This document shows, in pieces, positions 1-64,000 of a DNA stretch of 64,000 nt (position 1 is the first letter of the stretch; each line of letters begins with the position of its first letter). The notes under the pieces were generated by a model. The model did not search any database. It was not told the DNA's origin and saw nothing but the letters and a program-made list of their open reading frames with translations. The translations under genes and the position numbers were made by a program. The stretch is from contig CANJIU010000004.1 of the NCBI GenBank assembly GCA_947474365.1, positions 1 through 64,000 on the forward strand. The letters are read 5' to 3'. The DNA comes from Opitutia bacterium. GTDB taxonomy: Bacteria > Verrucomicrobiota > Verrucomicrobiia > Opitutales > Opitutaceae.

Positions 1-66
1 GAAGTGCTCGAGCACAAGTTGCTCGCTCGCGCTGGGTCGGCGAAATTGAGCTTTGGATTTTGCCAT
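1..66 (-). CDS. possible N-terminus of a truncated unknown gene
   Basis: On the minus strand an ATG at 66 opens a frame that stays open to the window edge for 22 codons, beginning MAKSKAQFRR. A GGTGG run about eight bases upstream could act as a weak ribosome binding site. The visible peptide is basic and too short to assign to a family. It could be the start of a real gene leaving the window or a chance frame, so confidence is low. Confidence 0.25.
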   Translation of the reverse strand, partial: MAKSKAQFRRPSASEQLVLEHF

Positions 67-264
67 CGGCACCACCCAAACAAAAGCCGGGAAGAAAGTC
101 CCGCGAAAAATAGCAATGCCCTCCGCGAGCGAAAATTACGGGGGTGAAGAAATCCGCCCTAAAAATTCAATGTACCGGGGAAGGTCGGGTCACCGGGACG
201 CGCCGCCCGTCGTTCCCGACAAATCCGTTGCCGGCCCGGTCACTTTTGCCTTGCTCACCGAGAG
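67..264. other. intergenic region upstream of the ABC transporter
   Basis: About 200 bases with no convincing gene. It is slightly less GC-rich than its surroundings and must hold the promoter of the downstream ABC exporter genes. A GAGAG run just before the ATG at 265 may serve as ribosome binding site. No clear -35/-10 pair or operator was recognised. Confidence 0.4.
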
Positions 265-1062
265 ATGGACGCGCCTCCCCTGCTTTCACCCGCCGCCCCC
301 GGACCCGCCGCATGTGAGGCGCGGGCGGTGCGCAAACATTTCGGCGCCACGCGGGCCGTTGACGAACTCAATCTGTGCATCCCGAGCGGGATGCTCTACG
401 CCTTCCTCGGCCCGAACGGCGCCGGCAAGACAACCAGCCTGCGCATGTTCGCCGGCTTGCTCCGGCCCGACGCCGGCGACGTCTACATCCACGGAAAATC
501 GGTCACGCAAAATCCCGCGGAGGCGAAACGCCCGCTGGCGTACGTGCCAGACGATCCTTTGCTCTACGGCAAACTTCGCCCGCTCGAATACCTCGAGTTT
601 GTCGCCGCCCTATGGAACCTGGGTGGTGCCTCCGCACGTCCCCGTGCCGAGGAATTGCTGCAAAACCTCGGCCTTTGGGAGAAACGCGGCGACTACATCG
701 AAAGTTTCTCGCGCGGCATGAAGCAGAAAATGGCCCTCGCGGGTGCGTTGATTCACGACCCGTCGGTCATGTTGCTGGACGAACCGCTGACCGGTCTCGA
801 CGCGCTTGCGGCCCGGCACGTCAAGGACCTGCTGAATGACTTTGTGCGCCGGGGCGGCACCGTTGTGCTCACGACCCACATCCTCGATGTTGCGGAAAGA
901 ATGGCCGAAAGGATTGGCATCATCCATGCCGGCCGGCTGATCGCCGAGGGCTCGCTCGAGGAGCTGCGCACGCATTCCGGACGGGAAGGAGCGACGCTTG
1001 AGGATGTGTTTCTCAGTGTCACGGCCTCAGGCCCGGGCGGTATTGATCCGCGTTCGCCATGA
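265..1062 (+). CDS. ABC transporter ATP-binding protein
   Basis: A 265-residue nucleotide-binding subunit that should couple ATP hydrolysis in the cytoplasm to movement of a substrate by the membrane protein encoded next. It shows a Walker A motif GPNGAGKT near residue 50, a signature region ESFSRGM (a variant of LSGGQ), a Walker B ending MLLDEPLTGLDA, and the H-loop TTHILD. The fold and the YVPDDPLLY region resemble ABC-2 type (CcmA/DrrA-like) exporters. The stop overlaps the permease start by four bases (ATGA), so the two are translationally coupled. The substrate cannot be read from the sequence. The following glycosyltransferase gene hints at, but does not prove, a link to the cell envelope. 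Confidence 0.9.
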   Translation: MDAPPLLSPAAPGPAACEARAVRKHFGATRAVDELNLCIPSGMLYAFLGPNGAGKTTSLRMFAGLLRPDAGDVYIHGKSVTQNPAEAKRPLAYVPDDPLLYGKLRPLEYLEFVAALWNLGGASARPRAEELLQNLGLWEKRGDYIESFSRGMKQKMALAGALIHDPSVMLLDEPLTGLDALAARHVKDLLNDFVRRGGTVVLTTHILDVAERMAERIGIIHAGRLIAEGSLEELRTHSGREGATLEDVFLSVTASGPGGIDPRSP

Positions 1063-2528
1063 AGACGGTCGCCCAACAGGCCTGGCCGATCGTCCGCAAC
1101 GACCTTCGGCTGTTCTGGCGCGAGATGCAGGGTTCCAGGCCGGGCATTTGGGGCTACTCGTTGCTCATTGTACTTTTCGCCATCATGCACGCCACCGTCA
1201 TTTCCGGCATGTGGCGAATCAAGACGGCGCCCCCGCCCGGGGTTGAGGTGCTCGGCGGTATTTATGTGGCGCTCGCGATGCTCGGTGGGACGATTCACCG
1301 CGCCATCCAACTGCTCCACACCCGATCGGACTTTGATCTGCTGCTGTCCTCCCCGACGCCGCCCCGCGCGGTGCTGCTGGCGCGCGTCGGATCGCTGGCA
1401 CTGACGGCCGGCCTGACCCTGAGCATCTTTACGGCCCCCGTGCTCAATGGACTGATTCTCCGCGTGTCACCGTACTACCTGGCTGGTTACGCCGTGCTGG
1501 CGATACTGGCACTTTTCACGGCGGCGGCTGGCATCGCGATCTGTCTCCTGTTGGTGCGCTGGTTTGGCGCCGTCCGCGCCCGGCTCATCGCGATTGCCAT
1601 CGGCGCCGTGCTTGGCGGGGGACTGCCGTTGATCTTTAGCATGCTCAGCCTCCTGCCCAAGGCCAGGCTTCGCGAACTGCAGATCGGGTTTGTCCAGTTG
1701 TTGCACAATCCAACGATGACGTTTCTGGCCGGGGCCAATCGGGGGGCTCTCCTCCCGTTGGCGCTGCTCGCTCTCGTCACCCTCCTCACGATTACCGTCG
1801 CCCTTCGGATGTTGACCCGAACGTTTGTCGCCCAGCTTCAGGACAACAACATCAGCGTCGGGCATCGCCACCACGAGTTCGATCACCGCTGGGTCGAAGG
1901 CCTCATCCCCGCAATCTGGCGCAAGGAGCTGCGCCTGATTGCCCGCAGCCCGCTGCTGATGGTGCAACTCCTGCCCATGATGATCATTTCCCTTCTCGCC
2001 GCCTTGATGGCGACCAAGTTCCTGGGGAGCCACACGCTCGCTCCCGCCGCCCTCTTCTGCGCGGCTTTCTTCTCATTCCTGCTGGCCGACGTCGCTTCGA
2101 GCGGGGAGGTCGGATGGGATTTGGTCCGATTGAGTCCAGCCACGGAGTCACGGCTGCGCGGCGTGAAAATGGCCGCGTGCATGGCCGTGCCGGTGACCAT
2201 CGCCGCGGCGCTCAGCGTCTGGATCGCGATGTTGGGTCGGCCCTGGCTGGCATTGTTGACCCTCTTCTTTTCCGTACTCTCCGCGGCCGGATCCACCTGG
2301 ATCGCCGTCGTCACCATCGGGCCATCGCCGCGTTACGACCTGCTGCAGCCGCCCAATCCGAAGGTAGACCTTCGCCAGCTCCTCGCTCAGGTCATCGTCT
2401 ATCCAGGCACGATCGGGCTTGGCCTGTGTTCCTATGAATTCCATCTGCTCGCCGTTCCGTTTCTCGGACTCGCACTGATCTGTGTCATCGCCAGCTTCAC
2501 CCTGCTGGAGCCCCGCGCTACCGACTGA
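1059..2528 (+). CDS. ABC-2 type transporter permease
   Basis: A 489-residue hydrophobic protein with many predicted membrane segments in two halves (roughly residues 30-255 and 300-480), separated by a polar cytoplasmic stretch rich in Arg and His (about 265-295, RHHEFDHRW). It is the membrane partner of the ATP-binding protein encoded just upstream, with which it overlaps by four bases. The size and the absence of a fused ATPase or periplasmic domain fit large ABC-2 exporters. Its stop shares one base (TGATG) with the WecB-family gene, so all three are probably one transcript. The exported compound is unknown. Confidence 0.82.
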   Translation: MKTVAQQAWPIVRNDLRLFWREMQGSRPGIWGYSLLIVLFAIMHATVISGMWRIKTAPPPGVEVLGGIYVALAMLGGTIHRAIQLLHTRSDFDLLLSSPTPPRAVLLARVGSLALTAGLTLSIFTAPVLNGLILRVSPYYLAGYAVLAILALFTAAAGIAICLLLVRWFGAVRARLIAIAIGAVLGGGLPLIFSMLSLLPKARLRELQIGFVQLLHNPTMTFLAGANRGALLPLALLALVTLLTITVALRMLTRTFVAQLQDNNISVGHRHHEFDHRWVEGLIPAIWRKELRLIARSPLLMVQLLPMMIISLLAALMATKFLGSHTLAPAALFCAAFFSFLLADVASSGEVGWDLVRLSPATESRLRGVKMAACMAVPVTIAAALSVWIAMLGRPWLALLTLFFSVLSAAGSTWIAVVTIGPSPRYDLLQPPNPKVDLRQLLAQVIVYPGTIGLGLCSYEFHLLAVPFLGLALICVIASFTLLEPRATD

Positions 2529-3322
2529 TGACCGCACCGAACGAAAATGCCCCGCCGACCGTACCGCGCTATAACGTCCTCGGCGTGGGAGTCTCTGTGC
2601 TCAGTTTGGCGCAGGCAACCAAACTCATCGTCGGCGTCCGGGGTCGCCCGCATCGCGGCTACGTATGCGTCACGGGCGTTCACGGCATCACAGAAGCGGG
2701 CGATGAACCGACGTTTCGCGACGTCTTGAACGGCGCCTGGCTCATCACGCCCGACGGCATGCCGCTCGTCTGGATCGGGCGGGCGCACGGATATTCGGAG
2801 ATGACACGCGTCTACGGACCCGACCTGATGCTGGCGGTGTGCGACGCGGGCCGTGCCACCAGGCTCACCCACTATTTCTATGGAGGCGGACCAGGGGTTG
2901 CCGGGACGTTGCGCAACCGGCTGGAGGCCCGCTTTCCCGGACTCGAGGTCGTGGGGACCTACACACCACCCTTCCGCGCGTTGACCGCCGATGAGACCGC
3001 GTCGTGGCGCGCTGAAATTGCACGTCTTCGCCCTGACGTGATTTGGATCGGACTAAGCACGCCCAAGCAAGAACGCCTCATGAGCACCCTCTCCGGCACG
3101 ATCGACGTGGGAGTGCTGATCGGCGTCGGTGCGGCATTTGATTTTCACGCCGCGCTGAAGCGCCAGGCTCCGCGGTGGATGCAGCGCAGCGGACTAGAAT
3201 GGCTTTTCCGGCTCATTGCGGAGCCGCGACGCCTCGGTTGGCGCTATTTGCGAAACAACCCACTCTTTATCTGTCGGCTGCTGCTACACGCAACGGGGAT
3301 TCGAAAGTATCCTCTTGAGTAG
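2528..3322 (+). CDS. WecB/TagA/CpsF family glycosyltransferase (GT26)
   Basis: A 264-residue GT26 enzyme. Members transfer a sugar, typically N-acetylmannosamine or a glucuronic acid, to a lipid-linked intermediate at the cytoplasmic face during surface polymer synthesis. Family marks are the early ITPDGMPLVW stretch, the YFYGGGPGVAG segment, and the late GLSTPKQE followed by GVGAAFDF and the RAPRWMQRSGLEWLFRL block that is highly characteristic of WecB/TagA/CpsF. Length is normal for the family. It starts one base inside the preceding permease stop. The position beside an exporter and a nucleotide-sugar epimerase supports a role in exopolysaccharide or lipopolysaccharide synthesis. The exact acceptor and donor are not decidable from sequence. 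Confidence 0.9.
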   Translation: MTAPNENAPPTVPRYNVLGVGVSVLSLAQATKLIVGVRGRPHRGYVCVTGVHGITEAGDEPTFRDVLNGAWLITPDGMPLVWIGRAHGYSEMTRVYGPDLMLAVCDAGRATRLTHYFYGGGPGVAGTLRNRLEARFPGLEVVGTYTPPFRALTADETASWRAEIARLRPDVIWIGLSTPKQERLMSTLSGTIDVGVLIGVGAAFDFHAALKRQAPRWMQRSGLEWLFRLIAEPRRLGWRYLRNNPLFICRLLLHATGIRKYPLE

Positions 3323-3358
3323 GCGGTTTCGAAAAGCACCCTCAGCGGCCGGACATCC

Positions 3359-4342
3359 ATGAGCGAAACGTTCACCGTAATCACAGGCGCCGGAGGCTTC
3401 ATCGGCGGTCATTTGGCGGCGGCGCTGTGCAACCGCGGCGAACGACTGCGCCTCGTAGACGTAAAGCCCCTCGCTCGCTGGCACCAGCCGCCACCACCCG
3501 ACGCCGAAGCACTGACCGCCGATCTGCGCGATCTCGCCGCCTGTCGACGGACAATGGCCGGCGCAGGAGCCGTCTATAACCTGGCGGCAGACATGGGAGG
3601 AATGGGATTCATCGAAACGAACAAAACGGCTTGCATGCTGAACGTGCTGATCAACACCCATCTTCTGATGGCCGCAAAGGAAGCCGGCGTGCGGCGCTTC
3701 TTTTTCGCATCGTCCGCCTGCGTGTACGCGGCCGACAAACAGCTCACTCCGGACATCCCGCCGTTACGCGAGGACGACGCCTATCCGGCCATGCCGGAGG
3801 ACGGCTATGGCTGGGAGAAACTCTTCAGCGAACGGTTGTGCCGCCACTACCGCGAGGATCATGGCATCGAGACACGCGTCGCACGCTACCACAACGTTTA
3901 CGGCACCCATGAAACATTCGACGGTGGAAGGGAGAAGGCTCCCGCGGCCATCTGCCGGAAAATCGCCGAGGCCAAACTCGCGGGCCGCACCGAAATCGAA
4001 ATCTGGGGCGACGGCGAACAGACCCGCAGCTTCACCTACATCGACGACTGCCTGCGCGGCACGCAGCTGGTGATGAATGGACCACACGCCGAACCCGTGA
4101 ACGTGGGCAGCACCGAAATGGTGACGATCAATCAACTCGTCACAATCGTGGAGGAGATTGCCGGCGTGAAGATGCGTCGCAACTACAACCTCGCCGCGCC
4201 CCGCGGCGTGCGCGGCCGCAACAGTGACAACACACTAATCGCCGCCCGCTATGGCTGGCAGCCCGCTACTTCGTTGCGCACCGGCATGGAGAAGCTTTAC
4301 CGCTGGGTATACGATCAGGTCGCCTCACAGCGGCTGCCCTAA
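3359..4342 (+). CDS. GDP-mannose 3,5-epimerase-like NAD-dependent epimerase
   Basis: A 327-residue extended short-chain dehydrogenase/reductase. The N-terminal NAD-binding motif GAGGFIGGHL is at residues 10-19, and the catalytic YGWEK is at 150-154. The stretch NLAADMGGMGF (74-84) and the SSACVY motif with Cys121 match plant GDP-mannose 3,5-epimerase. GGREKAPAA supplies Lys193, corresponding to the second acid/base residue of that enzyme. The family converts GDP-D-mannose to GDP-L-galactose or GDP-L-gulose. The gene follows the GT26 gene by 36 bases, which suggests it feeds a sugar nucleotide into surface polymer synthesis. Another GDP- or UDP-sugar epimerase activity within the family cannot be excluded. 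Confidence 0.8.
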   Translation: MSETFTVITGAGGFIGGHLAAALCNRGERLRLVDVKPLARWHQPPPPDAEALTADLRDLAACRRTMAGAGAVYNLAADMGGMGFIETNKTACMLNVLINTHLLMAAKEAGVRRFFFASSACVYAADKQLTPDIPPLREDDAYPAMPEDGYGWEKLFSERLCRHYREDHGIETRVARYHNVYGTHETFDGGREKAPAAICRKIAEAKLAGRTEIEIWGDGEQTRSFTYIDDCLRGTQLVMNGPHAEPVNVGSTEMVTINQLVTIVEEIAGVKMRRNYNLAAPRGVRGRNSDNTLIAARYGWQPATSLRTGMEKLYRWVYDQVASQRLP

Positions 4343-5109
4343 AACAACTCCGTTTGCTGCAACGCATCACGCTTCCGCGGGTCGAGCGTGCTGAGCGCCA
4401 GGAGTTGCATCGTAGACATGGCGGCGATTTGCGGGTCGCGCGCCAAGTCCGCGAGTAACACCGCCCCTGCGAGCGCATCGTAGAGTGCCGCATGATAGCG
4501 GCGCCGGTTCTCCGGACAGTGCTCGGCGGCCAGCCCATCGAGTTCCCCCTGTAGTCCCGCCGCCATCACGAGCGCCTCGAGCCGGCCCGAGTCAAAACGG
4601 GGAAACAGCTGCGCATAGAGCCGCGCCGTATCGACCCAAGGTCCCCAATCAACGATGCGCGACCCCGGACGCGCGAAATCCGGCACACTCCGCGGGTAGG
4701 CCCAGACCGACTTGAGCAACCCGTTCTCGACTCCGGCATAGTGCGCCGCAAGTGGACCCAGTTCGCGCAGGCTCAAGAAGTAACTCCACTCGTCGCTGAA
4801 CGGCGCGTGCGTCGCCAGCACCTCTTCGCACAGCCCGTGAACTGCCACGTCCTCCTCCCGCACCCGCCCCATGGCGCGGCACAGACGCGTGCGAGCCGAC
4901 ACCACCTTGCCAAGATGCACCTCGACCACGCCAAACTCGAGGATGCCCGAGGCGTAACTGCCTTCGAAATCGACGAAGAAGATCGGCTGCTCGACCCAAG
5001 TGTTGGCCACGCCACACTCGGAACACACCGGAGCCCGGAATCCGAACCTTTTTTCCGTGTATCCGCCAGATTCGTCGGCAACGTTTTCCTCATGGATCTT
5101 GAGCCCCAC
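4339..5109 (-). CDS. DEDDh-type 3'-5' exonuclease
   Basis: A protein of up to 256 residues with an RNase T/DnaQ-like exonuclease fold. The first motif FFVDFEGS gives Asp47 and Glu49, and the final motif HAALYDA gives His206 and Asp211. The second motif, normally HNxxFD, appears as HYAGVENGLL, with Glu128 or another acid in place of the usual Asp, so metal binding may be altered. The frame opens with GTG at 5109 and includes a short Cys pair (CSEC). This start overlaps the divergent phosphatase start by 18 bases, so an internal GTG downstream may be the real start. The 3' end overlaps the epimerase gene by four bases. The nucleic-acid substrate is unknown. Confidence 0.72.
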   Translation of the reverse strand: MGLKIHEENVADESGGYTEKRFGFRAPVCSECGVANTWVEQPIFFVDFEGSYASGILEFGVVEVHLGKVVSARTRLCRAMGRVREEDVAVHGLCEEVLATHAPFSDEWSYFLSLRELGPLAAHYAGVENGLLKSVWAYPRSVPDFARPGSRIVDWGPWVDTARLYAQLFPRFDSGRLEALVMAAGLQGELDGLAAEHCPENRRRYHAALYDALAGAVLLADLARDPQIAAMSTMQLLALSTLDPRKRDALQQTELF

Positions 5110-5862
5110 CGCACTTTCATGGCCGAACTCGCCCGGGAGAGCGGCGACTTCATCCGGCCGCTCTTCCGGCAGCGCAGTCTGTCGGTCGAAACCAAGGCCG
5201 ATGATTCACCCGTCACGCTCGCCGACCGCGGGGCGGAGAAACTGATGCGCGCGCGAATATCCCAGCGTTTCCCCGAGCACGGCATCATCGGCGAGGAATT
5301 CGGCAGCGAACGCGACGGAGCGGAATTCGTCTGGATGCTCGATCCCATCGACGGCACCAAGTCGTTCATCTCCGGCGTGCCACTCTGGGGCACGTTGATC
5401 GCACTGCTCCATCAGGGCCAGCCGATCCTCGGCTGCATCCACCAACCCATCCTCGATCAACTCATGATCGGCGACGGCACGACGACCCGGCTGAACGGAT
5501 CCGCGGTTCGCTGCCGCCCGACGACCCGCATCGCCGATGCGACCCTGCTCACGAGCGATCCCCTCAATCCCGCAAAATATCAGGACGGCGCCGCGTATAC
5601 CGCCTTGGAGAAACGCGCCCACCTCGTTCGGCTATGGGGTGATTGCTACGGCTACCTGCTCGTCGCCGGCGGCTGGGCGGACGTGATGGTCGACCCGATC
5701 ATGAATCCCTGGGACATCGCCGCCCTCGTGCCCATCATCCGAGGCGCCGGCGGCGTGGTTTCCGATTGGCACGGCGGCCCTGCCTACCCCGCCACGTCAA
5801 CAGTGGCATGCGCGACCCCTGAATTGCATGCGGACGTCATCGCCGCGCTGAACGCCGGTTAA
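5092..5862 (+). CDS. inositol monophosphatase family protein (possible histidinol-phosphatase)
   Basis: A 256-residue magnesium-dependent phosphatase of the IMPase/FBPase fold. The metal ligands are visible: GEEFG with Glu68-Glu69, then DPIDGTKSF with Asp84 and Asp87, and late WDIAALV. This subfamily, with LDPIDGTKSF and a compact C-terminus, often matches HisN-type histidinol-phosphatases, but inositol-1-phosphatase or PAP phosphatase activity is also possible. The ATG at 5092 is chosen because homology begins there; the frame is open further upstream but only as antisense of the exonuclease. An internal ATG at 5119 is an alternative start. hisC lies 17 kb away, so there is no operon support for histidine synthesis. 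Confidence 0.82.
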   Translation: MDLEPHRTFMAELARESGDFIRPLFRQRSLSVETKADDSPVTLADRGAEKLMRARISQRFPEHGIIGEEFGSERDGAEFVWMLDPIDGTKSFISGVPLWGTLIALLHQGQPILGCIHQPILDQLMIGDGTTTRLNGSAVRCRPTTRIADATLLTSDPLNPAKYQDGAAYTALEKRAHLVRLWGDCYGYLLVAGGWADVMVDPIMNPWDIAALVPIIRGAGGVVSDWHGGPAYPATSTVACATPELHADVIAALNAG

Positions 5863-5889
5863 GGCGAAAGCGGGGCTTCCCCCGGATGC

Positions 5890-6681
5890 TCACTGCTTCG
5901 GTGCCGGTGCCGCGGCCGGCTTCGGTACCACCGGCGCGCCCCCGCCCGCCTCGCGCTTCGCTTTCTGCGACATCGCGAATTCCGCGCCCATCTGCTGCAC
6001 CTTCGGGATGACCTCGGACATGCGGCTCTGAATCACTGCGCCTAGTTTCTCCTGCGTCGCCGGCAGCTTGGCCGCCATCATCTCACCCAACGGCGTCGAA
6101 TAAAACGCCGCGATGGAATCGAGTTCTTCCTTGCTGAACGTCTCGCTATAGATTTTCGACACGTCAGCGCGGAGTTTCTTGGCGTCGAGGACGCCGAGAA
6201 TCTCCTCGGCTACCTTTTTTTGAAAGACCGCGACGTCCGCCGGATCGGCGCCTTGGGAGACCATGCGCGCGCCAACCTGCTGGAACTGACTGAGGACCGC
6301 CTTCTTTTGCTGCGCGATTCCGCGCTCCAGCATCTCCTCGAAATGCATCTTGTTCAGCACCGCCTCGGCATCGGCAATCGTCGCCGGAATCGGCGCCGCC
6401 GGGGCGTTCGCGGTTGCCGCGTCGGCGACGAGCGTCACCCGCGACACGGTGCCATCGCGCTCCAACTCGAGCACGCCCGTCTTGGCCTCGTAGGCCTTGA
6501 GCGTGTAACCGGCAAACGTTTCGCCGAGGGCGAGAAAGGGGCTCGTCTTGCCCGCCGGGTCGATGAGGACGAAGCGGTGCTCCCGGCCCATCGTCAGCGT
6601 CGCGTTGAACAAAGGGAGCGCGTCAGCCGCGCGCAACGCAACGACCGAGGCAATCCCAAGAAGGATGAGGCGGAGTTTCAT
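5890..6681 (-). CDS. DUF2059 domain-containing exported protein
   Basis: A 263-residue protein with a likely signal peptide at residues 1-21 (hydrophobic LILLGIASVVAL, then Ala-rich), so probably periplasmic. The C-terminal half carries a DUF2059-type domain recognisable by KIYSETFSKEELDSIAAFY and the following SPLGEMMAAKLP-like stretch, preceded by a helical segment with KMHFEEML. The tail is rich in Pro and Ala (from about residue 240). The biochemical role of DUF2059 proteins is not established. It stands alone on the minus strand, with queF starting to its right, and may be cotranscribed with it. No regulatory site was recognised. Confidence 0.72.
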   Translation of the reverse strand: MKLRLILLGIASVVALRAADALPLFNATLTMGREHRFVLIDPAGKTSPFLALGETFAGYTLKAYEAKTGVLELERDGTVSRVTLVADAATANAPAAPIPATIADAEAVLNKMHFEEMLERGIAQQKKAVLSQFQQVGARMVSQGADPADVAVFQKKVAEEILGVLDAKKLRADVSKIYSETFSKEELDSIAAFYSTPLGEMMAAKLPATQEKLGAVIQSRMSEVIPKVQQMGAEFAMSQKAKREAGGGAPVVPKPAAAPAPKQ

Positions 6682-6757
6682 TTCGCCACGAAACTATCCA
6701 CGTTCCCGGCAACTGCGAGGACGAAGCCGATGGACCGTCCTCCGCCGGACGGACCGT

Positions 6758-7120
6758 TCAGCGCCGCTTCCGGGGTGGCGCCCAGTCACACGTCACCCGC
6801 GACGTGATGCCTCCGCGCCCCTTCCAGTCGGCGACGATGGTGAGCTGCCGCGGGCGCAGCACCGCCCCAAGATCATCGCAAATCTTGTTTGTCACCGCCT
6901 CGAAGAAGATGCCTTCGTTGCGAAACGCGTGGAAGTAGAGCTTGAGTGACTTGAGCTCGACGCAGGTTTTGTCCGCCACATAGCGCAACGTGATCTCGGC
7001 AAAATCCGGATGTCCGGTGATCGGGCACATCGAGGTGAATTCATGATGGGTGTGTTCGATCACGTAGTCGCGGTGCGCCGCGGGATTCGGGAACGTCTCA
7101 AGGATCTTGGGATCAGCCAT
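6758..7120 (-). CDS. queF: preQ1 synthase (NADPH-dependent 7-cyano-7-deazaguanine reductase)
   Basis: A 120-residue unimodular QueF, which reduces preQ0 to preQ1 in queuosine biosynthesis in the cytoplasm. The active-site stretch TSMCPITGHPDF contains the nucleophile Cys32 and the proton donor Asp39. The family motif VELKSLKLYF (54-63) followed by FRNEGIFFE supplies the substrate-binding Glu74. The length matches the short tunnelling-fold class such as that of Bacillus. The ATG at 7120 is chosen because QueF homology begins there; the frame runs about 30 codons further upstream. No other queuosine gene is present nearby. Confidence 0.95.
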   Translation of the reverse strand: MADPKILETFPNPAAHRDYVIEHTHHEFTSMCPITGHPDFAEITLRYVADKTCVELKSLKLYFHAFRNEGIFFEAVTNKICDDLGAVLRPRQLTIVADWKGRGGITSRVTCDWAPPRKRR

Positions 7121-7231
7121 GATGGGAAAAGGTGTGGGTGGCGCGCGGCGTGAAGCGAGGAGAAAGACGGCAAATCCTGGCCGGCCGCACGCGCGCTGCC
7201 GGCGCCTCACGACTCGACCCCTTCCGCCCGG

Positions 7232-8815
7232 TCACGTCGCCGTTTCGGTAAACCGGCTCTCCCGGATTACGGTAATCTTGATCGTGCTCGGATACTGCAG
7301 CTCGGCTTCGATGCGCTTGCGGAGTTCCTTCGCGATTTCGCGCGCCCGGTCATCGGTGACCTCGCAGGGCGACACCACAACACGAATCTCGCGGCCCGCC
7401 TGAATCGCGAACGCCTGCTGCACACCTTCAAGCGAGAGGGCGAGCTTCTCCAACCGGCCCAGCCGCTGGATGTAACTCGTCATCGACTCGGCGCGCGCTC
7501 CCGGCCGCACCGCCGAAATCGTGTCGGCAAGAATGACCAGTCCGGCGTAAACGGTCTCGGGGCGCACCTCCTCATGATGAGCCGCGACGGCGTTCACAAC
7601 AATCGGCGTCTCCCCGTACCGTTTGATGAACTCGGCGCCAATCATCGCATGGCTGCCCTCGAGTTCCCCCGGCACACCCTTGCCGACGTCGTGCAGCAGG
7701 CCGGCGCGCTTCGCCACGTTGGGATCAAGTCCGACTTCGCTCGCAATCAGGGAGGCGAGAAACGCCGTCTCAATTGAGTGATCGAGCACGTTTTGGTTGT
7801 AGGAAAACCGGTACTTCAGCCGGCCAAGCAGCTTGATGATTTCGGGGTGCAGGCCATTGATGTTAAGCTTCGCGACCGCGTCCTCACCCGCCTGCGTCGT
7901 CACCAGATCGATCTCCTCCTTGGCGCGCTTCACCCCTTCCTCGATCGAGGCCGGATGAATGCGGCCGTCCTTCACCAGCGCGTCCAGCGCCACCCGCGCC
8001 ACCTCGCGTCGCACCGGGTCGAACGACGAGACCAGCACCATCTGTGGAGACTCGTCGATCAAGAGTGTGACGCCGGTGGCGGACTCGAACGATTTGATGT
8101 TCCGCCCTTCCCGGCCGATGATCCGGCCCTTCATCTCCTCGTTGGGCAGCTGGATGATCGTCGCGGTGAGATCGTTGTTCGGCTTGCTGGAGATCCGCTG
8201 CATCGAGGCGACCAAAATGCGGCGCGCGTCGTTCTGCAGCTCCTGCTCCGATTTTTCGAGCGTGGCGCGGCGCAACGCACGGATTTCGTCCTGACATTCA
8301 AGCAGGACCTCCTCGCGGAGCTGCTTGCGAATTTCATCGGCGTCGAGCTGCGAGACACCCTCCAGTCGCTTGCGCACGCTCTTCGACAACGCGCGAATCG
8401 CATCGCGGGCCTGTTTGACGGCCGAATTCTCGCGATTCAGCCGCTCCTGCCGTTGCTCCAGCTGATAATCAAGAAGTGCCAGGGACTCCTCGTGCGCGCG
8501 AATTTCCCGTAGCCGCACATCGCTCTCGATTTCGCGTCGGTCGAATTCCCGGTTCAATTCCGCGCGCTTCTCCTGGATTTCCGCCTCGGCCTTTTGCTTC
8601 ATCTCCTCCGCGGCAACCGCGGCCTCGCGCCGCGCCACCTCCAGCAATTCGGCCGCCTGTTCATGCGCCACCCGCCGAGTATGCCGCGTCACGGCCCATA
8701 CGGCCATGAAACTGAGACCTCCGCCAACGACCAACGCCACCGGGACCGACCAGTCCAAGAACAGGTCGGTCTCGGCGATCAGAAACGCGAAGTCGGCTGC
8801 GCTCACTGACGTCAA
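7232..8815 (-). CDS. rny: ribonuclease Y
   Basis: A 527-residue membrane-anchored endoribonuclease that initiates mRNA decay. The order is a transmembrane segment (about residues 23-43), a long charged coiled coil rich in Glu, Arg and Ala (about 50-210), a KH domain with the GRIIGREGRNIK loop, and an HD domain with the metal-binding pair His375-Asp376 in HDVGKG and a downstream AAHHEE. Length and layout match the RNase Y family closely. It lies 111 bases from queF on the same strand. The genome also encodes an RNase E/G homologue at 18.8 kb, so both decay systems coexist here. Confidence 0.96.
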   Translation of the reverse strand: MTSVSAADFAFLIAETDLFLDWSVPVALVVGGGLSFMAVWAVTRHTRRVAHEQAAELLEVARREAAVAAEEMKQKAEAEIQEKRAELNREFDRREIESDVRLREIRAHEESLALLDYQLEQRQERLNRENSAVKQARDAIRALSKSVRKRLEGVSQLDADEIRKQLREEVLLECQDEIRALRRATLEKSEQELQNDARRILVASMQRISSKPNNDLTATIIQLPNEEMKGRIIGREGRNIKSFESATGVTLLIDESPQMVLVSSFDPVRREVARVALDALVKDGRIHPASIEEGVKRAKEEIDLVTTQAGEDAVAKLNINGLHPEIIKLLGRLKYRFSYNQNVLDHSIETAFLASLIASEVGLDPNVAKRAGLLHDVGKGVPGELEGSHAMIGAEFIKRYGETPIVVNAVAAHHEEVRPETVYAGLVILADTISAVRPGARAESMTSYIQRLGRLEKLALSLEGVQQAFAIQAGREIRVVVSPCEVTDDRAREIAKELRKRIEAELQYPSTIKITVIRESRFTETAT

Positions 8816-8847
8816 GGGACTGCGGAACGTAGGGGCGCCGACCCAAA

Positions 8848-8865
8848 CCTCAAGTCTTCTTGAGG
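8848..8865 (-). terminator. weak hairpin after the exosortase gene
   Basis: A perfect 7-bp stem CCTCAAG/CTTGAGG with a four-base loop lies 54 bases beyond the exosortase stop on the minus strand. Read on that strand it is followed by TTTGGGT, a poor T-tract, so intrinsic termination is possible but not certain. It also sits just upstream of the rny start codon. Confidence 0.35.
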
Positions 8866-8918
8866 GAATGGTTAGTTACTTGCGCAATCGACTGCCCGGC
8901 TGACGGTTCGTCTTGGGT

Positions 8919-10604
8919 TCACCGGGCCGTCATTGGCCGTTGAAATCCCGGCAGGGTCGCATTGAGCACCGCTTGCATCCGTCCCAGGGCTGCCGCTTCA
9001 CCATCCACCGCATCGGTTTGCATCAGAACGTAGGCCCAGCGGTCCACCCGGGCGTGGGCCACCCGGTTCCACGCGTCGCGGACGATGCGTTCCCAGTGGC
9101 TCGCCACCACCGTGTCGCCGCCGACAAACCAATACGCCACCAATTGCGGCACGACGACCTTGCCACGCGGCGTTTGCACCTCGCGCCGCACGCGCAACAA
9201 GGTCACTTTAAACTCCGCCCCCGCTCGGCCCGGAAACTGAAAGGGATGCCGCGTGGCATCCGCAATCGTCCATCCCTGACCCACGAGGCAGAGTTCCGGC
9301 CGGTGAATCGACGTGCGATCCCGCCCGCTCAGTACGACGGACAGAAAGACATCCGATCGTGGATTCGCTAGCGGGACATAACGCTTGCGGGAGTAGCCGG
9401 TGTCGGCGGGCAAGACTTCCCGTTCCACGGCGGAGACCTCCGCCCGCCGCCCGATCCATTCACTACCAAGAAAAGCCGGTAATTCGACCGGGTTCAACCC
9501 GTCGGCAGCCAGCAGCACACCGGCTTCGCCCCGCGGAGGCAGTTGGGAAAGATGCCGCAGAAAAAACATCTCGCCGGCCGCGAGTCCGACCAACCCCGCC
9601 GCCAACACCCACGACCGCTTGATGTCCATGAGAGGACAAACCGCCTCGTCATCTAATGGATGACAAGGCGGCGCGGCCGGATCGGGCCACCAGCGCTGAA
9701 TGGCGCTTAGGCCTCCAAGGACCCCGCCGAGGACGATGGCAAAAACACCATAGCCCATGACCGCGTGGGCGGTGTCGCCCCACTTCGGCCCGCCGAGTTG
9801 CGCCGCGACGACAATGGACACGATGCGCGCGACGTTGCCGAAATACACGAGGGGGAAACACAGCAACAGCACGAGGCCGCGGCGCACGGACGATTCGAAA
9901 TTGAGATAACCCGCCAGCAGCGAGAGCGCCGCCATGGCCGTCAGCGAACGGATACCAGAGCAGGCGGCGGCGACGTCGTAGTTGTAGGCACCGTCAGGGG
10001 CGACGAGCTGGGTGCCGCTTTGGAGGACACCGATTCCGAACGCGTGGGCGATGATCGCACTCGCGTTGACGACCCACACGCGCAGCCAGAAACCGATCGA
10101 GTCGAGCACGCCGATGGGAATCGCAAAGAGCATGAACATGAGAGGAAACGCCGCCGCCGCGCCCCAGCGCCGGCCGCCGGCCATCCGCAACACACCCCAC
10201 ACATAAATCAACAGCGCGAGGATCGAAAGGCGCGCCTGTTGCGCCGCGAATCCAAGCGCGTGAAGCGCAAGGCTAGCCACCATCGCCGACGCCACCGGCC
10301 ATGGCGAACTGCGCGCTCTATCAACCGCGACTTGGCTCTCAGCCCTTGGCTCTACGCTCCTGGCTTTTCTCAGGTTCTTCCAAAACAGCCATGCGCTCAG
10401 ACCCAGAATCAGCCAACCATGCTCCGTGTCGGAGTCCGGATTGATCCACTGAAATCCCCACCAATAAAACAACGATGACGTGTCAATGTAGCCGTGATTG
10501 GCGTTGCCGAACCACTGAAACACCGCACCACCCGCGAGCGCGCAGGCGGCCGCCGGCCAGCAAATTGCCGTCGAGAGTGGTGTGCGGCTTGTCATGGCGG
10601 ACAT
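8919..10604 (-). CDS. exosortase fused to an EpsI domain
   Basis: A 561-residue membrane protein. The first two thirds are an exosortase (about eight membrane segments) with the predicted catalytic triad: Cys215 in AACSGIRSL, Arg260 in GNVARIVS and His280 in TAHAVMGYG. The family processes C-terminal PEP-CTERM signals of exported proteins, coupled to exopolysaccharide production. The last third (from about residue 340, after a further membrane segment) is an EpsI-type domain with the [12 protein letters not shown] motif. In many bacteria EpsI is a separate gene. It is divergent from the glycosyltransferase operon, with only 21 bases between the reading frames. A PEP-CTERM protein is encoded at 58-63 kb in this window and is a plausible substrate. 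Confidence 0.93.
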
Positions 10605-10625
10605 TGAGAACTTAACTCTGCGCCC

Positions 10626-11570
10626 TTGGCAAAACCTTCGCCAGAATCCACGCCGCCCCCACGGCTGCTCGTGCTCGAGTTATGGGGCCTTGGCGACCTC
10701 GCGCTCGCCATGCCTTTTCTGCGCGAGGCCTCTCTTCGGACGCGCGTCACCCTGCTCGCCAAAGCCCATGCCGGGCCCCTCCTCGCCCGCTTTGCGCCCG
10801 GGGTTGAACTCGTGCCGCTCACCGCGCCATGGACGGCGTTCCGCGGAAAATATCGATTCCTGCGCTGGCCGTGGCGGGAACTGCGGCGCACGCTGCACGT
10901 GCTGCGCGCCCAACACCATGGGGTCGGCGTGAGTGCCCGACGCGATCCGCGGGATCACCTGCTGCTTGCGCTCGCCGGCGTCCGGCGCCGAATTGGATTT
11001 CCCCGAATTGGAACCAGCCGCCTGCTGACCTCGCCTCTTCCCGCACCCGGGCACCCGCATCGCGCCGACTACTGGCGCGCCCTCGCCACCGCGCTTGGCC
11101 ATCAATTGCCCGCCATCACGCCAAGTCCGCGTCCCGGCCGCCGCATCGTCATTCACGTGGGCGCGGGGCACCCCGTGCGCCTCTGGCCGGCCGAGCGATT
11201 CGCCGAACTCGCGGCGCTGCTGCGCGGCGCCGGCTGGGAGGTCGCCGTCGTTTCCGACGCCGGGAGCGATCTCGACACGCTGTTGGACACGCTCACCGGC
11301 GCCGATCGGTTTATCGGGAACGACTCCGGCCCCGGCCACCTCGCGGCTCTGCTTGGCGTGCCGACCTTCACTATTTTTGGACCGCAGCTGCCGGAACTTT
11401 TCTCCCCGCAACATCCGCAGGCCTCGTGGATCGAGGGGACGCCGTGTCCTCATCGACCGTGTTTCGACGCTTGCCGCTTTGCCGTGCCGCATTGCATCCG
11501 CAACATTTCCGTCGACGATGTCTGGGGCAAGTTGCGTGGGTGGCTCGACAAGGAAGAAACGTTGGCCTGA
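10626..11570 (+). CDS. glycosyltransferase family 9 (heptosyltransferase-like)
   Basis: A 314-residue GT9 enzyme of the ADP-heptose:LPS heptosyltransferase fold, acting on lipid-linked or LPS core acceptors at the inner leaflet. The N-terminal [19 protein letters not shown] corresponds to the family's LGDxxL acceptor loop. The C-terminal half has [36 protein letters not shown] and [10 protein letters not shown], the donor-binding signature. A Cys-rich end ([12 protein letters not shown]) is also seen in several GT9 proteins. The frame appears to start at TTG 10626, since no ATG or GTG precedes the conserved N-terminus. It is the first gene of a rightward run of polysaccharide genes. Confidence 0.87.
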
Positions 11571-11594
11571 CATGACCGCCGAACTGCACGCCGC

Positions 11595-12941
11595 ATGAGA
11601 GTCCCAGGCTTATTTTCCCCGACCCACCGCTGGCGCGCGCTGGGTGTCGGAGCGGTGTTGCTCATCGCCGGCCGCGTGGTCGTGGCCATCTGCGGCCTCG
11701 TGCAGGTGCCGATCGCCTTGGCCCACCTCGGAACCGAGCGCTTTGGCGTCTGGGTCGCGCTCACCGGGTTGCTTTGGACCGTGAGCGGATTCGATGGCGG
11801 GATCGGCTTCGCCCTGCAGAACCGCCTTGCCCGGCAAATCGCGCAGGGAAAGCAACAGGATGCCGCGGCATTGGCCCGCCGAGGACTCCGCCGTCTTTAC
11901 GTGGTCGGATTGGCCGTCGCCGTGGGAGGCGGCGCGCTTGCGGTATGGGGGGAGTGGGCAAATTGGTTTGGCATCAGCGACCCAGGGCTCGCCGCGGAGA
12001 TGCCATCCGCAGTGGGGGTGGCGTTCGCCGCCGCGGCGATCTCGGTCCCCCTGTCGCTGGCCACGCGCGTGGCCGCTGCCCGGCAACAAACCTGGCTCAC
12101 CGGATTTTGGTCGGCCATCGCGGGCGTGGCGGGTTTGATCGCGGTTTCGGCGGCGGCGTTTTTTCACGGCGGGCTGTTCAGTTTCATGGCCGCTGCGTGC
12201 GTTCTTCCCGTCGCACCGCACGCCGCGACCTGGTTTCACCTTCGGCGCACCGGTGTTTGGCTCGGCGCCCGTGCCGAACCGGACCCGAGCGACGCCGGCC
12301 TCTGGTCCGAAAGCGCGGCCTTTTTCGTTCCGCAACTTGGCGCCGCCTTCAACAGCTCATTGGTGCCGACATTGATGGCTTTTTTTGCCGGCCCGGCCGC
12401 CGCCGCCACGTACGGAGTCTTGCAACGCGTTTTTGGGCTGGTCCTGCAATTGCAATCCCTCTCCCTGCAACCGACGTGGCCCGCCTACACCCACGCGGCC
12501 GCTCGCGGAGATGCGTTGGCGGCTCGGCGGATCTTCAACGCGTCGATGATCGGGGCGGTCGCCTGCGGCGTCGCGACGCTGCTCGTCCTGGCGCCTTTCA
12601 TGTCCGATATCCTGCGCCTCTGGCTGGGCGTGATGGTTCCGGATTTCCCCCTGACTTTGCTCTGGTCGGTGGCCGGTTGGCATGTCGTGCAAGGTCTGGG
12701 CCAGCCTCCGGCACTGCTGCTCAACGGCACCGGCCACGCGTCCCTCGTGGCGATTACCGGGATCGCCGGCATCGTCGGCTCACTTGGGTTGTCTCTCTGG
12801 CTCGGTCCCAGTTGGGGCGCGGTCGGAGTGGTGGCTGCGCTCGCGATCCCCTATGTCGTCCTCAACCTGCCGCTCGTCACGTGGCAGGCCATCCGCGTCC
12901 TCGGCCACATGGGTGAACTCACCGGCGCCGCTCCGTCATGA
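11595..12941 (+). CDS. polysaccharide flippase (MATE/Wzx-like)
   Basis: A 448-residue integral membrane protein with about twelve predicted hydrophobic helices and short polar loops, of the MOP/oligosaccharide flippase superfamily. The opening region (GRVVVAICGLVQVPIALAHL followed by GTERFGVWVALTGL) matches the first two helices of Wzx-like proteins. Such proteins flip undecaprenyl-linked oligosaccharides to the periplasmic face. It lies 24 bases after the GT9 gene and overlaps the next GT9 gene by four bases (ATGA), placing it firmly in the glycosyltransferase operon. The exact glycan is unknown. Confidence 0.83.
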   Translation: MRVPGLFSPTHRWRALGVGAVLLIAGRVVVAICGLVQVPIALAHLGTERFGVWVALTGLLWTVSGFDGGIGFALQNRLARQIAQGKQQDAAALARRGLRRLYVVGLAVAVGGGALAVWGEWANWFGISDPGLAAEMPSAVGVAFAAAAISVPLSLATRVAAARQQTWLTGFWSAIAGVAGLIAVSAAAFFHGGLFSFMAAACVLPVAPHAATWFHLRRTGVWLGARAEPDPSDAGLWSESAAFFVPQLGAAFNSSLVPTLMAFFAGPAAAATYGVLQRVFGLVLQLQSLSLQPTWPAYTHAAARGDALAARRIFNASMIGAVACGVATLLVLAPFMSDILRLWLGVMVPDFPLTLLWSVAGWHVVQGLGQPPALLLNGTGHASLVAITGIAGIVGSLGLSLWLGPSWGAVGVVAALAIPYVVLNLPLVTWQAIRVLGHMGELTGAAPS

Positions 12942-14065
12942 GCACCCGGCTCCACCTGCCCCCCGCGATCCGTCGCCTCGTGACCGCCCGGATGGCGAAG
13001 CCCGCGCCCTTGCTGGAAGGAGCGCGCCAGCGCCGCGCCTGCCTCTACAAAGTGGATCGGCTCGGCGACTTCGTGCTCGCGATCGGCGCGTTGCGCCGGC
13101 TCATCGCACATTATGGACCGGGGGAGTGCCGGCTCGTCGTATCCACAATTGCGGCACCCTTGGCGGCCGCCGAGTTTCCCGACGTGGCCCGCTGGGAAGT
13201 ACCGGCCGATGCCAGCGGTGTCCTGCGCGAAATCCGGCCGCTACGACGACGCCTCGCGCCAGTCTGGGCCGCGGAAAGCTTCACGGACGTGGTCTGCCTG
13301 CGCCATGCCCGGAGTGTCTACCGGAACATCACGCTCGGCTGGATCCACGCCCAACACTGGCACGGGCTGGGGCCACAACCGGTCGACCGCAATGTGTTCG
13401 TCGGTCACCGGCCGGAATTCGTGGCCGACTATCCCGCGGCGCCCCGGCCCCCATGGTGCCGGGAATTATTGGCCCATCGCGAGGTGGTGGGGCGCGCCAC
13501 CGGGGTCACCCCTGATTGGAGCGTCCTGCGGCCGCAGTTGTGCAGCGTGCAGCCTTCAACCGGCGCCAATTGGATATTCTGCCCGTTTGGAAGCGAGCCC
13601 AACCGCGATTTTCCGGAGGACCGCTGGATTGAGGCCTGGCGGACCGCGCGCTTTCCGGTTGGCCGCATCGAGGTCCTGGGACCCGCGTCCCGCCACGAGG
13701 AACTCGCGCGGATGGCCGCGCGGTTGCGCCAGGAGGCAAATCGCGCGGACGTCCTGGTCGCGGCAAACCTGCCGCCCATGGAGTTTGTCGCGCGACTGGC
13801 TGCGGCACGCGGCATCGTTACCGTGGAGAGCGCGGCCGCGCATTTTGCCACCGCCTTCGACAAGCCGGCCGTCATCGTGACGGGCGGCGGCCATTTCGGA
13901 TGTCTTGCGCCCTGGGGCGAGGGCGTGCGCCAGCGCTGGCTGGCGACACCGATGCCCTGCTTCGGCTGCGAATGGGAATGTCCGTTTTCCACCGTGCACT
14001 GCTTGGTGGAGCAGTCAGCGGAAAGCGTCGCGCAAGCCCTGCGCGAAATGATCGCCCATGGTTGA
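12938..14065 (+). CDS. glycosyltransferase family 9 protein
   Basis: A 375-residue second GT9 homologue. The N-terminal YKVDRLGDFVLAIGALRRL is the family's acceptor loop, and the C-terminal IFCPFGSEPNRDFPEDRW plus VESAAAHFATAFDKPAVIV the donor-binding region. The usual NDSGPxH motif is replaced by ESAAAHF, so donor recognition may differ from that of the GT9 enzyme two genes upstream. A Cys-containing tail (PCFGCEWECPF) resembles that enzyme. It overlaps the flippase by four bases and the following GT2 gene by eight bases, so coupled translation is likely. It probably adds a sugar to the same polysaccharide. Confidence 0.83.
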   Translation: MSTRLHLPPAIRRLVTARMAKPAPLLEGARQRRACLYKVDRLGDFVLAIGALRRLIAHYGPGECRLVVSTIAAPLAAAEFPDVARWEVPADASGVLREIRPLRRRLAPVWAAESFTDVVCLRHARSVYRNITLGWIHAQHWHGLGPQPVDRNVFVGHRPEFVADYPAAPRPPWCRELLAHREVVGRATGVTPDWSVLRPQLCSVQPSTGANWIFCPFGSEPNRDFPEDRWIEAWRTARFPVGRIEVLGPASRHEELARMAARLRQEANRADVLVAANLPPMEFVARLAAARGIVTVESAAAHFATAFDKPAVIVTGGGHFGCLAPWGEGVRQRWLATPMPCFGCEWECPFSTVHCLVEQSAESVAQALREMIAHG

Positions 14066-14969
14066 GCCGACTCACGCCGACGTCATTGTGATTCCGGTGC
14101 ACAACCGCCGGGAGACAACCCTTGCGTGCCTGCGCGGATTGCGCGAGGACGGCGTCTTTTCGTGGGCCACCGTGCTCGTCGTGGACGACGGTTCGACCGA
14201 TGGAACCAGCGAGGCGATCGCGGCTGAATTCCCCGCGGCCGGCCGGTTACGGGGTGACGGGACCTGGTGGTGGGGCGGCGCGATCCGCCGCGGAATGGAG
14301 CAGGCCATGTCCGGGCGAGCCGCGCGGATTTTTTGGTTGAACGACGACTGCCGTCCGCCGCCCGGCGGCCTTCGCGCACTCCGGGAATTCGTCGAACGCG
14401 AGGCCTGCATCGCCTGGATCGAAGCGCACGCGCCCGGCGGGTGGAACTGCGGCGGATACCGGCGGACGGCGTGGGGGGTCCGCCGCTGCACGAGCGAGGA
14501 GGAAGCCGCGGGGCTGACCGAGACGTTCAGTGGGAACTGCGTCTGCTTCCCTCGCGAATGGGTTGAACGGGTGGGCCTTCCACACGATCACCTCTTTCCG
14601 CAGGCGACTGCAGATCTCGACTACGGCCTGCGGCTCCACGCCGCGGGCGCGCGCTTGCGCTCGCTGCCCGGCCAGGTCGCCGACAATTTAAGTCCCTCCC
14701 CAGCCGCCGCGGAATCATGGCTCACCAGCGAACGTTCAATGCGTGAAATCTGGCGGGATTTTTCCTCGCCGCGCAGCTACCTGCATTTTTCGACCTGGCG
14801 GCATTTTGCGCTGCGCCACTGGGGGCTGCTGTGGGGCGGGATGGTTTTCGCGGCGCCGTATGCCCGCTGGCTGGCCATCGCGACCCTGCGCAGCGTTGCA
14901 CCCGGGACCACCCGCGCCTGGGCACGGCGGCGCGCGGTCAACTCACCCAACGGTCGGAGAAAAGATTAA
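14058..14969 (+). CDS. glycosyltransferase family 2 protein
   Basis: A 303-residue GT-A fold enzyme. The nucleotide-sugar site is marked by VIPVHNRRETTLACL (13-27), VVDDGSTDGT and a DxD-like NDDCRPP. A second acidic motif ATADLDYGLRLHAAG resembles the rhamnosyltransferase-type GT2 proteins. The C-terminal end contains a hydrophobic stretch (about 255-275) that may associate with the membrane. The gene begins eight bases inside the preceding GT9 gene and ends overlapping, tail to tail by 32 bases, an opposite-strand GT2 gene, so it closes this glycosyltransferase run. Donor and acceptor sugars are unknown. Confidence 0.86.
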   Translation: MVEPTHADVIVIPVHNRRETTLACLRGLREDGVFSWATVLVVDDGSTDGTSEAIAAEFPAAGRLRGDGTWWWGGAIRRGMEQAMSGRAARIFWLNDDCRPPPGGLRALREFVEREACIAWIEAHAPGGWNCGGYRRTAWGVRRCTSEEEAAGLTETFSGNCVCFPREWVERVGLPHDHLFPQATADLDYGLRLHAAGARLRSLPGQVADNLSPSPAAAESWLTSERSMREIWRDFSSPRSYLHFSTWRHFALRHWGLLWGGMVFAAPYARWLAIATLRSVAPGTTRAWARRRAVNSPNGRRKD

Positions 14970-15816
14970 GACTGACCGCCATCGCGTTGGCGCAGAGCCG
15001 CCAGTCCGCGCCACGACTTTCCCGCATCAGTCGCGCACTCAGCTGCGCGCACCGCCCCGGCCGTCGGGTGAGTTTCGCCACGGCCAGGAGGGCATGTAAG
15101 ACGAAACGACGCCGGGCGGCGGACGAATAGAACCGCGGGCGCAATCGCAGAATTCGCGCCGCCGCCGCCCGAACCGGCGCGGGATTCGTGTTCACCCGCG
15201 GCCCCGGCTGCGGGTAGATGTCCACAAGAGGCTCCGCGACGTTAGGCACGGCAGCCTGCTCCGCGGCGGCGAGCAGCCGGTGCGCAAACTCAGCGTCTTC
15301 ACCGGAACCGAGTGCATCATCAAAACGCGCCGCCGCGTCATGACGATGGAAGAGCAACGGCGTATTCCATCGCGCGCGCAAGAGGAGTTCGTCGCCCCGC
15401 CATTCGGTGGTGTCACACTGCACGAACCGGCTTCGGCCACGGAGGTGGAATTCCGCGCCACACAGGACCATCGCTGCGTCCAGCCGCCGGGCCAGCGCGA
15501 GCTGGTGCGCGAGTTTCTCCGGCCGCCACGCGTCGTCGTCATCCAAATAGGCCACCCACTTGCCGCGCGCCCCGGCCAGCCCAACGTTCCGGGCGGTCGC
15601 GGCATTGCGCATCACCGCTGGACGAATGATTCGTACTCGTGATTCCATCACCCCGCCGAAAAACGGGGCGGCCTCGATCAAGGCCGGCTGCCGCCGGTTA
15701 TTGTCGATCACGAGCAACTCGAAATTCCGTTCGGTCTGTCCGAGTACACTTGCGACCGCCCTCGGTAGGAGCGCCGGGCGATCACAGGTGGGCAGTATGA
15801 CGGTGATCAGCGGCAT
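14938..15816 (-). CDS. glycosyltransferase family 2 protein
   Basis: A 292-residue GT-A fold glycosyltransferase on the strand opposite the flanking polysaccharide genes. It starts with the classic ITVILPTCDRPALLPRAVASVL, then LLVIDNN and the metal-binding YLDDDDAWRPEKL motif. The acceptor-side GSGEDAEFAHRL also fits GT2. The ATG at 15816 is chosen because the conserved fold begins two residues later; an upstream ATG at 15858 would add 14 residues of no recognised homology. The 3' end overlaps the convergent GT2 gene. Its isolated orientation suggests a separate promoter between 15817 and the ligase gene. Confidence 0.85.
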   Translation of the reverse strand: MPLITVILPTCDRPALLPRAVASVLGQTERNFELLVIDNNRRQPALIEAAPFFGGVMESRVRIIRPAVMRNAATARNVGLAGARGKWVAYLDDDDAWRPEKLAHQLALARRLDAAMVLCGAEFHLRGRSRFVQCDTTEWRGDELLLRARWNTPLLFHRHDAAARFDDALGSGEDAEFAHRLLAAAEQAAVPNVAEPLVDIYPQPGPRVNTNPAPVRAAAARILRLRPRFYSSAARRRFVLHALLAVAKLTRRPGRCAQLSARLMRESRGADWRLCANAMAVSLNLFSDRWVS

Positions 15817-15858
15817 GACCGCACGGTTGCCAAGGACGGTGGGCGGGCAAGCCAGCAT

Positions 15859-17427
15859 TTGTTGCGACAGGATTGCACCGGCGCCGATTTTCGAAAGAAG
15901 ATCAGGCGTTTGAATCCATCGCTCAGAAACGGCATCATCATCGCAGTTGGAGCCATTGTCGCGACCGCCGGAGGCTGGCAGATTGCCAACGAGAGCTTGC
16001 TGCTCACGGGGGCGCTCGGCGGTTCGCTCTTGCTCTGGCTCGGAAGCCGGGCCACCGGAGTGCCGATCGATGCGTTGATCGGCGGACTTGTCATCGCCGG
16101 CTATCTGATCGGAAACCGCGGTTTTGCGCAGTTGAACGTCCCCAATATTCCGCTATTGCCCGGGGAGGCCGCGCTGGCAGTAGGGATCCTCAGCGCGACC
16201 TGGACGGCGGCGATCTCCAAGCAACTTCCGATTCGAAGGGACGCCTTGAATCTCGTCCTGATCGCGTGGCTCTGCTTCGGCGTCTGCCGGCTCGGAGCCG
16301 ATGTGCCGGCGCATGGCATCGTGGCCTTGCGCGACTTTGCAATTCTTTACTATGCGTCGTTTTTTTTCCTGGCGCAGGCTTGGTGGGAGGAACCGATCAA
16401 ACGGAGATGGATTGAAGGATGCCTCACCGTCGGCTTTACCGTGGGAGCACCGACGTTTCTAGCGTTTGCGCGTTGGCCGGATTTTTTTGTCGACCATTTC
16501 TCCATTCACGGCGTCCCGTTGATCTACGTGAAGAGCGACGTTCAGGGCGGCCTGCTGGTGGCGGGAACATTTTGGTTTCTGCACCGCTATGTCGCAACCG
16601 GGCGGCCCGGATGGCTCTTGCCAGCCGCCCTCAATTTGCTCGGAGTGGCACTGTCGAACAGCCGCGCCGCGCTCGTCGCCTTCGCCGGGGCTTGCGTGTG
16701 GCTGGCACTCTACCGCGACTGGCGCTCGTTGCGTCCGATCCTCGTGATGGGTGCGATGGGGCTGGCCGGGCTTTTCGTGGCAGCTTCGCTGAACCAGAGC
16801 GATTGGAAGGAAAGTCTCGCCTACCGCTTTTATGAGAGCGTGGCCTCCATTGGAGACGTGCAGGGCGCTCGATCGTACGACACGGCCGATCTCGCCGACA
16901 AACCAGACAACAATCTCTTTCGACTGGCCTGGTGGCGGGCGGTGCTCGTCGAAACATGGGCCGACGGCCGTTGGCTCGGACTCGGATTCGGTTACGATCT
17001 ATCCGGCCAATTCACCCGGAGCTACTACTTCGACAACTCCGACGAGTTCCGGGCCCGCAGTCCGCACAACTTTCCCCTCACTGTGTTTGGCCGCATGGGC
17101 TTGGTGGGGCTGTCAATTTTGTTGATCTGCCTAGGCATCATGGCTGCACGGACCCGGCACGCCGGCCGCATCGCCGCCGATGCGGCACTGCCGACGGCGG
17201 AGTTCATGGTCTGGGTCGGCGCTTGGGGAATATTTTTCAGCGCCTGTTTCGGGGTGGTGCTCGAAGGCCCGATGGGCGCCTCGATCTTTTGGACGCTGCT
17301 CGGGCTGGCCAACGCCGCCGCGCTCGACCGTTCAACGTCAGAGAGCGATCGCACGATCGGCGCCGGTCCTGACTTGCCCAGAGCGCCGGATAAAACAGAA
17401 CTCCCCCGACTCCGCACCGCTCCGTGA
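15859..17427 (+). CDS. O-antigen ligase / polymerase-like membrane protein
   Basis: A protein of up to 522 residues with about eleven hydrophobic helices and a large periplasmic loop (about residues 320-400, containing the SPHNFPLTVFGRMGLVG region) typical of the O-antigen ligase/Wzy superfamily (Wzy_C). Such enzymes polymerise or transfer polysaccharide in the periplasm. The frame opens with TTG at 15859. A second TTG at 15910, preceded by an AAAGAAG run, is a better candidate start. The stop overlaps the rodA start (GTGA), so this gene is cotranscribed with cell-wall genes. Whether it acts as a ligase or a polymerase is not decidable. Confidence 0.78.
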   Translation: MLRQDCTGADFRKKIRRLNPSLRNGIIIAVGAIVATAGGWQIANESLLLTGALGGSLLLWLGSRATGVPIDALIGGLVIAGYLIGNRGFAQLNVPNIPLLPGEAALAVGILSATWTAAISKQLPIRRDALNLVLIAWLCFGVCRLGADVPAHGIVALRDFAILYYASFFFLAQAWWEEPIKRRWIEGCLTVGFTVGAPTFLAFARWPDFFVDHFSIHGVPLIYVKSDVQGGLLVAGTFWFLHRYVATGRPGWLLPAALNLLGVALSNSRAALVAFAGACVWLALYRDWRSLRPILVMGAMGLAGLFVAASLNQSDWKESLAYRFYESVASIGDVQGARSYDTADLADKPDNNLFRLAWWRAVLVETWADGRWLGLGFGYDLSGQFTRSYYFDNSDEFRARSPHNFPLTVFGRMGLVGLSILLICLGIMAARTRHAGRIAADAALPTAEFMVWVGAWGIFFSACFGVVLEGPMGASIFWTLLGLANAAALDRSTSESDRTIGAGPDLPRAPDKTELPRLRTAP

Positions 17428-18698
17428 ACCTCCCTGCGACCACCGAATATCTCAGCGTCTTCAAGCCCACGACGCGCGCAAACTGGGATTTCCTGACGCC
17501 GATCGCGATCGCGGGCTTGAGCCTCTTCGGTGTGGCGTTCATCTATTCGGCCCAGTTTTCCGTCTCCCATGTGCCGCCTACCCAGGGATTTCTTTCCCTT
17601 TTCCCGCTGCTCGGAGAAGAATGGTTCAAACAGGTGGTCTTCCTCGGCCTCGGCGCCGCGCTCTATGTCACCGTCTCACTGATCGACTATCGGTTTTGGC
17701 TGAACCTCGCCCACTGGCTCTATGCCGTCTGTCTCGTGTCACTCGTGCTCGTGCTCGTGCCGGGTATCGGGCGTGAAGTCTACGGTTCCCGGCGATGGCT
17801 ATTGTTTTTCCAACCGTCGGAGGTCGCGAAAATCGCCGTGCTCCTCATCACCGCGACCATCCTGATTCACTCCAAAGTGGGCAGTGTCACGCAATCACTT
17901 GGGACGCTCGGGAAATTGGCCCTTGCGGTGGGCGCGCCCATGTTGCTTATCCTCCTGCAGCCGGATCTGAAGTCGGCGATCGTTTTGCCCCCGATGGTGT
18001 TCTCGATGCTCTATGTTTCGAAGCTTTCCCCCCGATTTTTCGTGGGGGCGCTCGGCGCGTTCCTGATCATCGTCGGATTTGTCGCGTGGGATAGCGTACG
18101 ATATATCCGATTTATGGACGCCCACGGCTATTCGTATGTGGCCGACCGTGGGCGATTTGAGAAAGAAGGCAATCCGCTGGTCCCCCTGCACGACTACCAG
18201 CGGAATCGCGTCCTCGCCTTTGCGGCACCGGAAAAGGTCGACCCGAAGGGTCTGGGCGTCGCCTACAACCTCCAGCAGTCGCTCATCTCCGTCGGCAGCG
18301 GCGGTCTGACCGGCAAGGGCTGGACGGACGGCTGGCAGGCACAACTCGGCTACCTGCCGAGGTCGGTGGCGCACAATGATTTTATCTTCTCGGTCATCGC
18401 CGAGGAAAAAGGATTTCTGGGAAGCCTCACGGTCCTGGGCCTGTTTGGGATAGTGTTGTTCAACGGCATTCGCATCGCAGGTTCCTCGCGGGACCGACTC
18501 GGCACCTTGCTCGCCATCGGCGTCACGGTCCTTTTCGCGGTGCATGTGTTTGTGAATATCGCAATGACCATCGGGCTGGTGCCCATTACGGGCATACCGC
18601 TTCCCTTCATCAGCTACGGTGGCTCCTTTGTGCTTAGTTGCTGTTTGCTGCAAGGACTGGTCCAGAGCGTCTGGCGCTTCAGGAAGGATTTCACATGA
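17424..18698 (+). CDS. rodA: rod shape-determining protein RodA (SEDS glycosyltransferase)
   Basis: A 424-residue SEDS-family peptidoglycan glycosyltransferase with about ten membrane helices. It polymerises lipid II with a partner class B penicillin-binding protein during elongation. Family marks include GSRRWLLFFQPSEVAKIA, LLILLQPDLKSA, the periplasmic loop ending GKGWTDGWQAQLGYLPRSVAHNDFIFSVIAEEKGFLGS (split among several conserved blocks) and the terminal GIPLPFISYGGSF. These favour RodA over FtsW. It starts at GTG 17424, overlapping the ligase-like gene. No mreB or pbp2 gene is visible here; those would lie outside the window or elsewhere. Confidence 0.93.
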   Translation: MNLPATTEYLSVFKPTTRANWDFLTPIAIAGLSLFGVAFIYSAQFSVSHVPPTQGFLSLFPLLGEEWFKQVVFLGLGAALYVTVSLIDYRFWLNLAHWLYAVCLVSLVLVLVPGIGREVYGSRRWLLFFQPSEVAKIAVLLITATILIHSKVGSVTQSLGTLGKLALAVGAPMLLILLQPDLKSAIVLPPMVFSMLYVSKLSPRFFVGALGAFLIIVGFVAWDSVRYIRFMDAHGYSYVADRGRFEKEGNPLVPLHDYQRNRVLAFAAPEKVDPKGLGVAYNLQQSLISVGSGGLTGKGWTDGWQAQLGYLPRSVAHNDFIFSVIAEEKGFLGSLTVLGLFGIVLFNGIRIAGSSRDRLGTLLAIGVTVLFAVHVFVNIAMTIGLVPITGIPLPFISYGGSFVLSCCLLQGLVQSVWRFRKDFT

Positions 18699-18791
18699 AA
18701 TCCTCCGGCGCCATGGACCGCCCTGCCAGAATTTCCTGCGAAGCAACTACCGCGCCCGGGGCTGCCGTGACAAACCCACACGACAACCGCC

Positions 18792-20537
18792 ATGAGCGAT
18801 CAATCGCAACCCGCCGGCGTCCCCCAGGACGTCGCTTCAAAATATGACGAAGAACTCGTCAATCCACCGCCGCGAACCGAGTCCGCCCCGGTTAGCGCCG
18901 CCGAACTGAAGGCCGGCGCCGCCGAACGGTCCAAAAACCGTCCGTTTCTCCAAAAAATTCTCGCGGTGTTCCAAAAAGAGAAAGGCTCCTACCGCGAGCT
19001 GATCATCAACTCGGAGCCCTTGGAGAAGCGCGTCGCGCTGCTCGTGGACGGTCGGCTCGAAAAATTCGAAATCGAGCGGGAATCCGACAATCGGATGGTC
19101 GGCGGCATCTACAAGGGCCGCATCAAGAACCTCGACCCTGGCCTCAAGGCCGCGTTCGTCGACATCGGATACACCAAGAACGCGTTTCTCCACTACTGGG
19201 ACATGCTCCCCGCCGCCACCGACTCATCCGTCGAGGTCGTGCGGGTAAACAAAAAACGGAACGCGCCCGAGCGCGTCGCCGAGCCCACGGTCAAGGACAT
19301 CCCCCAACTTTACCCTCCGGGCAGCGAGATCGTAATTCAGGTCACCAAGGGTCCGATCGGCACCAAGGGTCCCCGCACCACCACCAACCTCTCGATCCCG
19401 GGGCGCTACCTCATCCTCACGCCCTTCAGTGACGGTTGTGGCATTTCGCGCAAGATTGAGGACCCGATGGAAAGGAAGCGACTCAAGGCACTGATCAACG
19501 AGCTCACCCTGCCCGAAGGCGTTGGCGTCATCGTCCGGACCGCCGGCGAGGGCAAGAAGCCGCGCTATTTCGTCCGCGATCTCCACATTCTCATCAAGAC
19601 GTGGGAAGACATCCAGGCGAAGATGAAGAGCGACCGTGCCCCGGCGTGCTTGTACATGGAGCCCGATCTGGTCGAGCGCACCGTGCGCGACTTTCTCACC
19701 GAGGAGGTCGATCGGGTGCTCATCGATCGCAAGGAGGACCACGAGCGCACCCAAAAGCTGGTCGGCCAGATTTCCAAGCGCAGCGCCGGGAAGATCGCCC
19801 TCTACAAGGACAGCATTCCGATCTTCGAACGATTCAATATCGAGCGCCAGATTGAGCAGACCGGCCAACGCAAAGTGCCCCTTCCGAGCGGCGGTGAAAT
19901 CATCATCGACGAGACAGAGGCGCTCATCGCCATCGATGTGAACACCGGTTCGCACAAAAATCGGGGCGGCGACGAAAAGAACGTCATCTACGCCGTCAAT
20001 CTGGAGGCGGCGGCGGAGATCGCGCGCCAGATCCGGCTCCGCAACTTGGGTGGCCTCATCATCATGGACTTCATCGACATGAAGGAGCGGCGCCATCGCA
20101 ACGCAGTCTATGAAAAGATGGTGGAGCTCATGTCGTCGGACAAGGCGAAGAACCACATCCTGCCCATCTCCCAACTCGGGATCATGCAAATGACGCGCCA
20201 GCGCCAGCAGGAGTCGTTGTCGTCCAATTTGTACACCGACTGCCCCTATTGCCGGGGCCGTGGCATCGTAAAGAGTGCGACGACGATGTCGGTTGAACTG
20301 CAGCGTAAGCTGAGTTCGGTGGTCCGCCGCCTGCAACTTCGCAACGACGGCAAGGAGTATTCCCTCCGCGTTCTGGTCCATCCGAGTATCCTGGAACGTT
20401 TGCGTAGCGAGGACGCCGACCTGCTCGTCCGAATGGAAAAACTGTTCAACGTGAAACTAGCCTTCCGCGCAGACCTCAACTACCACGTGGAAAATTTCAA
20501 AATCATCAACGCGATCACCGGGGAAGAGTACCGATGA
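18792..20537 (+). CDS. rng: ribonuclease E/G family protein
   Basis: A 581-residue endoribonuclease of the RNase E/G family, which cleaves single-stranded AU-rich RNA and matures rRNA. An S1 RNA-binding domain spans about residues 100-205 ([23 protein letters not shown] region). The catalytic DNase I-like part has the metal ligands Asp382 ([10 protein letters not shown]) and Asp426 (IMDFIDMKE). A zinc-link motif CPYCRGRG (Cys484, Cys487) supports dimerisation. The N-terminal 70 residues form a charged, probably disordered lead. The C-terminus lacks the long scaffold of RNase E, so RNase G type is favoured. It lies 93 bases after rodA, probably in the same transcript, and is followed by a strong terminator. 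Confidence 0.95.
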
Positions 20538-20569
20538 TCTTTCTGACCTGAGATTAGGGTTGGTACACC

Positions 20570-20604
20570 AAAAAACCGCCGGGGCATAGCTCCTGCGGTT
20601 TTTT
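20570..20604 (+). terminator. rho-independent terminator after rng
   Basis: AAAAAACCGC and GCGGTTTTTT pair across a 15-base loop that holds an inner GGGG/CTCC stem. The second arm runs into a T-rich tail. It lies about 30 bases after the rng stop and would end the ligase-rodA-rng transcript. Confidence 0.88.
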
Positions 20605-20731
20605 GTTTTGCGGCCACTGAATCAAGCGGGCAGCCGCACAGGGAGGCAGATCCTTCCAGAGAGACTGCGCTTTGACCTTCAACACGGGGATATCAAAAGC
20701 CTTTCCATCCCTTGGTACTGGCTAAAAAGTA

Positions 20732-20761
20732 AAGAGGGGAGACCTTTCGGTCTCCCCTCTT
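20732..20761 (-). terminator. rho-independent terminator after the outer-membrane protein gene
   Basis: A perfect 13-bp stem (AAGAGGGGAGACC and its complement) with the loop TTTC sits 30 bases beyond the stop of the leftward beta-barrel gene. On the minus strand it is followed by TTACTTTTTAGC, a T-tract. The strength of the hairpin fits a highly expressed gene. Confidence 0.88.
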
Positions 20762-20791
20762 CAAAGAAGGATACTCTGTCGCAAAACCGTA

Positions 20792-21892
20792 TTAGTAACG
20801 GAAGTTCGCCGAGATCGTGAAGACGTTCTGCTTGAACTCGCCCGAAGCGATGTCGGAGCTGTAGTTCGTGTACTTGTAGCTCGCGGCGATGTTGATGTTG
20901 GAATTGACGATGTAACTCGCGCCAAGATTCAGGCCAAAGTTGTCGTCCGTACGGGTTCCGTAGTCGATCGCCCGCCAGTCGATACCAGCGTTGACGGCCC
21001 ACTCCTCGGAAATCTTGGTGCTGATCGTCGTACCAAGAGAGAAATTCTTCTGCTGTTGACCCTGCGGGCTGGTGCCGAAGTCATTCGAGGCCGTGAAACC
21101 CCACATCGACTTCGGGGAGAGTTCATAGCTCAGGTTGCCATCGAGACCCAATTGGGTGTCGTCGCCACCCTTGCTGAGCTTACGGGTGTTCAAACCGACA
21201 TGGACGCTACCGGTCAACTTCGGGGAAAATTCACCACGAGCACCAACGTTGAAGAAGTGGTCCGTGGAGTCAGAACCGAGGTCAACCTTGTAGTCGCGGT
21301 AACGGTAACCAACGCTCAGGTCAGTCTTCGGGGTCCACTTGTAGAAGAAATCGATCGGCACTTCCAATTTATCAGAATCGGTGTAGCTACGACGCTTGTA
21401 ATTTTCGTGGTTAAACGTGACGCCGGCACCAACCGACGTGATTTGCGAAATCTCGACCTCGGTCGTCCCACCAGCGTTGAAAACATCGCGACGGGTAAGG
21501 CCACGGATATCAACGGTGTTTTGGTTGAGTTCGTTGTATCCCAGCGTGAAGCCGAGCTTCATCTTGCCGTCATCATACTTCGAATTGAAGTTCGCGCCGA
21601 ACAATTGGGTGTTGAGCTTGCTGTTGTCCGAGTAGTTGTCGAACGAATCAACCAGCGTCAGATTCCCCTTCAACTGGGAATTCTTGCCGAAGGTGAGGTC
21701 AACGCCCGGGTTGATCGAAAAAATGACATCACTGTCAGCCTTCTTGGCTTGGAAAATGTTGTCATCAGAGCGCACTCCGAGAGTGCCGGTGATGAAAAGT
21801 TCAGCGCCATCTCCGACGGCCATAAATGGCGCGGCGAAACTGCCGGCCGCGAGCGAGGCTGAAATTAATGCTAGTCTGATGGTGTTCTTCAT
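20792..21892 (-). CDS. outer membrane beta-barrel protein
   Basis: A 366-residue exported protein with a signal peptide (residues 1-20, MKNTIRLALISASLAAGSFA). The mature part alternates polar and hydrophobic residues in short strands ending with a C-terminal Tyr in FTISANFRY, the classic outer-membrane assembly signal. The DDNIFQ and GVDLTFG segments near the N-terminus recall exopolysaccharide-associated barrel proteins (EpsL-like or OMP_b-brl_2 families). Local GC is lower than its neighbours and codon choice is restricted, as in highly expressed genes. It is a single-gene unit with its own terminator. A role in polysaccharide export is possible, given the nearby cluster, but unproven. Confidence 0.82.
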   Translation of the reverse strand: MKNTIRLALISASLAAGSFAAPFMAVGDGAELFITGTLGVRSDDNIFQAKKADSDVIFSINPGVDLTFGKNSQLKGNLTLVDSFDNYSDNSKLNTQLFGANFNSKYDDGKMKLGFTLGYNELNQNTVDIRGLTRRDVFNAGGTTEVEISQITSVGAGVTFNHENYKRRSYTDSDKLEVPIDFFYKWTPKTDLSVGYRYRDYKVDLGSDSTDHFFNVGARGEFSPKLTGSVHVGLNTRKLSKGGDDTQLGLDGNLSYELSPKSMWGFTASNDFGTSPQGQQQKNFSLGTTISTKISEEWAVNAGIDWRAIDYGTRTDDNFGLNLGASYIVNSNINIAASYKYTNYSSDIASGEFKQNVFTISANFRY

Positions 21893-22170
21893 TGGCGTGC
21901 GGTGATGGTTCGACCGGGTTTAGGCAAAAGTGATGGTTCTAAGGCAACAACAAAAATCTGTGAGTAGTTATGATTGGTTCAGAACACCCCCAAGCACGAC
22001 ACAAGTCACGGCTGAGAACGGACAGAACCGACGAAACGCCGAAATCAAAAGTCGATCTCTGAGTGATGCGCAAGCGTATTTTAACGGAGGTTTTTCCAAA
22101 ATATTTTTCCCCAGCTGAGAGATCTGGTGACGTCACGTTGCCAAAAAGACCAGATTTCAGAGGGAAAAAC
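21893..22170. other. AT-richer intergenic region upstream of the outer-membrane protein gene
   Basis: About 280 bases separate the hisC stop from the outer-membrane protein start, both on the minus strand. The stretch is clearly AT-richer than the genome, for example around 22078-22110, and should hold the promoter of the outer-membrane protein. I could not pick a convincing -35/-10 pair or a hisC terminator. Confidence 0.5.
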
Positions 22171-23286
22171 TCAAATTTCACGAACCGATGCGATACGTTT
22201 CAGCACATCCGCGAGTTCACCAAGAAATCGTTCATTTTGGCTACGTGTTCCCACTGAGACTCGAATCCACTCGGAAAGACCGTACGATTTCACCGGTCGG
22301 ACAATCACACCCCTCCGCTGGAGAGCATCAAACACGCGATTTCCATCGCCCACTTTGATGAGGAGAAAATTCGCCACACTCGGAACCACCTCAAGTCCCT
22401 GCGCGCGACACCCCAAAGCAACCTGGGAGAGCCCCTCACGATTTTCCCGGGCCGTCCGACTCGCAAACTCCACATCGTCCAAAGCCGCGACGGCAGCAGC
22501 CTGGGCAATCGCGTTCACGTTGAACGGCTGGCGCACCCGATTCAACAGGCCGCACAACTCAGGACTGCCGTATCCATAACCCACCCGCAGCGACGCCAAC
22601 CCATAAATCTTAGAGAAGGTGCGAAGACAAACGACATTCGCACCCGCAGCGATCAGGGGCCGGAGGTCAGGTGGTTGCGTCAAAAACTCTGCGTACGCCT
22701 CATCGATGACAACCACGACATGTTCGGGGAGATTTCTGACGAAATTCATCAGATCAGCCTCGGAGTTCGCGGTACCGGTTGGATTGTTCGGAGAGCAAAC
22801 GCAGACCAGCTTGGTTCTGGAGGTGACTGCGGCGGCCATGGCGGGAAGGTCGTGGCACCAATTGCGCAGCGGAATCTCGACGGGCTTCGCACCGAACAGC
22901 AGCGTCACCAACTTATAGACGACAAACGCCGGCGTCGCCATCACGACCTCATCGCCCTCGCTCAGGAAAGCATGGCCAAGCAGTTCGATGATCTCGTTCG
23001 AACCGTTGCCGATCACGAACTGTTCCTCGGACAGGGCATAACGCGCGGCCAGCTTTCGCCTTAGTTCAAAGCAGCCACCATCGGGATAGAGCGCCCCATT
23101 CTCGAGTGCACGGCGTGCGGCTTCCAGCGCTTTCGGGGATGGCCCCAGGGGGTTCTCGTTCGAAGCGAGCTTGATGATACCCGCCGGATCGAGCCCGAGC
23201 TCGCGCGCCACATACTCGATCGGCTTGCCTGGTTCGTAGACTGGCTGGGTCCGCACCGATGGTTTTGCAAGCGACTCGATATTCAT
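22171..23286 (-). CDS. hisC: histidinol-phosphate aminotransferase
   Basis: A 371-residue class II aminotransferase of the HisC family. It converts imidazole acetol phosphate and glutamate to histidinol phosphate with PLP, in the cytoplasm. Marks are KLASNENPLGPSPKALEA near the N-terminus, YPDGGCFELRRKLA, SPNNPTGT, DEAYAEF, and the PLP lysine Lys226 in TFSKIYGLASLRVGYG. The terminal RPVKSYGLSEWIRVSVGT completes the fold. ATG 23286 is preferred because homology starts there; the frame runs 27 codons further upstream. HisC-type enzymes sometimes act on aromatic or phosphonate substrates, but the sequence is a good match for the histidine enzyme. It is not in a his operon. Confidence 0.9.
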   Translation of the reverse strand: MNIESLAKPSVRTQPVYEPGKPIEYVARELGLDPAGIIKLASNENPLGPSPKALEAARRALENGALYPDGGCFELRRKLAARYALSEEQFVIGNGSNEIIELLGHAFLSEGDEVVMATPAFVVYKLVTLLFGAKPVEIPLRNWCHDLPAMAAAVTSRTKLVCVCSPNNPTGTANSEADLMNFVRNLPEHVVVVIDEAYAEFLTQPPDLRPLIAAGANVVCLRTFSKIYGLASLRVGYGYGSPELCGLLNRVRQPFNVNAIAQAAAVAALDDVEFASRTARENREGLSQVALGCRAQGLEVVPSVANFLLIKVGDGNRVFDALQRRGVIVRPVKSYGLSEWIRVSVGTRSQNERFLGELADVLKRIASVREI

Positions 23287-23472
23287 CCGGTGACTGGAAC
23301 ACAGATGGGCCCAGACGCGAAAGCTCGAAATTTCACCTTTGCCACCAAAGGTGCCGCCATTTTCCACCCATGACCAAATCCGGAATAAGTGCTACGGGGG
23401 GGGAATCCACGCACCCGATACGCAAACGACCAGCGGAGTGCCACCGGTTGCGGTGGGGCGCTTCGCCGAACA

Positions 23473-24072
23473 TCACGCACCCCGGCTCGGTACTCGCACC
23501 CATTTCATGCCAGCCGCCTCTGCGGCGCGCATTCCAGGCTCGGCATCTTCGAAGACCAGACACCCGCCCGGCGCCACCCCCATCCGCGCCGCGGCCAGGA
23601 GAAACATGTCCGGCGCCGGCTTTCCCTCGCGCACGTCTTCCGGCGTGATTACGACCTCGTGGCGAAACAAGCGCCCCAGCCCGGTCAGTTCGAGCATCCG
23701 ACGGACAATTAGACGCGGCCCGCCCGAGGCAATCGCCACTGGCCGCGTCAACGACATCTGTCGGGCGATTTCCACCACGGGCTCGATGAGTTTCGCGTCA
23801 GACTGCAATTCATGAAAAAGCGCCTCTTTGTGTTCAAACACCGCGTGGGGATCGACGACGAGGCCGTAGTGCGCCGCAATCAATTCCGCCACCCGCAACG
23901 TCGGTACTCCGCCGAGTGAGTAAAACAACTCCTCGTCCAGCGTCACATTCAGGCCCACTCGCCGCATCGCCTCGTCCCACGCCCGATAGTGCAGCGGCAT
24001 CGTATCGACGAGTGTGCCGTCCAAATCAAAGATGTAGCCGGCGAAATCACCGGGAGGAATGTCGAGTTTCAT
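23473..24072 (-). CDS. HAD-family phosphatase (beta-phosphoglucomutase-like)
   Basis: A 199-residue haloacid-dehalogenase superfamily hydrolase. Motif I is FDLDGTLVDTMPLHY (nucleophile and acid/base aspartates), motif II is the AIASGGPR Ser, motif III a Lys in the HEVVITPEDVREGKPAPD region, and motif IV is FEDAEPGMRAAEAAG. The helical cap between motifs I and II is of the beta-phosphoglucomutase/YqaB subclass, which acts on small sugar phosphates. The ATG at 24072 is chosen, as motif I follows directly; upstream codons have no homology. Neighbours give no clue to the substrate. Confidence 0.87.
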   Translation of the reverse strand: MKLDIPPGDFAGYIFDLDGTLVDTMPLHYRAWDEAMRRVGLNVTLDEELFYSLGGVPTLRVAELIAAHYGLVVDPHAVFEHKEALFHELQSDAKLIEPVVEIARQMSLTRPVAIASGGPRLIVRRMLELTGLGRLFRHEVVITPEDVREGKPAPDMFLLAAARMGVAPGGCLVFEDAEPGMRAAEAAGMKWVRVPSRGA

Positions 24073-24194
24073 GCCAACCGCCCACCCTGCGACGGGGCGG
24101 CGCCGAAGCAAACGAAAGTCGCGTCTGCGAAATTTCCACCCGGTCAACCCAACGCATTCCCAGCCGTCAGCGGCCAACCTCACAGAGCGTCCAC

Positions 24195-26966
24195 TCAGGT
24201 CTGTGCAAGCCACACCGCGAGAGCGCGGGCGTCCGGCCCGGCCACCGTCTCCGCGGGCAACGCCCGGATCGCGTCGCGCCATTCAGCCGGCCAGGCGGAG
24301 TCGTAATGCGGCCGCAATGATTCCGGCAGCGTCGCCGGCGGCGGCAGCCCACGGGAAATCGCCGAAGCTTCCGCGTGTGCGAGCGCGGCAGCGGCGAGCG
24401 ACGGCCGCGCTTCATCCGCGAGATCGGCGGCGAAGAGCGCCCCGGCAGCGCGAGCCTTCCGCCGCACCAGTGCACGGAGCGATTCGATTCTCGCCTGTTG
24501 CTCGGGGGTCAACACCGGCGCCGTCCTCTCTCCCGCCGCGAACAATGGACGGGTGGCGCGGGTGTGCAGCGTGAGGAGACCGGCGGAGGCCAGCGCCTGC
24601 AGCGCATCCCAAGCGGACGTGGCGAGCACATGCAGCGGCGGGCGCGGCCCACGCCACGGCGTGTCGTTGAGCAGGGCCTCGAGGTGCGGCCGCTGCTCGG
24701 CCGCGACTCCCTCGACCACCGCGACGAGCACGGGGGAATCGGAACCGGGCAACCAGGTTTCGTCACAGCGCACGACCCGCGGGCCGAGCCGCTGGCGGAC
24801 CGCGGCGGCAAACGTCGCCGCCGGGTCGGAGGAGGGCACCGGCCCGGCCGGCAATTGAACCACGGGCACGGCGCACTCGGCCGGCGTCCCCGCGGAAACC
24901 GCCAGCGCCTGCTCCAGACGCTTGAGCAGATCCTGCCGGCCGCGCTTGAGTTTGACCAGGGTGAGGTCGCCCACGCCGTCAAGCACGCCCTGGGCAAGCT
25001 CCTGTTTGTTTGCGAGGCTGCCCAGCATGCCGTGTTCGATCGTCTTCTCGGCGATCAGGTTGACGACCGTGACAGGCCGGAGCTGGTTCTTGCGCCAGGC
25101 ACGGGCGATGCGCTGTTCGAGTTTTGCCGGATTCCACGGGAGATCGCAGTTGATCACCACACTCGCGTTCTGCAGGTTCAGGCCGACTCCGCCGGAGTCC
25201 GTGCTGAGAAACAGCCGGCACGCCGGATCCTGGCGGAACGCGAGAATCTCCGCCCGCCGGCGCGCCTGGGGCACGGAACCCGTGTGCCAGGCAAAACCGA
25301 TGCCGTTTCCGACGGCATGCTCCCGCACGCGGGCGAGCATGCCTTCCCACTCGGAAAAGATGATGACCTTTACGTCCGGGTCGGCCAGCACCTCATCCAA
25401 CACTCGGGCGAGCTCGTCGAGCTTGGGACAGTCGCGACACGGGTTGTTTTTGATGATCGACGGCGTGTCGCAGACCATCCGCATCATGTTCATGAGGATC
25501 ATCAGGAGGTCCTGCTCCTTCGGCGTCAGCGGGCGGCGTTTCGATTTCTGAACAAGTTGGGAGACCGATTTTTCGTACCCGGCGTACTCGTCCTGCATTG
25601 ACCGGGTCAGCGGCACGAAGAGATTGCGATCGGTGCGATCCGGTAGCTCGGTTTCAACCTCGGACTTGCGGCGGCGCAGGAGCACCGGGCGCACGCGCTC
25701 GCGGAGCAGATGGAGGTTTTGATAGCCGGCGGGACGTCCGTTTTCGTCAAAAGTGTAGTAGTCGCGATTGAAGCGGAAAAGCGGTCCCAGCAGCGCCGGA
25801 TCGAGAAAATCGACGATGGAGCGGAGCTCGTCGATCCGGTTCTCAATCGGCGTGCCCGTGAGCACGAAGGCATAGCGGCTCCGGAGGCGCTTCACCGCCT
25901 GGGCGGTGCGCGTGGACCAGTTCTTAATCCGCTGGGCTTCGTCGAGCACGACGATGTCCGGCCGAAGGCGCTCGTTTAGATCGAGGCTGTCGGCGACGAT
26001 CTGCTCGTAATTGGCGATGGTGAAAAACGGCGGCGCCGGGTCGTCGTAGACCCGCACGCGGGCCGAGCGGGAGCCATAAATCAGCCGCAGATTGAGTGGC
26101 GTGAACCGGCGAATCTGCTCCTCCCATTCGGTCTTGAGCGACGCGGGCGTGACAATCAGCACCCGGTGGGCCTTGCCCAGACGGTGCAGGAGCGCGCAGG
26201 CGGCGATGGCCTGAATCGTTTTGCCAAGCCCCATCTCGTCGGCGAGGAGCGCCCGCTCGGTGAACGCCAGGTGCAGCATGCCTTCCCGCTGGTAGGGAAA
26301 GAGCGGCATCAGGGTTTCGTGCGCCGGGTGGCTCCCGTTCGCCACCCCCGCCTCGTAGTCGCGGCGACTGAGAACGCGATCGCGGGTGATTTCGCGGGCC
26401 GCGAGCCAGGCCTTCGTCTCGAGGGAAATGCGGAGAGCCGGGACCGCGGCGACGGTGAGTTCGGCGATCAGATCGGCGGGATCGAGGTCGGGCAGCTGCA
26501 GACCGTCCCCATCGAAACGGGCGCGCAGACGCGGCGGCAGCAGCGGGAGATTGCGTTCGATGCGCAGCCGACCCGCGGCCCGGTCGGGCATCACATCAAT
26601 CCGCGGTGAAGGCACGCCCTGCTTGGCCGCCTTGAACTCTGCGCGCTGCCGGGGCGCGAGATGGAGCAACACGGCCTCCACGTGTTTGCAGGTGCCTAGT
26701 CCGTTGATCCGAAAATCGGTGCAGGTGCAGGCAAACTGGCGGCCGGCGACATCACGAATTTCCACGTCGTAGTCGAGCCCGCTCAGCGAACGCACCCCGA
26801 AGTCCGAGAAGATCGGATACGCCGGCTGGCGGTTCACGACCCGCGGCCGCTCCTCCCGGGCGCGCACCCAGCGCTTGAGAATCTCGTGCGCATCGGTCGT
26901 ACGCCAGTCGGTGACGGGCGGCAGCAGTCGGGCGGGATCCGGGCGGCGGGTTCGACGGGACGTCAT
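24195..26966 (-). CDS. SWIM zinc-finger SNF2-family helicase
   Basis: A 923-residue superfamily 2 DNA translocase. A SWIM zinc finger lies near the N-terminus (Cys80, Cys82, Cys93, His95 in FACTCTDFRINGLGTCKH). The SNF2 ATPase follows with DEMGLGKT (Walker A, about residue 250), VLDEAQRIKNW (a DEAQ variant of motif II), and the helicase C lobe with STDSGGVGLNLQNASVVI and QRIARAWRKNQ. The C-terminal 230 residues are Ala/Pro-rich and of no known fold. Such proteins remodel protein-DNA complexes, often in repair or transcription. ATG 26966 is selected because the longer frame upstream lacks homology. It is a single-gene unit. Confidence 0.9.
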   Translation of the reverse strand: MTSRRTRRPDPARLLPPVTDWRTTDAHEILKRWVRAREERPRVVNRQPAYPIFSDFGVRSLSGLDYDVEIRDVAGRQFACTCTDFRINGLGTCKHVEAVLLHLAPRQRAEFKAAKQGVPSPRIDVMPDRAAGRLRIERNLPLLPPRLRARFDGDGLQLPDLDPADLIAELTVAAVPALRISLETKAWLAAREITRDRVLSRRDYEAGVANGSHPAHETLMPLFPYQREGMLHLAFTERALLADEMGLGKTIQAIAACALLHRLGKAHRVLIVTPASLKTEWEEQIRRFTPLNLRLIYGSRSARVRVYDDPAPPFFTIANYEQIVADSLDLNERLRPDIVVLDEAQRIKNWSTRTAQAVKRLRSRYAFVLTGTPIENRIDELRSIVDFLDPALLGPLFRFNRDYYTFDENGRPAGYQNLHLLRERVRPVLLRRRKSEVETELPDRTDRNLFVPLTRSMQDEYAGYEKSVSQLVQKSKRRPLTPKEQDLLMILMNMMRMVCDTPSIIKNNPCRDCPKLDELARVLDEVLADPDVKVIIFSEWEGMLARVREHAVGNGIGFAWHTGSVPQARRRAEILAFRQDPACRLFLSTDSGGVGLNLQNASVVINCDLPWNPAKLEQRIARAWRKNQLRPVTVVNLIAEKTIEHGMLGSLANKQELAQGVLDGVGDLTLVKLKRGRQDLLKRLEQALAVSAGTPAECAVPVVQLPAGPVPSSDPAATFAAAVRQRLGPRVVRCDETWLPGSDSPVLVAVVEGVAAEQRPHLEALLNDTPWRGPRPPLHVLATSAWDALQALASAGLLTLHTRATRPLFAAGERTAPVLTPEQQARIESLRALVRRKARAAGALFAADLADEARPSLAAAALAHAEASAISRGLPPPATLPESLRPHYDSAWPAEWRDAIRALPAETVAGPDARALAVWLAQT

Positions 26967-27040
26967 AGCGGCAGCGAACTCCGGCCGCGCGGGCGAGGCA
27001 AAGAAATTTCCCACAACTGAAACGAGTCGCCGCCCGCAAC

Positions 27041-27859
27041 TTATTTTTCCGCGGCGTAGGCTTCGCGTAGAAGCAAGCGATAAATCGCTCCACCGACCTG
27101 CCCGCCCACCAACGGTGCGATCACATAGACAGTCAGCCAGCCCCAGCCGTTCGCCGTGAATGGCACGCCGCCCCAGCCCGCGAGCGCGCTCCAAATCCGC
27201 GGGGCAAGATCGCGCGCCGGATTGAAACACGCCATCGTCAACGGCCCGATCACAGAGATCAGCAGCGTTACCGTCAGGCCGATCACCACCGGCGCGAGGT
27301 CACGGGGACGTGCCGCATTGCGCTCGTCCGTCACCGCCAGAATCACCAAGACGAGCACCGCTGTCCCCACCACTTCGATAAAAAACGCTCCGGAGGGCGA
27401 CAACGTCGCCCGCAGCGCCTCAGTGAGCGGTTTGCCTCCGGGATTCGGAAAATACTCCCCATAAATCATCGCACTCGCCTCACTTCCCGCTGTTCCGCGC
27501 GTGAGGTGACGGGCGGCTTCAAACTCCCGAAGCGAGCCGGCAAACATACCGTGCAGCACCACCGCCGCGCAAAACGCACCCGCCAACTGCGCCGCCACAT
27601 ACCCCGGAACCCTCCGTGCCGGAAAACCGCGCCACGTCGCCATGGCACAGGTTACCGCCGGATTGAGATGCGCTCCGCTCAAAGCACCTGTCACAAAAAT
27701 CGCCGTCGCGATGCCCAGCCCCCAGACGATCGCGACCTGAAAGACTCCGACCTGCGCACCCAGCAGCGTCGCCGCCGCCACCGAGCCGCAGCCGAAAAAC
27801 ACGAGGAGAAACGTGCCGATAAATTCGCCGATCAGCCAGGGAGGAAAAATAGTTCGCAT
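27041..27859 (-). CDS. glpF: MIP-family aquaglyceroporin
   Basis: A 272-residue channel with six membrane helices and two half-helices carrying the pore motifs HLNPAVT and CFNPARDLAPR. The Asp after the second NPAR is the mark of glycerol-conducting channels (GlpF/AqpS type), which also pass arsenite and other neutral metalloid hydroxides. It is the last gene of the arsM-arsN2-sigZ run on the minus strand, 50 bases after sigZ. In that setting an arsenite or methylarsenite route is an attractive inference, while glycerol uptake remains possible; no glycerol kinase gene is present. Confidence 0.88.
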   Translation of the reverse strand: MRTIFPPWLIGEFIGTFLLVFFGCGSVAAATLLGAQVGVFQVAIVWGLGIATAIFVTGALSGAHLNPAVTCAMATWRGFPARRVPGYVAAQLAGAFCAAVVLHGMFAGSLREFEAARHLTRGTAGSEASAMIYGEYFPNPGGKPLTEALRATLSPSGAFFIEVVGTAVLVLVILAVTDERNAARPRDLAPVVIGLTVTLLISVIGPLTMACFNPARDLAPRIWSALAGWGGVPFTANGWGWLTVYVIAPLVGGQVGGAIYRLLLREAYAAEK

Positions 27860-27909
27860 CGCTCGGACTCGAAGCAGCGCATCGAGCTCCCGCAGATCAA
27901 GCCGTTAAA

Positions 27910-28470
27910 TCAGGCCGACCGACAACAACCCGTCGCTGCACGACGTTCCCAGCCGATGACCTGGCCATGCCGGTCGAATTCGAATCGGCAACACTCCTGC
28001 AATTTCCGTTTCAACATTGCGCGGCCGCGCCGAACCCGCGACTTCACCGCGGTCAACGAGAGGCCGCTGCGCAGCGCGATTCTCGCCAGAGGAATCCCTT
28101 CCAGCTCCGCCAGCCGCACGGGCTCACGATACGCTTCCGGCAGTTCTTCCAGAAAACGCTTCATCGACACCATCACCGCCGTCCGCAGCTCTCCCACTTC
28201 ATCCGCCGGTTCGGTCGCCAAAACTTCCGGCAGTTCCTCCAGCGGCTTCGTCTTCCGATAGTGGTCGATGAGCGTCGTCCGTGCAATGCGATAGAGCCAT
28301 GCTTCGATCCGCTGGCCGTCGCGCAACGCCGCCCGGGATCGGAATACCTTAAGCAACGTTTCCTGCGTGAGGTCGTCCGCGGTCGCGTCGTCCCGCACCC
28401 GCCGCCGGATAAACGCCCGGAGCTTCGTGGAAAACTCCGCCACGGCACCGTCGAATTCCGCGGCACTCAT
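27910..28470 (-). CDS. sigZ: SigZ-type ECF sigma factor
   Basis: A 186-residue ECF sigma factor. Region 2 is recognisable in AFIRRRVRDDATADDLTQETLLKVF and the -10-binding AWLYRIARTTLIDHYR; region 4 in LPEAYREPVRLAELEGIPLARIA with a helix-turn-helix LSLTAVKSRVRRGRAML. The tail CCRFEFDRHGQVIGWE is typical of the SigZ subgroup. The ATG at 28470 overlaps the arsN2 stop (ATGA), so translation is coupled. No anti-sigma gene is adjacent, so how it is controlled is unknown. The two Cys residues at positions near 165 could sense arsenite, which is speculation. It may drive its own operon. Confidence 0.88.
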   Translation of the reverse strand: MSAAEFDGAVAEFSTKLRAFIRRRVRDDATADDLTQETLLKVFRSRAALRDGQRIEAWLYRIARTTLIDHYRKTKPLEELPEVLATEPADEVGELRTAVMVSMKRFLEELPEAYREPVRLAELEGIPLARIALRSGLSLTAVKSRVRRGRAMLKRKLQECCRFEFDRHGQVIGWERRAATGCCRSA

Positions 28471-28982
28471 CGCTTCACTCTCCGCGCCCGGGTGAGGCAA
28501 ACGGCCAGCGACGAACAGCCACCTGTGAACTGTCCCGTGGCCGCGATCACCTGCGGCGCCGAAGTGCGCGGAGCCACGGAAAAACCTCGATCGAGGAAAA
28601 AGCGTTCCGCGGTCGTTGTCAGCAACCACCACCGCTCGACGCCCCATTCGGCCGCCGCCGCGTCGAGCCGCCGCACCAATTCAACTCCAAGACCCAGACC
28701 ACGGCTTTCCGGTGCGACCACCAACGATCGCAACAAGGCATCCGGAGCGTGCACTTCCGCCCCCACGGCGCCGACTACGCGTCCGGCGCCATCGCGGGCC
28801 ACGAGAAATTTCGCGCCGGACGACGCCAAGTCACAGTGGGGCAGCCCGGCGGCCTGCAACAAGGCGCCGATCTTCACTACATCTCGCGGCTCGGCCGGCG
28901 CGACAACGACACCGGACGTCGCCGCACACCCTGCCCCGCCCTCCGATTCCCACTCCGCCGGTTTATTTATTTCCCGATTCAT
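28467..28982 (-). CDS. arsN2: arsenic resistance N-acetyltransferase ArsN2
   Basis: A 171-residue GNAT acetyltransferase. The acetyl-CoA loop reads RSLVVAPESRGLGLGVELVRRL. The end of the protein follows the ArsN2 pattern: WLLTTTAERFFLDRGF, then RTSAPQVIAATGQF and a Cys/Ser-rich terminal segment. ArsN2-type proteins are known from arsenic islands; ArsN1 acetylates arsenical herbicide compounds, and the exact ArsN2 substrate is less clear. It overlaps arsM upstream and sigZ downstream by four bases each, making a tightly coupled arsM-arsN2-sigZ operon. The N-terminal 25 residues are not conserved. Confidence 0.85.
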   Translation of the reverse strand: MNREINKPAEWESEGGAGCAATSGVVVAPAEPRDVVKIGALLQAAGLPHCDLASSGAKFLVARDGAGRVVGAVGAEVHAPDALLRSLVVAPESRGLGLGVELVRRLDAAAAEWGVERWWLLTTTAERFFLDRGFSVAPRTSAPQVIAATGQFTGGCSSLAVCLTRARRVKR

Positions 28983-29824
28983 GACCTTGCTCCCTTATAC
29001 GCGGTCACCAGCGCACTCACGACAAAATCACCAGCCGTCGCGTCGTCGGTCCATTCGCGGATGACTGCCCGGGAATTTTCGCGCAACGTTATCTCCACGC
29101 GGGCAAACCCCGCCGCCGCCAGCAGCGAGCGCAAATCGTCGACGAGGGCCGCACCCCCGACACACGCGCCAATCGCGGCGAGTTTCTCCCGCAACGCCTC
29201 CGGCAGCGGTTGCGTCGCCACCACGTCCGCAATCGCCAGCCGGCCTCCCGGCTTCAACACCCGAAACGCCTCACTCAACACCCGCGGCTTGTCAGGCGAC
29301 AGGTTGATCACGCAATTCGAGATGATCAGGTCGACGCTCGCATCGGCAACCGGCAGCGCTTCGATCTCGCCCAACCGGAACTCGACATTGGGGTATCCGG
29401 ATTTTGCGGCATTGGCACGGGCCCGCGCGACCATCGGAGCCGTCATGTCCACCCCGATGACGCGTCCCGTGCCCGCGAGTTGCCGGGCGGCGAGGAGACA
29501 GTCGAAGCCGGCCCCGCTGCCAAGATCGAGTACGGTCTCCCCCGGCCGGATGCCCGCGATCGCGAGCGGATTGCCGCAGCCGAGTCCCAGATCGGCCCCG
29601 TCAGCCACCGCCAGCTCGGCAGGCGAATAACCGAGTTTTTCGCCATAGGTCGTACCAGCAGCGGCGTCGGAACAGCAACCCGAGGACACGGCACAAACGC
29701 AACCAGCCTCCTCCTGAAGGGCGATCGCGCCGTAGCGCTCGCGCACGTAGTTTCGAATTGCGTCCGGCCCGGGAGCGGCCAACGCGGGGTTGGACAGAAC
29801 AGGGGAAGGATTGGATTGGTTCAT
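28979..29824 (-). CDS. arsM: arsenite S-adenosylmethionine methyltransferase
   Basis: A 281-residue ArsM. It methylates As(III) stepwise with SAM to volatile or less toxic forms. The N-terminus has the Cys cluster Cys42, Cys44 and Cys50-Cys51. GLGCGNPLAIA contains Cys83, directly before the SAM site VLDLGSGAGFD. The As(III)-binding cysteines of the family correspond to Cys171 (SNCVINL) and Cys221 (GACVGG). All these features are diagnostic. The ATG at 29824 is preferred over the in-frame upstream start because homology starts there. It is the first gene of the leftward operon, and no arsR, arsC or arsB is visible nearby. Confidence 0.95.
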   Translation of the reverse strand: MNQSNPSPVLSNPALAAPGPDAIRNYVRERYGAIALQEEAGCVCAVSSGCCSDAAAGTTYGEKLGYSPAELAVADGADLGLGCGNPLAIAGIRPGETVLDLGSGAGFDCLLAARQLAGTGRVIGVDMTAPMVARARANAAKSGYPNVEFRLGEIEALPVADASVDLIISNCVINLSPDKPRVLSEAFRVLKPGGRLAIADVVATQPLPEALREKLAAIGACVGGAALVDDLRSLLAAAGFARVEITLRENSRAVIREWTDDATAGDFVVSALVTAYKGARS

Positions 29825-29956
29825 GAGAGGAAGTCTATCCCTGCAGACGCGAAACCGGTTCGAAGGACGCAAAGATTCCGCGTCGGCCCGAAATGCGCGT
29901 TGAAATCGGCCGCGACCCCGCTACGCCTCCGTGGTCCACTCAATCCTCCACGCTCC

Positions 29957-30574
29957 ATGAAAAAATACCTCGTCGAATTCATCGGCACCTTCTTCCTCGT
30001 CTTCACCGTCGGCATGGCCGTGCGCAGCGGTTCCGGGCTCGCGCCGCTCGCGATCGGCGCCTCGCTCATGGTCATGATTTTTGCCGGAGGCCATGTCTCC
30101 GGGGCGCATTTCAACCCGGCCGTGACGCTCGCCGTGTTTCTCCGCGGCAAATGCGACAAGGGCGACGTCATTCCCTACTGGATCGCGCAGCTCGCCGCGG
30201 GCGTGGTCGCAGCGTTCATCGTGTCGTTTCTCTTCGGCGGCAAGGCGGCCAGCGCGGCGGTGCACGCCACCGTGCCGTCAGTGATCGTTGAATACCTCTT
30301 CACCTTCGCCCTCGCCTGGGTCGTGCTCAACACCGCGACCGCCAAGGGCACCGCGGGAAATTCGTTCTACGGCCTGGCCATCGGCATGACCGTCATGACC
30401 GGCGCCGTCGCGGTCGGAGGCGTCTCCGGCGGGGCGTTCAATCCCGCTGTCGGCCTGGGCGTCTTCACGATGGGGCTGGAGTCGGCCAAACAGCTCGGCG
30501 TGTACGTCGTGTCCGATCTGGCCGGCGGCGCGGCCGCGGCGCTGACGTACAAGTTCGTCAACGGATCCGAGTAA
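29957..30574 (+). CDS. aquaporin (MIP family)
   Basis: A 205-residue channel of the MIP family with six short hydrophobic helices and the two pore motifs HFNPAVT and AFNPAVG. The second lacks the Asp of glycerol facilitators, so a water-type pore is more likely than a GlpF-type one. It is divergent from the arsM operon, with 132 bases between the starts. Its tandem arrangement with an arsenic operon may be incidental. At 205 residues it is shorter than typical AqpZ (about 230). It ends 48 bases before a strong bidirectional terminator. Confidence 0.83.
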   Translation: MKKYLVEFIGTFFLVFTVGMAVRSGSGLAPLAIGASLMVMIFAGGHVSGAHFNPAVTLAVFLRGKCDKGDVIPYWIAQLAAGVVAAFIVSFLFGGKAASAAVHATVPSVIVEYLFTFALAWVVLNTATAKGTAGNSFYGLAIGMTVMTGAVAVGGVSGGAFNPAVGLGVFTMGLESAKQLGVYVVSDLAGGAAAALTYKFVNGSE

Positions 30575-30622
30575 GACCGGCCGGTCCACAACCGGCGCCC
30601 ACGATTTTCCGAACAACAAAAA

Positions 30623-30654
30623 GGGCGGGTCGATTGACCCGCCCTGAATTTTTT
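30623..30654 (+). terminator. bidirectional rho-independent terminator
   Basis: A perfect 9-bp stem GGGCGGGTC/GACCCGCCC with loop GATT is followed by TGAATTTTTT on the plus strand and by a T-rich stretch on the minus strand (TTTTTGTTGTTC). It lies between the convergent aquaporin and DEAD-box helicase genes and can serve both. Confidence 0.9.
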
Positions 30655-32368
30655 ACCGGCGCACGCCCCGGTGCAGGCGGCTCACGGGTTTGACCGCGGC
30701 GGCCGCCGTCTCGGCGAGCGCCTTCTCGTCGAAGAGCGCGGAATAAATGTAGGGGAAGCCCTCGATCTTCTTCCGTTCCACGGCGACTCCCATGTAGCGT
30801 TCGATGGAACGGGCGTCCCGCACGTCGTCCTCGGTCACGAGGGTGAAGGCGTCACCGGTGTTCTGCGCGCGGCCCGTGCGGCCGATCCGGTGCACGTAGT
30901 CCTCGGCGTTTTCCGGGACGTCGTAGTTGATGACATGCGACACGCCGGCGATGTCGAGGCCCCGGGCAGCGATGTCCGTCGCCACCAGCACCTCGTACTT
31001 GCCGCTCTTGAAACCGTCGAGCGCCTCGATGCGTTCGCGCTGATTCCGGTCGGAGTGCATCACCCCGACGGTGTGGCCCTTGCTGACCAGGCGGTGGGCG
31101 ATGCGGTCGGCGCCCATGCGCGTACGGCTGAAAATCAACACGCTCTTGAAGTCGGTCTGTTCGAGCAGCAGCTGGAGCAGGTCGAATTTCTGAGAGGCCA
31201 CCACGGGATAAAAGGCGTGGGTGACGGTTTCCGCCGGCGAACGCTGGCGGCCGATTTCAACCTTCAACGGATCGCGCAGCGCCCAGCTCGCCAGCTGTTC
31301 GAGCTCGGGAGGCAAGGTCGCGGTGAAGAAGAGCGTCTGCCGGTCCTTGCGGCATTTCTGCACGATGCGTTTCACATCCGGCAGGAAGCCCATGTCGAGC
31401 ATCCGGTCGACCTCGTCGAGCACGAGGATGTCGATGTCGGCGAGCGAACAGTTGCCGCGCTCAAGGTGGTCGAGCAGACGGCCCGGAGTCGCCGCCAGAA
31501 TATCCATGCCGCGGCGCAGGTCATCCTCCTGTTTGCCGTAGCCGACGCCACCGTAGACGATCGTCACGCGCAGATCGGTGAACTTGGCGAATTTCTGAAA
31601 CGCCTCCTCCACCTGCAGCGCGAGTTCGCGGGTCGGTTCGAGAATCAGGCAGCGCAATTTCCCGTGGGTACCCAGCCGCTGGATGATCGGGAGCGCGAAG
31701 GCCGCCGTCTTACCGGTGCCGGTTTGCGCGGAGCCAATGACATCGCCGCCCTTGAGCACGACGGGAATCGCCTGCGCCTGAATCGGGGTGGGATTGAGGT
31801 AACCCATCTCCTGCACGCCATAGGCCAGGGCATCGCTGAGCCCAAGGGCCGTGAAGGGCGTATCCATCTTCGGAATATCAACCGGTGTCACGGGCTTGAT
31901 GTCGGCCGTGCGCGGATGATCGTAGGTCTTGTCGGTCATCGGCCGCTCGCGCTTGCCTTGAGCCGCGCCGAACGATTCACCGCGCGAGGCCCCACGGCCA
32001 CGACCGCCACCGGAACGGGATTGAAAACCACCGTCGCGTCGGGCGCCACCGCCACCACCGCTGCGTTCACCCTGGTAGCCGCGTTCGCCCCGATCGGAAC
32101 GTTCGCCCCGCGGCCCGTGGTCGTCGCGGCGCGCACGCGGCTCGTGTCCACCGCTCTGGCTTCGCGGTTGGTGCGAGTGCCCTTGGGAACGCCCGCCGCC
32201 ATGACCGGAGCCAGGAGAACCGCGTTCGGAACGACCCTCGGTGCGGGGCGCGGCCGCGTGCGGCTTGGCGTGTGAACTGGAAGTGGATTTCGCGGCCGGC
32301 TCCGCCGGTTTCGCTGTACGCGAGGGCGCAATGGTGGCGCGCAGCTTCGCAAAGATTTTCTTCAACAT
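30653..32368 (-). CDS. DEAD-box RNA helicase
   Basis: A 571-residue ATP-dependent RNA helicase. After a low-complexity N-terminal region of about 150 residues rich in Arg, Gly, Ser and His, the helicase core shows the Q motif (NPTPIQAQAIPVVL), Walker A AQTGTGKT, PTRELALQ, a DEVD form of motif II (LDEVDRMLDMGF), SAT-like TATLPPE, then ATDIAARGLDI and HRIGRTGR. The RhlE/DbpA class is closest. The Arg/Gly-rich stretch sits on the N-terminal side, whereas in RhlE-type proteins such tails are usually C-terminal. ATG 32368 is chosen by homology. Likely roles are ribosome assembly or mRNA decay; no partner gene is adjacent. Confidence 0.92.
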   Translation of the reverse strand: MLKKIFAKLRATIAPSRTAKPAEPAAKSTSSSHAKPHAAAPRTEGRSERGSPGSGHGGGRSQGHSHQPRSQSGGHEPRARRDDHGPRGERSDRGERGYQGERSGGGGGARRDGGFQSRSGGGRGRGASRGESFGAAQGKRERPMTDKTYDHPRTADIKPVTPVDIPKMDTPFTALGLSDALAYGVQEMGYLNPTPIQAQAIPVVLKGGDVIGSAQTGTGKTAAFALPIIQRLGTHGKLRCLILEPTRELALQVEEAFQKFAKFTDLRVTIVYGGVGYGKQEDDLRRGMDILAATPGRLLDHLERGNCSLADIDILVLDEVDRMLDMGFLPDVKRIVQKCRKDRQTLFFTATLPPELEQLASWALRDPLKVEIGRQRSPAETVTHAFYPVVASQKFDLLQLLLEQTDFKSVLIFSRTRMGADRIAHRLVSKGHTVGVMHSDRNQRERIEALDGFKSGKYEVLVATDIAARGLDIAGVSHVINYDVPENAEDYVHRIGRTGRAQNTGDAFTLVTEDDVRDARSIERYMGVAVERKKIEGFPYIYSALFDEKALAETAAAAVKPVSRLHRGVRR

Positions 32369-32627
32369 GACAATAGAAGGCTGAGAGAGTCTCCGAATCG
32401 CCCCGCTTTGCAACCTCCATATCCCGAACCAAGGAACCCCCGCGTCTGTCGCTTGACTTCCTCTGTCCCAGAAACACCTGTGCCGACCTCGCCTTCATGA
32501 CCCGAATTTTGCCGCCTACACCCCGTTTTCTCCCTCACGGCCAACCTGAGAACTGGCGGGGTGCTACATGATCGCCCCAACGGCAGTGGCGCCGCGTTTC
32601 AACCGTCGGCCTCATCTCGCCCTCTGA
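32369..32627. other. intergenic region with divergent promoters
   Basis: About 260 bases between the divergent DEAD-box helicase and VOC-family genes. It is likely to contain promoters for both. No hairpin, repeat or small open frame stands out, and no clear promoter elements were recognised. Confidence 0.4.
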
Positions 32628-33401
32628 ATGAGCGCCTCCCTCCACCTCATCGCCATTCAGCTGCGCGTCGCCCACCTAAGCCGCAGTATCAACTTTTACG
32701 TGCGCCAACTGGGGTTCGCGGTGAAATCCCAGAACGCCGGCCAGGTCGATCTCGCGACGTCGACTGATGGTCCGGCCTTACTGACGCTCGTCGAGCAGCG
32801 TGACGCCTCCGCGGCCCCACCGGACGCCGCGGGACTTTTTCATGCCGCCCTGCTGCTGCCGTCCCGGCCGGCGTTGGGCGCCTGGCTCGCGTTCGCTCAC
32901 GCCCAGGGTGTCGCCTTTGAAGGATTTTCCGATCACGGCGTTAGCGAGGCCATTTACTTCGCGGATCCCGACGGCAACGGCCTGGAATTCTATCGGGATC
33001 GCCCTCGCCCGGAGTGGCCGACTGCAAATGGGGAAATCGCCATGAGCACCCAGCCGCTCGCCTTGCGTAGCCTGCTTGCCGAGGCGGCACCCGCATCCGC
33101 GGCCCCGCTGGCAGGCTCGACATGGGGTCATCTTCACCTGCGCGTCACAAATCTGGACCGGAGCGAGGCGTTTTACGCCGAGAAACTTGGCATGGTTGTC
33201 ACCCAGCGGAGCTATCCCGGCGCACGTTTCATGGCCGCCGACGGATATCATCACCACCTCGGGCTCAACACGTGGGGCAATCCACGCCGGCCCCAACCCG
33301 CCGGCTCCTTGGGTCTCGTCGCCGCGACGTTTGCCATCGCGGGTCGCCAATCCGGGGTGGCGCTCACCGATCCCGACGGAATTCACCTGCGGGTGCAGTA
33401 G
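32628..33401 (+). CDS. two-domain VOC-family protein (CatE-like dioxygenase fold)
   Basis: A 257-residue protein of two tandem vicinal-oxygen-chelate domains (about residues 5-130 and 165-257). The first starts LIAIQLRVAHLSRSINFYV and contains DPDGNGLEFYRDRPRPEW. The second has HLHLRVTNLDRSEAFYAEKLGMVV and the metal-binding-type stretch GYHHHLGLNTWG. This is the pattern of the catechol-2,3-dioxygenase CatE/YfiE group. The ring-cleavage substrate is not determinable, and no aromatic degradation genes are adjacent. A linker of about 30 residues rich in Ala and Pro separates the domains. Confidence 0.8.
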   Translation: MSASLHLIAIQLRVAHLSRSINFYVRQLGFAVKSQNAGQVDLATSTDGPALLTLVEQRDASAAPPDAAGLFHAALLLPSRPALGAWLAFAHAQGVAFEGFSDHGVSEAIYFADPDGNGLEFYRDRPRPEWPTANGEIAMSTQPLALRSLLAEAAPASAAPLAGSTWGHLHLRVTNLDRSEAFYAEKLGMVVTQRSYPGARFMAADGYHHHLGLNTWGNPRRPQPAGSLGLVAATFAIAGRQSGVALTDPDGIHLRVQ

Positions 33402-33439
33402 AGCCGTCGCTGTCCGACCCGGAAAACCCGCAGAACGAA

Positions 33440-33467
33440 CCACCGGTCGTGTTCCACCGGTCGTGTT
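33440..33467. repeat. perfect 14-bp tandem duplication
   Basis: The unit CCACCGGTCGTGTT occurs twice head to tail without mismatch, in the 125-base gap between the VOC gene and the first pilT-like gene. It is not long enough for secondary structure on its own. It may be a recent slip duplication or a pair of regulator sites. Confidence 0.6.
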
Positions 33468-33526
33468 CGCGCTTGGCTTGCGGCCGGGCGATCGCAATTC
33501 TCGCCCCGGTTTCCCACCGACTGCGC

Positions 33527-34942
33527 ATGAATGACGATACCCGTTGGCTCGCCCGCCTTGGCATTGACCAAGGTCTCTTTACCCGGCCCCAGTGCCTCCA
33601 AGTCTACGCCAAGCTCGGTGATGCCGCCGACCTGATGGCGTTCGCCCAGGAATTTATCGACAGCGGCATCGTCACCGATGTCGGGACGCTCGAGACCATC
33701 GCCGGACAGGCGATCGAGAAAGGGGAAAAGGGACCTCCCACCGCCGACCCGTTTCAGGCGGAGACCCGCTCGACCCCGCACCGCGTCCAGCCCGGCCAGG
33801 GACTCGCGTCCCGCAATAAGGCGTCCGGCGGCGCGCCCAACTTCCCTTTCGAGTCGATCGCCCAGCTTGACGATGCGTCCCTCGCCGAGGGGCTGCGCGA
33901 CCTGCTGAGATCGAGTGCGGCCTTCGGCGCCAGCGATCTCCATCTTTCGACCAACGCCCGGCCCTTCATCCGCAAAGACCGCGTCTTATCCTACCTTTCC
34001 GAATACGTCCTGACCGCCCCCGACGCCCTGCGGATCAATACCGCGCTGCTTTCCGAGTCCCAGAAAAAGACCTTCCTCGAGCGCAAGGACTTTGACTACG
34101 CCCTGGCCGTCACGGGCGCCGAGCGCTATCGCGTCAACCTGATGTTCCACAAGAACGGCGCCGCCGGGGCCTACCGCATGGTGCCCGCCGAGACGCGCAC
34201 CCTTGAGACGCTCGGTTACACGAAGCACCTCGAGACGTTGAAGAAGATGCTGTCCTATCATAACGGACTCATCCTCATCACCGGTCCCGTCGGCTCCGGG
34301 AAGACCACCACGCTCGCCTCGATGGTCGCCTATCTCAACGAGACCCGTACCGACCACATCATCACCGTCGAGGATCCGATCGAGGTCGTGCAGCCGGCCA
34401 AAGGCTGCAACGTCACCCAACGCGAAGTCGGACCCCACACGCGGACCTTTGCCTCCGCCCTCAAGGGCGCGCTCCGTGAGGACCCCGACATCATCGTCAT
34501 CGGTGAGCTCCGCGACCTCGAGACGATTGAAATGGCAATCAGCGCGTCGGAGACCGGACACCTCGTCATCGGCACGATGCACACCAGCGATGCCTCCACG
34601 ACGCTGAACCGGCTCCTCGACGTCTTCCCGCCCGCACAGCAGACGCAGATCCGTTCGAGCGTGGCGGAAAGCCTGCGAGGCATCGTCTGCCAACGCCTGC
34701 TCCCGGGCACCGCGGGCGGCGTCGTGCTCGCCTGCGAGATCCTCGTCAGCAACATCGCGATTCAAAATCTGATCCGGGAAGGCAAGTCCACCGGACTCAA
34801 GAACACGATGGAAACCGGCGTGAAGGAGGGAATGTGCCTGATGGACAATGTGGTCTTCGCGCTGGCCCAGGAGCGCAAAATCTCCGGAGAAACCGCGCGC
34901 GCCAACATCGCCAACCGCGTGCTAAAGGGAAGACTCACGTGA
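33527..34942 (+). CDS. PilT/PilU-type twitching ATPase with N-terminal extension
   Basis: A 471-residue secretion ATPase of the PilT class, which powers type IV pilus retraction on the cytoplasmic face. Core motifs include Walker A GPVGSGKTTTLAS, the Asp box TVEDPIEVVQP, Walker B DIIVIGELRDLET and the His box GTMHTSDASTTLNRLLDVFP. The N-terminal 115 residues do not belong to the ATPase and contain polar and helical segments (residues 1-70) and a Ser/Pro/Lys-rich linker, a feature absent from ordinary PilT. ATG 33527 is chosen; codons upstream have no homology. The gene is followed by a small membrane protein gene (TGATG overlap) and a second pilT. Confidence 0.85.
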   Translation: MNDDTRWLARLGIDQGLFTRPQCLQVYAKLGDAADLMAFAQEFIDSGIVTDVGTLETIAGQAIEKGEKGPPTADPFQAETRSTPHRVQPGQGLASRNKASGGAPNFPFESIAQLDDASLAEGLRDLLRSSAAFGASDLHLSTNARPFIRKDRVLSYLSEYVLTAPDALRINTALLSESQKKTFLERKDFDYALAVTGAERYRVNLMFHKNGAAGAYRMVPAETRTLETLGYTKHLETLKKMLSYHNGLILITGPVGSGKTTTLASMVAYLNETRTDHIITVEDPIEVVQPAKGCNVTQREVGPHTRTFASALKGALREDPDIIVIGELRDLETIEMAISASETGHLVIGTMHTSDASTTLNRLLDVFPPAQQTQIRSSVAESLRGIVCQRLLPGTAGGVVLACEILVSNIAIQNLIREGKSTGLKNTMETGVKEGMCLMDNVVFALAQERKISGETARANIANRVLKGRLT

Positions 34943-35205
34943 TGGCCGCCACGCTGCCCGAAAACGAGACGCTCGCTTCCGTCGAGGCCGCCTATCGACA
35001 GGCGTTCTGGAAGATCATCGGGCACACCGTTTTTTTCGTCGCCTGCTGCGCCGTCGCCATCTTCGCCCGTCGCATTTTCAAGATGCCCCCCGCGCTGCTC
35101 ACCGTCGCCTTCTTCGTCGCCCTCGCCCTTTTTGGCGGCGACCTCTGGCGCTTCATCACCTGCCGGCGCCGCCTCGAGCGGCTGCGGGCGGAAAATTCCA
35201 ACTGA
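34942..35205 (+). CDS. small membrane protein between two PilT genes
   Basis: An 87-residue protein with two hydrophobic helices (roughly residues 22-43 and 47-65) and a basic, helical C-terminal tail (CRRRLERLRAEN). The ATG at 34942 overlaps the previous stop as TGATG, and the next pilT starts 11 bases after its stop. The fold is not recognised. Position between two PilT-type ATPases suggests a pilus-associated accessory function, but this is inference only. Confidence 0.7.
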   Translation: MAATLPENETLASVEAAYRQAFWKIIGHTVFFVACCAVAIFARRIFKMPPALLTVAFFVALALFGGDLWRFITCRRRLERLRAENSN

Positions 35206-35215
35206 TACTGTTCTC

Positions 35216-36292
35216 ATGGCCGCCATCGATTCCCTCCTCAAATCCATGCTCGAAAAGGGCGGGTCCGACCTGCACCTCACCGTCGGCCTGCCTCCCAAGA
35301 CGCGCGCCTCCGGCTCGCTCCAGGCGATGAGCGACCAGCCGATCGACGCCAAGACGATGGAGTCGCTGCTGCGGGAGATCTGCCCGGAGAAACGCTGGGC
35401 CGATTTCCTTGACCGCAAGGATCTCGACCTCGCGCACGAGATTCCCGGCGTGGCGCGTTTCCGCGGCAATTACCTCTACAACCACTGGGGCCAGGCCGCG
35501 GTGTTCCGTCAGATTCCGGCGAAGATCATGTCGTTCGAGCAGCTCAACCTGCCCGAGGCACTGAAGAAGCTCTGCCACCTCGATCAGGGACTCGTGGTCG
35601 TCACCGGTCCGACCGGCAGCGGCAAGTCGACCACGCTCGCCGCGATGATCGACTACATCAACTCGAACCTCGCCCGGCACATCATCACGATCGAGGATCC
35701 GATTGAGTTTGTGCACCCCGTGAAAAAATCGGTCATCGTCCACCGTGAGGTCGGCGAGCACACCGCCTCATTCGCCGCCGCGCTGAAGGGCGCGATGCGC
35801 CACGACCCCGACATCCTGCTCCTCGGTGAAATGCGCGAGATGGAGACGATCAAGCTCGCGCTCGGCTGCGCCTCGATGGGCATGCTCGTCTTCGGCACGC
35901 TCCACACCAACAACGCGGCCAAGACCGTCGACCGCATCATCAACACGTTTCCCGCCGAGGAGCAGAACCAGGTCCGCGTGATGCTCTCAAGCTGCCTCGC
36001 CGGCGTCGTCGCCCAGCTCCTCTGCAAAAAGATTCCGAAGGGTCGCTGCGCCGTGCACGAGATCCTCCTCACACATGAGGCGCTGCCCAACACGATCCGC
36101 AGCGGCCAGATTGCGAACATCAAGTCGATCATCGAGAGCGGCGGCAGCGACGGCATGATCACGATGGACATGAGCCTGATGAACCGCGTGAAGGATGGCA
36201 CGATCGAGGCGAAGGAGGCCTACATGAAGGCCGCCATCAAAGGTACATTCGCCTCGATGTTGCAGCCCGGCGATTTGGACGGCGGACATTGA
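35216..36292 (+). CDS. pilT: PilT type IV pilus retraction ATPase
   Basis: A 358-residue hexameric ATPase of ordinary PilT length. It retracts type IV pili, driving twitching motility and surface sensing. Motifs: GGSDLHLTVGLPP in the N-domain, Walker A GPTGSGKSTTL, Asp box TIEDPIEFVHP, Walker B DILLLGEMREMET (the family usually has VGEMRD), and the His box FGTLHTNNAAKTVDRIIN. The C-terminal AIRSG-like region appears as NTIRSGQIANIKS. It is the third gene of the pilT-like operon. A different, extended paralogue lies two genes upstream. Pilus structural genes are not in the window. Confidence 0.93.
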   Translation: MAAIDSLLKSMLEKGGSDLHLTVGLPPKTRASGSLQAMSDQPIDAKTMESLLREICPEKRWADFLDRKDLDLAHEIPGVARFRGNYLYNHWGQAAVFRQIPAKIMSFEQLNLPEALKKLCHLDQGLVVVTGPTGSGKSTTLAAMIDYINSNLARHIITIEDPIEFVHPVKKSVIVHREVGEHTASFAAALKGAMRHDPDILLLGEMREMETIKLALGCASMGMLVFGTLHTNNAAKTVDRIINTFPAEEQNQVRVMLSSCLAGVVAQLLCKKIPKGRCAVHEILLTHEALPNTIRSGQIANIKSIIESGGSDGMITMDMSLMNRVKDGTIEAKEAYMKAAIKGTFASMLQPGDLDGGH

Positions 36293-36336
36293 TGGGGCGG
36301 CGGACGGGAGCCCTCGACTACCATCGCGCTCGTTCC

Positions 36337-36362
36337 TGGGGACGCCACGTCCCGTCGCGTGG
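36337..36362 (+). repeat. REP-like repeat copy A
   Basis: A 26-base element beginning TGGGGACGCCACG and ending CCCGTCGCGTGG. It shares its core with copies C and E of the same family. Its two halves are imperfectly palindromic around ACG/CGT. Confidence 0.65.
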
Positions 36363-36485
36363 CTTGCCGCGCTTTTACGCAACACCCCGGAGCTTCGTCA
36401 CGGTCGATGAGGCAAAGTCTCATCCCACGCTCTGAACTCCGCCTGCCTCGGTCCCCAACGGGCGGCGAAGGTCGGCGTTCCCTTA

Positions 36486-36517
36486 CCGGACGGCGACGGG
36501 GGCGTAGCCGCTCCAGT
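36486..36517 (-). repeat. REP-like repeat copy B
   Basis: A 32-base element identical to copy D at 31 of 32 positions. Its core, CGACGGGGGCGT, is the reverse complement of the core of copies A, C and E. It faces copy C across 24 bases, forming a REPIN-like inverted pair. Confidence 0.7.
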
Positions 36518-36541
36518 CCGATCCGTTCGGAATCCGGTTCC

Positions 36542-36568
36542 TGGGGACGCGACGCCCCCGTCGCGTGA
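36542..36568 (+). repeat. REP-like repeat copy C
   Basis: A 27-base element TGGGGACGCGACG followed by CCCCCGTCGCGTGA, in opposite orientation to copy B. Together B and C span 36486-36568 and could fold into one long hairpin. Confidence 0.7.
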
Positions 36569-36723
36569 CGAGACGTATCATCGACGCCGCTCCACTCGTG
36601 AAGGCCGGGTGCAGCGTAAGTTTCACGAGGAAAAGATGATAACCAGGAAGGGGTACGGCTCGCGGGGCACGACCTAGCCATCCCGTCCGCCGGCAAACCG
36701 CGCGCCAAGCCCTTTCTATTGTC

Positions 36724-36813
36724 TGCGATATCCTCGCGATGTTCCCTCGATAGCTTTGCGATACAGGGCTATTTATCGCAGAACTATCGCAGCCATATCG
36801 CACGGGCATCGCA
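36724..36813. promoter_or_regulatory. helically phased array of eight TGCGATA heptamers
   Basis: Four heptamers of the type TGCGATA start at 36724, 36735, 36746 and 36757 (TGCGATA, CGCGATG, CTCGATA, TGCGATA). Four in reverse orientation, TATCGCA, start at 36774, 36785, 36796 and 36807 (the last is CATCGCA). Within each half the step is exactly 11 bases, so all sites of a half lie on one face of the helix. The halves mirror each other across a short centre. The layout is that of a multimeric binding site rather than a coding or CRISPR repeat. The binding protein is unknown. Confidence 0.6.
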
Positions 36814-36938
36814 AGGACTGTGAATGTGCCGACAACCGGACTTGGCCCCGGTCCGCGCGAAATAAGCGGAAAGTCAGAAAAGGGCAGGTTCGGGTGGGGG
36901 GGCCTCAACGCTTGGTCAACGTGGTAGGAGATCCTTTT

Positions 36939-36970
36939 CCGGACGGCGACGGGGGCGTCGCCGCTCCAGT
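36939..36970 (-). repeat. REP-like repeat copy D
   Basis: A 32-base copy differing from copy B by one base; its core forms a near-perfect palindrome GGCGAC(GGGGGC)GTCGCC. It is 80 bases from the stop of the rhomboid gene. Confidence 0.68.
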
Positions 36971-37044
36971 TCAAGCCAATGGGATTCCGCTGACTGAGGC
37001 TGCGCCGCTCTGCCCACGCCCCCTTTCCTCCCAACCTCTCCGGT

Positions 37045-37728
37045 TCACTTCCGCCGAATCCAGCGTTTGCTCTTCGCCCAGAAGGTCATCGCCACCCCCG
37101 CGGCAAATCCGCCCGCGTGCGCCCACCAGGCCACGCCCCCGTCGGCCGCGGCCCCGTTGAGCAGCGAACCCACGCCGTTGTAAGCCTGCATCACAAACCA
37201 CAATACGAGGAACACCACCGCCGGGACGGGCAGCACCGGCACGATCCAAGGCACGATCGACCAGACAAACGCCGTCGGGAAAAGCACGAGAAACGCCCCG
37301 AGCACGCCCGAGATCGCTCCGCTGGCCCCGACCATCGGCAACTCGGAAAACGGACTCGCCGCCACCTGCGCCACCGCGGCCGCAAAACCCGCCAGCAGAT
37401 AAAACAACAGGTAGCGCACGGCGCCCAGCCGTCCCTCCACGTTGCCGCCAAAAATCCACAGGAACCACATGTTCCCCAGCAGATGCAGCACGCCCCCATG
37501 GAGAAACATGTGAGTGAACACCGTCTGCCATTGGTGCTCATCCAGCGGATGCCGCACAATGCCGTTCGCCACCAGCGCGTGCTCCGAGACAAATCCCGCC
37601 AAGGCCCGATCCCCGCTGCCGACCGACAACCAGATTTGCCAGCCGAACACGGCGACGTTGGCCACGATCAAAAGCTTCGTGACGGCGGCGGGCCCCTTCT
37701 CTTTCGCAGTGTCGGCAAGCGGAAACAT
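37045..37728 (-). CDS. rhomboid-family intramembrane serine protease
   Basis: A 227-residue six-helix membrane protease that cuts transmembrane substrates inside the bilayer. The WQTVFTHMFLHGGVLHLLGNMWFLWIFG region provides the conserved helix 2 with its His/Asn residues, GASGAISGVLGAF carries the catalytic Ser, and WWAHAGGFAAG carries the catalytic His. Length and order are typical. The ATG at 37728 is selected because the family begins there (MFPL start); the frame is open about 61 codons further upstream, but that stretch looks like the antisense of a separate decayed gene. The substrate is unknown. Confidence 0.9.
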   Translation of the reverse strand: MFPLADTAKEKGPAAVTKLLIVANVAVFGWQIWLSVGSGDRALAGFVSEHALVANGIVRHPLDEHQWQTVFTHMFLHGGVLHLLGNMWFLWIFGGNVEGRLGAVRYLLFYLLAGFAAAVAQVAASPFSELPMVGASGAISGVLGAFLVLFPTAFVWSIVPWIVPVLPVPAVVFLVLWFVMQAYNGVGSLLNGAAADGGVAWWAHAGGFAAGVAMTFWAKSKRWIRRK

Positions 37729-37773
37729 CGCCCCAGAAATCTCGCCGCCGCGCCACCATCGCAAGCCCCACCT

Positions 37774-37968
37774 GCACCCGTCGCCCCAATCGAAGAGAAC
37801 AGACTGGTCCTCCAGCCGGCCGATGCCACCGGCGCCGTCCAACGCCGCGCGTTGCTCGCCGAGGGCATCGCGCTCTGCGAGGCGCAATCCGACGAGGTGA
37901 AGACATTTCAATGGTAAAAGTCGATCCGGGCGCGGCTCGATCAGGCGCTTGCGGAATCGGCGCCGTAG
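37774..37968 (+). pseudogene. possible remnant of an unidentified gene
   Basis: In the gap upstream of the rhomboid start, one plus-strand frame reads like protein: PIEENRLVLQPADATGAV, then ALLAEGIALCEAQSDEVKTFQW, an in-frame TAA at 37915, and then KSIRARLDQALAESAP before a TAG. The sequence on both sides of the stop is protein-like and of similar composition, as if a gene end carries a nonsense mutation. There is no start codon or upstream body. The family is not recognised, and a chance frame in GC-rich DNA is possible. Confidence 0.3.
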
Positions 37969-38004
37969 GGGCTGATGACGGTCGAGGCGCGGGGCGTCCG
38001 CCGG

Positions 38005-38445
38005 TTACACCTTGCCTGCCTTCTTCGGTTCGTGGCGGAGCACGCTGAAGATTTTCCAGCCGGTGCGTTCTTTCAGCAGGGTAAAATCATAGGCGGCGGC
38101 GCCCTCCTGCGACGTGACGTGCACCGTCACGCTGCCCCGCTCGCCGTCGTCGCGCACGATGCCGAACTCCGCACGCGTGTTCATCCAGATCTCCGGATAG
38201 TTTTCCTTCACGATGGCCGTGAACGTGCGCAGGGATTTCTGCGCCCGCAGTTGCGCCGCCGCGTACGTGTAGGCCTTGGACGGGTCCCCCTTGCGGAAGG
38301 CCGCAAGCTGGCCTTCAATCACCGCCACGATTTCCTGCTTCACCTCCGGCTTGCTCGCCTTCAACGCGTTCTCCGCCGCCGGGGAAAAAATCACCGCGAG
38401 CCCGCAGGCCATCCCCAGCAGCGTGAGTCGGATCAGTCGAAACAT
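38005..38445 (-). CDS. DUF4864 domain-containing exported protein
   Basis: A 146-residue protein with a signal peptide (residues 1-25, LIRLTLLGMACGLAVIF). The mature part has the DUF4864 pattern: EIVAVIEGQLAAFRKGDPSKAYTYAA, a FTAIVKENYPEIW stretch and the terminal TGWKIFSVLRHE. DUF4864 proteins resemble the NTF2-like cystatin fold and have no assigned function. The ATG at 38445 is preferred because the signal peptide starts there. It is 91 bases downstream of the last gene of the Wsp-like operon on the same strand and may be transcribed separately. Confidence 0.7.
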   Translation of the reverse strand: MFRLIRLTLLGMACGLAVIFSPAAENALKASKPEVKQEIVAVIEGQLAAFRKGDPSKAYTYAAAQLRAQKSLRTFTAIVKENYPEIWMNTRAEFGIVRDDGERGSVTVHVTSQEGAAAYDFTLLKERTGWKIFSVLRHEPKKAGKV

Positions 38446-38536
38446 CGGGTGCAACGATGGCATCGACGCGGTGATTCGCAACCCCGGCACATCCGTTCCC
38501 CACGCCCGCGATACAGAGCAACGGGCGTGGCGCGGG

Positions 38537-40606
38537 TCAGGTTGCGGCGACCGGCGGCCTGACGCCCCAGCGCTCGATGATCACCTTGAGTTCCTCGATG
38601 CGCACCGGCTTGGAGATGTAGGCGTCCATGCCCGCGGCGAGGCATTTCTCGCGATCGCTCTGCATGGCATTTCCCGTCATCGCGATGATGCGTGGACGCT
38701 GCGCTTCTTTTCCAGCCCACTTGCCACAGATGCGGCGCGCAGCCTCGTATCCGTCCATCTCAGGCATCCGCACGTCGAGAAAAATGAGATCGTAGACCTT
38801 GGAATCGAGGGCGGCGAGGGCCTCGATGCCGTTGCTCACCACGTCGACTTTGTAGCCGAGCCGCTGGAGCAGCATGGTACCGACCATCTGGTTGATCGCG
38901 ATGTCGTCCACCAGGAGGATGCGCAAGGGAATCCGCGTCGCCAGTGACTCTGCAAACGGCGAGGCCACGGGCGCGCGTTTCTCATTGGTGAGGCTGCGGC
39001 CCAGGCACCGCACAACCGCCTCGAGCAATTGGGCTGGGCGGATCGGTTTTACGATCGAGGCGTCGGCACCGATCGTTGCCGCGTCATCGGACCGAATCCG
39101 GCGCGCCGGCATCAACAGGATCGCCACGCCGCCCGCGGCCGCCCGCAGACGGGCAACGCCGCCGGACAGGTCGGGCGACAGCAGTTCGGCATCGAGGGCC
39201 AGCAAATCGAAACTCGCGCCAGGAGCGGCAAGGGCGGCGTCAGCCACCGCGACCGACGGGGCCTCCACAACCTCAAGTCCCCAGAACGACGCACACTGGG
39301 AAAAAGCACTGCGCTGGGCAGCATTGTCCTCGACCAGCAGTACCCGTTTGCCGCGCAGCGAAGCGGGCGCCTGCTGCCAGGCGGGCGCCGTGGTGTCGCC
39401 CCGGCGGACGATGATGTTGAAGTTGAACTTGGCGCCGCGGCCGGCCGCGCTCTCGACCCACATCGTGCCGCCCATCAACTCGGACAGGCGCTTGCTGATC
39501 GCGAGACCGAGCCCCGTGCCGCCGAATTGTCGGGTGGTCGAGCTGTCGACCTGGCTGAAACTCTGGAAGAGCCGATCCTGCTTTTCCACCGGGATTCCCA
39601 GGCCGGTGTCAGCGACCGAAAAATGCAGCACGATATCCCCGTCTTTCGTGCCTTCACTCGCGCGGACGGAAATCACGACCTCGCCCTTCGACGTGAATTT
39701 CACGGCGTTGCCGATGAGGTTCACCAGCACCTGCCGCAGGCGCGTGACATCGCCCACCACCATCGTCGGCGTCGCCGGATCGATCAGGACGACGAGGTCG
39801 AGGCCTTTTTCCGCCGCCTTCAGGGCCAGCAGTTCCATCGCCTCCTCGACACAGTGGCGCAAATCGTAGACGTGGGTCTCAAGTTCGACCATGCCGGATT
39901 CGATTTTGGAGAAATCGAGGATGTCGTTGATGATCGCGAGCAGGCTCTCGCCCGAATTCTTGATCAAGTCGGCGATGTCGCGCTGCTCGCCGGTGAGCTC
40001 CGTGTCGTAGAGCAGCGTCGTCATGCCGATCACGCCGTTCATCGGCGTGCGGATCTCGTGGCTCATGTTCGCGAGGAAGTCGGACTTCGCCCGCGTGGCC
40101 TGCTCGAGTTTCTGGTTGAGGGAGATCAGCGCAGCGTTGCTGTCCGCGAGCTGATGCTGGCTCTCGCGCAACGCCCGGAACGCCTCATCGCGCTGCCGGG
40201 CGTTGATGTAAAACTCGGAATGAAACCGCACGCGCGCGATCAACTCGACGCGGTCGGGCAACTTGACGAGGTAGTCGTTGGCCCCGAGTTCGAACGCCTG
40301 CGCCTTGATCTTGGGATCCTCTTTCGTTGAAAGCACGATCACCGGGACATCCTTGGTGAGGGGATTGGCCCGGTACTTTTGCAGCAAATCGAAACCGTCC
40401 ACCCCCGGCATGATGAGATCCTGGAGGATCACGGTCGGCTTGAGCTGGGCGGCAAGTTCCACGGCTTTGTTCGGGTCCTGACAATAGTGGAACACCAGAT
40501 CTTCTATATCGGCCAGGCTGCGGCGCACCGCCTCGGCAACGATCGCTTGATCGTCGACGAGCAGGACCATCATCGAGATGGAAAAGGGCGGGCGGGTGAC
40601 ATTCAT
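38537..40606 (-). CDS. WspR-type receiver fused to hybrid histidine kinase with two further receivers
   Basis: A 689-residue protein: an N-terminal receiver (about 13-130, phosphoacceptor Asp63 in [12 protein letters not shown]), a helical linker, HisKA (MSHEIRTP with His183), HATPase with [11 protein letters not shown] and [15 protein letters not shown] and [10 protein letters not shown], then two receivers. The middle receiver (about 420-540) is degenerate, with the usual DxxMP pattern missing. The last has Asp611 in [14 protein letters not shown]. The first receiver, with [26 protein letters not shown], closely resembles that of WspR. It occupies the wspR position at the end of a wspABCDEF-like operon but has no GGDEF domain, so phosphotransfer rather than direct c-di-GMP synthesis is expected. 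Start MNV at 40606; a start at the Met pair (12-13) is possible. Confidence 0.85.
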
Positions 40607-40634
40607 CGAGGGAAAAAAATAATTGTGGGGGTAA

Positions 40635-41645
40635 CTAGTTCGAAAGCAACTGCAGCAATGCCGGTCCGATTTGGTTCAACGGCAGCACCGATCCAACGGC
40701 CCCCAGCTCCGCCGCGGTCTTGGGCATGCCATACACCGCACTGCTGCCAGCGTCCTGGGCAAAGGTCGGAAAACGCGCGTCGCGCATCTTCTTCAACCCG
40801 CGGGCTCCGTCCTGACCCATGCCCGTCAGGATTACTCCGGCGGCCTGACCGGTCCAGTGGGTGGCCACACTTTCAAAACATTCGTCCACCGACGGGCGAT
40901 AAACATAATGCACGGGCTCACGGCGATAGATCAGCGTACCGTGGGAAGTCAGCACGAGATGATCGCCGCGACCCGGCATCAACACCGTTCCGGGTGTGAG
41001 GGCGTCGCCATCCCGCGCAAGTTTGACCCGCAGGGATATCTGATCGCCGAGCCACGTCGCCAGCCCGGCGGCAAAACTGTCGTCGAGGTGTTGCACCACC
41101 AGAAACGACGCGGGCGTGTCCGCCCGGAAAGCCTTCAACACCACCGCCAGCGCCGCCGGTCCGCCGGCCGATGCGCCCAGCGCCACGAGCCAGGGCCGGC
41201 CACGGGCCGCAGGTCGGTGGACCTCAAACGCCGGACGCGTCGCCGACACGGGAACGGAGGTCTCGCCAATCAACCGGCCGAGCGCGTCAATCTTGGCCAG
41301 CAAGACGGCCGCACCTTCGCCATTGAGCGCCGGGGTGTTGACCGCATCCAGGGCCCCCGCGCCCAGCGCGTCGAACACGCGGGTCGTCGTGCCCTCCACC
41401 GTGGCGGTTACGACCAGGATCGCGCACGGGGTCGCGGCCATGATCCGACGGGTGGCCTCGACGCCATCCATCACCGGCATGATGAGATCCATCAGGATGA
41501 GATCGGGGCGATCCACCGCACACCGACGTACCGCCTCGGCACCGTCGGCCGCTGTCCACGCAAGCTGATGTTGCGGCGCACGCACCAGCACCCGGCGCAA
41601 CGCCTCGACCGCCATGCCAAGATCATTGACGATGGCGATCCTCAT
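40635..41645 (-). CDS. wspF: chemotaxis-type methylesterase (CheB/WspF)
   Basis: A 336-residue response regulator with a C-terminal methylesterase. The receiver holds the phosphoacceptor Asp in [20 protein letters not shown]. The esterase begins [16 protein letters not shown] (catalytic Ser) and includes [17 protein letters not shown] (catalytic His) and [19 protein letters not shown] (catalytic Asp). WspF removes methyl groups from the WspA-like receptor, setting signal adaptation. It overlaps wspE by four bases (ATGA) and precedes the fused kinase by 29 bases. Several N-terminal receiver residues deviate from classical CheB, as in WspF. Confidence 0.92.
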
Positions 41646-44029
41646 TCAGCCACCTCCACCGTTCCCACCGCGTCGCCGATCAGATCGCGCACGGCATTGA
41701 GCATCGTCTCATCGTGGAAGCTGCCCTTGGTGAGATAATAGTCCGCACCGGCGTCGAGACCGCGGCGGCGGTCCTCCTCGCGATCCTTGTAGGACACGAT
41801 CATCACCGGCATGGAACGTAGCTTGGGATCCTTCTTGATCAGCGTTGTGAGTTCAACGCCGTCGAGTCGCGGCATGTCCACGTCGCTGATGACGAGATCG
41901 AACGAGCCGGTCCGCACCGCGTTCCAGCCGTCCATGCCGTCGACGGCAATTTCCACTCCATAGCCGCGGCCTTCGAGGAGCTTGCGCTCGAGTTCACGCA
42001 CGGTGAGTGAGTCGTCGACGACGAGGACGCGTTTGCGGGCGACCGACGTCTGCGCGGCGGCCGTGGCGTGCACCACGCCAAGGGTGCCCGCGGCGGCAAT
42101 CTTTTCCACGGACCGGACGAAGTCCTCGACATCAATGATGAGGACGGGTGAACCGTCCTCCATGAGCGTGCCGGCCGCGATATCCTTGATTTTTCCCAGT
42201 CGCGGATCGAGGGGTTGAACCACGAATTCACGTTCGCCCACAAAGCGATCGACCACCACGCCGTAGCGATTGTCGGCGTCGCCGACCACGACCACCGCCA
42301 GCGAGCCGCCGTGCGATCCGCCGCTCCGGCCCAGCACCTGATGGGCGTTGACCAGCCCGATGCGCCGGCCGTCAAAACCAAAATGCTGCCGGCCCTCGGT
42401 CGACGAGACGTCGCTCTCCGGCACGCGAAGCGTATGGGTGATGAAGCCGAGCGGAATCGCATACGGTTCGTCCGCAACCTCCACGAGCAGGGCGCGCACG
42501 ACGGAAAGCGTGAGCGGCAGCTGGAGCTGAAATTTCATCCCTCGTCCGGGCACTGAAGCGACCCGCACCGTGCCCCGGACCGCCTTCACCATGCTCTGCA
42601 CAACATCGAGGCCGACGCCACGCCCCGAAATTTCCGTCACGGTGTCCTTCAGCGTGAAGCCCGGCAGGAAGAGAAACTCCAGCAACTCCGCCTCGCTCAG
42701 CCGCGGCGCCGTTTCCACCGCCACGAGCTTCTTGCGCACGACGGCCTCGCGGATGACCTCCGGGTTGGCTCCGCGCCCGTCGTCCGCGACGGAGACGAGC
42801 AGCATTCCCGCACGATGCCGGGCGTCGAGCGTGATGGTGCCTCCGGCGGACTTGCCCGCGGCGACACGGACCTCCGGGGCTTCGATGCCGTGGTCGACGG
42901 CGTTCCGCAGCAGGTGGCCCAATGGCGCCTCGAGTTTCTCGAGGACATCGCGATCAACCTGCGTATCCTCTCCAACGATCTCGAGCCGCGCTTCCTTTCC
43001 GAGCGAGCGGGCGACATCCCGCACCATCCGGGAGAGACCCGTCACGCCGTCCGAAAACGGCCGCATCCGCACCGCCAGCGCCTCGCCATAGAGACGCTGG
43101 GCAAGATTGGTCGAGCGCCGATCGTAGGTCTCAAGCTCACCCAACCGCGCGGTGAGATGTTCGCGGCAAAGGGCCAGTCGCCGCTGGGCTTCGGCGAGCG
43201 ATTCCTTCATCCGCGTCTGGGACTCGCCCGCATTGATGCGATCGCGCAACTGATCGAGCGAACGGTTCAGTTCGTAATGCAGCCGCTTGAGACGCGAGAC
43301 CGAGACGCCGAACGGCCGCAGCCAGCGGGATTCAACCAGCGATTCACCGGCGAGTCCGAGCAGGCGGTTGAGATTCTCCGCCGTGACGCGCAGCGCCCGC
43401 GCTTCAGCGCGGTCGGCACGATCAGACCGCGGAGCCTCTGCCGGCGGTTTCGGCGCCGCCTCAACCGGGCGGACGGGAGCGGGCGCGGCGATGATCCCGG
43501 GCAACACCGGGGAGACAGCGGCTGCCGCCGTCGGCGGCGCCGGGGGCTTGATCTCATTGCCAAAGTCATCGACGGGACCGACCGGAGCCGGCGCGGTGAT
43601 CATTGCGGGCGCGGCGGGAGCCGCCGGCGGTGGGGCGAGCACGGTCTTGAGGCCCCGGACAAAATCGGCGACATCCGGCATCCGGCCGGCCTCCCAGGAG
43701 GGCAGTTCTGCATCGCTCGACTGCGCGATCCGCGTGAGAATATCGACGCCCTGCAACAACTGGTCCACTTGGGCGCTGCCCAAAATCACCTGGCCGCGCT
43801 GCGCAGCGACAAAACAATCCTCCATCGCGTGCGCCACCGACACCGCGGCATCGATCCCGACGATCCGGCCCGCGCCCTTGAGCGAATGCGCCGCGCGCAT
43901 CATCGCCTCGAGCTGCGCCGTGTCTCCCCGTTCCAGTGAGAGCAATCCTTCCGTCAGTGCCGCCAACTGGCTTTCCGCCTCCATCCGGAAGAGGTCCACC
44001 ATCGACATGTTCTGGAGATTGTCGTTCAT
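41642..44029 (-). CDS. wspE: CheA-type kinase with C-terminal receiver (WspE)
   Basis: A 795-residue hybrid sensor kinase in the WspE layout: an Hpt domain at the N-terminus with His48 in RAAHSLKGAGRI, a Pro/Ala-rich linker (about 130-205), the catalytic region with HLLRNAVDHGIEAPEVR and DDGRGANPEV and GRGVGLDVVQ, a CheW-like domain, and a C-terminal receiver with DLVISDVDMPRLDGVEL. It should take signals from the WspA/WspB/WspD array and phosphorylate WspF and the final receiver protein. The gene overlaps its neighbours on both sides by four bases, so the operon is tightly coupled. Confidence 0.93.
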   Translation of the reverse strand: MNDNLQNMSMVDLFRMEAESQLAALTEGLLSLERGDTAQLEAMMRAAHSLKGAGRIVGIDAAVSVAHAMEDCFVAAQRGQVILGSAQVDQLLQGVDILTRIAQSSDAELPSWEAGRMPDVADFVRGLKTVLAPPPAAPAAPAMITAPAPVGPVDDFGNEIKPPAPPTAAAAVSPVLPGIIAAPAPVRPVEAAPKPPAEAPRSDRADRAEARALRVTAENLNRLLGLAGESLVESRWLRPFGVSVSRLKRLHYELNRSLDQLRDRINAGESQTRMKESLAEAQRRLALCREHLTARLGELETYDRRSTNLAQRLYGEALAVRMRPFSDGVTGLSRMVRDVARSLGKEARLEIVGEDTQVDRDVLEKLEAPLGHLLRNAVDHGIEAPEVRVAAGKSAGGTITLDARHRAGMLLVSVADDGRGANPEVIREAVVRKKLVAVETAPRLSEAELLEFLFLPGFTLKDTVTEISGRGVGLDVVQSMVKAVRGTVRVASVPGRGMKFQLQLPLTLSVVRALLVEVADEPYAIPLGFITHTLRVPESDVSSTEGRQHFGFDGRRIGLVNAHQVLGRSGGSHGGSLAVVVVGDADNRYGVVVDRFVGEREFVVQPLDPRLGKIKDIAAGTLMEDGSPVLIIDVEDFVRSVEKIAAAGTLGVVHATAAAQTSVARKRVLVVDDSLTVRELERKLLEGRGYGVEIAVDGMDGWNAVRTGSFDLVISDVDMPRLDGVELTTLIKKDPKLRSMPVMIVSYKDREEDRRRGLDAGADYYLTKGSFHDETMLNAVRDLIGDAVGTVEVAE

Positions 44030-44688
44030 GACAGGGACCGGTTGAGGGTGTAAAACAGGAGCTGATCATCGAGCACCCCGACGGGTTGCTCCCGCCACAT
44101 GAGGATGCCACGGGTGTAGGCCGCCTGGGCGTGGACGAGGGTCGCGGGCACCGGACTGAGGTCACTGTCGTTGTACCGGTGCAGCCCGACGATTTCCTCG
44201 GCCGGAAAGACAAAACGGTCGCTGTCGCGGCTCACCACGGCGAGGCGAGCGCTCGCGCCCAGACTGTCGGTCGGCTTCTCGCTCAGCCCGAGTGTGGCGG
44301 CGAGCGACACGCAGACCAGCAGTTCACCGCGAATGTTCACCACTCCGCTCACCACGCGGTCGCGCCGGTGCGGCAGAGAATGCACCGGGCGCAACGGCGC
44401 GACCTCGCGAAACACGGCAGTCGACAATGCCAGCCACTCGCCCGCGAGCCGGAAGACCACGGCCGAACGTTCGCCGGGGCGCGCGCCCCGTTTCGCCTGC
44501 GCATAATGTTCGGCCTGCTCGGCGAGGTACGCCTCCGACACTTCGGAATCGAGCAGTCGCGAGGCGTTGGCCGAATAGACCGGGCAGTTCCGACAATGAA
44601 CGTGGATCTTCAGTTCCGGACAGGTGCGGTCGCCGAACGTGCCGATCCGCTTCCAACACTCGATGGTGACTGGCGGGGCCTGGTTCAT
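44026..44688 (-). CDS. wspD: CheW-domain coupling protein with Cys-rich N-terminus (WspD)
   Basis: A 220-residue coupling protein. The CheW domain (about 70-215) is marked by SGVVNIRGELLVCVSLAATLGL. The first 45 residues carry CWKRIGTFGD, CPEL and HVHCRNCPVY with four Cys and two His, a pattern typical of WspD-like proteins that could bind a metal. In Wsp systems two CheW proteins couple the receptor to WspE. It overlaps wspC and wspE by four bases each. Confidence 0.9.
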   Translation of the reverse strand: MNQAPPVTIECWKRIGTFGDRTCPELKIHVHCRNCPVYSANASRLLDSEVSEAYLAEQAEHYAQAKRGARPGERSAVVFRLAGEWLALSTAVFREVAPLRPVHSLPHRRDRVVSGVVNIRGELLVCVSLAATLGLSEKPTDSLGASARLAVVSRDSDRFVFPAEEIVGLHRYNDSDLSPVPATLVHAQAAYTRGILMWREQPVGVLDDQLLFYTLNRSLS

Positions 44689-45923
44689 CGGGCCTCCTTC
44701 AGCAGAACGCGCTGGGCCCGTTCACGAAACGCACGGGCCCCGCGCAAATCACCTTTTTTCTCCGCGATCAGCGCCAGGTGCGCCAGCGCATCGGCGCGCT
44801 GGGGGTCGAGATAGAGCACCTTGCGGAACAAACCCTCGGCCCGCGCCGAGTCGCCGGTGGCCTGCGCGACCACCGCGAGCAGGAAGAGCAGCGGGGCCGA
44901 CGCCCCGTGGCGCTCCAGCAGCCTTTCGCCCAAGACTGAAGCCTCCGCGAGCTGGCCGGCATCGGCGAGCCGCTCCAATTCCGCCATCGTCTCGCCGCGC
45001 GCCGCGGGGGCGGTGGAAAAAGGGACGGCAGTGGCGGTCGACTTGCGCGGCGCCGGGGAGGGCGTGGGCGCCGGTGCGGGCGGGGTGAAGAGCGGCTTTA
45101 CCGGCAGGGGCGGCCGCAGGCCGACCGCCGGGCCCCGGCGGAGCAGGAAACCGGCGCGCACCTTCAGCGCCTCGTATCCATGTTCAAACAACAGGACCGG
45201 CTCCGCCGGCCCGACCGCGAACCACCCGTCCGAAACCAACAGACGATCCAGGGCGCGGACCGCCCTCGCCTGCGTCGGCCGATCGAAATATATGAGCAGG
45301 TTGCGGCAGAAAACGGCGTCGTAACCCAGCCGGCCGAGCGGAAATTCGTCCGAGAGCAGGTTGCCCTGATCGAAGCGCACCGGCTCGCGGATCCGGTCGC
45401 TCACCCGCCACGCATCCTTCCCGGCCGGTTCAAAGTACTTCTCGCGAAACGTCAGGTCGTCGCCGCGGAACGAATTGCGGCCATAGATCCCGCGCCGCGC
45501 GCGGTCGAGGTTCTGGCGGCTGATGTCCACCGCGTCGATCTGCACCGCCTTCAGCGGCCATCCGGCAAGATCCAGCGCCATCGCGAGCGAATAGGCCTCC
45601 TCGCCCGTGGAGCACGGCACGCTCAGCACGCGAAACGTGGCCCCCGGATGCGCCTGCCGCCACGGGCCGGCCACGTGCTGCCCGAGGGCGTCGAAGGCGG
45701 GCCGGTCGCGGAAGAACCACGTCTCCGGCACGATCACCCGATCGATGAGCGTGTGACGCTCCTCCGCGGAATCCTTGAGCCGCACGAGGTAGTCCGCGGC
45801 GGAAGCGCAGCCGACCTCGCGGATGCGTTCCCGCGCCGCGCGCGCGACCGTGCCGGCGCCGAGCGTCGACGCGTCGAGCCCCGCGAACGACTGCAGCCAA
45901 GTTTCGATCACCGTGACGTTCAT
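44685..45923 (-). CDS. wspC: CheR-type methyltransferase with C-terminal TPR (WspC)
   Basis: A 412-residue protein. The CheR N-domain is followed by the SAM-binding fold with VPCSTGEEAYSLAMAL, SRQNLDRARRGIYG and the DAVFCRNLLIYFD motif. From about residue 310, after a Pro-rich linker, tetratricopeptide-like helices follow, with LAEASVLGERLLERHG and ARAEGLFRKVLYLDPQRADALAHLALI. CheR with a TPR tail is the hallmark of WspC. It methylates the WspA-like receptor. It overlaps wspB and wspD by four bases. Confidence 0.93.
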   Translation of the reverse strand: MNVTVIETWLQSFAGLDASTLGAGTVARAARERIREVGCASAADYLVRLKDSAEERHTLIDRVIVPETWFFRDRPAFDALGQHVAGPWRQAHPGATFRVLSVPCSTGEEAYSLAMALDLAGWPLKAVQIDAVDISRQNLDRARRGIYGRNSFRGDDLTFREKYFEPAGKDAWRVSDRIREPVRFDQGNLLSDEFPLGRLGYDAVFCRNLLIYFDRPTQARAVRALDRLLVSDGWFAVGPAEPVLLFEHGYEALKVRAGFLLRRGPAVGLRPPLPVKPLFTPPAPAPTPSPAPRKSTATAVPFSTAPAARGETMAELERLADAGQLAEASVLGERLLERHGASAPLLFLLAVVAQATGDSARAEGLFRKVLYLDPQRADALAHLALIAEKKGDLRGARAFRERAQRVLLKEAR

Positions 45924-46417
45924 GATGCGCTCCGCGCGATCGCGGATGTTGCCACCATCGGCTCGACCTCGTCCGGAAACAACGCCGCGCGCACGCGATC
46001 GTTGAGCAGCAGGTGAACGTCGACGCGCTGTACGAGTCCGCGGGCGTCCCGCGCGACGGGACCGAGGAAAGGGGCGGTCTCACTGACGATTCCCGTGGGC
46101 AGAAACTCCGCGGGCTCCTTGGAAAGCATCTCGGTCGCGCGTTCGGCAATGACGCCGAGCAACCGCACTCCGCCGCGGGGAGGCTGGTAGTTGACCATGA
46201 GCAGCCGGGTGCTCACCCGGCGCGCCGAAGGTCGGCCGAGCGCGAGCGCCGCCAGGTCGATGACGGGCACCGCCGTCCCCCGGTAGTCGAACAGACCCGC
46301 CACTCCCGGGGGCGCCCCAATGACGGACTTGACCGCGAGCAAGGGCAACACCTCCACCACGTCCCGGGCGGGGAGCGCATAGCGATCGGATCCGAGTTGG
46401 AAGAGGATGAAGAGCAT
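45920..46417 (-). CDS. wspB: CheW-domain coupling protein (WspB)
   Basis: A 165-residue single CheW domain with FQLGSDRYALPARDVVEVLPLL, GLFDYRGTAVPVIDLAALAL, and the terminal receptor-interaction strands. It joins the receptor to the kinase WspE. It starts 27 bases after the receptor gene stop and overlaps wspC by four bases. Its length and lack of an N-terminal Cys motif distinguish it from the second CheW protein of the operon. Confidence 0.9.
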   Translation of the reverse strand: MLFILFQLGSDRYALPARDVVEVLPLLAVKSVIGAPPGVAGLFDYRGTAVPVIDLAALALGRPSARRVSTRLLMVNYQPPRGGVRLLGVIAERATEMLSKEPAEFLPTGIVSETAPFLGPVARDARGLVQRVDVHLLLNDRVRAALFPDEVEPMVATSAIARSAS

Positions 46418-46444
46418 GGTTCCCGGACGGGAATCGCGCCGCGA

Positions 46445-48160
46445 TCAGCTGCGAACCTTGAAGCGTTCGACCCCAGAGCGCAAACCGCGCGCCGCCTCGT
46501 CGAGGCGCCGGACCGTTTCGTTACTCTGGTACAGAGAGTCCGCCGTCTGCCGCGCCGCCTCGCCGAGCTGCGTCAGCGCCTGACTGATCTGTTCAGCCCC
46601 GGTGGTCTGCGCCTGCATGCCTTCACTGACCGAGGCGATGCGCGGGGTGATGGCCTGCACGTTTTGAATGATCTGCGCGAGCTGGCTCGCGACCTTTTCG
46701 ACATCGGTCACACCGCGCCGCACCTCCTCAGAGAACTTGTCCATTCCCATGACACCCGCGGTAACCGCCGATTGGATTTCCTTCACGAGCTGCTCGATGT
46801 CGACCGTGGCGGCGGCGGTCTGGTCCGCGAGTCGGCGAATCTCGGTGGCGACGACGGCGAAACCGCGGCCATATTCGCCCGCCTTTTCGGCTTCAATCGC
46901 GGCGTTGAGCGAGAGCAGGTTGGTTTGGTCGGCGACCTTGGCGATGGTCGTGACGACCGAGCCGATGTTGGCGGCCTTGTCGTTGAGCACGGCCAGGCGG
47001 TCGTTCACGCCGCCAGCGGCCTCGGTGACACGGCGCATCGTGTCGTCCATCCGGCCGAGTGCCTCGCGCCCGCTGTCGGCGAGGGTGGCGGTCTGCTGCG
47101 CGCCATCGCTGACATGCGCGACGCTTTGCGCGAGGTCGCGCGAGGTGGCGGAAATCTCCTTCGAGGTCGCACCAATCTCCGTCGTTGTCGCTGCAACCTG
47201 GTTGGCGGTGGACTGCTGCTCCTTGGCGGTGGCGGCGACCTCGGTGATCACGGAGGAGACGATGACGCTGGAGCGCTGGACCTCGGTGACGAGCGAGGCG
47301 AGCTTGTGGCCCATCTCCGCGAGGGTGTTACCCATGACATCCCGTTCCGACTGCGGCTTGAATTCGGCGGTCAGGTCTCCCGATGCCACCCGGTTCGCCG
47401 CCTCGCTAAACGAGCGCAGGGACGCCACCAGGCGTCCAAACGAGATCGTCAGCTGGCTAATCTCATCGCGACCATGCGCCTGGGGAAGCCGGGCGGAAAG
47501 ATCGCCACTGGCGAGCACGCCGACCGCCGTGGACAATTCCTGCACCGGGCGGGTGAGGGCGCGGGCAAAAAACAGGAGCGAAATGACCGTGCCGGCAAAA
47601 ATGACCGCGATGGTGATGAGCGCCAGCACCCGCTTGTATTTGGCATCACTCAGCCGGGCTGAGATATCCTTCTCGGTCAGGCTGCGAAAATTTTCGAGCA
47701 GTTTGTCCTGTTCGCGCCGGAGCGGCAGGTAGGCACTGGTGAAGTACGCCGAGGCCGCCGCGGTGTCGGTCACCAGAAGTTCCAAGACCCGGTTCTCCGC
47801 CTTGCTGAGTCGATCCACGTCAAGCTCGCGAATGGCCTCCGCCGCGCGCACCAGTTCCGGCTTGTCGTAGAACGAGCTTTTCATCGACTCGATCGTCTTG
47901 GACAGGTGCGCGTCGGCCGCCGTCCGACGCTGGCGTTCCGCCTGATTGCTCGGGTCGAGGAGAAGGGCCCGCAGGGAGTCGGTGACCTGCAGGGCATCGA
48001 AACGGATCACCGCGGAGCTCGTCTCGATCTGGTCGCGCTGTTCGATCGTGAGATCCTCAAGTTGCAACGTGAAGATGAACAACCGGAACCCTCCGGCAAG
48101 GGCGAGCATGACCAGACCGAAGTAGGCGTAGAGACGTTGGGCGATAGTCCAAGATTTCAT
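46445..48160 (-). CDS. wspA: methyl-accepting chemotaxis protein (WspA)
   Basis: A 571-residue transmembrane receptor: membrane segment 1 (about 10-32), a periplasmic four-helix sensor (about 35-180), membrane segment 2 (about 181-203), a HAMP domain ([11 protein letters not shown]), a second HAMP-like stretch, and the signalling hairpin with [31 protein letters not shown] (in separate blocks). The downstream [21 protein letters not shown] region is characteristic of WspA. The first gene of the operon; the 246-base gap upstream should hold its promoter, and the plus-strand Hpt gene begins at 48407. Confidence 0.94.
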
Positions 48161-48406
48161 AGGGTGAAGGCGGCGGGGAATTCACGGCCAAACAGACGTG
48201 AAACCCGGTCGAAGCAGGCTGGGAACAGGCGAGATGGGGTGCAAGGCTGCGAAAAATGCGGGAAATACCGAGGGGAAAATCAGAATAATTGCCATTCCCT
48301 TCACGGCCGGACGGGAATCAATCCGCCCCACCGGAAAAGCGGCTGCGCGTTTTTACCTCATTTTTTGTTTTGCCCCGCGCAGGGGAAGTGATGGCGTCTG
48401 AAGTTC

Positions 48407-48745
48407 ATGTCCAGCTCTCCGCCGCCCAACGAAGCCCTGGTCGAGCTCGCGAGTGTGCTCGGTGAAGACAACGTGCGCACCTTGGTGAAGACCTTTCTGC
48501 GCGACTTCCCCGCGTCGCTGAAAGAACTGAGCGGAGGTGATCGCAAAAATCGCCATCGGATCGCGCACAGCCTGAAAAGCAACGCGCGCCTGATGGGGGC
48601 CTACACGCTCTCCGATCGCATGGCCGCCCTGGAGGAGCGTCTGGGCAGCGACGGTGGACCCGACGTCAACCCGCAGGACCTGATGGCAATCAAGACAGAT
48701 TTCGATCGCATTGCGGGATCGTTGAGGGGCTTCGCGGGACTGTGA
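48407..48745 (+). CDS. Hpt-domain phosphotransfer protein
   Basis: A 112-residue all-helical protein with the phosphoacceptor His54 in RIAHSLKSNARLMGA. It should relay phosphate between a receiver of a hybrid kinase and a response regulator. It lies just upstream of the wsp operon on the other strand and is convergent with the LuxR-type regulator gene. An obvious, unproven partner is the hybrid kinase at the end of the wsp operon, which has two C-terminal receivers but no Hpt domain of its own. Confidence 0.85.
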   Translation: MSSSPPPNEALVELASVLGEDNVRTLVKTFLRDFPASLKELSGGDRKNRHRIAHSLKSNARLMGAYTLSDRMAALEERLGSDGGPDVNPQDLMAIKTDFDRIAGSLRGFAGL

Positions 48746-48783
48746 AGCCACCGCGCGTCCGCCGGGAACGGTCCCGGACCGGA

Positions 48784-49428
48784 TCAATCGTCGACGAGTC
48801 CGGCTTGGATGCACCAGCGGGTGAGACTGGCGACTTCGCGCACGCCCACCTTCTCCATGATATTGGCGCGGTGTTTCTCGACCGTCCGAACACTCAGGTT
48901 CAGTTTGGCGGCGATCTCCTTGGACATCTGGCCCGCGGCGACCAACCGGGCGATTTCCTGCTCCCGCTCGGTCAGCGGCACCTCCAGAGCGGGCCGCGGC
49001 GCAGCCAGACTGCTGGACGAACCGCCCTTGGCGCGCACCCGGCTGGCAAAAAACATTCCGCCGCTGCGCACGGTCTCCACGGCGCTGAGAACGTATTCGA
49101 TCGGCTCGGTCTTGTCCACGTAGCCGTTCACGCCGAGGACCATGAGATCGCCGGGCAACCGCTCGCTGGGATGGGCGGTGATGACCAGAATCTTCATCTC
49201 CGGCACCGCGCGACGCAGCTCGCGCGCAATCTCCATCCCGTTGATGTCGGGCAGCATCAGGTCGACCACCAGCATGTCGGGCTTTTCTTTCAGGCAAAAA
49301 TCCAGCCCGGGCTTCCCGAGGCCAAACTCTCCAATGACCTGCAGATCCTTCACTTTCCCGAGCGTAAGAAGGATCAGCTGGCGAAACATGGTTTCGTCTT
49401 CGATGAGAACGGCGCGAAGTTTTCGCAT
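48784..49428 (-). CDS. LuxR/NarL-type response regulator
   Basis: A 214-residue regulator with an N-terminal receiver (phosphoacceptor Asp56 in LVVDLMLPDINGMEIARELR, Lys in the YVDKTEP stretch) and a C-terminal helix-turn-helix, LTEREQEIARLVAAGQMSKEIAAKLNLSVRTVEKHRANIMEK. It should bind DNA as a dimer when phosphorylated. It is convergent with the Hpt gene, 38 bases away, and divergent from the NtrC-like gene at 49621. ATG 49428 is preferred because the receiver starts there; the frame runs 41 codons further. The Hpt protein could phosphorylate it. Confidence 0.92.
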   Translation of the reverse strand: MRKLRAVLIEDETMFRQLILLTLGKVKDLQVIGEFGLGKPGLDFCLKEKPDMLVVDLMLPDINGMEIARELRRAVPEMKILVITAHPSERLPGDLMVLGVNGYVDKTEPIEYVLSAVETVRSGGMFFASRVRAKGGSSSSLAAPRPALEVPLTEREQEIARLVAAGQMSKEIAAKLNLSVRTVEKHRANIMEKVGVREVASLTRWCIQAGLVDD

Positions 49429-49620
49429 GCTGGGGGCGGTCTTGGACTGAATAAGCGTTTTTGCTCGGCCGGCAACCGCACTTCTACGGATGCGCAGTTG
49501 AAAAGCGTTTGCTAGCATGTTTCGTGTGACAATCCCGATGACGGAACTCAAGCATACATTACATCGAGTCGGCGCCTTCCAGATGCGCCGGACCGCCGGA
49601 CATCCGCTTCACCAAGCCGC
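49429..49620. other. divergent promoter region between two response-regulator genes
   Basis: The 192 bases between the LuxR-type regulator and the NtrC-like gene must contain promoters in both directions. No operator or clear -35/-10 pair was recognised. Confidence 0.4.
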
Positions 49621-51174
49621 ATGAGCGCCCCAGAAGAGACCTCGCCCCGCGCCCACATCCTCGTGGTGGAGGACTCCGCGGTGTTTCGCGAGATGCAGGG
49701 ATTGCTACTCGGGCACGCCGGTTTTGGGGTGTCGCTCCACGAACGCCCCCAAACTGCGCTGGAGACGGCGGCCCGTCAGCACTTCGACCTCGTGGTGATC
49801 GATTACGAACTCCCCGACATGAACGGCCAGGTGTTCATGCACGAGTTGCGCAAGCTTCAGCCTGACATCGCCGTGATTTTTGTCAGCGGATCGCTCACTC
49901 TTGAACTGGCGATCCAGCTCAGCAGCGAGGGCGTGGCGGGAATTTTCAACAAGCCGGCCAACCCGAAATCACTTCTCGAAAAAATCAACGAGACCCTCGC
50001 CCGCCATTCCGCCCGCGACACCGCGGCGCGCGTCGGCTCCGGTTCGCCGCATTCCCCCGCCCGACGGGGCAATGCGAACTCCCCGGCCGGCTCCTCGACA
50101 TCGGCCCAGGGCGAGCCCACGGCCGAAAGGCTGGCCTACGCTCCCCGGTTTGTTTTGGGCAGCTCGGACAAGTTTCGCGAGTTCACCCACCGGCTCTGGA
50201 AAGTGCGCGATTTTCGCTCCGTTCTCCTTCTGCAGGGCGAGAGCGGCAGCCCGTTTGAACTTCTCGCGCGCGAACTCGCGGAGATTTCCATTTTTCGCGA
50301 CGGGCCGATCATGACCTGCGCGGCCGGGGAATTTGAGCCGCGCCGGCTCATCGAGGTGCTGGCGCCCTCTCTCCTTTCCCACGACGCCGGCACGCTGGTC
50401 GTCACCGACGTGGACACCTTCTCCCCCGAGCAGCAAAAGACCCTCGATCACCTGATGACGGGGCGGAACGTGTTCCTGCCGTTTGCCCGTCGCTTCCGTC
50501 TCGTGCTCGCCGCCTCGAGCGCGCTCTCCCAGCGCGTCGACGAAGGCTTGTTTGACGAGACCCTCTACTACAAGGTCAGCTCTCTCTCGCTCGTCGTACC
50601 CACACTGCGGGAACTGCGCGGCGACATCGCGGACAACGCCCGTAATTTTCTCCGGCTGCACCTCGAGGCGGGTAATGCCGGAACCCCTACCGACCTCTCC
50701 CAGGACGCCGCGGATTGGATTGAACAGCAGGACTGGCCCGGCAATTTCGACGAAATCAGAACGGTCCTCCTCAAGGCGCTGCAATTCGCCGACGGCGATG
50801 TGTTGACCTTGGACGCCATCTCGGCCGGCTGGCATTACGACGGCACCGCCAGCCCGGTCGCAGCCGACAGCCCGACGGCGTCCACCACGTCGATCGAAGA
50901 ACTTCCCACCGGCGAAACAAGGCCGCCCTTCCCCATCGCCAGCGACCTGGCCGCGGAAGCCGTGGAAGAGTCGACCGACGTTCCGATCCAGGCGGCGGCA
51001 CCCGTTGAAGCCTCGGTGGCCCTCGCTCCGGCGGGCCGGTTGTTCGCTCGCGCGGCGGCGCCCGCCAACCCCGTGGCGGTGCAATCGCAGTTCCGGCCAG
51101 CTTCCACCAGCTACGATTTTGCCAAACGGCTCGCTGAATCCATCGCCGCAGCCGAAGCCTGTGTTGCGCACTGA
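49621..51174 (+). CDS. receiver protein with degenerate NtrC-type AAA+ domain
   Basis: A 517-residue protein. The receiver (about 10-125) has the phosphoacceptor Asp in LVVIDYELPDMNG. After a Ser/Pro-rich linker, residues about 180-420 resemble the sigma-54 activator ATPase, but the Walker A is degenerate: GESGSPFELLAREL lacks the GTGK of the family, so nucleotide binding is doubtful. No GAFTGA loop is seen. Late motifs PGNFDEIRTVLLKALQFADGD echo the NtrC family's WPGNxREL stretch. The last 110 residues are Ala/Pro/Thr-rich with no HTH. A signal-transduction scaffold rather than an activator is likely. It begins the V4R gene run. Confidence 0.85.
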   Translation: MSAPEETSPRAHILVVEDSAVFREMQGLLLGHAGFGVSLHERPQTALETAARQHFDLVVIDYELPDMNGQVFMHELRKLQPDIAVIFVSGSLTLELAIQLSSEGVAGIFNKPANPKSLLEKINETLARHSARDTAARVGSGSPHSPARRGNANSPAGSSTSAQGEPTAERLAYAPRFVLGSSDKFREFTHRLWKVRDFRSVLLLQGESGSPFELLARELAEISIFRDGPIMTCAAGEFEPRRLIEVLAPSLLSHDAGTLVVTDVDTFSPEQQKTLDHLMTGRNVFLPFARRFRLVLAASSALSQRVDEGLFDETLYYKVSSLSLVVPTLRELRGDIADNARNFLRLHLEAGNAGTPTDLSQDAADWIEQQDWPGNFDEIRTVLLKALQFADGDVLTLDAISAGWHYDGTASPVAADSPTASTTSIEELPTGETRPPFPIASDLAAEAVEESTDVPIQAAAPVEASVALAPAGRLFARAAAPANPVAVQSQFRPASTSYDFAKRLAESIAAAEACVAH

Positions 51175-51237
51175 GGGCTTGCGGCCACGGGCCGCGCTGC
51201 AACGCTAGGAAGGAAGCGCCCAGCCGGCGCGCTCATC

Positions 51238-51858
51238 GTGTCAACCGTCACACCTCAGAAAATCTTCCAGCTGGACCTGAACGGAGGCGCCTTGCGCCGG
51301 GCCGGAGGAGAGCGCGTGACGGCAATATCGATCGAGATGATTGGCGGACTCTACCAAAGCCTCGTCAACCTGTTCGGAGACAAGTCCCGGGACCTTTTCT
51401 ACCGGACCGGCTATGAGTGGGCCCTGCAGGACATGGTCATGCTCAACCAGCGGCTGCACGACGAAATCGGCGGCGCCAATGTCGACCTCTGGCAGATGGA
51501 CGCCAAATTCATCATGGAGTCCTGGTGGACACCGATCGGCGAGGCCGGTTGGGGCCGGTGCACGTTCAATTTCGCCGCCCAATCGCAAGGGCTGGTGTTT
51601 GTCGAGTTGCACGACAGCGCGGTCGCGGCGCCCTTCGCCGAAGCCGAGGCGCCGGTTTGCCATCTTTACTCCGGACTCTTCGCCGGAGCGCTGAGTTTCT
51701 TTGAGCGCACCGAGCGCCACGCCGTCGAAATCCAATGTCACGCCCAGGGGGCGGCCTCGTGCCAGTTCATCGTCGGCCCGGGAGCAAAGATCGATGCGGC
51801 GGAGGCCATGCGCGTAAAGGGCACGCCGCCGTTGGAAATTGTCAGCCGACTCCATTGA
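51238..51858 (+). CDS. V4R-domain protein
   Basis: A 206-residue protein with a V4R (4-vinyl reductase-like) domain in the second half: the RCTFNFAAQSQGLVFVEL strand region, VCHLYSGLFAGALSFF, and the final VEIQCHAQGAASCQFIV. This family is a small-molecule or metal-binding fold often found in signalling proteins. The N-terminal half is helical and has no recognised family. It starts at GTG 51238, 63 bases after the degenerate NtrC-like gene, with which it is probably cotranscribed. A paralogue lies two genes downstream. Confidence 0.8.
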   Translation: MSTVTPQKIFQLDLNGGALRRAGGERVTAISIEMIGGLYQSLVNLFGDKSRDLFYRTGYEWALQDMVMLNQRLHDEIGGANVDLWQMDAKFIMESWWTPIGEAGWGRCTFNFAAQSQGLVFVELHDSAVAAPFAEAEAPVCHLYSGLFAGALSFFERTERHAVEIQCHAQGAASCQFIVGPGAKIDAAEAMRVKGTPPLEIVSRLH

Positions 51859-51865
51859 TTTTCCC

Positions 51866-52162
51866 ATGCATCCCTGGAAGGAACAGCACTACGCCCGCGC
51901 CACGGATTTCACCCGCCTCATCGCCGAGGCGCTGGGCGGGAGCGGCGCTCCGGCGGCCCTGCCGGCGGCTCAGCCCCGCACGGTTGCGGGCACGCCGGCG
52001 TTCACCCCCAGGTTGAATCCCGCGCCGGGTGCCAGACCCATGCCCGCGGCCAAACCCGCCGCCGCCGCGCGCCCGACAAACCCCGCCACCCCGCCGGCCG
52101 CACCGGCGGCCCCCGCTCCCACCGCCGCATCGTTGTTCACCACGATTCCCTGGAAAAAGTAG
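51866..52162 (+). CDS. small Ala/Pro-rich protein
   Basis: A 98-residue protein whose last two thirds are low-complexity Ala/Pro/Thr sequence, and whose N-terminus (MHPWKEQHYARATDFTRLIAE) is helical. It is seven bases after the first V4R gene and 12 before the second, so it belongs to the operon. No family was recognised. The repeated AAP/PAA stretches suggest a linker or disordered spacer protein. Confidence 0.6.
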   Translation: MHPWKEQHYARATDFTRLIAEALGGSGAPAALPAAQPRTVAGTPAFTPRLNPAPGARPMPAAKPAAAARPTNPATPPAAPAAPAPTAASLFTTIPWKK

Positions 52163-52174
52163 GCGCCCGAACCG

Positions 52175-52840
52175 ATGCCCGCCGACCCCAACATCCTTTC
52201 CTCCCTCGGGCTCGACTCTCTGATCGACGATGGTCAATTCGGTCGCGATCAGGAGGAGAACCTCCGCGATCCCACCGGGGCGCGCGTGGTGTTCGCCGCG
52301 GTGGAGGCGATGCGCAGTCTGCACGATGTGGTCGAAAACGAACGGCTGGGCGCTTGGCGCGTGGCCATGCAGGCCACCGGCCATATCTGCGGCCGCTCCA
52401 TCGCGTCCGACCTCGAACTCCGGCTCGGCGCCCTCGGCAAGCCCGCCCTGGCCGCCCTGCCGCTCGAGGCCTGCCTCGTCCTGATTGAACGCAGCTTCGC
52501 GATTCACGGCTGGGGCCGGCTCGAACTCGACCTTGCGTACGCCGCCCAATACGGACTCGTGTTGGCGCGGGTCGAGCACAGCTTTTTCGTCGAGGCGCTC
52601 CCGCACGCCACGGACTTCGTCGATCCGCTGATCGCCGGCATGCTGCAGGGATTTTTCGAACACATCAGCGGCCAAAGCCTCGGCTGCGAGGAAATCTCCT
52701 GTATCCGACACCCGGTGACGGGAAGCGTGTCGCCGGCCCTCTGTACGTTCGCCATCACCGCGCCGGAGCGCCTCGCCACCATCCGGGCCCAGCTGGGCAA
52801 TGCCACCGCCGAAGCGCTCATCGCGCGCCTCTGCTCCTAA
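52175..52840 (+). CDS. V4R-like protein
   Basis: A 221-residue protein, distantly similar in its second half to the V4R protein two genes upstream (WGRLELDLAYAAQYGLVLARVEHS, then DPLIAGMLQGFFEHISGQSL and CIRHPVTGSVSPALCTFAI). The N-terminal part is helical. It lacks some of the aromatic residues in the upstream paralogue. It sits between the Ala/Pro-rich gene and the following unknown gene, with 12 and 5 bases spacing. A ligand-binding signalling role is likely but unproven. Confidence 0.72.
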   Translation: MPADPNILSSLGLDSLIDDGQFGRDQEENLRDPTGARVVFAAVEAMRSLHDVVENERLGAWRVAMQATGHICGRSIASDLELRLGALGKPALAALPLEACLVLIERSFAIHGWGRLELDLAYAAQYGLVLARVEHSFFVEALPHATDFVDPLIAGMLQGFFEHISGQSLGCEEISCIRHPVTGSVSPALCTFAITAPERLATIRAQLGNATAEALIARLCS

Positions 52841-52845
52841 TCCGC

Positions 52846-53457
52846 ATGACCGCTCCGAAGCTCACCTGCCTGTTTCACAGCGACACCAGTGTCACGGCCC
52901 TGCTCAACGCCCCCGCAGGACGCGCGCTCGCCGGTGATCTGCTGATCGAGTGCGCCGCCCGTCCATCGCTCGGCTTCGTCCTCAATCTCGAAACGCCCGC
53001 CAGCTATCCCGGGGTGGCCGGGCTGCTCGGCGGCATCGATCTTTCCACCCTCGCCCACCCGTCCGAGAAACTGCCGGCCCCGATCGTCCTCGCGCCGGGC
53101 TCCCCTGTATCTGTTTCTGCCGTACGCAGCGCCTTGACCCTGCTCACCCGGCCGGACGAACGGGTCGGACACATCACGTTTCTCGTCCCCGTCGGCGAGG
53201 CTCGCTCGCTCGGTTCGGTGCTGTCGCTCTGCGAACGCTTCGCGATCGCGTGGGACGTCGCAACCTTTCCCCACGAGGAACTCGTCGACTTCGCCCGCTG
53301 GCTGGCGGCGGAACGCCTGGTCGATCGGGCGAATTTTGCCGGCGTCCACGCCTACGCGGCTGAAATGCCGGATGCCGCGCACGCCCGCAGCATCTCCCAA
53401 TTGCTCGCCAGCCTCGGGGTACCCGAGGCCCCGGCTCAGGTGATCGTCACCGGGTAG
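52846..53457 (+). CDS. protein of unknown function, last gene of the V4R operon
   Basis: A 203-residue, mostly helical and Ala/Leu-rich protein. I recognise no family. It has no signal peptide or membrane segment. A central stretch VGHITFLVPVGEARSLGSVLSLCERFAIAWDV may be a folded core. It starts five bases after the V4R-like gene and overlaps the convergent gene by 11 bases at its end. Function can be inferred only from company: V4R and receiver proteins. Confidence 0.6.
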   Translation: MTAPKLTCLFHSDTSVTALLNAPAGRALAGDLLIECAARPSLGFVLNLETPASYPGVAGLLGGIDLSTLAHPSEKLPAPIVLAPGSPVSVSAVRSALTLLTRPDERVGHITFLVPVGEARSLGSVLSLCERFAIAWDVATFPHEELVDFARWLAAERLVDRANFAGVHAYAAEMPDAAHARSISQLLASLGVPEAPAQVIVTG

Positions 53458-54022
53458 CAGCACGAGCCACGCTCCGCAGCCAGCGGCGCAACGCGCGGAA
53501 ATCCTCCGGGAGAAAAAGGTCCCGATCCCGCGCCAGTTCCACCGGATTGGTTCTCCACGCCTCCGCCAGGAACCGCTCGTGCTCCCCGGGCTCCAGCCCG
53601 ATCCAGTGGGGACAGTCGACGCAATGCGTGCCGCTCACCCGCCCACGCACGCGCTCCCGCTCCTGCCGCCGGCAGCCGCCGTCCGCCGCCACCGTACGAT
53701 AGGAGTCCCGGCAGACCCGGAACTCCGGATAAAAGCACGTCTTCACCAACTGCTTGACCGCGTTGACGAGCACGGGGTCGTTCCCGCCGGCCATCACCCC
53801 CGCGACCAACGGAGCACATTCCTCCTCGGTCATGCCGCCGGGCACGCCCGGGTCCCCGTCAGCCAGCGGAGGGGGCAGCCCGCGCTCGCGCACCAACGCC
53901 CAGAGCCGCGCGCCGGTTTCCCGCAGGACCTCTTCCGCCGGCATCGCCCCGGCATTCTGGTACACAAAGCGCCGCAGCACCGCGCCCACCCGTTCGCAAA
54001 ACTGCCCCTCCCGATCGTTCAT
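53447..54022 (-). CDS. protein of unknown function with a CxxC motif
   Basis: A 191-residue charged protein. It carries a run of Cys and His (CFYPEFRVCRDSYR, then GGCRRQERERV and GTHCVDCPHW) that could bind a metal ion. The C-terminal part (LARDRDLFLPEDFRALRRWL) is amphipathic. No family was recognised. ATG 54022 is chosen because the N-terminal part of the longer frame looks unlike coding. The 3' end overlaps the preceding operon by 11 bases on the other strand. Confidence 0.6.
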   Translation of the reverse strand: MNDREGQFCERVGAVLRRFVYQNAGAMPAEEVLRETGARLWALVRERGLPPPLADGDPGVPGGMTEEECAPLVAGVMAGGNDPVLVNAVKQLVKTCFYPEFRVCRDSYRTVAADGGCRRQERERVRGRVSGTHCVDCPHWIGLEPGEHERFLAEAWRTNPVELARDRDLFLPEDFRALRRWLRSVARAATR

Positions 54023-54193
54023 CCGGCGGAGCCCAGTCGAATTGCCCCCCGTGTCAACGCCCGGCCGGTTCGGATAATTGTCATGGTCACACTGTGCACT
54101 CTGCTCCAACTGTGCTGGTGGCAAACGCCCGGCGCTACGTCTGCCCGGACCGCGCCGTTTCCCCTATCTTCACCGCCCGTCACCCGCGCCATC

Positions 54194-55636
54194 ATGATCC
54201 AGACCCTCACGACCCCCGCCCCCGCCCCGCTCTACGTCGAACTCGCGCGCTCCCTCGAACTGCTCATCGAGCAGGGCACGCTCCGGCCCGGCCACCGGCT
54301 TCCCTCTGTCCGCCGGATGTCGCTCCAACGCGATGTGAGCATCTCAACCGTGCTCCAGGCCTACACCCTGCTCGAAAACCGCGGCTGGATCGAAGCACGT
54401 CCACAGTCCGGATACTATGTGCGCCCGCGGCTCCCGATGCACGCCCCCGAGCCCCGCATGGCCCGCCCAATGGCAAAGCCCAGCTACGTTGGCATGAAGG
54501 ATCTGACCGCCGAGATGCTCTCCATCGCGAGCAATCCGAGTTATGTCCCGTTCGGCGCCGCCTGCCCCGACCACACGCTGTTTCCGACGAAGAAGCTGGC
54601 GCGGATCCTCGCCTCGGTCGGCCGCAACGATCCCGCGCTCCTCGGCCGCTACGCCATGAACTGGGCCTTCGACCCGCTCGCCCGCGAAATTGCCCGGCGT
54701 TACCTCCAGGCCGGGTGTCCGCTGCCGCACGACGAACTCATCATCACCATCGGCTGCACCGAGGCGATCAACCTCGCATTGCGCGCCGTAACCAAGCCGG
54801 GCGACACCGTCGCCGTCGAAACGCCGTCCTACTTCGGCTTCCTCGAGACCTTGCAGAGCCTCAACCTCCGCGTCGTCGAGATCCCGACCGGGCCCCGGAC
54901 CGGCATCTGCCTTGACGCCACCCGCGACGCGCTCGCCCACAACGACGTCAAGGCCGTCATGATCATGCCGAGCTACCAGAACCCGCTCGGTTCCTGCATG
55001 CCCGACGAGAACAAGGAAAAGCTCTACCAAATCCTCGCCGAGTTCGACGTGCCCGCGATCGAGGACGACGTCTACGGCGACCTGCACTTCGGCGAGCGGC
55101 GCCCCAAGCCCCTCAAGGCCTGGGACACCGACGGCCGGGTGATCCTGTGCAGTTCCTTTGGCAAGACGCTCGCCCCTTCATTGCGGGTAGGCTGGTGTGC
55201 CCCCGGACGTTATCTTGAACGTGTGCGGCGGCTCAAGTTCACCAACACCCTCGGCACGCCGGTGGTGCTGCAGAAGACCGTCTCGGACTTTCTGCGCAAC
55301 GGCGGCTACGATCACCACCTGCGCTCAATTCGGCGCGCCTATCACCATCAGCTGCACCTTTTCTCGCAGGCGATTCTCCGCCACTTTCCCGAAGGCACGC
55401 GCCTGAGCCGGCCTGAGGGCGGTTTCGTGCTCTGGGTCGAAATGCCTGCCGGCGTCGACACGCTCCGACTCCACCGTGAGGCGCTGAAACATCACATCAG
55501 CACCGCACCCGGCGCGCTCTTTTCCGTGAAGGATCGCTACCGGAACTGCCTGCGGATGAATTGTGGTGTGCCGTGGACCGATACGATCGAGGCGGCCGTG
55601 CGCACGCTCGGCGAACTGGCGAGGAAGCAGCTGTGA
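54194..55636 (+). CDS. MocR-type GntR/aminotransferase regulator
   Basis: A 480-residue PLP-dependent transcription regulator. A GntR winged helix lies at residues 10-75 (GHRLPSVRRMSLQRDVSISTVLQAYTLLENRGWIEARPQSGYYV), followed by an aminotransferase class I fold with YFGF, PSYQNPLGSCM, EDDVYGDLHFG and the PLP lysine Lys324 in SSFGKTLAPSLRVGW. Such proteins sense amino acids or PLP-related ligands and often regulate a divergent or downstream gene. It overlaps the next gene (GNAT) by four bases. The ATG at 54194 fits the GntR start. Confidence 0.92.
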   Translation: MIQTLTTPAPAPLYVELARSLELLIEQGTLRPGHRLPSVRRMSLQRDVSISTVLQAYTLLENRGWIEARPQSGYYVRPRLPMHAPEPRMARPMAKPSYVGMKDLTAEMLSIASNPSYVPFGAACPDHTLFPTKKLARILASVGRNDPALLGRYAMNWAFDPLAREIARRYLQAGCPLPHDELIITIGCTEAINLALRAVTKPGDTVAVETPSYFGFLETLQSLNLRVVEIPTGPRTGICLDATRDALAHNDVKAVMIMPSYQNPLGSCMPDENKEKLYQILAEFDVPAIEDDVYGDLHFGERRPKPLKAWDTDGRVILCSSFGKTLAPSLRVGWCAPGRYLERVRRLKFTNTLGTPVVLQKTVSDFLRNGGYDHHLRSIRRAYHHQLHLFSQAILRHFPEGTRLSRPEGGFVLWVEMPAGVDTLRLHREALKHHISTAPGALFSVKDRYRNCLRMNCGVPWTDTIEAAVRTLGELARKQL

Positions 55637-56160
55637 GTACGTCCATCGAGCCGGTTTCACCTCCACCTACCGCCGCGGATCTCGCCGGGCTCGGCGCCCT
55701 GCTGCGCGACGCCGTCGAGGGCGGCGCCTCGGTCGGCTTCATGCTGCCGTTGCCCGATGCCGAAGTGACGGTGTATTGGACGTCGGTGTACGCGGAGGTC
55801 GGCTCCGGCAGTCGCATCCTCCTCGCCGCCCGCGAGGCGGGCCGGATCGTTGGCAGTGTGCAACTCGCCCTCGCGGGCAAGCCCAACGCCCTCCACCGCG
55901 CCGAGGTGCAAAAACTCCTCGTGCAGCGCACGCATCGGGGCCGCGGGCTGGGCACCGCCCTCCTGCAGGCCGCCGAGGCGGCCGCCCGGGCCGGCCAGCG
56001 TTCGCTTCTCGTCCTCGACACGAGCGCGACGGGCAACGCACTCGGACTATATTCGCGCTGTGGTTACACCCGCGCCGGCGTCATTCCGCGCTACGCCCGG
56101 GATCCCGACGGTCCGTTCATCGACACGGTAATTTATTACAAGGAGCTCGCCCGCCCATGA
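55633..56160 (+). CDS. GNAT-family N-acetyltransferase
   Basis: A 175-residue acetyltransferase. The acetyl-CoA loop is QRTHRGRGLGTALLQAAEAAARAGQ, with LLVLDTSATGNALGLYSRCGY following, typical of the GNAT core. It starts at GTG 55633, overlapping the MocR-type stop by four bases, and a GAGGAAG run upstream can serve as ribosome binding site. Its stop overlaps the EamA exporter start (ATGA). The MocR-GNAT-exporter order suggests detoxification or resistance to an amine-bearing compound; the substrate is not known. Confidence 0.85.
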   Translation: MSTSIEPVSPPPTAADLAGLGALLRDAVEGGASVGFMLPLPDAEVTVYWTSVYAEVGSGSRILLAAREAGRIVGSVQLALAGKPNALHRAEVQKLLVQRTHRGRGLGTALLQAAEAAARAGQRSLLVLDTSATGNALGLYSRCGYTRAGVIPRYARDPDGPFIDTVIYYKELARP

Positions 56161-57143
56161 AGTCGTCGCTCGAACGCGGCACGGGCAAGCTGCCCGTGCT
56201 TTCCGCCACGCCGGACCTTTCTGCGGGGTCGCCGCCGTCCGCTCCCACGGGCGCCCAACTCGTCCTCGCCTTCACCGCGATTTACCTCATCTGGGGCAGC
56301 ACGTATCTCGCGATCCGGGTGGCGGTGGGGGCGATGCCGCCGTTCCTGATGGCCTCGGTGCGCTTCCTCATCGCCGGCACGCTGCTGCTCACGTTTCTCA
56401 AGCTGCGCGGTGCCGCCTGGCCCACGGCGCAACAATGGCGCGCCAACGTGATCATCGGCACATTTCTCCTGCTCGGCGGCAACGGTTCCGTCGTCTGGGC
56501 GGAACAATACGTTCCATCGGGGATCACCGCTCTCCTCATCGGCGTGAGCCCGCTTTTCATCGTGCTGACCGAGTGGGCCTGGCCCGGTGGCTCGCGCCCC
56601 GGCGCCGTCACGTTCGGCGCGCTGCTCCTCGGGTTTGCCGGAGTCACGTGGCTCGCCGCACCGTGGCAGACCGCGTCACACGGCGGACTCCACCTCGGCG
56701 GCGTCGCGGCCATTCTCCTCGGCTGTGTTTCCTGGGGCGTCGGTTCCATCTACTCGCGCCATGCCAAGCACGGCGCCGACTCCTTCGTGGCCTCCGCCCT
56801 CCAAATGCTCGGCGGCGGAGCCGCACTGCTCCTCGCCGCGATTCCCCACGGTGATTTCGCCGCGCTCGACACCGCCGCGATCACGCCGCGCGCGTGGGGC
56901 GCCTTTGCCTATCTCGTCGCGGTCGGATCCCTCGTGGGCTTCTCGACTTTTGTCTGGCTGATGAAACACAGCACGCCGGCCCGCGTCGCCACCTACGCCT
57001 ACGTCAACCCCATCGTCGCCGTCTTCCTCGGCTGGATCCTCCTCGACGAACCAATCACTCCACGCACCCTCGTCGCCTCGGCGATCATCGTCGCAGCAGT
57101 CGCGATCATCACGACGGAAAAATCGCGCCGCCCCAAAGCCTAG
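56157..57143 (+). CDS. EamA/DMT-superfamily exporter (YedA-like)
   Basis: A 328-residue transporter with ten predicted membrane helices in two EamA repeats. The start of the first is AIYLIWGSTYLAIRVAVGAMPPFLMASVRFLIAGTLL, and the second repeat ends VNPIVAVFLGWILLDEPITPRTLVASAIIV. These are the family's typical blocks. It overlaps the GNAT gene by four bases and would export metabolites or drugs. The N-terminal 28 residues are polar and not conserved. It is the last gene of the MocR operon and is convergent with the reductase gene. Confidence 0.9.
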   Translation: MKSSLERGTGKLPVLSATPDLSAGSPPSAPTGAQLVLAFTAIYLIWGSTYLAIRVAVGAMPPFLMASVRFLIAGTLLLTFLKLRGAAWPTAQQWRANVIIGTFLLLGGNGSVVWAEQYVPSGITALLIGVSPLFIVLTEWAWPGGSRPGAVTFGALLLGFAGVTWLAAPWQTASHGGLHLGGVAAILLGCVSWGVGSIYSRHAKHGADSFVASALQMLGGGAALLLAAIPHGDFAALDTAAITPRAWGAFAYLVAVGSLVGFSTFVWLMKHSTPARVATYAYVNPIVAVFLGWILLDEPITPRTLVASAIIVAAVAIITTEKSRRPKA

Positions 57144-57194
57144 CGTTGCAGCCTTGGCGCTGAACTCTCGCCAGGGAACAAAGCCACCGCAGCA

Positions 57195-58070
57195 TTACTT
57201 TCGCCCGGCATTCGCCCGCGCCCGGCGTGCCGTCCGATCGAACTGCCAGCGCAGCACCGGCGCAATAATGCTGTGCAACCACGCCATCGCCGTGAGCGGA
57301 ATGCCCGGGGTCACGCTGAAACGTCCACTCGCCAGCCCCTCCAGCGTCACCCGCGCCACCGCGTCGGCCGTCCACAACCCTGCGCCGGCGGTGATGGCTT
57401 TGGTCTCGACCGGTTTCGTGCGATTTTCCTCGTCCAGCTGCGGCGTGTCGGTGTCGGGGGGATAGACAATCATCACCCCGACGCCCGTGTCGGCGAGTTC
57501 CGCCCGCAACGATTCCGCCAAGCCGCGCAACGCAAACTTGGTCGGAGCGTACGGCGTGTAACCGAAAATCCCGCACAGCCCGGCGCCGGAGGAAATCAGC
57601 ACCACCGCGCCTCGTCCGCGCCGCCGCATTGCCGGCACCACCGCCTTCAACGGATAGAGCGTGCCGAAATAATTCACCGCCATCGTGCGCTCGAACACCG
57701 CGATCGGCACCTCCTCAAAATATCCCGGCCGCGCCACGCCCGCCGAAGTGATGAGCACGTCCACCGGCCCGTGTGCGCGCTCCGCGTCCGCCAGCGCCGC
57801 CAGCACCTCGGACTGCACCGCGACATCCGCACAGGCAATCACGACGGCCGCCGCGGAGTGTTCAGCGCGAATCGCCGCGTGGGCCGACTCCAGCTTGGCC
57901 GGATCGCGCGCCACCAGGCTGAGTTTCGCCCCGGCGGCGGCCGCCCGCTGCGCCAACGCGAGGCCGATCCCACTGGATCCACCCGTGATCAACACGTGTT
58001 GGTCGCGAAGATTGCCGAAGGGAACGGTAGCCACGCCTGTTTCGCTACGGACCGGGAGGTCCCAGCTCAA
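57195..58070 (-). CDS. KDSR-like short-chain dehydrogenase
   Basis: A protein of up to 291 residues of the classical SDR type. NADP(H) binding GGSSGIGLAL (30-39), the active-site Ser161, Tyr174 and Lys178 (YTPYAPTK), and the stretch DTDTPQLDEENRTKPVET (206-223), which matches eukaryotic 3-ketodihydrosphingosine reductase (KDSR). That enzyme reduces 3-ketodihydrosphingosine in sphingolipid synthesis. No serine palmitoyltransferase gene is adjacent, so the substrate could be another keto-lipid. The frame opens with TTG 58070, but two downstream GTG codons (residues 13 and 16) lie closer to the conserved fold, so the start is uncertain. Confidence 0.82.
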   Translation of the reverse strand: MSWDLPVRSETGVATVPFGNLRDQHVLITGGSSGIGLALAQRAAAAGAKLSLVARDPAKLESAHAAIRAEHSAAAVVIACADVAVQSEVLAALADAERAHGPVDVLITSAGVARPGYFEEVPIAVFERTMAVNYFGTLYPLKAVVPAMRRRGRGAVVLISSGAGLCGIFGYTPYAPTKFALRGLAESLRAELADTGVGVMIVYPPDTDTPQLDEENRTKPVETKAITAGAGLWTADAVARVTLEGLASGRFSVTPGIPLTAMAWLHSIIAPVLRWQFDRTARRARANAGRK

Positions 58071-58231
58071 ACGAAAAGACGGCGGCCTCGCGTTGAGCGC
58101 CGTCGTCTTCTGCGGTCCAACTCCCAGCGGTCACGGCTCATGACGAGGTTCAAATCGGTTGGAACCGGAATTTCGGGAGAAGCAAAGGTGCTGTACCTGC
58201 TCGGCATCCTTTGCCAAGCGTAGGGCACGCC

Positions 58232-60088
58232 ATGAATTCGATCACCGCGCGTATGACGCGACTTCGACCACCGAGTCATCCGGCGTCTCGTTTTTCCCGG
58301 CAATCATCGCTGGCGTCCGCTCCCTCCAGATCGGTTGTAGTCTGGGCGCTCCGCCTGCTCGCGGTGGCGATCGGATTTCCGGTTTCAAAGCCGACGGCAT
58401 CTGCGGCGGTCATCATCTGGCTCGGGGGATCCGGTGACTGGACGACTGCTTCCAATTGGTCCGGCGCGGTTGCACCAGTAAATTCCGGCGTCGCGTCGTT
58501 CGGAGCCCAAATCGGTGCTGGCAACGCGTTCGTAAATTCCGACATCGCAATCGAAAGCCTCTTCTTTTCCAGCGGATCCATCAACGGCGGTGGGATCCTC
58601 ACGCTCGCCGGTCCGACGATATCGAATTGGTCCGGCGGCACATTCTCCGGCACCGGCTCGTTGCGGGTCGCTGCCGGCGCGACGCTTGAAATCTCCGGCA
58701 CCGCCACCAAGGTTCTCAACCGCGCCGACGGCTACGGATCGGGAGGTCGCACGCTTGAGAATCTCGGCACGATCACCTGGACCGGTTTGGGCAGCCTCCT
58801 CGGCGGTGACGGCGCGCAGATTCTGAATCAAGCCGGCGCCGTCTTCGATTTACAGAGCGATGCCACTTTCGGTTACGCCAACGGCGGCAATGGACCGGGC
58901 TTCACCAACGCGGGAACCTTTCGCAAGAGCGCCGGGACTGGCACGTCGACCGTTTCGCAGACCGCATTCACGACGAGCGGACTGGTCAGCGTGCAAACCG
59001 GCACGCTCAGTTTTGCGTCTGGTGTGACGAGCAACGCCGGAACGTTTCGCGCCGCCTCGGGCGCGTCGCTCCTGTTCAGCGGCGGACAGTCGTTCAATCC
59101 CGGCACCTCGTTCGCCGGCGCCGGCACGATCCGCATTGATGGCGGCACGACCACGGTTTCGGGAAGTCTCATGTCGGAAAACCTCAACTTCGCCGCCGGC
59201 ACGTTACAAGGTTCCGGCAGCATTTCCGGCACGCTGCTATGGACCGGGGGCGTCTGGAGTGGCACGGGAACACTCACGATCGACAACGGAGCGAATCTCG
59301 GCATCAGCGGGGCCGCCGACAAAGTCCTCAACCGGGCCGACGGCTACGGCTCCGGCGGCCGCATCCTCGAGAATTTCGGGACAACGACGTGGACCGGCAC
59401 CGGGCAGTTGCTCGGCGGCGACGGCGCGCAAATTATCAATCGCGCGAGCGGCACGATTCTCATCCAAAACGATTCCACCCTCGGCTACGCGGGCGGTGGC
59501 GCAGGGCCCACCGTCACCAATCAAGGTACGATGCGGAAGACCACCGCCACCGGCGTCACCGCGATTTCCGGTGGTGCGTTCGTCAACTACGGCCTGGTGG
59601 ACGCACAGGCCGGCACGCTCGCATTCTCGAGCGGCGTGACCGGCAATGCGGGATCGTTCAGCGCCAGTTCCAATGCGACGATCACCTTTTCCGGTGGGCA
59701 GACCTTTAATGACGGAACGTCTTTTTCCAGTCCGGCGGGCAATATCCGGATCATCAGCGGCGCCACGACCATCTCCGGCACGCTGACCAGCGCGGGGCTC
59801 GAATTCGCCGGCGGTGATCTTTACGGATCGGCCACGATCGGCGGCACGATGGCTTGGACGGCCGGTACATGGCGCGCCGCCGATGTCGTGACGTTTTCGG
59901 CGGGGTCAACTCTCTCGCTGAGAGGAACGGCCGACAAACTCCTGGTCCGGGCTGACGGGTACGGCTCGGGCGGGCGCATCTTGCGCACCGGGGGAACCCT
60001 GGTGTGGAGCGACTCGGGCCGCATCGTCGGCAACGACGGGGCGGGCATCGACGTCATCACCGGGGGGACTGCTGGAGATTCGCAATGA
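58232..60088 (+). CDS. PEP-CTERM repeat protein, N-terminal part (frameshifted)
   Basis: The first 618 residues of a large secreted protein, starting at ATG 58232. A signal peptide with VVVWALRLLAVAIGF and SAAV precedes Gly/Ser/Thr-rich beta-helical repeats. Three copies of the repeat mark ADGYGSGGR appear. The frame is closed by a stop after TAGDSQ, just past a G6 tract. Shifting by one base after the tract resumes the expected sequence LLEIRNDSS and continues in the second segment. The original gene is therefore almost certainly single. Alternative starts are TTG 58211 and ATG 58253. Confidence 0.82.
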   Translation: MNSITARMTRLRPPSHPASRFSRQSSLASAPSRSVVVWALRLLAVAIGFPVSKPTASAAVIIWLGGSGDWTTASNWSGAVAPVNSGVASFGAQIGAGNAFVNSDIAIESLFFSSGSINGGGILTLAGPTISNWSGGTFSGTGSLRVAAGATLEISGTATKVLNRADGYGSGGRTLENLGTITWTGLGSLLGGDGAQILNQAGAVFDLQSDATFGYANGGNGPGFTNAGTFRKSAGTGTSTVSQTAFTTSGLVSVQTGTLSFASGVTSNAGTFRAASGASLLFSGGQSFNPGTSFAGAGTIRIDGGTTTVSGSLMSENLNFAAGTLQGSGSISGTLLWTGGVWSGTGTLTIDNGANLGISGAADKVLNRADGYGSGGRILENFGTTTWTGTGQLLGGDGAQIINRASGTILIQNDSTLGYAGGGAGPTVTNQGTMRKTTATGVTAISGGAFVNYGLVDAQAGTLAFSSGVTGNAGSFSASSNATITFSGGQTFNDGTSFSSPAGNIRIISGATTISGTLTSAGLEFAGGDLYGSATIGGTMAWTAGTWRAADVVTFSAGSTLSLRGTADKLLVRADGYGSGGRILRTGGTLVWSDSGRIVGNDGAGIDVITGGTAGDSQ

Positions 60089-62525
60089 CTCGAGCTTCGT
60101 CTACGGCGGTGGCGGCAACATTCCGCTGCTCACCAATGCCGGCACAGTGCGAAAAGTCGCATCCGCGGGTACGACGGTGTTTGAGAGCGTCGCATTTACC
60201 AACACCGGCCGCCTGGAACTGCTTGGAGGATCGCTCAATCTCACCAACAGCGGCGGCCTGGCGAACCAGGGAGTGGTCGACGTGCAGGCCGGCACCCTCA
60301 CCAGTTCCGCCGGCGGCATGACCAGCTCGGGCGGCACCTTCAACGTCTCCAGCGGAGCGCAGATCCGCTACACGGGCGGCACCAACACGATCGTCAATTC
60401 GAGCTTTGCGGGGGCCGGACTCGTGGAGGTCGCAGGAGGAACTCTGCTCGTTTCCGGCGTGACCGTTAGCAGCAACGTGCGGCTCAGCTCGGGAGCGATC
60501 GGCGGCGGTGGCACCCTCACCGTCAATTCTGGCGGCAGTTTTCAGTGGCAGGGCGGCGCTCTGTTTGACACCGGCACGCTGGCCATTGCTTCCGGCGGCT
60601 CGCTACAAATCAGCGGCAGCGCTTCGAAGTCCTTTTATCGCGGCGACGGCTACGGCAGCGGAGGGCGGGTGATCACCAATGCTGGCACGACCCTCTGGAC
60701 GGGCACGGGCCATCTGCTCGGCAGCGACGGTGCGGCGTTTTCAAATCTTGCCGGCGGGCTCTTTGACGCTCAAGGCGACGCCACCTTTGCCTATGGCAAC
60801 GGCGGTTCCGGCCCCACGTTTTCCAACGCCGGCACCGTCCGCAAATCGGCCGGCGCCGGAGCGACAGTCCTCGCCCTGCCGGTCTACAACAGCGGCGTCG
60901 CCGAAAGCCAGTCCGGTACCCTGCGCCTGAGTGGCGGAGGCAGCGGCAACGGCCAGTTTCAGGCCAACGGCGGCGTGATCGACTTCGCCGCCGGGTACAC
61001 GTTAACCGACGGCGCCCGGCTGACCGGAACGACGCTTTCCAAGCTGACCGCAGGCGCGATGACCGTACCCGACCGCGCGACCGCGACGGTCGGCGGCACC
61101 GCTCCGGGCCGATTCGCGCTGGAGGGCGGCGTGATCGACGGCGCCGGCGTTTTTCTCGTCGGAGCGTCTGGCATAATGTCGTGGTCGGGCGGCGGCCTGG
61201 CCAGCACCGGAATCCTGCGCGTCGCCGTTGGAGGCGAACTGAACGTATTCGGAAGCGTCAACCACGACTTCTACCGGGGCGACGGTTACGGTTCCGGCGG
61301 GCGCATCATCGAGAATTTCGGCACGGTCAACTGGAGCGACGGCAACATCCGCGGCGGGGACGGCGCGCAGTTCACCAACGGTGCCGGCGGTCTCGTCGAC
61401 CTCACGGGCGGCGGCACCTTCGGCTACACCGGCAGTGGAAACGGCCCCTCTTTTGTCAATGCCGGCACGCTGCGAAAATCGGCCGGCGCGCCCAGCACCT
61501 TCTCCCAAACCGCGGTCACCACCAGCGGCCTCGTACAGGTGAACGCCGGCAGCCTCATTTTCGCATCGGGTGTCACGAGCAACGCCGGTTCGTTCTTCGC
61601 CGGTACCGGCACGTCGCTCACGTTTTCCGGCGGTCAGACCTTCAACGACCGCACGTCGTTCAACGGCACCGGCCTTTTCCAGGCGACCGCCGGGCCGACC
61701 ACGGTTGGCGGCGCGATCAACGCCAGCCATTTCATTCTCGCTGGCGGCGGCCTGTACGGAACCGCCACCTTCAACGGTACGCTTGAATGGACCGGCGGTG
61801 ACATGCGCGGAGCCGACACGCTCGGCGTGGCAGCCGGATCCACTTTGCTTCTGACCGGCGCCGGCGACCGTGCGTTCTTCCGCGGTGACGGTTACGGCAG
61901 TGGCGGACGCATCATCGAGAATTTCGGCAGCGTCTACGTCGAAAACGCCGGCAACCTACTCGGTGGGGACGGAGCCCAGGTGCTCAACCGCAGCGGCGGC
62001 GTCTTCGAATTTCACAACAACGGCACGTTTGGCTACGCCGGCGGCGGCAACGGTCCCGCGTTCCTCAACGAGGGCACCCTCCGCAAGACCACCGGCACCG
62101 GCACCTCCACGATCGCCAGCACCGCTGTCACCCAAAACGGTCTGGTCGACGTAGCGACCGGTACGCTTAGTTTCGCGTCCAGTGTCGTCAGCAACGGCGG
62201 TCAGTTTACCGTCGCGTCCGGCGCCACGCTCGAATTTTCCGGCGGCCAGGTTTTCAACACCGGCACGCAAATTTCCGGGGCGGGACTCGTCCGGGCGACA
62301 GCGGGTGGCACGACTCTTTCCGGCAACGTGTCATTCGCCAATTTCGAACTCGCCGGTGGCAGCCTGTTCGGCACCGCCACGCTCACGTCCGGACTCCTGC
62401 GCTGGACGGGAGGAGACCTGCGCGGCGCCGACACGCTCACAGTCGGACCCACCGCCACCCTTCTCATCACCGGCGCCGGTGACCGGTACTTCCTCCGGGG
62501 TGACGGTTACGGCAGTGGCGGACGC
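58724..62525 (+). repeat. seven large tandem coding repeats
   Basis: The mark [AG]DGYGSGGR is encoded at 58724, 59336, 59951, 60642, 61278, 61884 and 62499. The steps are 612, 615, 691, 636, 606 and 615 bases, so each unit is about 205-230 residues. Only the 691-base step is not a multiple of three, exactly the interval with the frameshift. Around each mark is a pattern of a GSL-rich lead, GGDGAQ or GNDGA, and a TFGYxGGGNGP-like strand. This is a beta-helical surface protein repeat. Confidence 0.85.
60062..60067 (+). other. G6 homopolymer at the frameshift site
   Basis: Six G residues follow ATCACC and precede ACTGCTGG. One G too many relative to the reading frame of the repeat gene explains the stop at 60086-60088. 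This can be a sequencing or assembly error, a real mutation, or a slippery tract that permits phase variation. Confidence 0.7.
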
Positions 62526-63380
62526 ACCATTGAAAATCGCGGCACGATGGTGATCCAGAATGCCGGCAATCTTCTTGGGAACGACGGAGCTCAATTGATC
62601 AATCGCGCCGGCGGGACCGTGACCCTGCGTAACGACGCCACCCTCGCCTATGGCGGTGGCGGCAACGGGCCAACGTTCACGAACGAGGGCACGCTCAGCA
62701 AAATCGCCGGCACGGGGACGAGCACCATCGCGATTCCATTCGCCAACACGGGCAACATTACCGTCACGAGCGGCACCCTCGCCTTCACGTCTTCATTCAG
62801 CAGCACCAACGGCGGCATCACACTCGCAAACGGTGGGGCCTTTTCCACGACCGGCACGCTCAACCTCGGCAACGCCGCACTCACCGGAACTGGGACGCTC
62901 ACCGCCTCCGAGGTCACTGCTGGCGGACTCGTTTCCCCCGGCAATTCGGCGGGCCAACTCAACCTCGCCGGCAATCTCACCCTGCTCGCGACGAGCACGC
63001 TCATGCTCGAACTCGGCGGCACGGCGCCGGGCACCACGTACGACTTTCTCCGCGTTTTTGGCAACGCCGTCCTCGCCGGCAATCTCTCGCTCGCGTTCAT
63101 CAACGGCTATCAGTCCACCATCAACCCGGCCGCGACGTTCACGGTGGTCACGGCCACCGCGCTTTCCGGTGGCTTCGCCAACGTGGCGAACGGCCAACGG
63201 CTGGTCACCGCCGACGGCTTTGGTTCCTTCCAGGCGAACTACGGTCCATCCAGCGCCTTCGGCGGACTGACCAATAGCGTCGTCCTTTCCAACTTTGTCG
63301 CGGTGCCCGAGCCGTCGGTATGGGCGCTGATGATGGCCGGCAGTCTGCTCGTGGCGGTCCAACTCCGGCGGCGGCGCTAA
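60147..63380 (+). CDS. PEP-CTERM repeat protein, C-terminal part (frameshifted)
   Basis: The remaining 1077 residues in the shifted frame. It begins within the fourth repeat (GTG 60147 is only the first available start, and not a natural one), holds four [AG]DGYGSGGR marks, and ends in a PEP-CTERM sorting signal: VPEPSVWALMMAGSLLVAVQ followed by Arg residues. The VPEP motif, hydrophobic helix and basic tail are what exosortases recognise. Before the signal, a strand-rich segment (SLMLELGG and the TYDFLRVFG region) is typical of Verrucomicrobiota repeat proteins. Joined with the first part, it would be about 1,715 residues. The exosortase-EpsI fusion at 8.9 kb could process it. Confidence 0.85.
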   Translation: MRKVASAGTTVFESVAFTNTGRLELLGGSLNLTNSGGLANQGVVDVQAGTLTSSAGGMTSSGGTFNVSSGAQIRYTGGTNTIVNSSFAGAGLVEVAGGTLLVSGVTVSSNVRLSSGAIGGGGTLTVNSGGSFQWQGGALFDTGTLAIASGGSLQISGSASKSFYRGDGYGSGGRVITNAGTTLWTGTGHLLGSDGAAFSNLAGGLFDAQGDATFAYGNGGSGPTFSNAGTVRKSAGAGATVLALPVYNSGVAESQSGTLRLSGGGSGNGQFQANGGVIDFAAGYTLTDGARLTGTTLSKLTAGAMTVPDRATATVGGTAPGRFALEGGVIDGAGVFLVGASGIMSWSGGGLASTGILRVAVGGELNVFGSVNHDFYRGDGYGSGGRIIENFGTVNWSDGNIRGGDGAQFTNGAGGLVDLTGGGTFGYTGSGNGPSFVNAGTLRKSAGAPSTFSQTAVTTSGLVQVNAGSLIFASGVTSNAGSFFAGTGTSLTFSGGQTFNDRTSFNGTGLFQATAGPTTVGGAINASHFILAGGGLYGTATFNGTLEWTGGDMRGADTLGVAAGSTLLLTGAGDRAFFRGDGYGSGGRIIENFGSVYVENAGNLLGGDGAQVLNRSGGVFEFHNNGTFGYAGGGNGPAFLNEGTLRKTTGTGTSTIASTAVTQNGLVDVATGTLSFASSVVSNGGQFTVASGATLEFSGGQVFNTGTQISGAGLVRATAGGTTLSGNVSFANFELAGGSLFGTATLTSGLLRWTGGDLRGADTLTVGPTATLLITGAGDRYFLRGDGYGSGGRTIENRGTMVIQNAGNLLGNDGAQLINRAGGTVTLRNDATLAYGGGGNGPTFTNEGTLSKIAGTGTSTIAIPFANTGNITVTSGTLAFTSSFSSTNGGITLANGGAFSTTGTLNLGNAALTGTGTLTASEVTAGGLVSPGNSAGQLNLAGNLTLLATSTLMLELGGTAPGTTYDFLRVFGNAVLAGNLSLAFINGYQSTINPAATFTVVTATALSGGFANVANGQRLVTADGFGSFQANYGPSSAFGGLTNSVVLSNFVAVPEPSVWALMMAGSLLVAVQLRRRR

Positions 63381-63598
63381 ACCGCAACGCCTCACCGCAA
63401 AAAAACCCGGCCGGCATATTTCACTCCCTGTCCCACCCCAAGGGCCGGGGCCAAAAAAGTCGGCGCCAGCCTTGGCCGGTCGAGATCGGAAGCGACAGAT
63501 TACTGTCCTCTGCGCAGGCCACGGTGTGCGGAATTTTCTGCAAACCTGTCGAGTCTGCTTCGGCCCCCGGTCCGCTCGGCGGTCAGCGGCGGGCCCGT

Positions 63599-63790
63599 TC
63601 AGGCTGCGAGCGACCGGCGTGACGCCGGCGGCGGCCAGGGATCGCGCCGGTCGGGGAATGGCACCACCTCGGCCAACAGCCGGGGCGGAATCGGCGGGCT
63701 TTCCACATTCTCCCATTCCTGTCGCACGCGCCGGGCCACCTGGCGCGAGAGGTCGTAGACTCCATATCCAGTTCGTCGATTGGTTTTCAC
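63599..63790 (-). CDS. possible small protein
   Basis: A 63-residue frame on the minus strand, beginning GTG (KTNRRTGYGVYDLSRQVARRVRQEWENV), basic and then Pro-rich. The first half is protein-like with an amphipathic helix, but no ribosome binding site or family was recognised. It could be a small gene or a chance frame. Confidence 0.3.
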   Translation of the reverse strand: MKTNRRTGYGVYDLSRQVARRVRQEWENVESPPIPPRLLAEVVPFPDRRDPWPPPASRRSLAA

Positions 63791-63964
63791 GCCACGACTC
63801 TACGCCCTGGGGTGGGCCACACGCTGTCCCACCCTCAAAATGCAGGGACGAATTTTGCCACGGACCCGCCCCGCCTCGCCGAACACGCCCGTCGCTTTTG
63901 GACAGACGGAGGATTCCAACAACAATCGTCGTGCATTTTTCGGTGCCGCACCGCGGTTTTCAAT

Positions 63965-63991
63965 CCACGCGACGAGGGCGTCACGTCCCCA
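63965..63991 (-). repeat. REP-like repeat copy E
   Basis: A 27-base element in reverse orientation, matching copies A and C (read on the minus strand: TGGGGACGTGACG, then CCCTCGTCGCGTGG). It lies 27 kb from the other copies, showing that the family is dispersed. Confidence 0.65.
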
Positions 63992-64000
63992 GTGTCCCGG

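Follow-up and report, generated by a model that had tools for sequence, protein, structure and literature searches.

The window, by which we mean the whole stretch of 64,000 nucleotides analyzed here, from an Opitutia bacterium of the family Opitutaceae, probably encodes a Wsp-class chemosensory operon with a hybrid histidine kinase as its output, from which phosphate would be relayed from WspE via a first receiver (REC1), a stalk, the kinase and a last receiver (REC3) to an Hpt protein and a regulator, the fusion of receiver to kinase being independent of that in Burkholderia WspH; we put the probability of this reading at about 0.7. The Wsp system of Pseudomonas is a surface-sensing gene set ending in an enzyme that makes c-di-GMP, the textbook route. 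In the window, a complete wspABCDEF operon and one further gene, here called X, extend from 48160 to 38537 on the minus strand in the order A-B-C-D-E-F-X, with neighboring genes overlapping or sitting no more than 30 bases apart. The wspABCDEFR-type gene order proposed by the sequence-only reading thus holds, with all seven genes in place and wspA to wspF in synteny:

46445..48160, minus strand: wspA, chemoreceptor with HAMP and MCPsignal domains (Pfam)
45920..46417, minus strand: wspB, CheW (Pfam)
44685..45923, minus strand: wspC, CheR with C-terminal TPR, the TPR match being weak (Pfam)
44026..44688, minus strand: wspD, CheW (Pfam) with the N-terminal Cys motif CRNCP
41642..44029, minus strand: wspE, CheA (Hpt-HATPase-CheW) with a C-terminal REC (Pfam)
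40635..41645, minus strand: wspF, CheB, that is, REC and methylesterase (Pfam)
38537..40606, minus strand: X, in the place of wspR, REC1-stalk-HisKA-HATPase-REC2-REC3, 689 aa

Sequence comparison shows this to be a true Wsp core. WspE shares 51-64% identity, over about 72% of its length, with the Wsp WspE of alpha- and betaproteobacterial plasmids (20 records), and identity falls to 30-36% in the ten records that follow. In the core tree, whose rows are our own selection rather than every locus, 60 Wsp cores form one clade against four other CheA systems (SH-aLRT 100), and the window core groups with Pseudomonas and Burkholderia Wsp, not with the other CheA systems. The Cys motif noticed in WspD recurs as the pattern CxxC[PA] in 15 of 20 additional WspD frames; the five others comprise two from Pseudomonas, one mis-started frame and two from distant verrucomicrobial cores. 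The locus also combines a CheR-TPR gene and a multidomain regulator in one cluster, as in the ACF definition given in the available part of one survey, where about 40% of the regulators in CheR-TPR clusters have receivers fused to HisKA and HATPase (PMC3447774). That survey sorts by architecture and, in the same part, singles out neither Wsp orthologues nor the stalk (PMC3447774).

The gene in the place of wspR consists of the following parts:

40232..40570, minus strand: REC1, WspR-type, phosphoacceptor D63
40091..40231, minus strand: stalk, inside one predicted helix (119-199) that leads from REC1 into the HisKA helix
39893..40090, minus strand: HisKA, H183
39413..39754, minus strand: HATPase
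38987..39352, minus strand: REC2, degenerate
38576..38920, minus strand: REC3, intact, phosphoacceptor D611

A Pfam search of X, the check proposed along with the original description, returned three REC domains, HisKA and HATPase and no GGDEF, and together with the structure-chain matches it bears out the description of a WspR-type receiver joined to a kinase and two more receivers; X thus lacks the GGDEF output of R-type Wsp systems. Its top NCBIfam match is BarA, at 468 bits, under the cut-off of 890, and it shares with the BarA-type tripartite kinases the HisKA-HATPase-REC(-REC)(-Hpt) half, but its input is a WspR-type receiver instead of a membrane sensor. REC1 matches both WspR chains of known structure, 3I5A and 3BRE (E = 4e-54 and 1e-53), with PleD as the next best structure (4e-21), and REC1 and stalk are of WspR type. 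Neither of the two outcomes named beforehand as refuting the sequence-only reading, a GGDEF domain or a receiver apart from WspR, was obtained. Of the receiver phylogeny suggested earlier, membership of REC1 in the WspR family stands; placement within the family does not, the receiver-only trees being poorly resolved, with kinase and cyclase types intermixed, and these trees were set aside as evidence for want of signal. Among 30 aligned X proteins, gaps excluded, the catalytic residues are kept: the REC1 Asp in 29/29, the His in 30/30, the N-box Asn and the G1 Asp each in 29/29, the G2 Gly in 28/29 and the REC3 Asp in 28/28. In REC2, the Thr/Ser position is unconserved and acidic residues are missing from some relatives. 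The window X has no Hpt domain of its own; in one group of Limisphaerales/Pedosphaera-type relatives, an Hpt is fused to X in all six proteins scanned (L093, L094, L096, L098, L099 and L100), and the X of L107 also has one.

In the proposed mechanism, a signal at WspA would activate WspE, and WspE~P would pass phosphate to D63 of REC1 and to WspF. Phosphorylation of REC1 would alter how a parallel coiled-coil stalk packs, and this packing would set the kinase or phosphatase state of the X dimer at H183. From H183, phosphate would move to D611 of REC3 and from there, by way of an Hpt protein acting in trans, to a response regulator; in the group of Limisphaerales/Pedosphaera-type relatives with a fused Hpt, that step would lie within X itself. 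A precedent is the Che3 system of Rhodospirillum centenum, in which, according to the available part of the report, a CheA-receiver hybrid phosphorylates the receiver of a linked histidine kinase (PMC3868531); in X, the REC1 residues are intact at the sequence level. By analogy with CheA3 acting on CheS3, REC1~P may turn the kinase off or toward phosphatase, WspE signaling then silencing the relay; the sequence fits either sign of the effect, and we regard this polarity as possible but less likely than not. CheS3 is built differently, as REC-REC-PAS-HWE kinase, with two receivers and signaling to CheY3 (PMC3868531, same part), and in Burkholderia the wspA and wspE mutants are wrinkled and the wspH mutant smooth, as expected for a WspH that is switched on (PMC8552884). 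FlmD of Comamonas was also considered as a parallel but, as a single-domain regulator in the part of its description available, is none (PMC8880074).

In proteins with a WspR-type receiver, the spacing from receiver to output takes eight lengths (159 proteins), and within each output class the differences are multiples of seven only: 68, 61, 47 and 33 for HisKA outputs (55 proteins; 68 from K115 to H183 in the window X), 52 and 45 for GGDEF outputs (66 proteins) and 49 and 42 for SpoIIE outputs (38 proteins). The helical phase of the connecting stalk is thus retained in all the proteins measured. The count omits L086, whose receiver is truncated by the contig, one L253 frame lacking the Lys motif, nine near-identical proteins, L090, L092 and L254 (contigs or genomes already counted under other identifiers), and 11 proteins with no landmark that a pattern could find, namely five SpoIIE types (L237, L244, L246, L251 and L340) and six of other builds. 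Control distances, taken from simple patterns and including some plain mis-hits (198, 199, -1), do not obey seven-residue steps; one of them, from His to N-box, is almost invariant (115 in 38/41). The predicted structure of X, a model based on 14 sequences with a pTM of 0.51 and a mean pLDDT of 80.6, has one unbroken helix over residues 119-199 (pLDDT 65-88 along it). Tentatively, and at somewhat less than even odds, the WspR-type receiver and coiled-coil stalk may be a phase-locked adaptor that has repeatedly been given different enzymes: a diguanylate cyclase, histidine kinases of several kinds, a phosphatase of SpoIIE type, a nucleotidyl cyclase and also a small domain rich in Cys. Its length would shift by whole heptads only, so that one and the same switch, in rotation or register, would work on every output; in this reading the forms with kinase or phosphatase output in Verrucomicrobiota and relatives may also predate the c-di-GMP form.

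The idea that a Wsp system with a kinase output would be a first case gives way to the published WspH (WspHRR) system of Burkholderia, in which a kinase replaces WspR and for which co-option to a phosphorelay was proposed (PMC8552884, PMC4324302). The two are alike in the Wsp core, in the proposed phosphorelay and in a WspR-type receiver joined to HisKA-HATPase with no GGDEF, the feature of an H-type output, but X is not orthologous to WspH in build, kinase family or position. WspH has 368-377 aa and no C-terminal receivers, its stalk is 35 residues shorter, and its gene lies upstream of wspA, whereas X is the last gene of the operon. The kinase of X shares 47-65% identity with 20 ordinary hybrid kinases of verrucomicrobia, drawn from its better matches, and 29% with WspH; the WspH kinase has 39% identity to a CHASE2 kinase of Burkholderia. 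Burkholderia cores nest within the Burkholderiaceae cyclase cores (99-100), and the core of the window X sits with the window's own family (98-100). On sequence grounds, the swap looks independent of WspH, as the kinase family, the junction, the position of the gene and the branch of the core all differ. That X is the same protein as WspH, by inheritance or transfer, is extremely unlikely in the face of these differences, even though AU tests reject neither a single kinase clade of X and WspH (p 0.345, on a tree in which the WspH branch, at 7.55, is too long to place) nor a single receiver clade (p 0.09). The best kinase tree falls just short of uniting the 26 X kinases of verrucomicrobia, with the ordinary kinase L226 among them, but a single clade is not rejected here either (p 0.322). 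In a search of plasmids with X, the best 30 of 55 matches look like ordinary hybrid kinases.

As to where the phosphate would go, three genes adjoin the operon, and Pfam domains confirm the identities first assigned to them (Hpt, LuxR-type regulator and degenerate NtrC-like protein):

48407..48745, plus strand: stand-alone Hpt, candidate next relay step
48784..49551, minus strand: response regulator of LuxR type, conserved in the genus and not specific to Wsp
49621-51174: REC and sigma-54-activator-like ATPase (Pfam), with no DNA-binding domain at E <= 0.001

The sequence-only reading had the output run via this Hpt to one or other regulator, and their adjacency, the intact terminal receiver of an X that has no Hpt, the Hpt fused to X in relatives and the recurrence of the order LuxR-Hpt-wspA in L091 (in L051 with a kinase gene and DUF4864 between) speak for it. 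Conservation does not make the three partners of Wsp: a LuxR orthologue is present in 23/25 genus genomes versus WspE in 4/25, and neither wspA nor wspE occurs in the nine LuxR stretches from other genus members, of which seven keep an NtrC-LuxR-Hpt-V4R-V4R block and three come from genomes with wsp on another contig (G003, G017 and G024). G390 aside, no Hpt orthologue (E <= 1e-8) was found in the seven family members that carry X but lie outside the genus. Going by these sequences, the proposed outputs are part of a block that the genus retains even where wsp is absent; we consider the wiring rather doubtful, and the LuxR-Hpt pair was dropped as a dedicated Wsp output since its distribution does not track wsp. 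That the system still acts through c-di-GMP by way of another cyclase is very unlikely: the window genome does have two GGDEF genes, both on other contigs, but a GGDEF match is absent from 5 of the 17 X-bearing genomes searched, among them G032, 95% complete, with the operon and a hybrid kinase (the other four lack WspE, and two of these are less than 90% complete), and c-di-GMP is unchanged in Burkholderia wsp mutants (PMC8552884). The view of Wsp with a phosphorelay output therefore stands as to the Wsp core, the WspR-type receiver, the lack of a cyclase, the catalytic residues and the Hpt-fused relatives, and not as to the named partners or the direction of change.

As to that direction, "rewired from c-di-GMP" presumes an older cyclase form, and the rooted core tree leans the other way, with the cyclase clade nested among verrucomicrobial kinase and phosphatase forms; since an AU test does not reject the opposite order (p 0.187), the rooting was dropped as proof of an ancestral kinase output. 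The exchange of cyclase for kinase is found in several Verrucomicrobiota orders, some of the kinases having their own Hpt domain, and others have SpoIIE phosphatase outputs. One example of a mixed combination is G247, whose core groups with cyclase systems and yet whose output is an X hybrid. In four genus members X is present and WspE was not found, suggesting that X may also work alone. A generalization that GGDEF is absent from verrucomicrobial WspR-type receivers holds in the order and phylum samples and was overturned by two in the class sample, L341 and L344; neither has WspF in the 1.1-1.3 kb of upstream sequence read.

Wsp has been described as confined to beta- and gammaproteobacteria, Burkholderia alone having a kinase output (PMC8552884); Wsp annotations are also listed in a paper on Planctomycetes (PMC6461901), and the titles and abstract openings of the best literature matches mention neither Wsp in Verrucomicrobia nor SpoIIE-fused Wsp outputs. 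Compared with Pseudomonas and betaproteobacterial Wsp, the window shares the A-F order followed by an output gene and the WspR-type receiver and stalk, but has a hybrid kinase for GGDEF and a core on a verrucomicrobial branch. The swap of the Wsp output is itself already known from other bacteria; here it recurs across Verrucomicrobiota orders with the stalk phase kept. With Wsp cores serving kinase and phosphatase outputs in several of these orders, Wsp has several possible outputs, of which c-di-GMP is one, and the rule of seven residues opens the way in which a WspR receiver drives its output to a simple test.

The wsp operon of the window is as had been proposed from the sequence alone: seven minus-strand ORFs follow one another in the order known from Wsp, and the A to F proteins possess the domains expected for Wsp (Pfam). 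The last gene product, X, takes the place of WspR:

48160 to 38537, minus strand: the wsp operon
38537 to 40606, minus strand: X, 689 aa, built as REC1-stalk-HisKA-HATPase-REC2-REC3

Pfam recognizes in X three receivers along with HisKA and HATPase, GGDEF being absent, and the WspR-type nature of the first receiver is borne out by its matches to two WspR structures (4e-54 and 1e-53, versus 4e-21 for PleD). Across 30 aligned proteins, REC1, HisKA, HATPase and REC3 retain their catalytic residues in every or almost every sequence; REC2 is degenerate. The window WspE shares 51-64% identity with WspE of alpha- and betaproteobacterial plasmid Wsp systems (20 records) versus only 30-36% for the ten records ranking next, and the 60 Wsp cores given to a WspE+WspF tree form a single clade versus four other CheA systems (SH-aLRT 100).

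Searched with the X receiver (E <= 1e-28), overlapping samples of the order, class and phylum gave matches in 34 of 372, 56 of 384 and 30 of 387 genomes, respectively. The 34 order matches comprise 11 hybrid kinases and 23 REC-SpoIIE phosphatases. In the class sample (43 stretches), 9 are SpoIIE and 2 are GGDEF types, most others being kinases, besides one PAS-HisKA_3 kinase; WspF is directly upstream in 31, though in neither GGDEF type. The 22 newly read loci of the phylum sample are 18 REC-SpoIIE, 3 kinase and 1 unclassified, and those outside the class (n = 18) are 17 SpoIIE and 1 kinase. Full wspA-F is present in 13 of 17 SpoIIE-type stretches; of the remaining four, one has E and F, one has F alone and two have none of these genes. 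Among named genomes, the best 80 matches by similarity to the window comprise 64 loci from Pseudomonadota, every one of the GGDEF type, 14 from Verrucomicrobiota, every one of the kinase type (two of them contigs already covered), an acidobacterial short form (L097) and a REC-SpoIIE following wspA-F in SM23_31 (L112). The closest named relative among these 80 is the Opitutus sp. GAS368 MAG (L091).

At 16 first-fetched hybrid-kinase X loci outside the window, wspA-F is present in 10 (counting L059, with a second wspA, and L056, with X cut), E and F were seen in one more (L054), and 5 have no core within the stretch read. Of the five, one lies on a contig of only 5.5 kb and has WspE elsewhere in its genome; in the genomes of the other four WspE was not found at E <= 1e-100. 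X is present, with no WspE found genome-wide, at L065, L087, L088 and L089 (G009, G010, G015, G022), with a more diverged receiver and unchanged stalk length. A tandem pair of wspA genes heads the operon of G330 (L052:4345-7831).

Further variation is seen at the output end. All six scanned X proteins of a group named Pedosphaera, Limisphaerales or merely Verrucomicrobia/Verrucomicrobiia (L093, L094, L096, L098, L099, L100) end in an Hpt domain, and L107 is built as REC-HK-REC-Hpt; the Opitutaceae-like and Verrucomicrobiales X proteins scanned are without one. In the class sample, L342:790-2307 fuses a class III nucleotidyl cyclase to a WspR-type receiver, with no WspF upstream. A WspR-type receiver and stalk followed by a short Cys-rich end, itself without a Pfam match, occur at L097:5037-5876, L335:612-1922 and L336:1022-1855, the latter two (class sample) being followed in tandem by a second WspR-type fusion.

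This kind of system is already known from Burkholderia WspH, CheR-TPR kinase regulators and CheA3-CheS3. Wsp is described as confined to beta/gammaproteobacteria, with WspH occurring in Burkholderia alone (PMC8552884), and co-option to a phosphorelay with Bcen2424_1436 (RowR) is proposed (PMC4324302). Of the regulators encoded in CheR-TPR clusters, about 40% have a kinase module, while others carry phosphatases and cyclases (PMC3447774), and CheA3 phosphorylates a receiver of CheS3 (PMC3868531). In the literature covered we found no report of verrucomicrobial Wsp, the fused Hpt, the Wsp-core SpoIIE form or the stalk rule, and the supplementary tables of PMC3447774 might hold some of the clusters. 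Beyond the published beta/gamma range, plasmids of alphaproteobacteria (Novosphingobium, Mesorhizobium, Hyphomicrobiales; L043, L044, L047) carry WspR-type systems that are complete.

X and WspH are best read as two separate receiver-kinase fusions, judging from sequence comparison. WspH (three Burkholderia replicons) is a REC-HisKA-HATPase protein of 368-377 aa in the frames used, encoded upstream of wspA, and its kinase starts almost straight after the receiver, whereas X retains a WspR-like stalk ahead of the kinase (QRDEAYRALRESQ.. in relatives). The X kinase shares 47-65% identity with 20 ordinary hybrid kinases of Verrucomicrobiota, chosen from its better matches, and 29% with that of WspH, which in turn is 39% identical to a Burkholderia CHASE2-PAS kinase. 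In core trees the Burkholderia cores lie within the Burkholderiaceae WspR-type cores, and the X core groups with its own family, with L091. Counting against two fusions, neither a single kinase clade of X and WspH (AU p 0.345) nor a single receiver clade (AU p 0.09) is rejected. As to the direction of change, in a rooted core tree (short search) WspR-type cores form a clade (96) among verrucomicrobial cores, one that also holds three Burkholderia WspH cores, one acidobacterial core and the verrucomicrobial G247; forcing together all the kinase- and phosphatase-type cores outside it costs 4.8 log units, an arrangement that the AU test does not reject (p-AU 0.187). The G247 locus (L057), whose core proteins cluster with WspR-type systems while its X is a hybrid kinase near that of its own family, is possibly a recombinant.

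The nearest non-WspH kinases to Burkholderia WspH are 37-40% identical (five genomes). In the one genome read (L290:1251-5720), it is a CHASE2-PAS kinase whose gene lies close downstream of an OmpR-type regulator gene, a pair of the same build as described for Bcen2424_1438/1436 (RowR). WspH may have arisen by fusion of a WspR receiver to a copy of such a CHASE2-PAS kinase, and such an origin would explain the need for RowR in Wsp signaling. Contrary to the statement that the two never share a genome, three Burkholderia genomes (L148, L157, L127 with L278-L280) each encode a WspH-type protein (380 aa, spacing 33) as well as a WspR-type REC-GGDEF protein, the gene of the latter adjoining WspF or a wsp core; a fourth genome (L133/L281, 76% identity) probably does too.

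The sequence-only reading had also proposed that X may signal through neighboring genes:

48407 to 48745: Hpt
48784 to 49551: LuxR-type regulator
49621 to 51174: NtrC-like protein

These belong to a block (48407-52840) of Hpt, LuxR, a REC plus sigma-54-activator-like ATPase protein, with no DNA-binding domain match, and two V4R proteins. In favor of the proposal, L091 shares the LuxR-Hpt-wspA order, as does L051 more loosely; against the proposal, among 25 genomes of the genus the LuxR orthologue (E <= 1e-80) is found in 23, WspE in 4 and X in 8. Seven of nine LuxR stretches from other genus members have the NtrC-like and two V4R genes beside LuxR and Hpt. Neither wspE nor wspA occurs in any of the nine, of which the eight with Hpt were read for between 2.8 kb (G017, where the contig ends) and 7.3 kb past it. 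In three of the nine genomes (G003, G017, G024) wsp sits on a different contig from LuxR. A DUF4864 gene lies 0.7 kb past Hpt in L297, where in the window the whole operon intervenes, and just past LuxR in L301, which has no Hpt match. A functional link of the LuxR-Hpt pair to wsp is thus possible on gene order.

A regularity is seen in the spacing from the conserved receiver Lys to the output landmark (159 non-redundant proteins). To the HisKA His it is 68 (50 proteins), 61 (1), 47 (1) or 33 (3, all Burkholderia WspH), to the GGDEF DxLT 52 (64) or 45 (2), and to the SpoIIE motif 49 (26) or 42 (12), every within-class difference being a multiple of seven. This rule does not hold for the distances measured as controls within these kinases (HATPase-REC2, REC2-REC3, His-Nbox, Nbox-G2; 43, 33, 41 and 39 proteins), although His-Nbox is almost constant and a few values are pattern mis-hits. 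The chance of the pattern is about (1/7)^5 if the five length differences are assumed to be independent events. An AlphaFold2 model of X (14 sequences; mean pLDDT 80.6, pTM 0.51) predicts that residues 119-199 form a single helix leading from REC1 into that of HisKA, with pLDDT of 65-88 along it. The rule fits a parallel coiled-coil stalk, which would hand the state of REC1 to the output in register; from the kinase, the phosphate would pass to REC3, then to an Hpt in trans and then to a regulator, a route suggested by the fused Hpt of the relatives.
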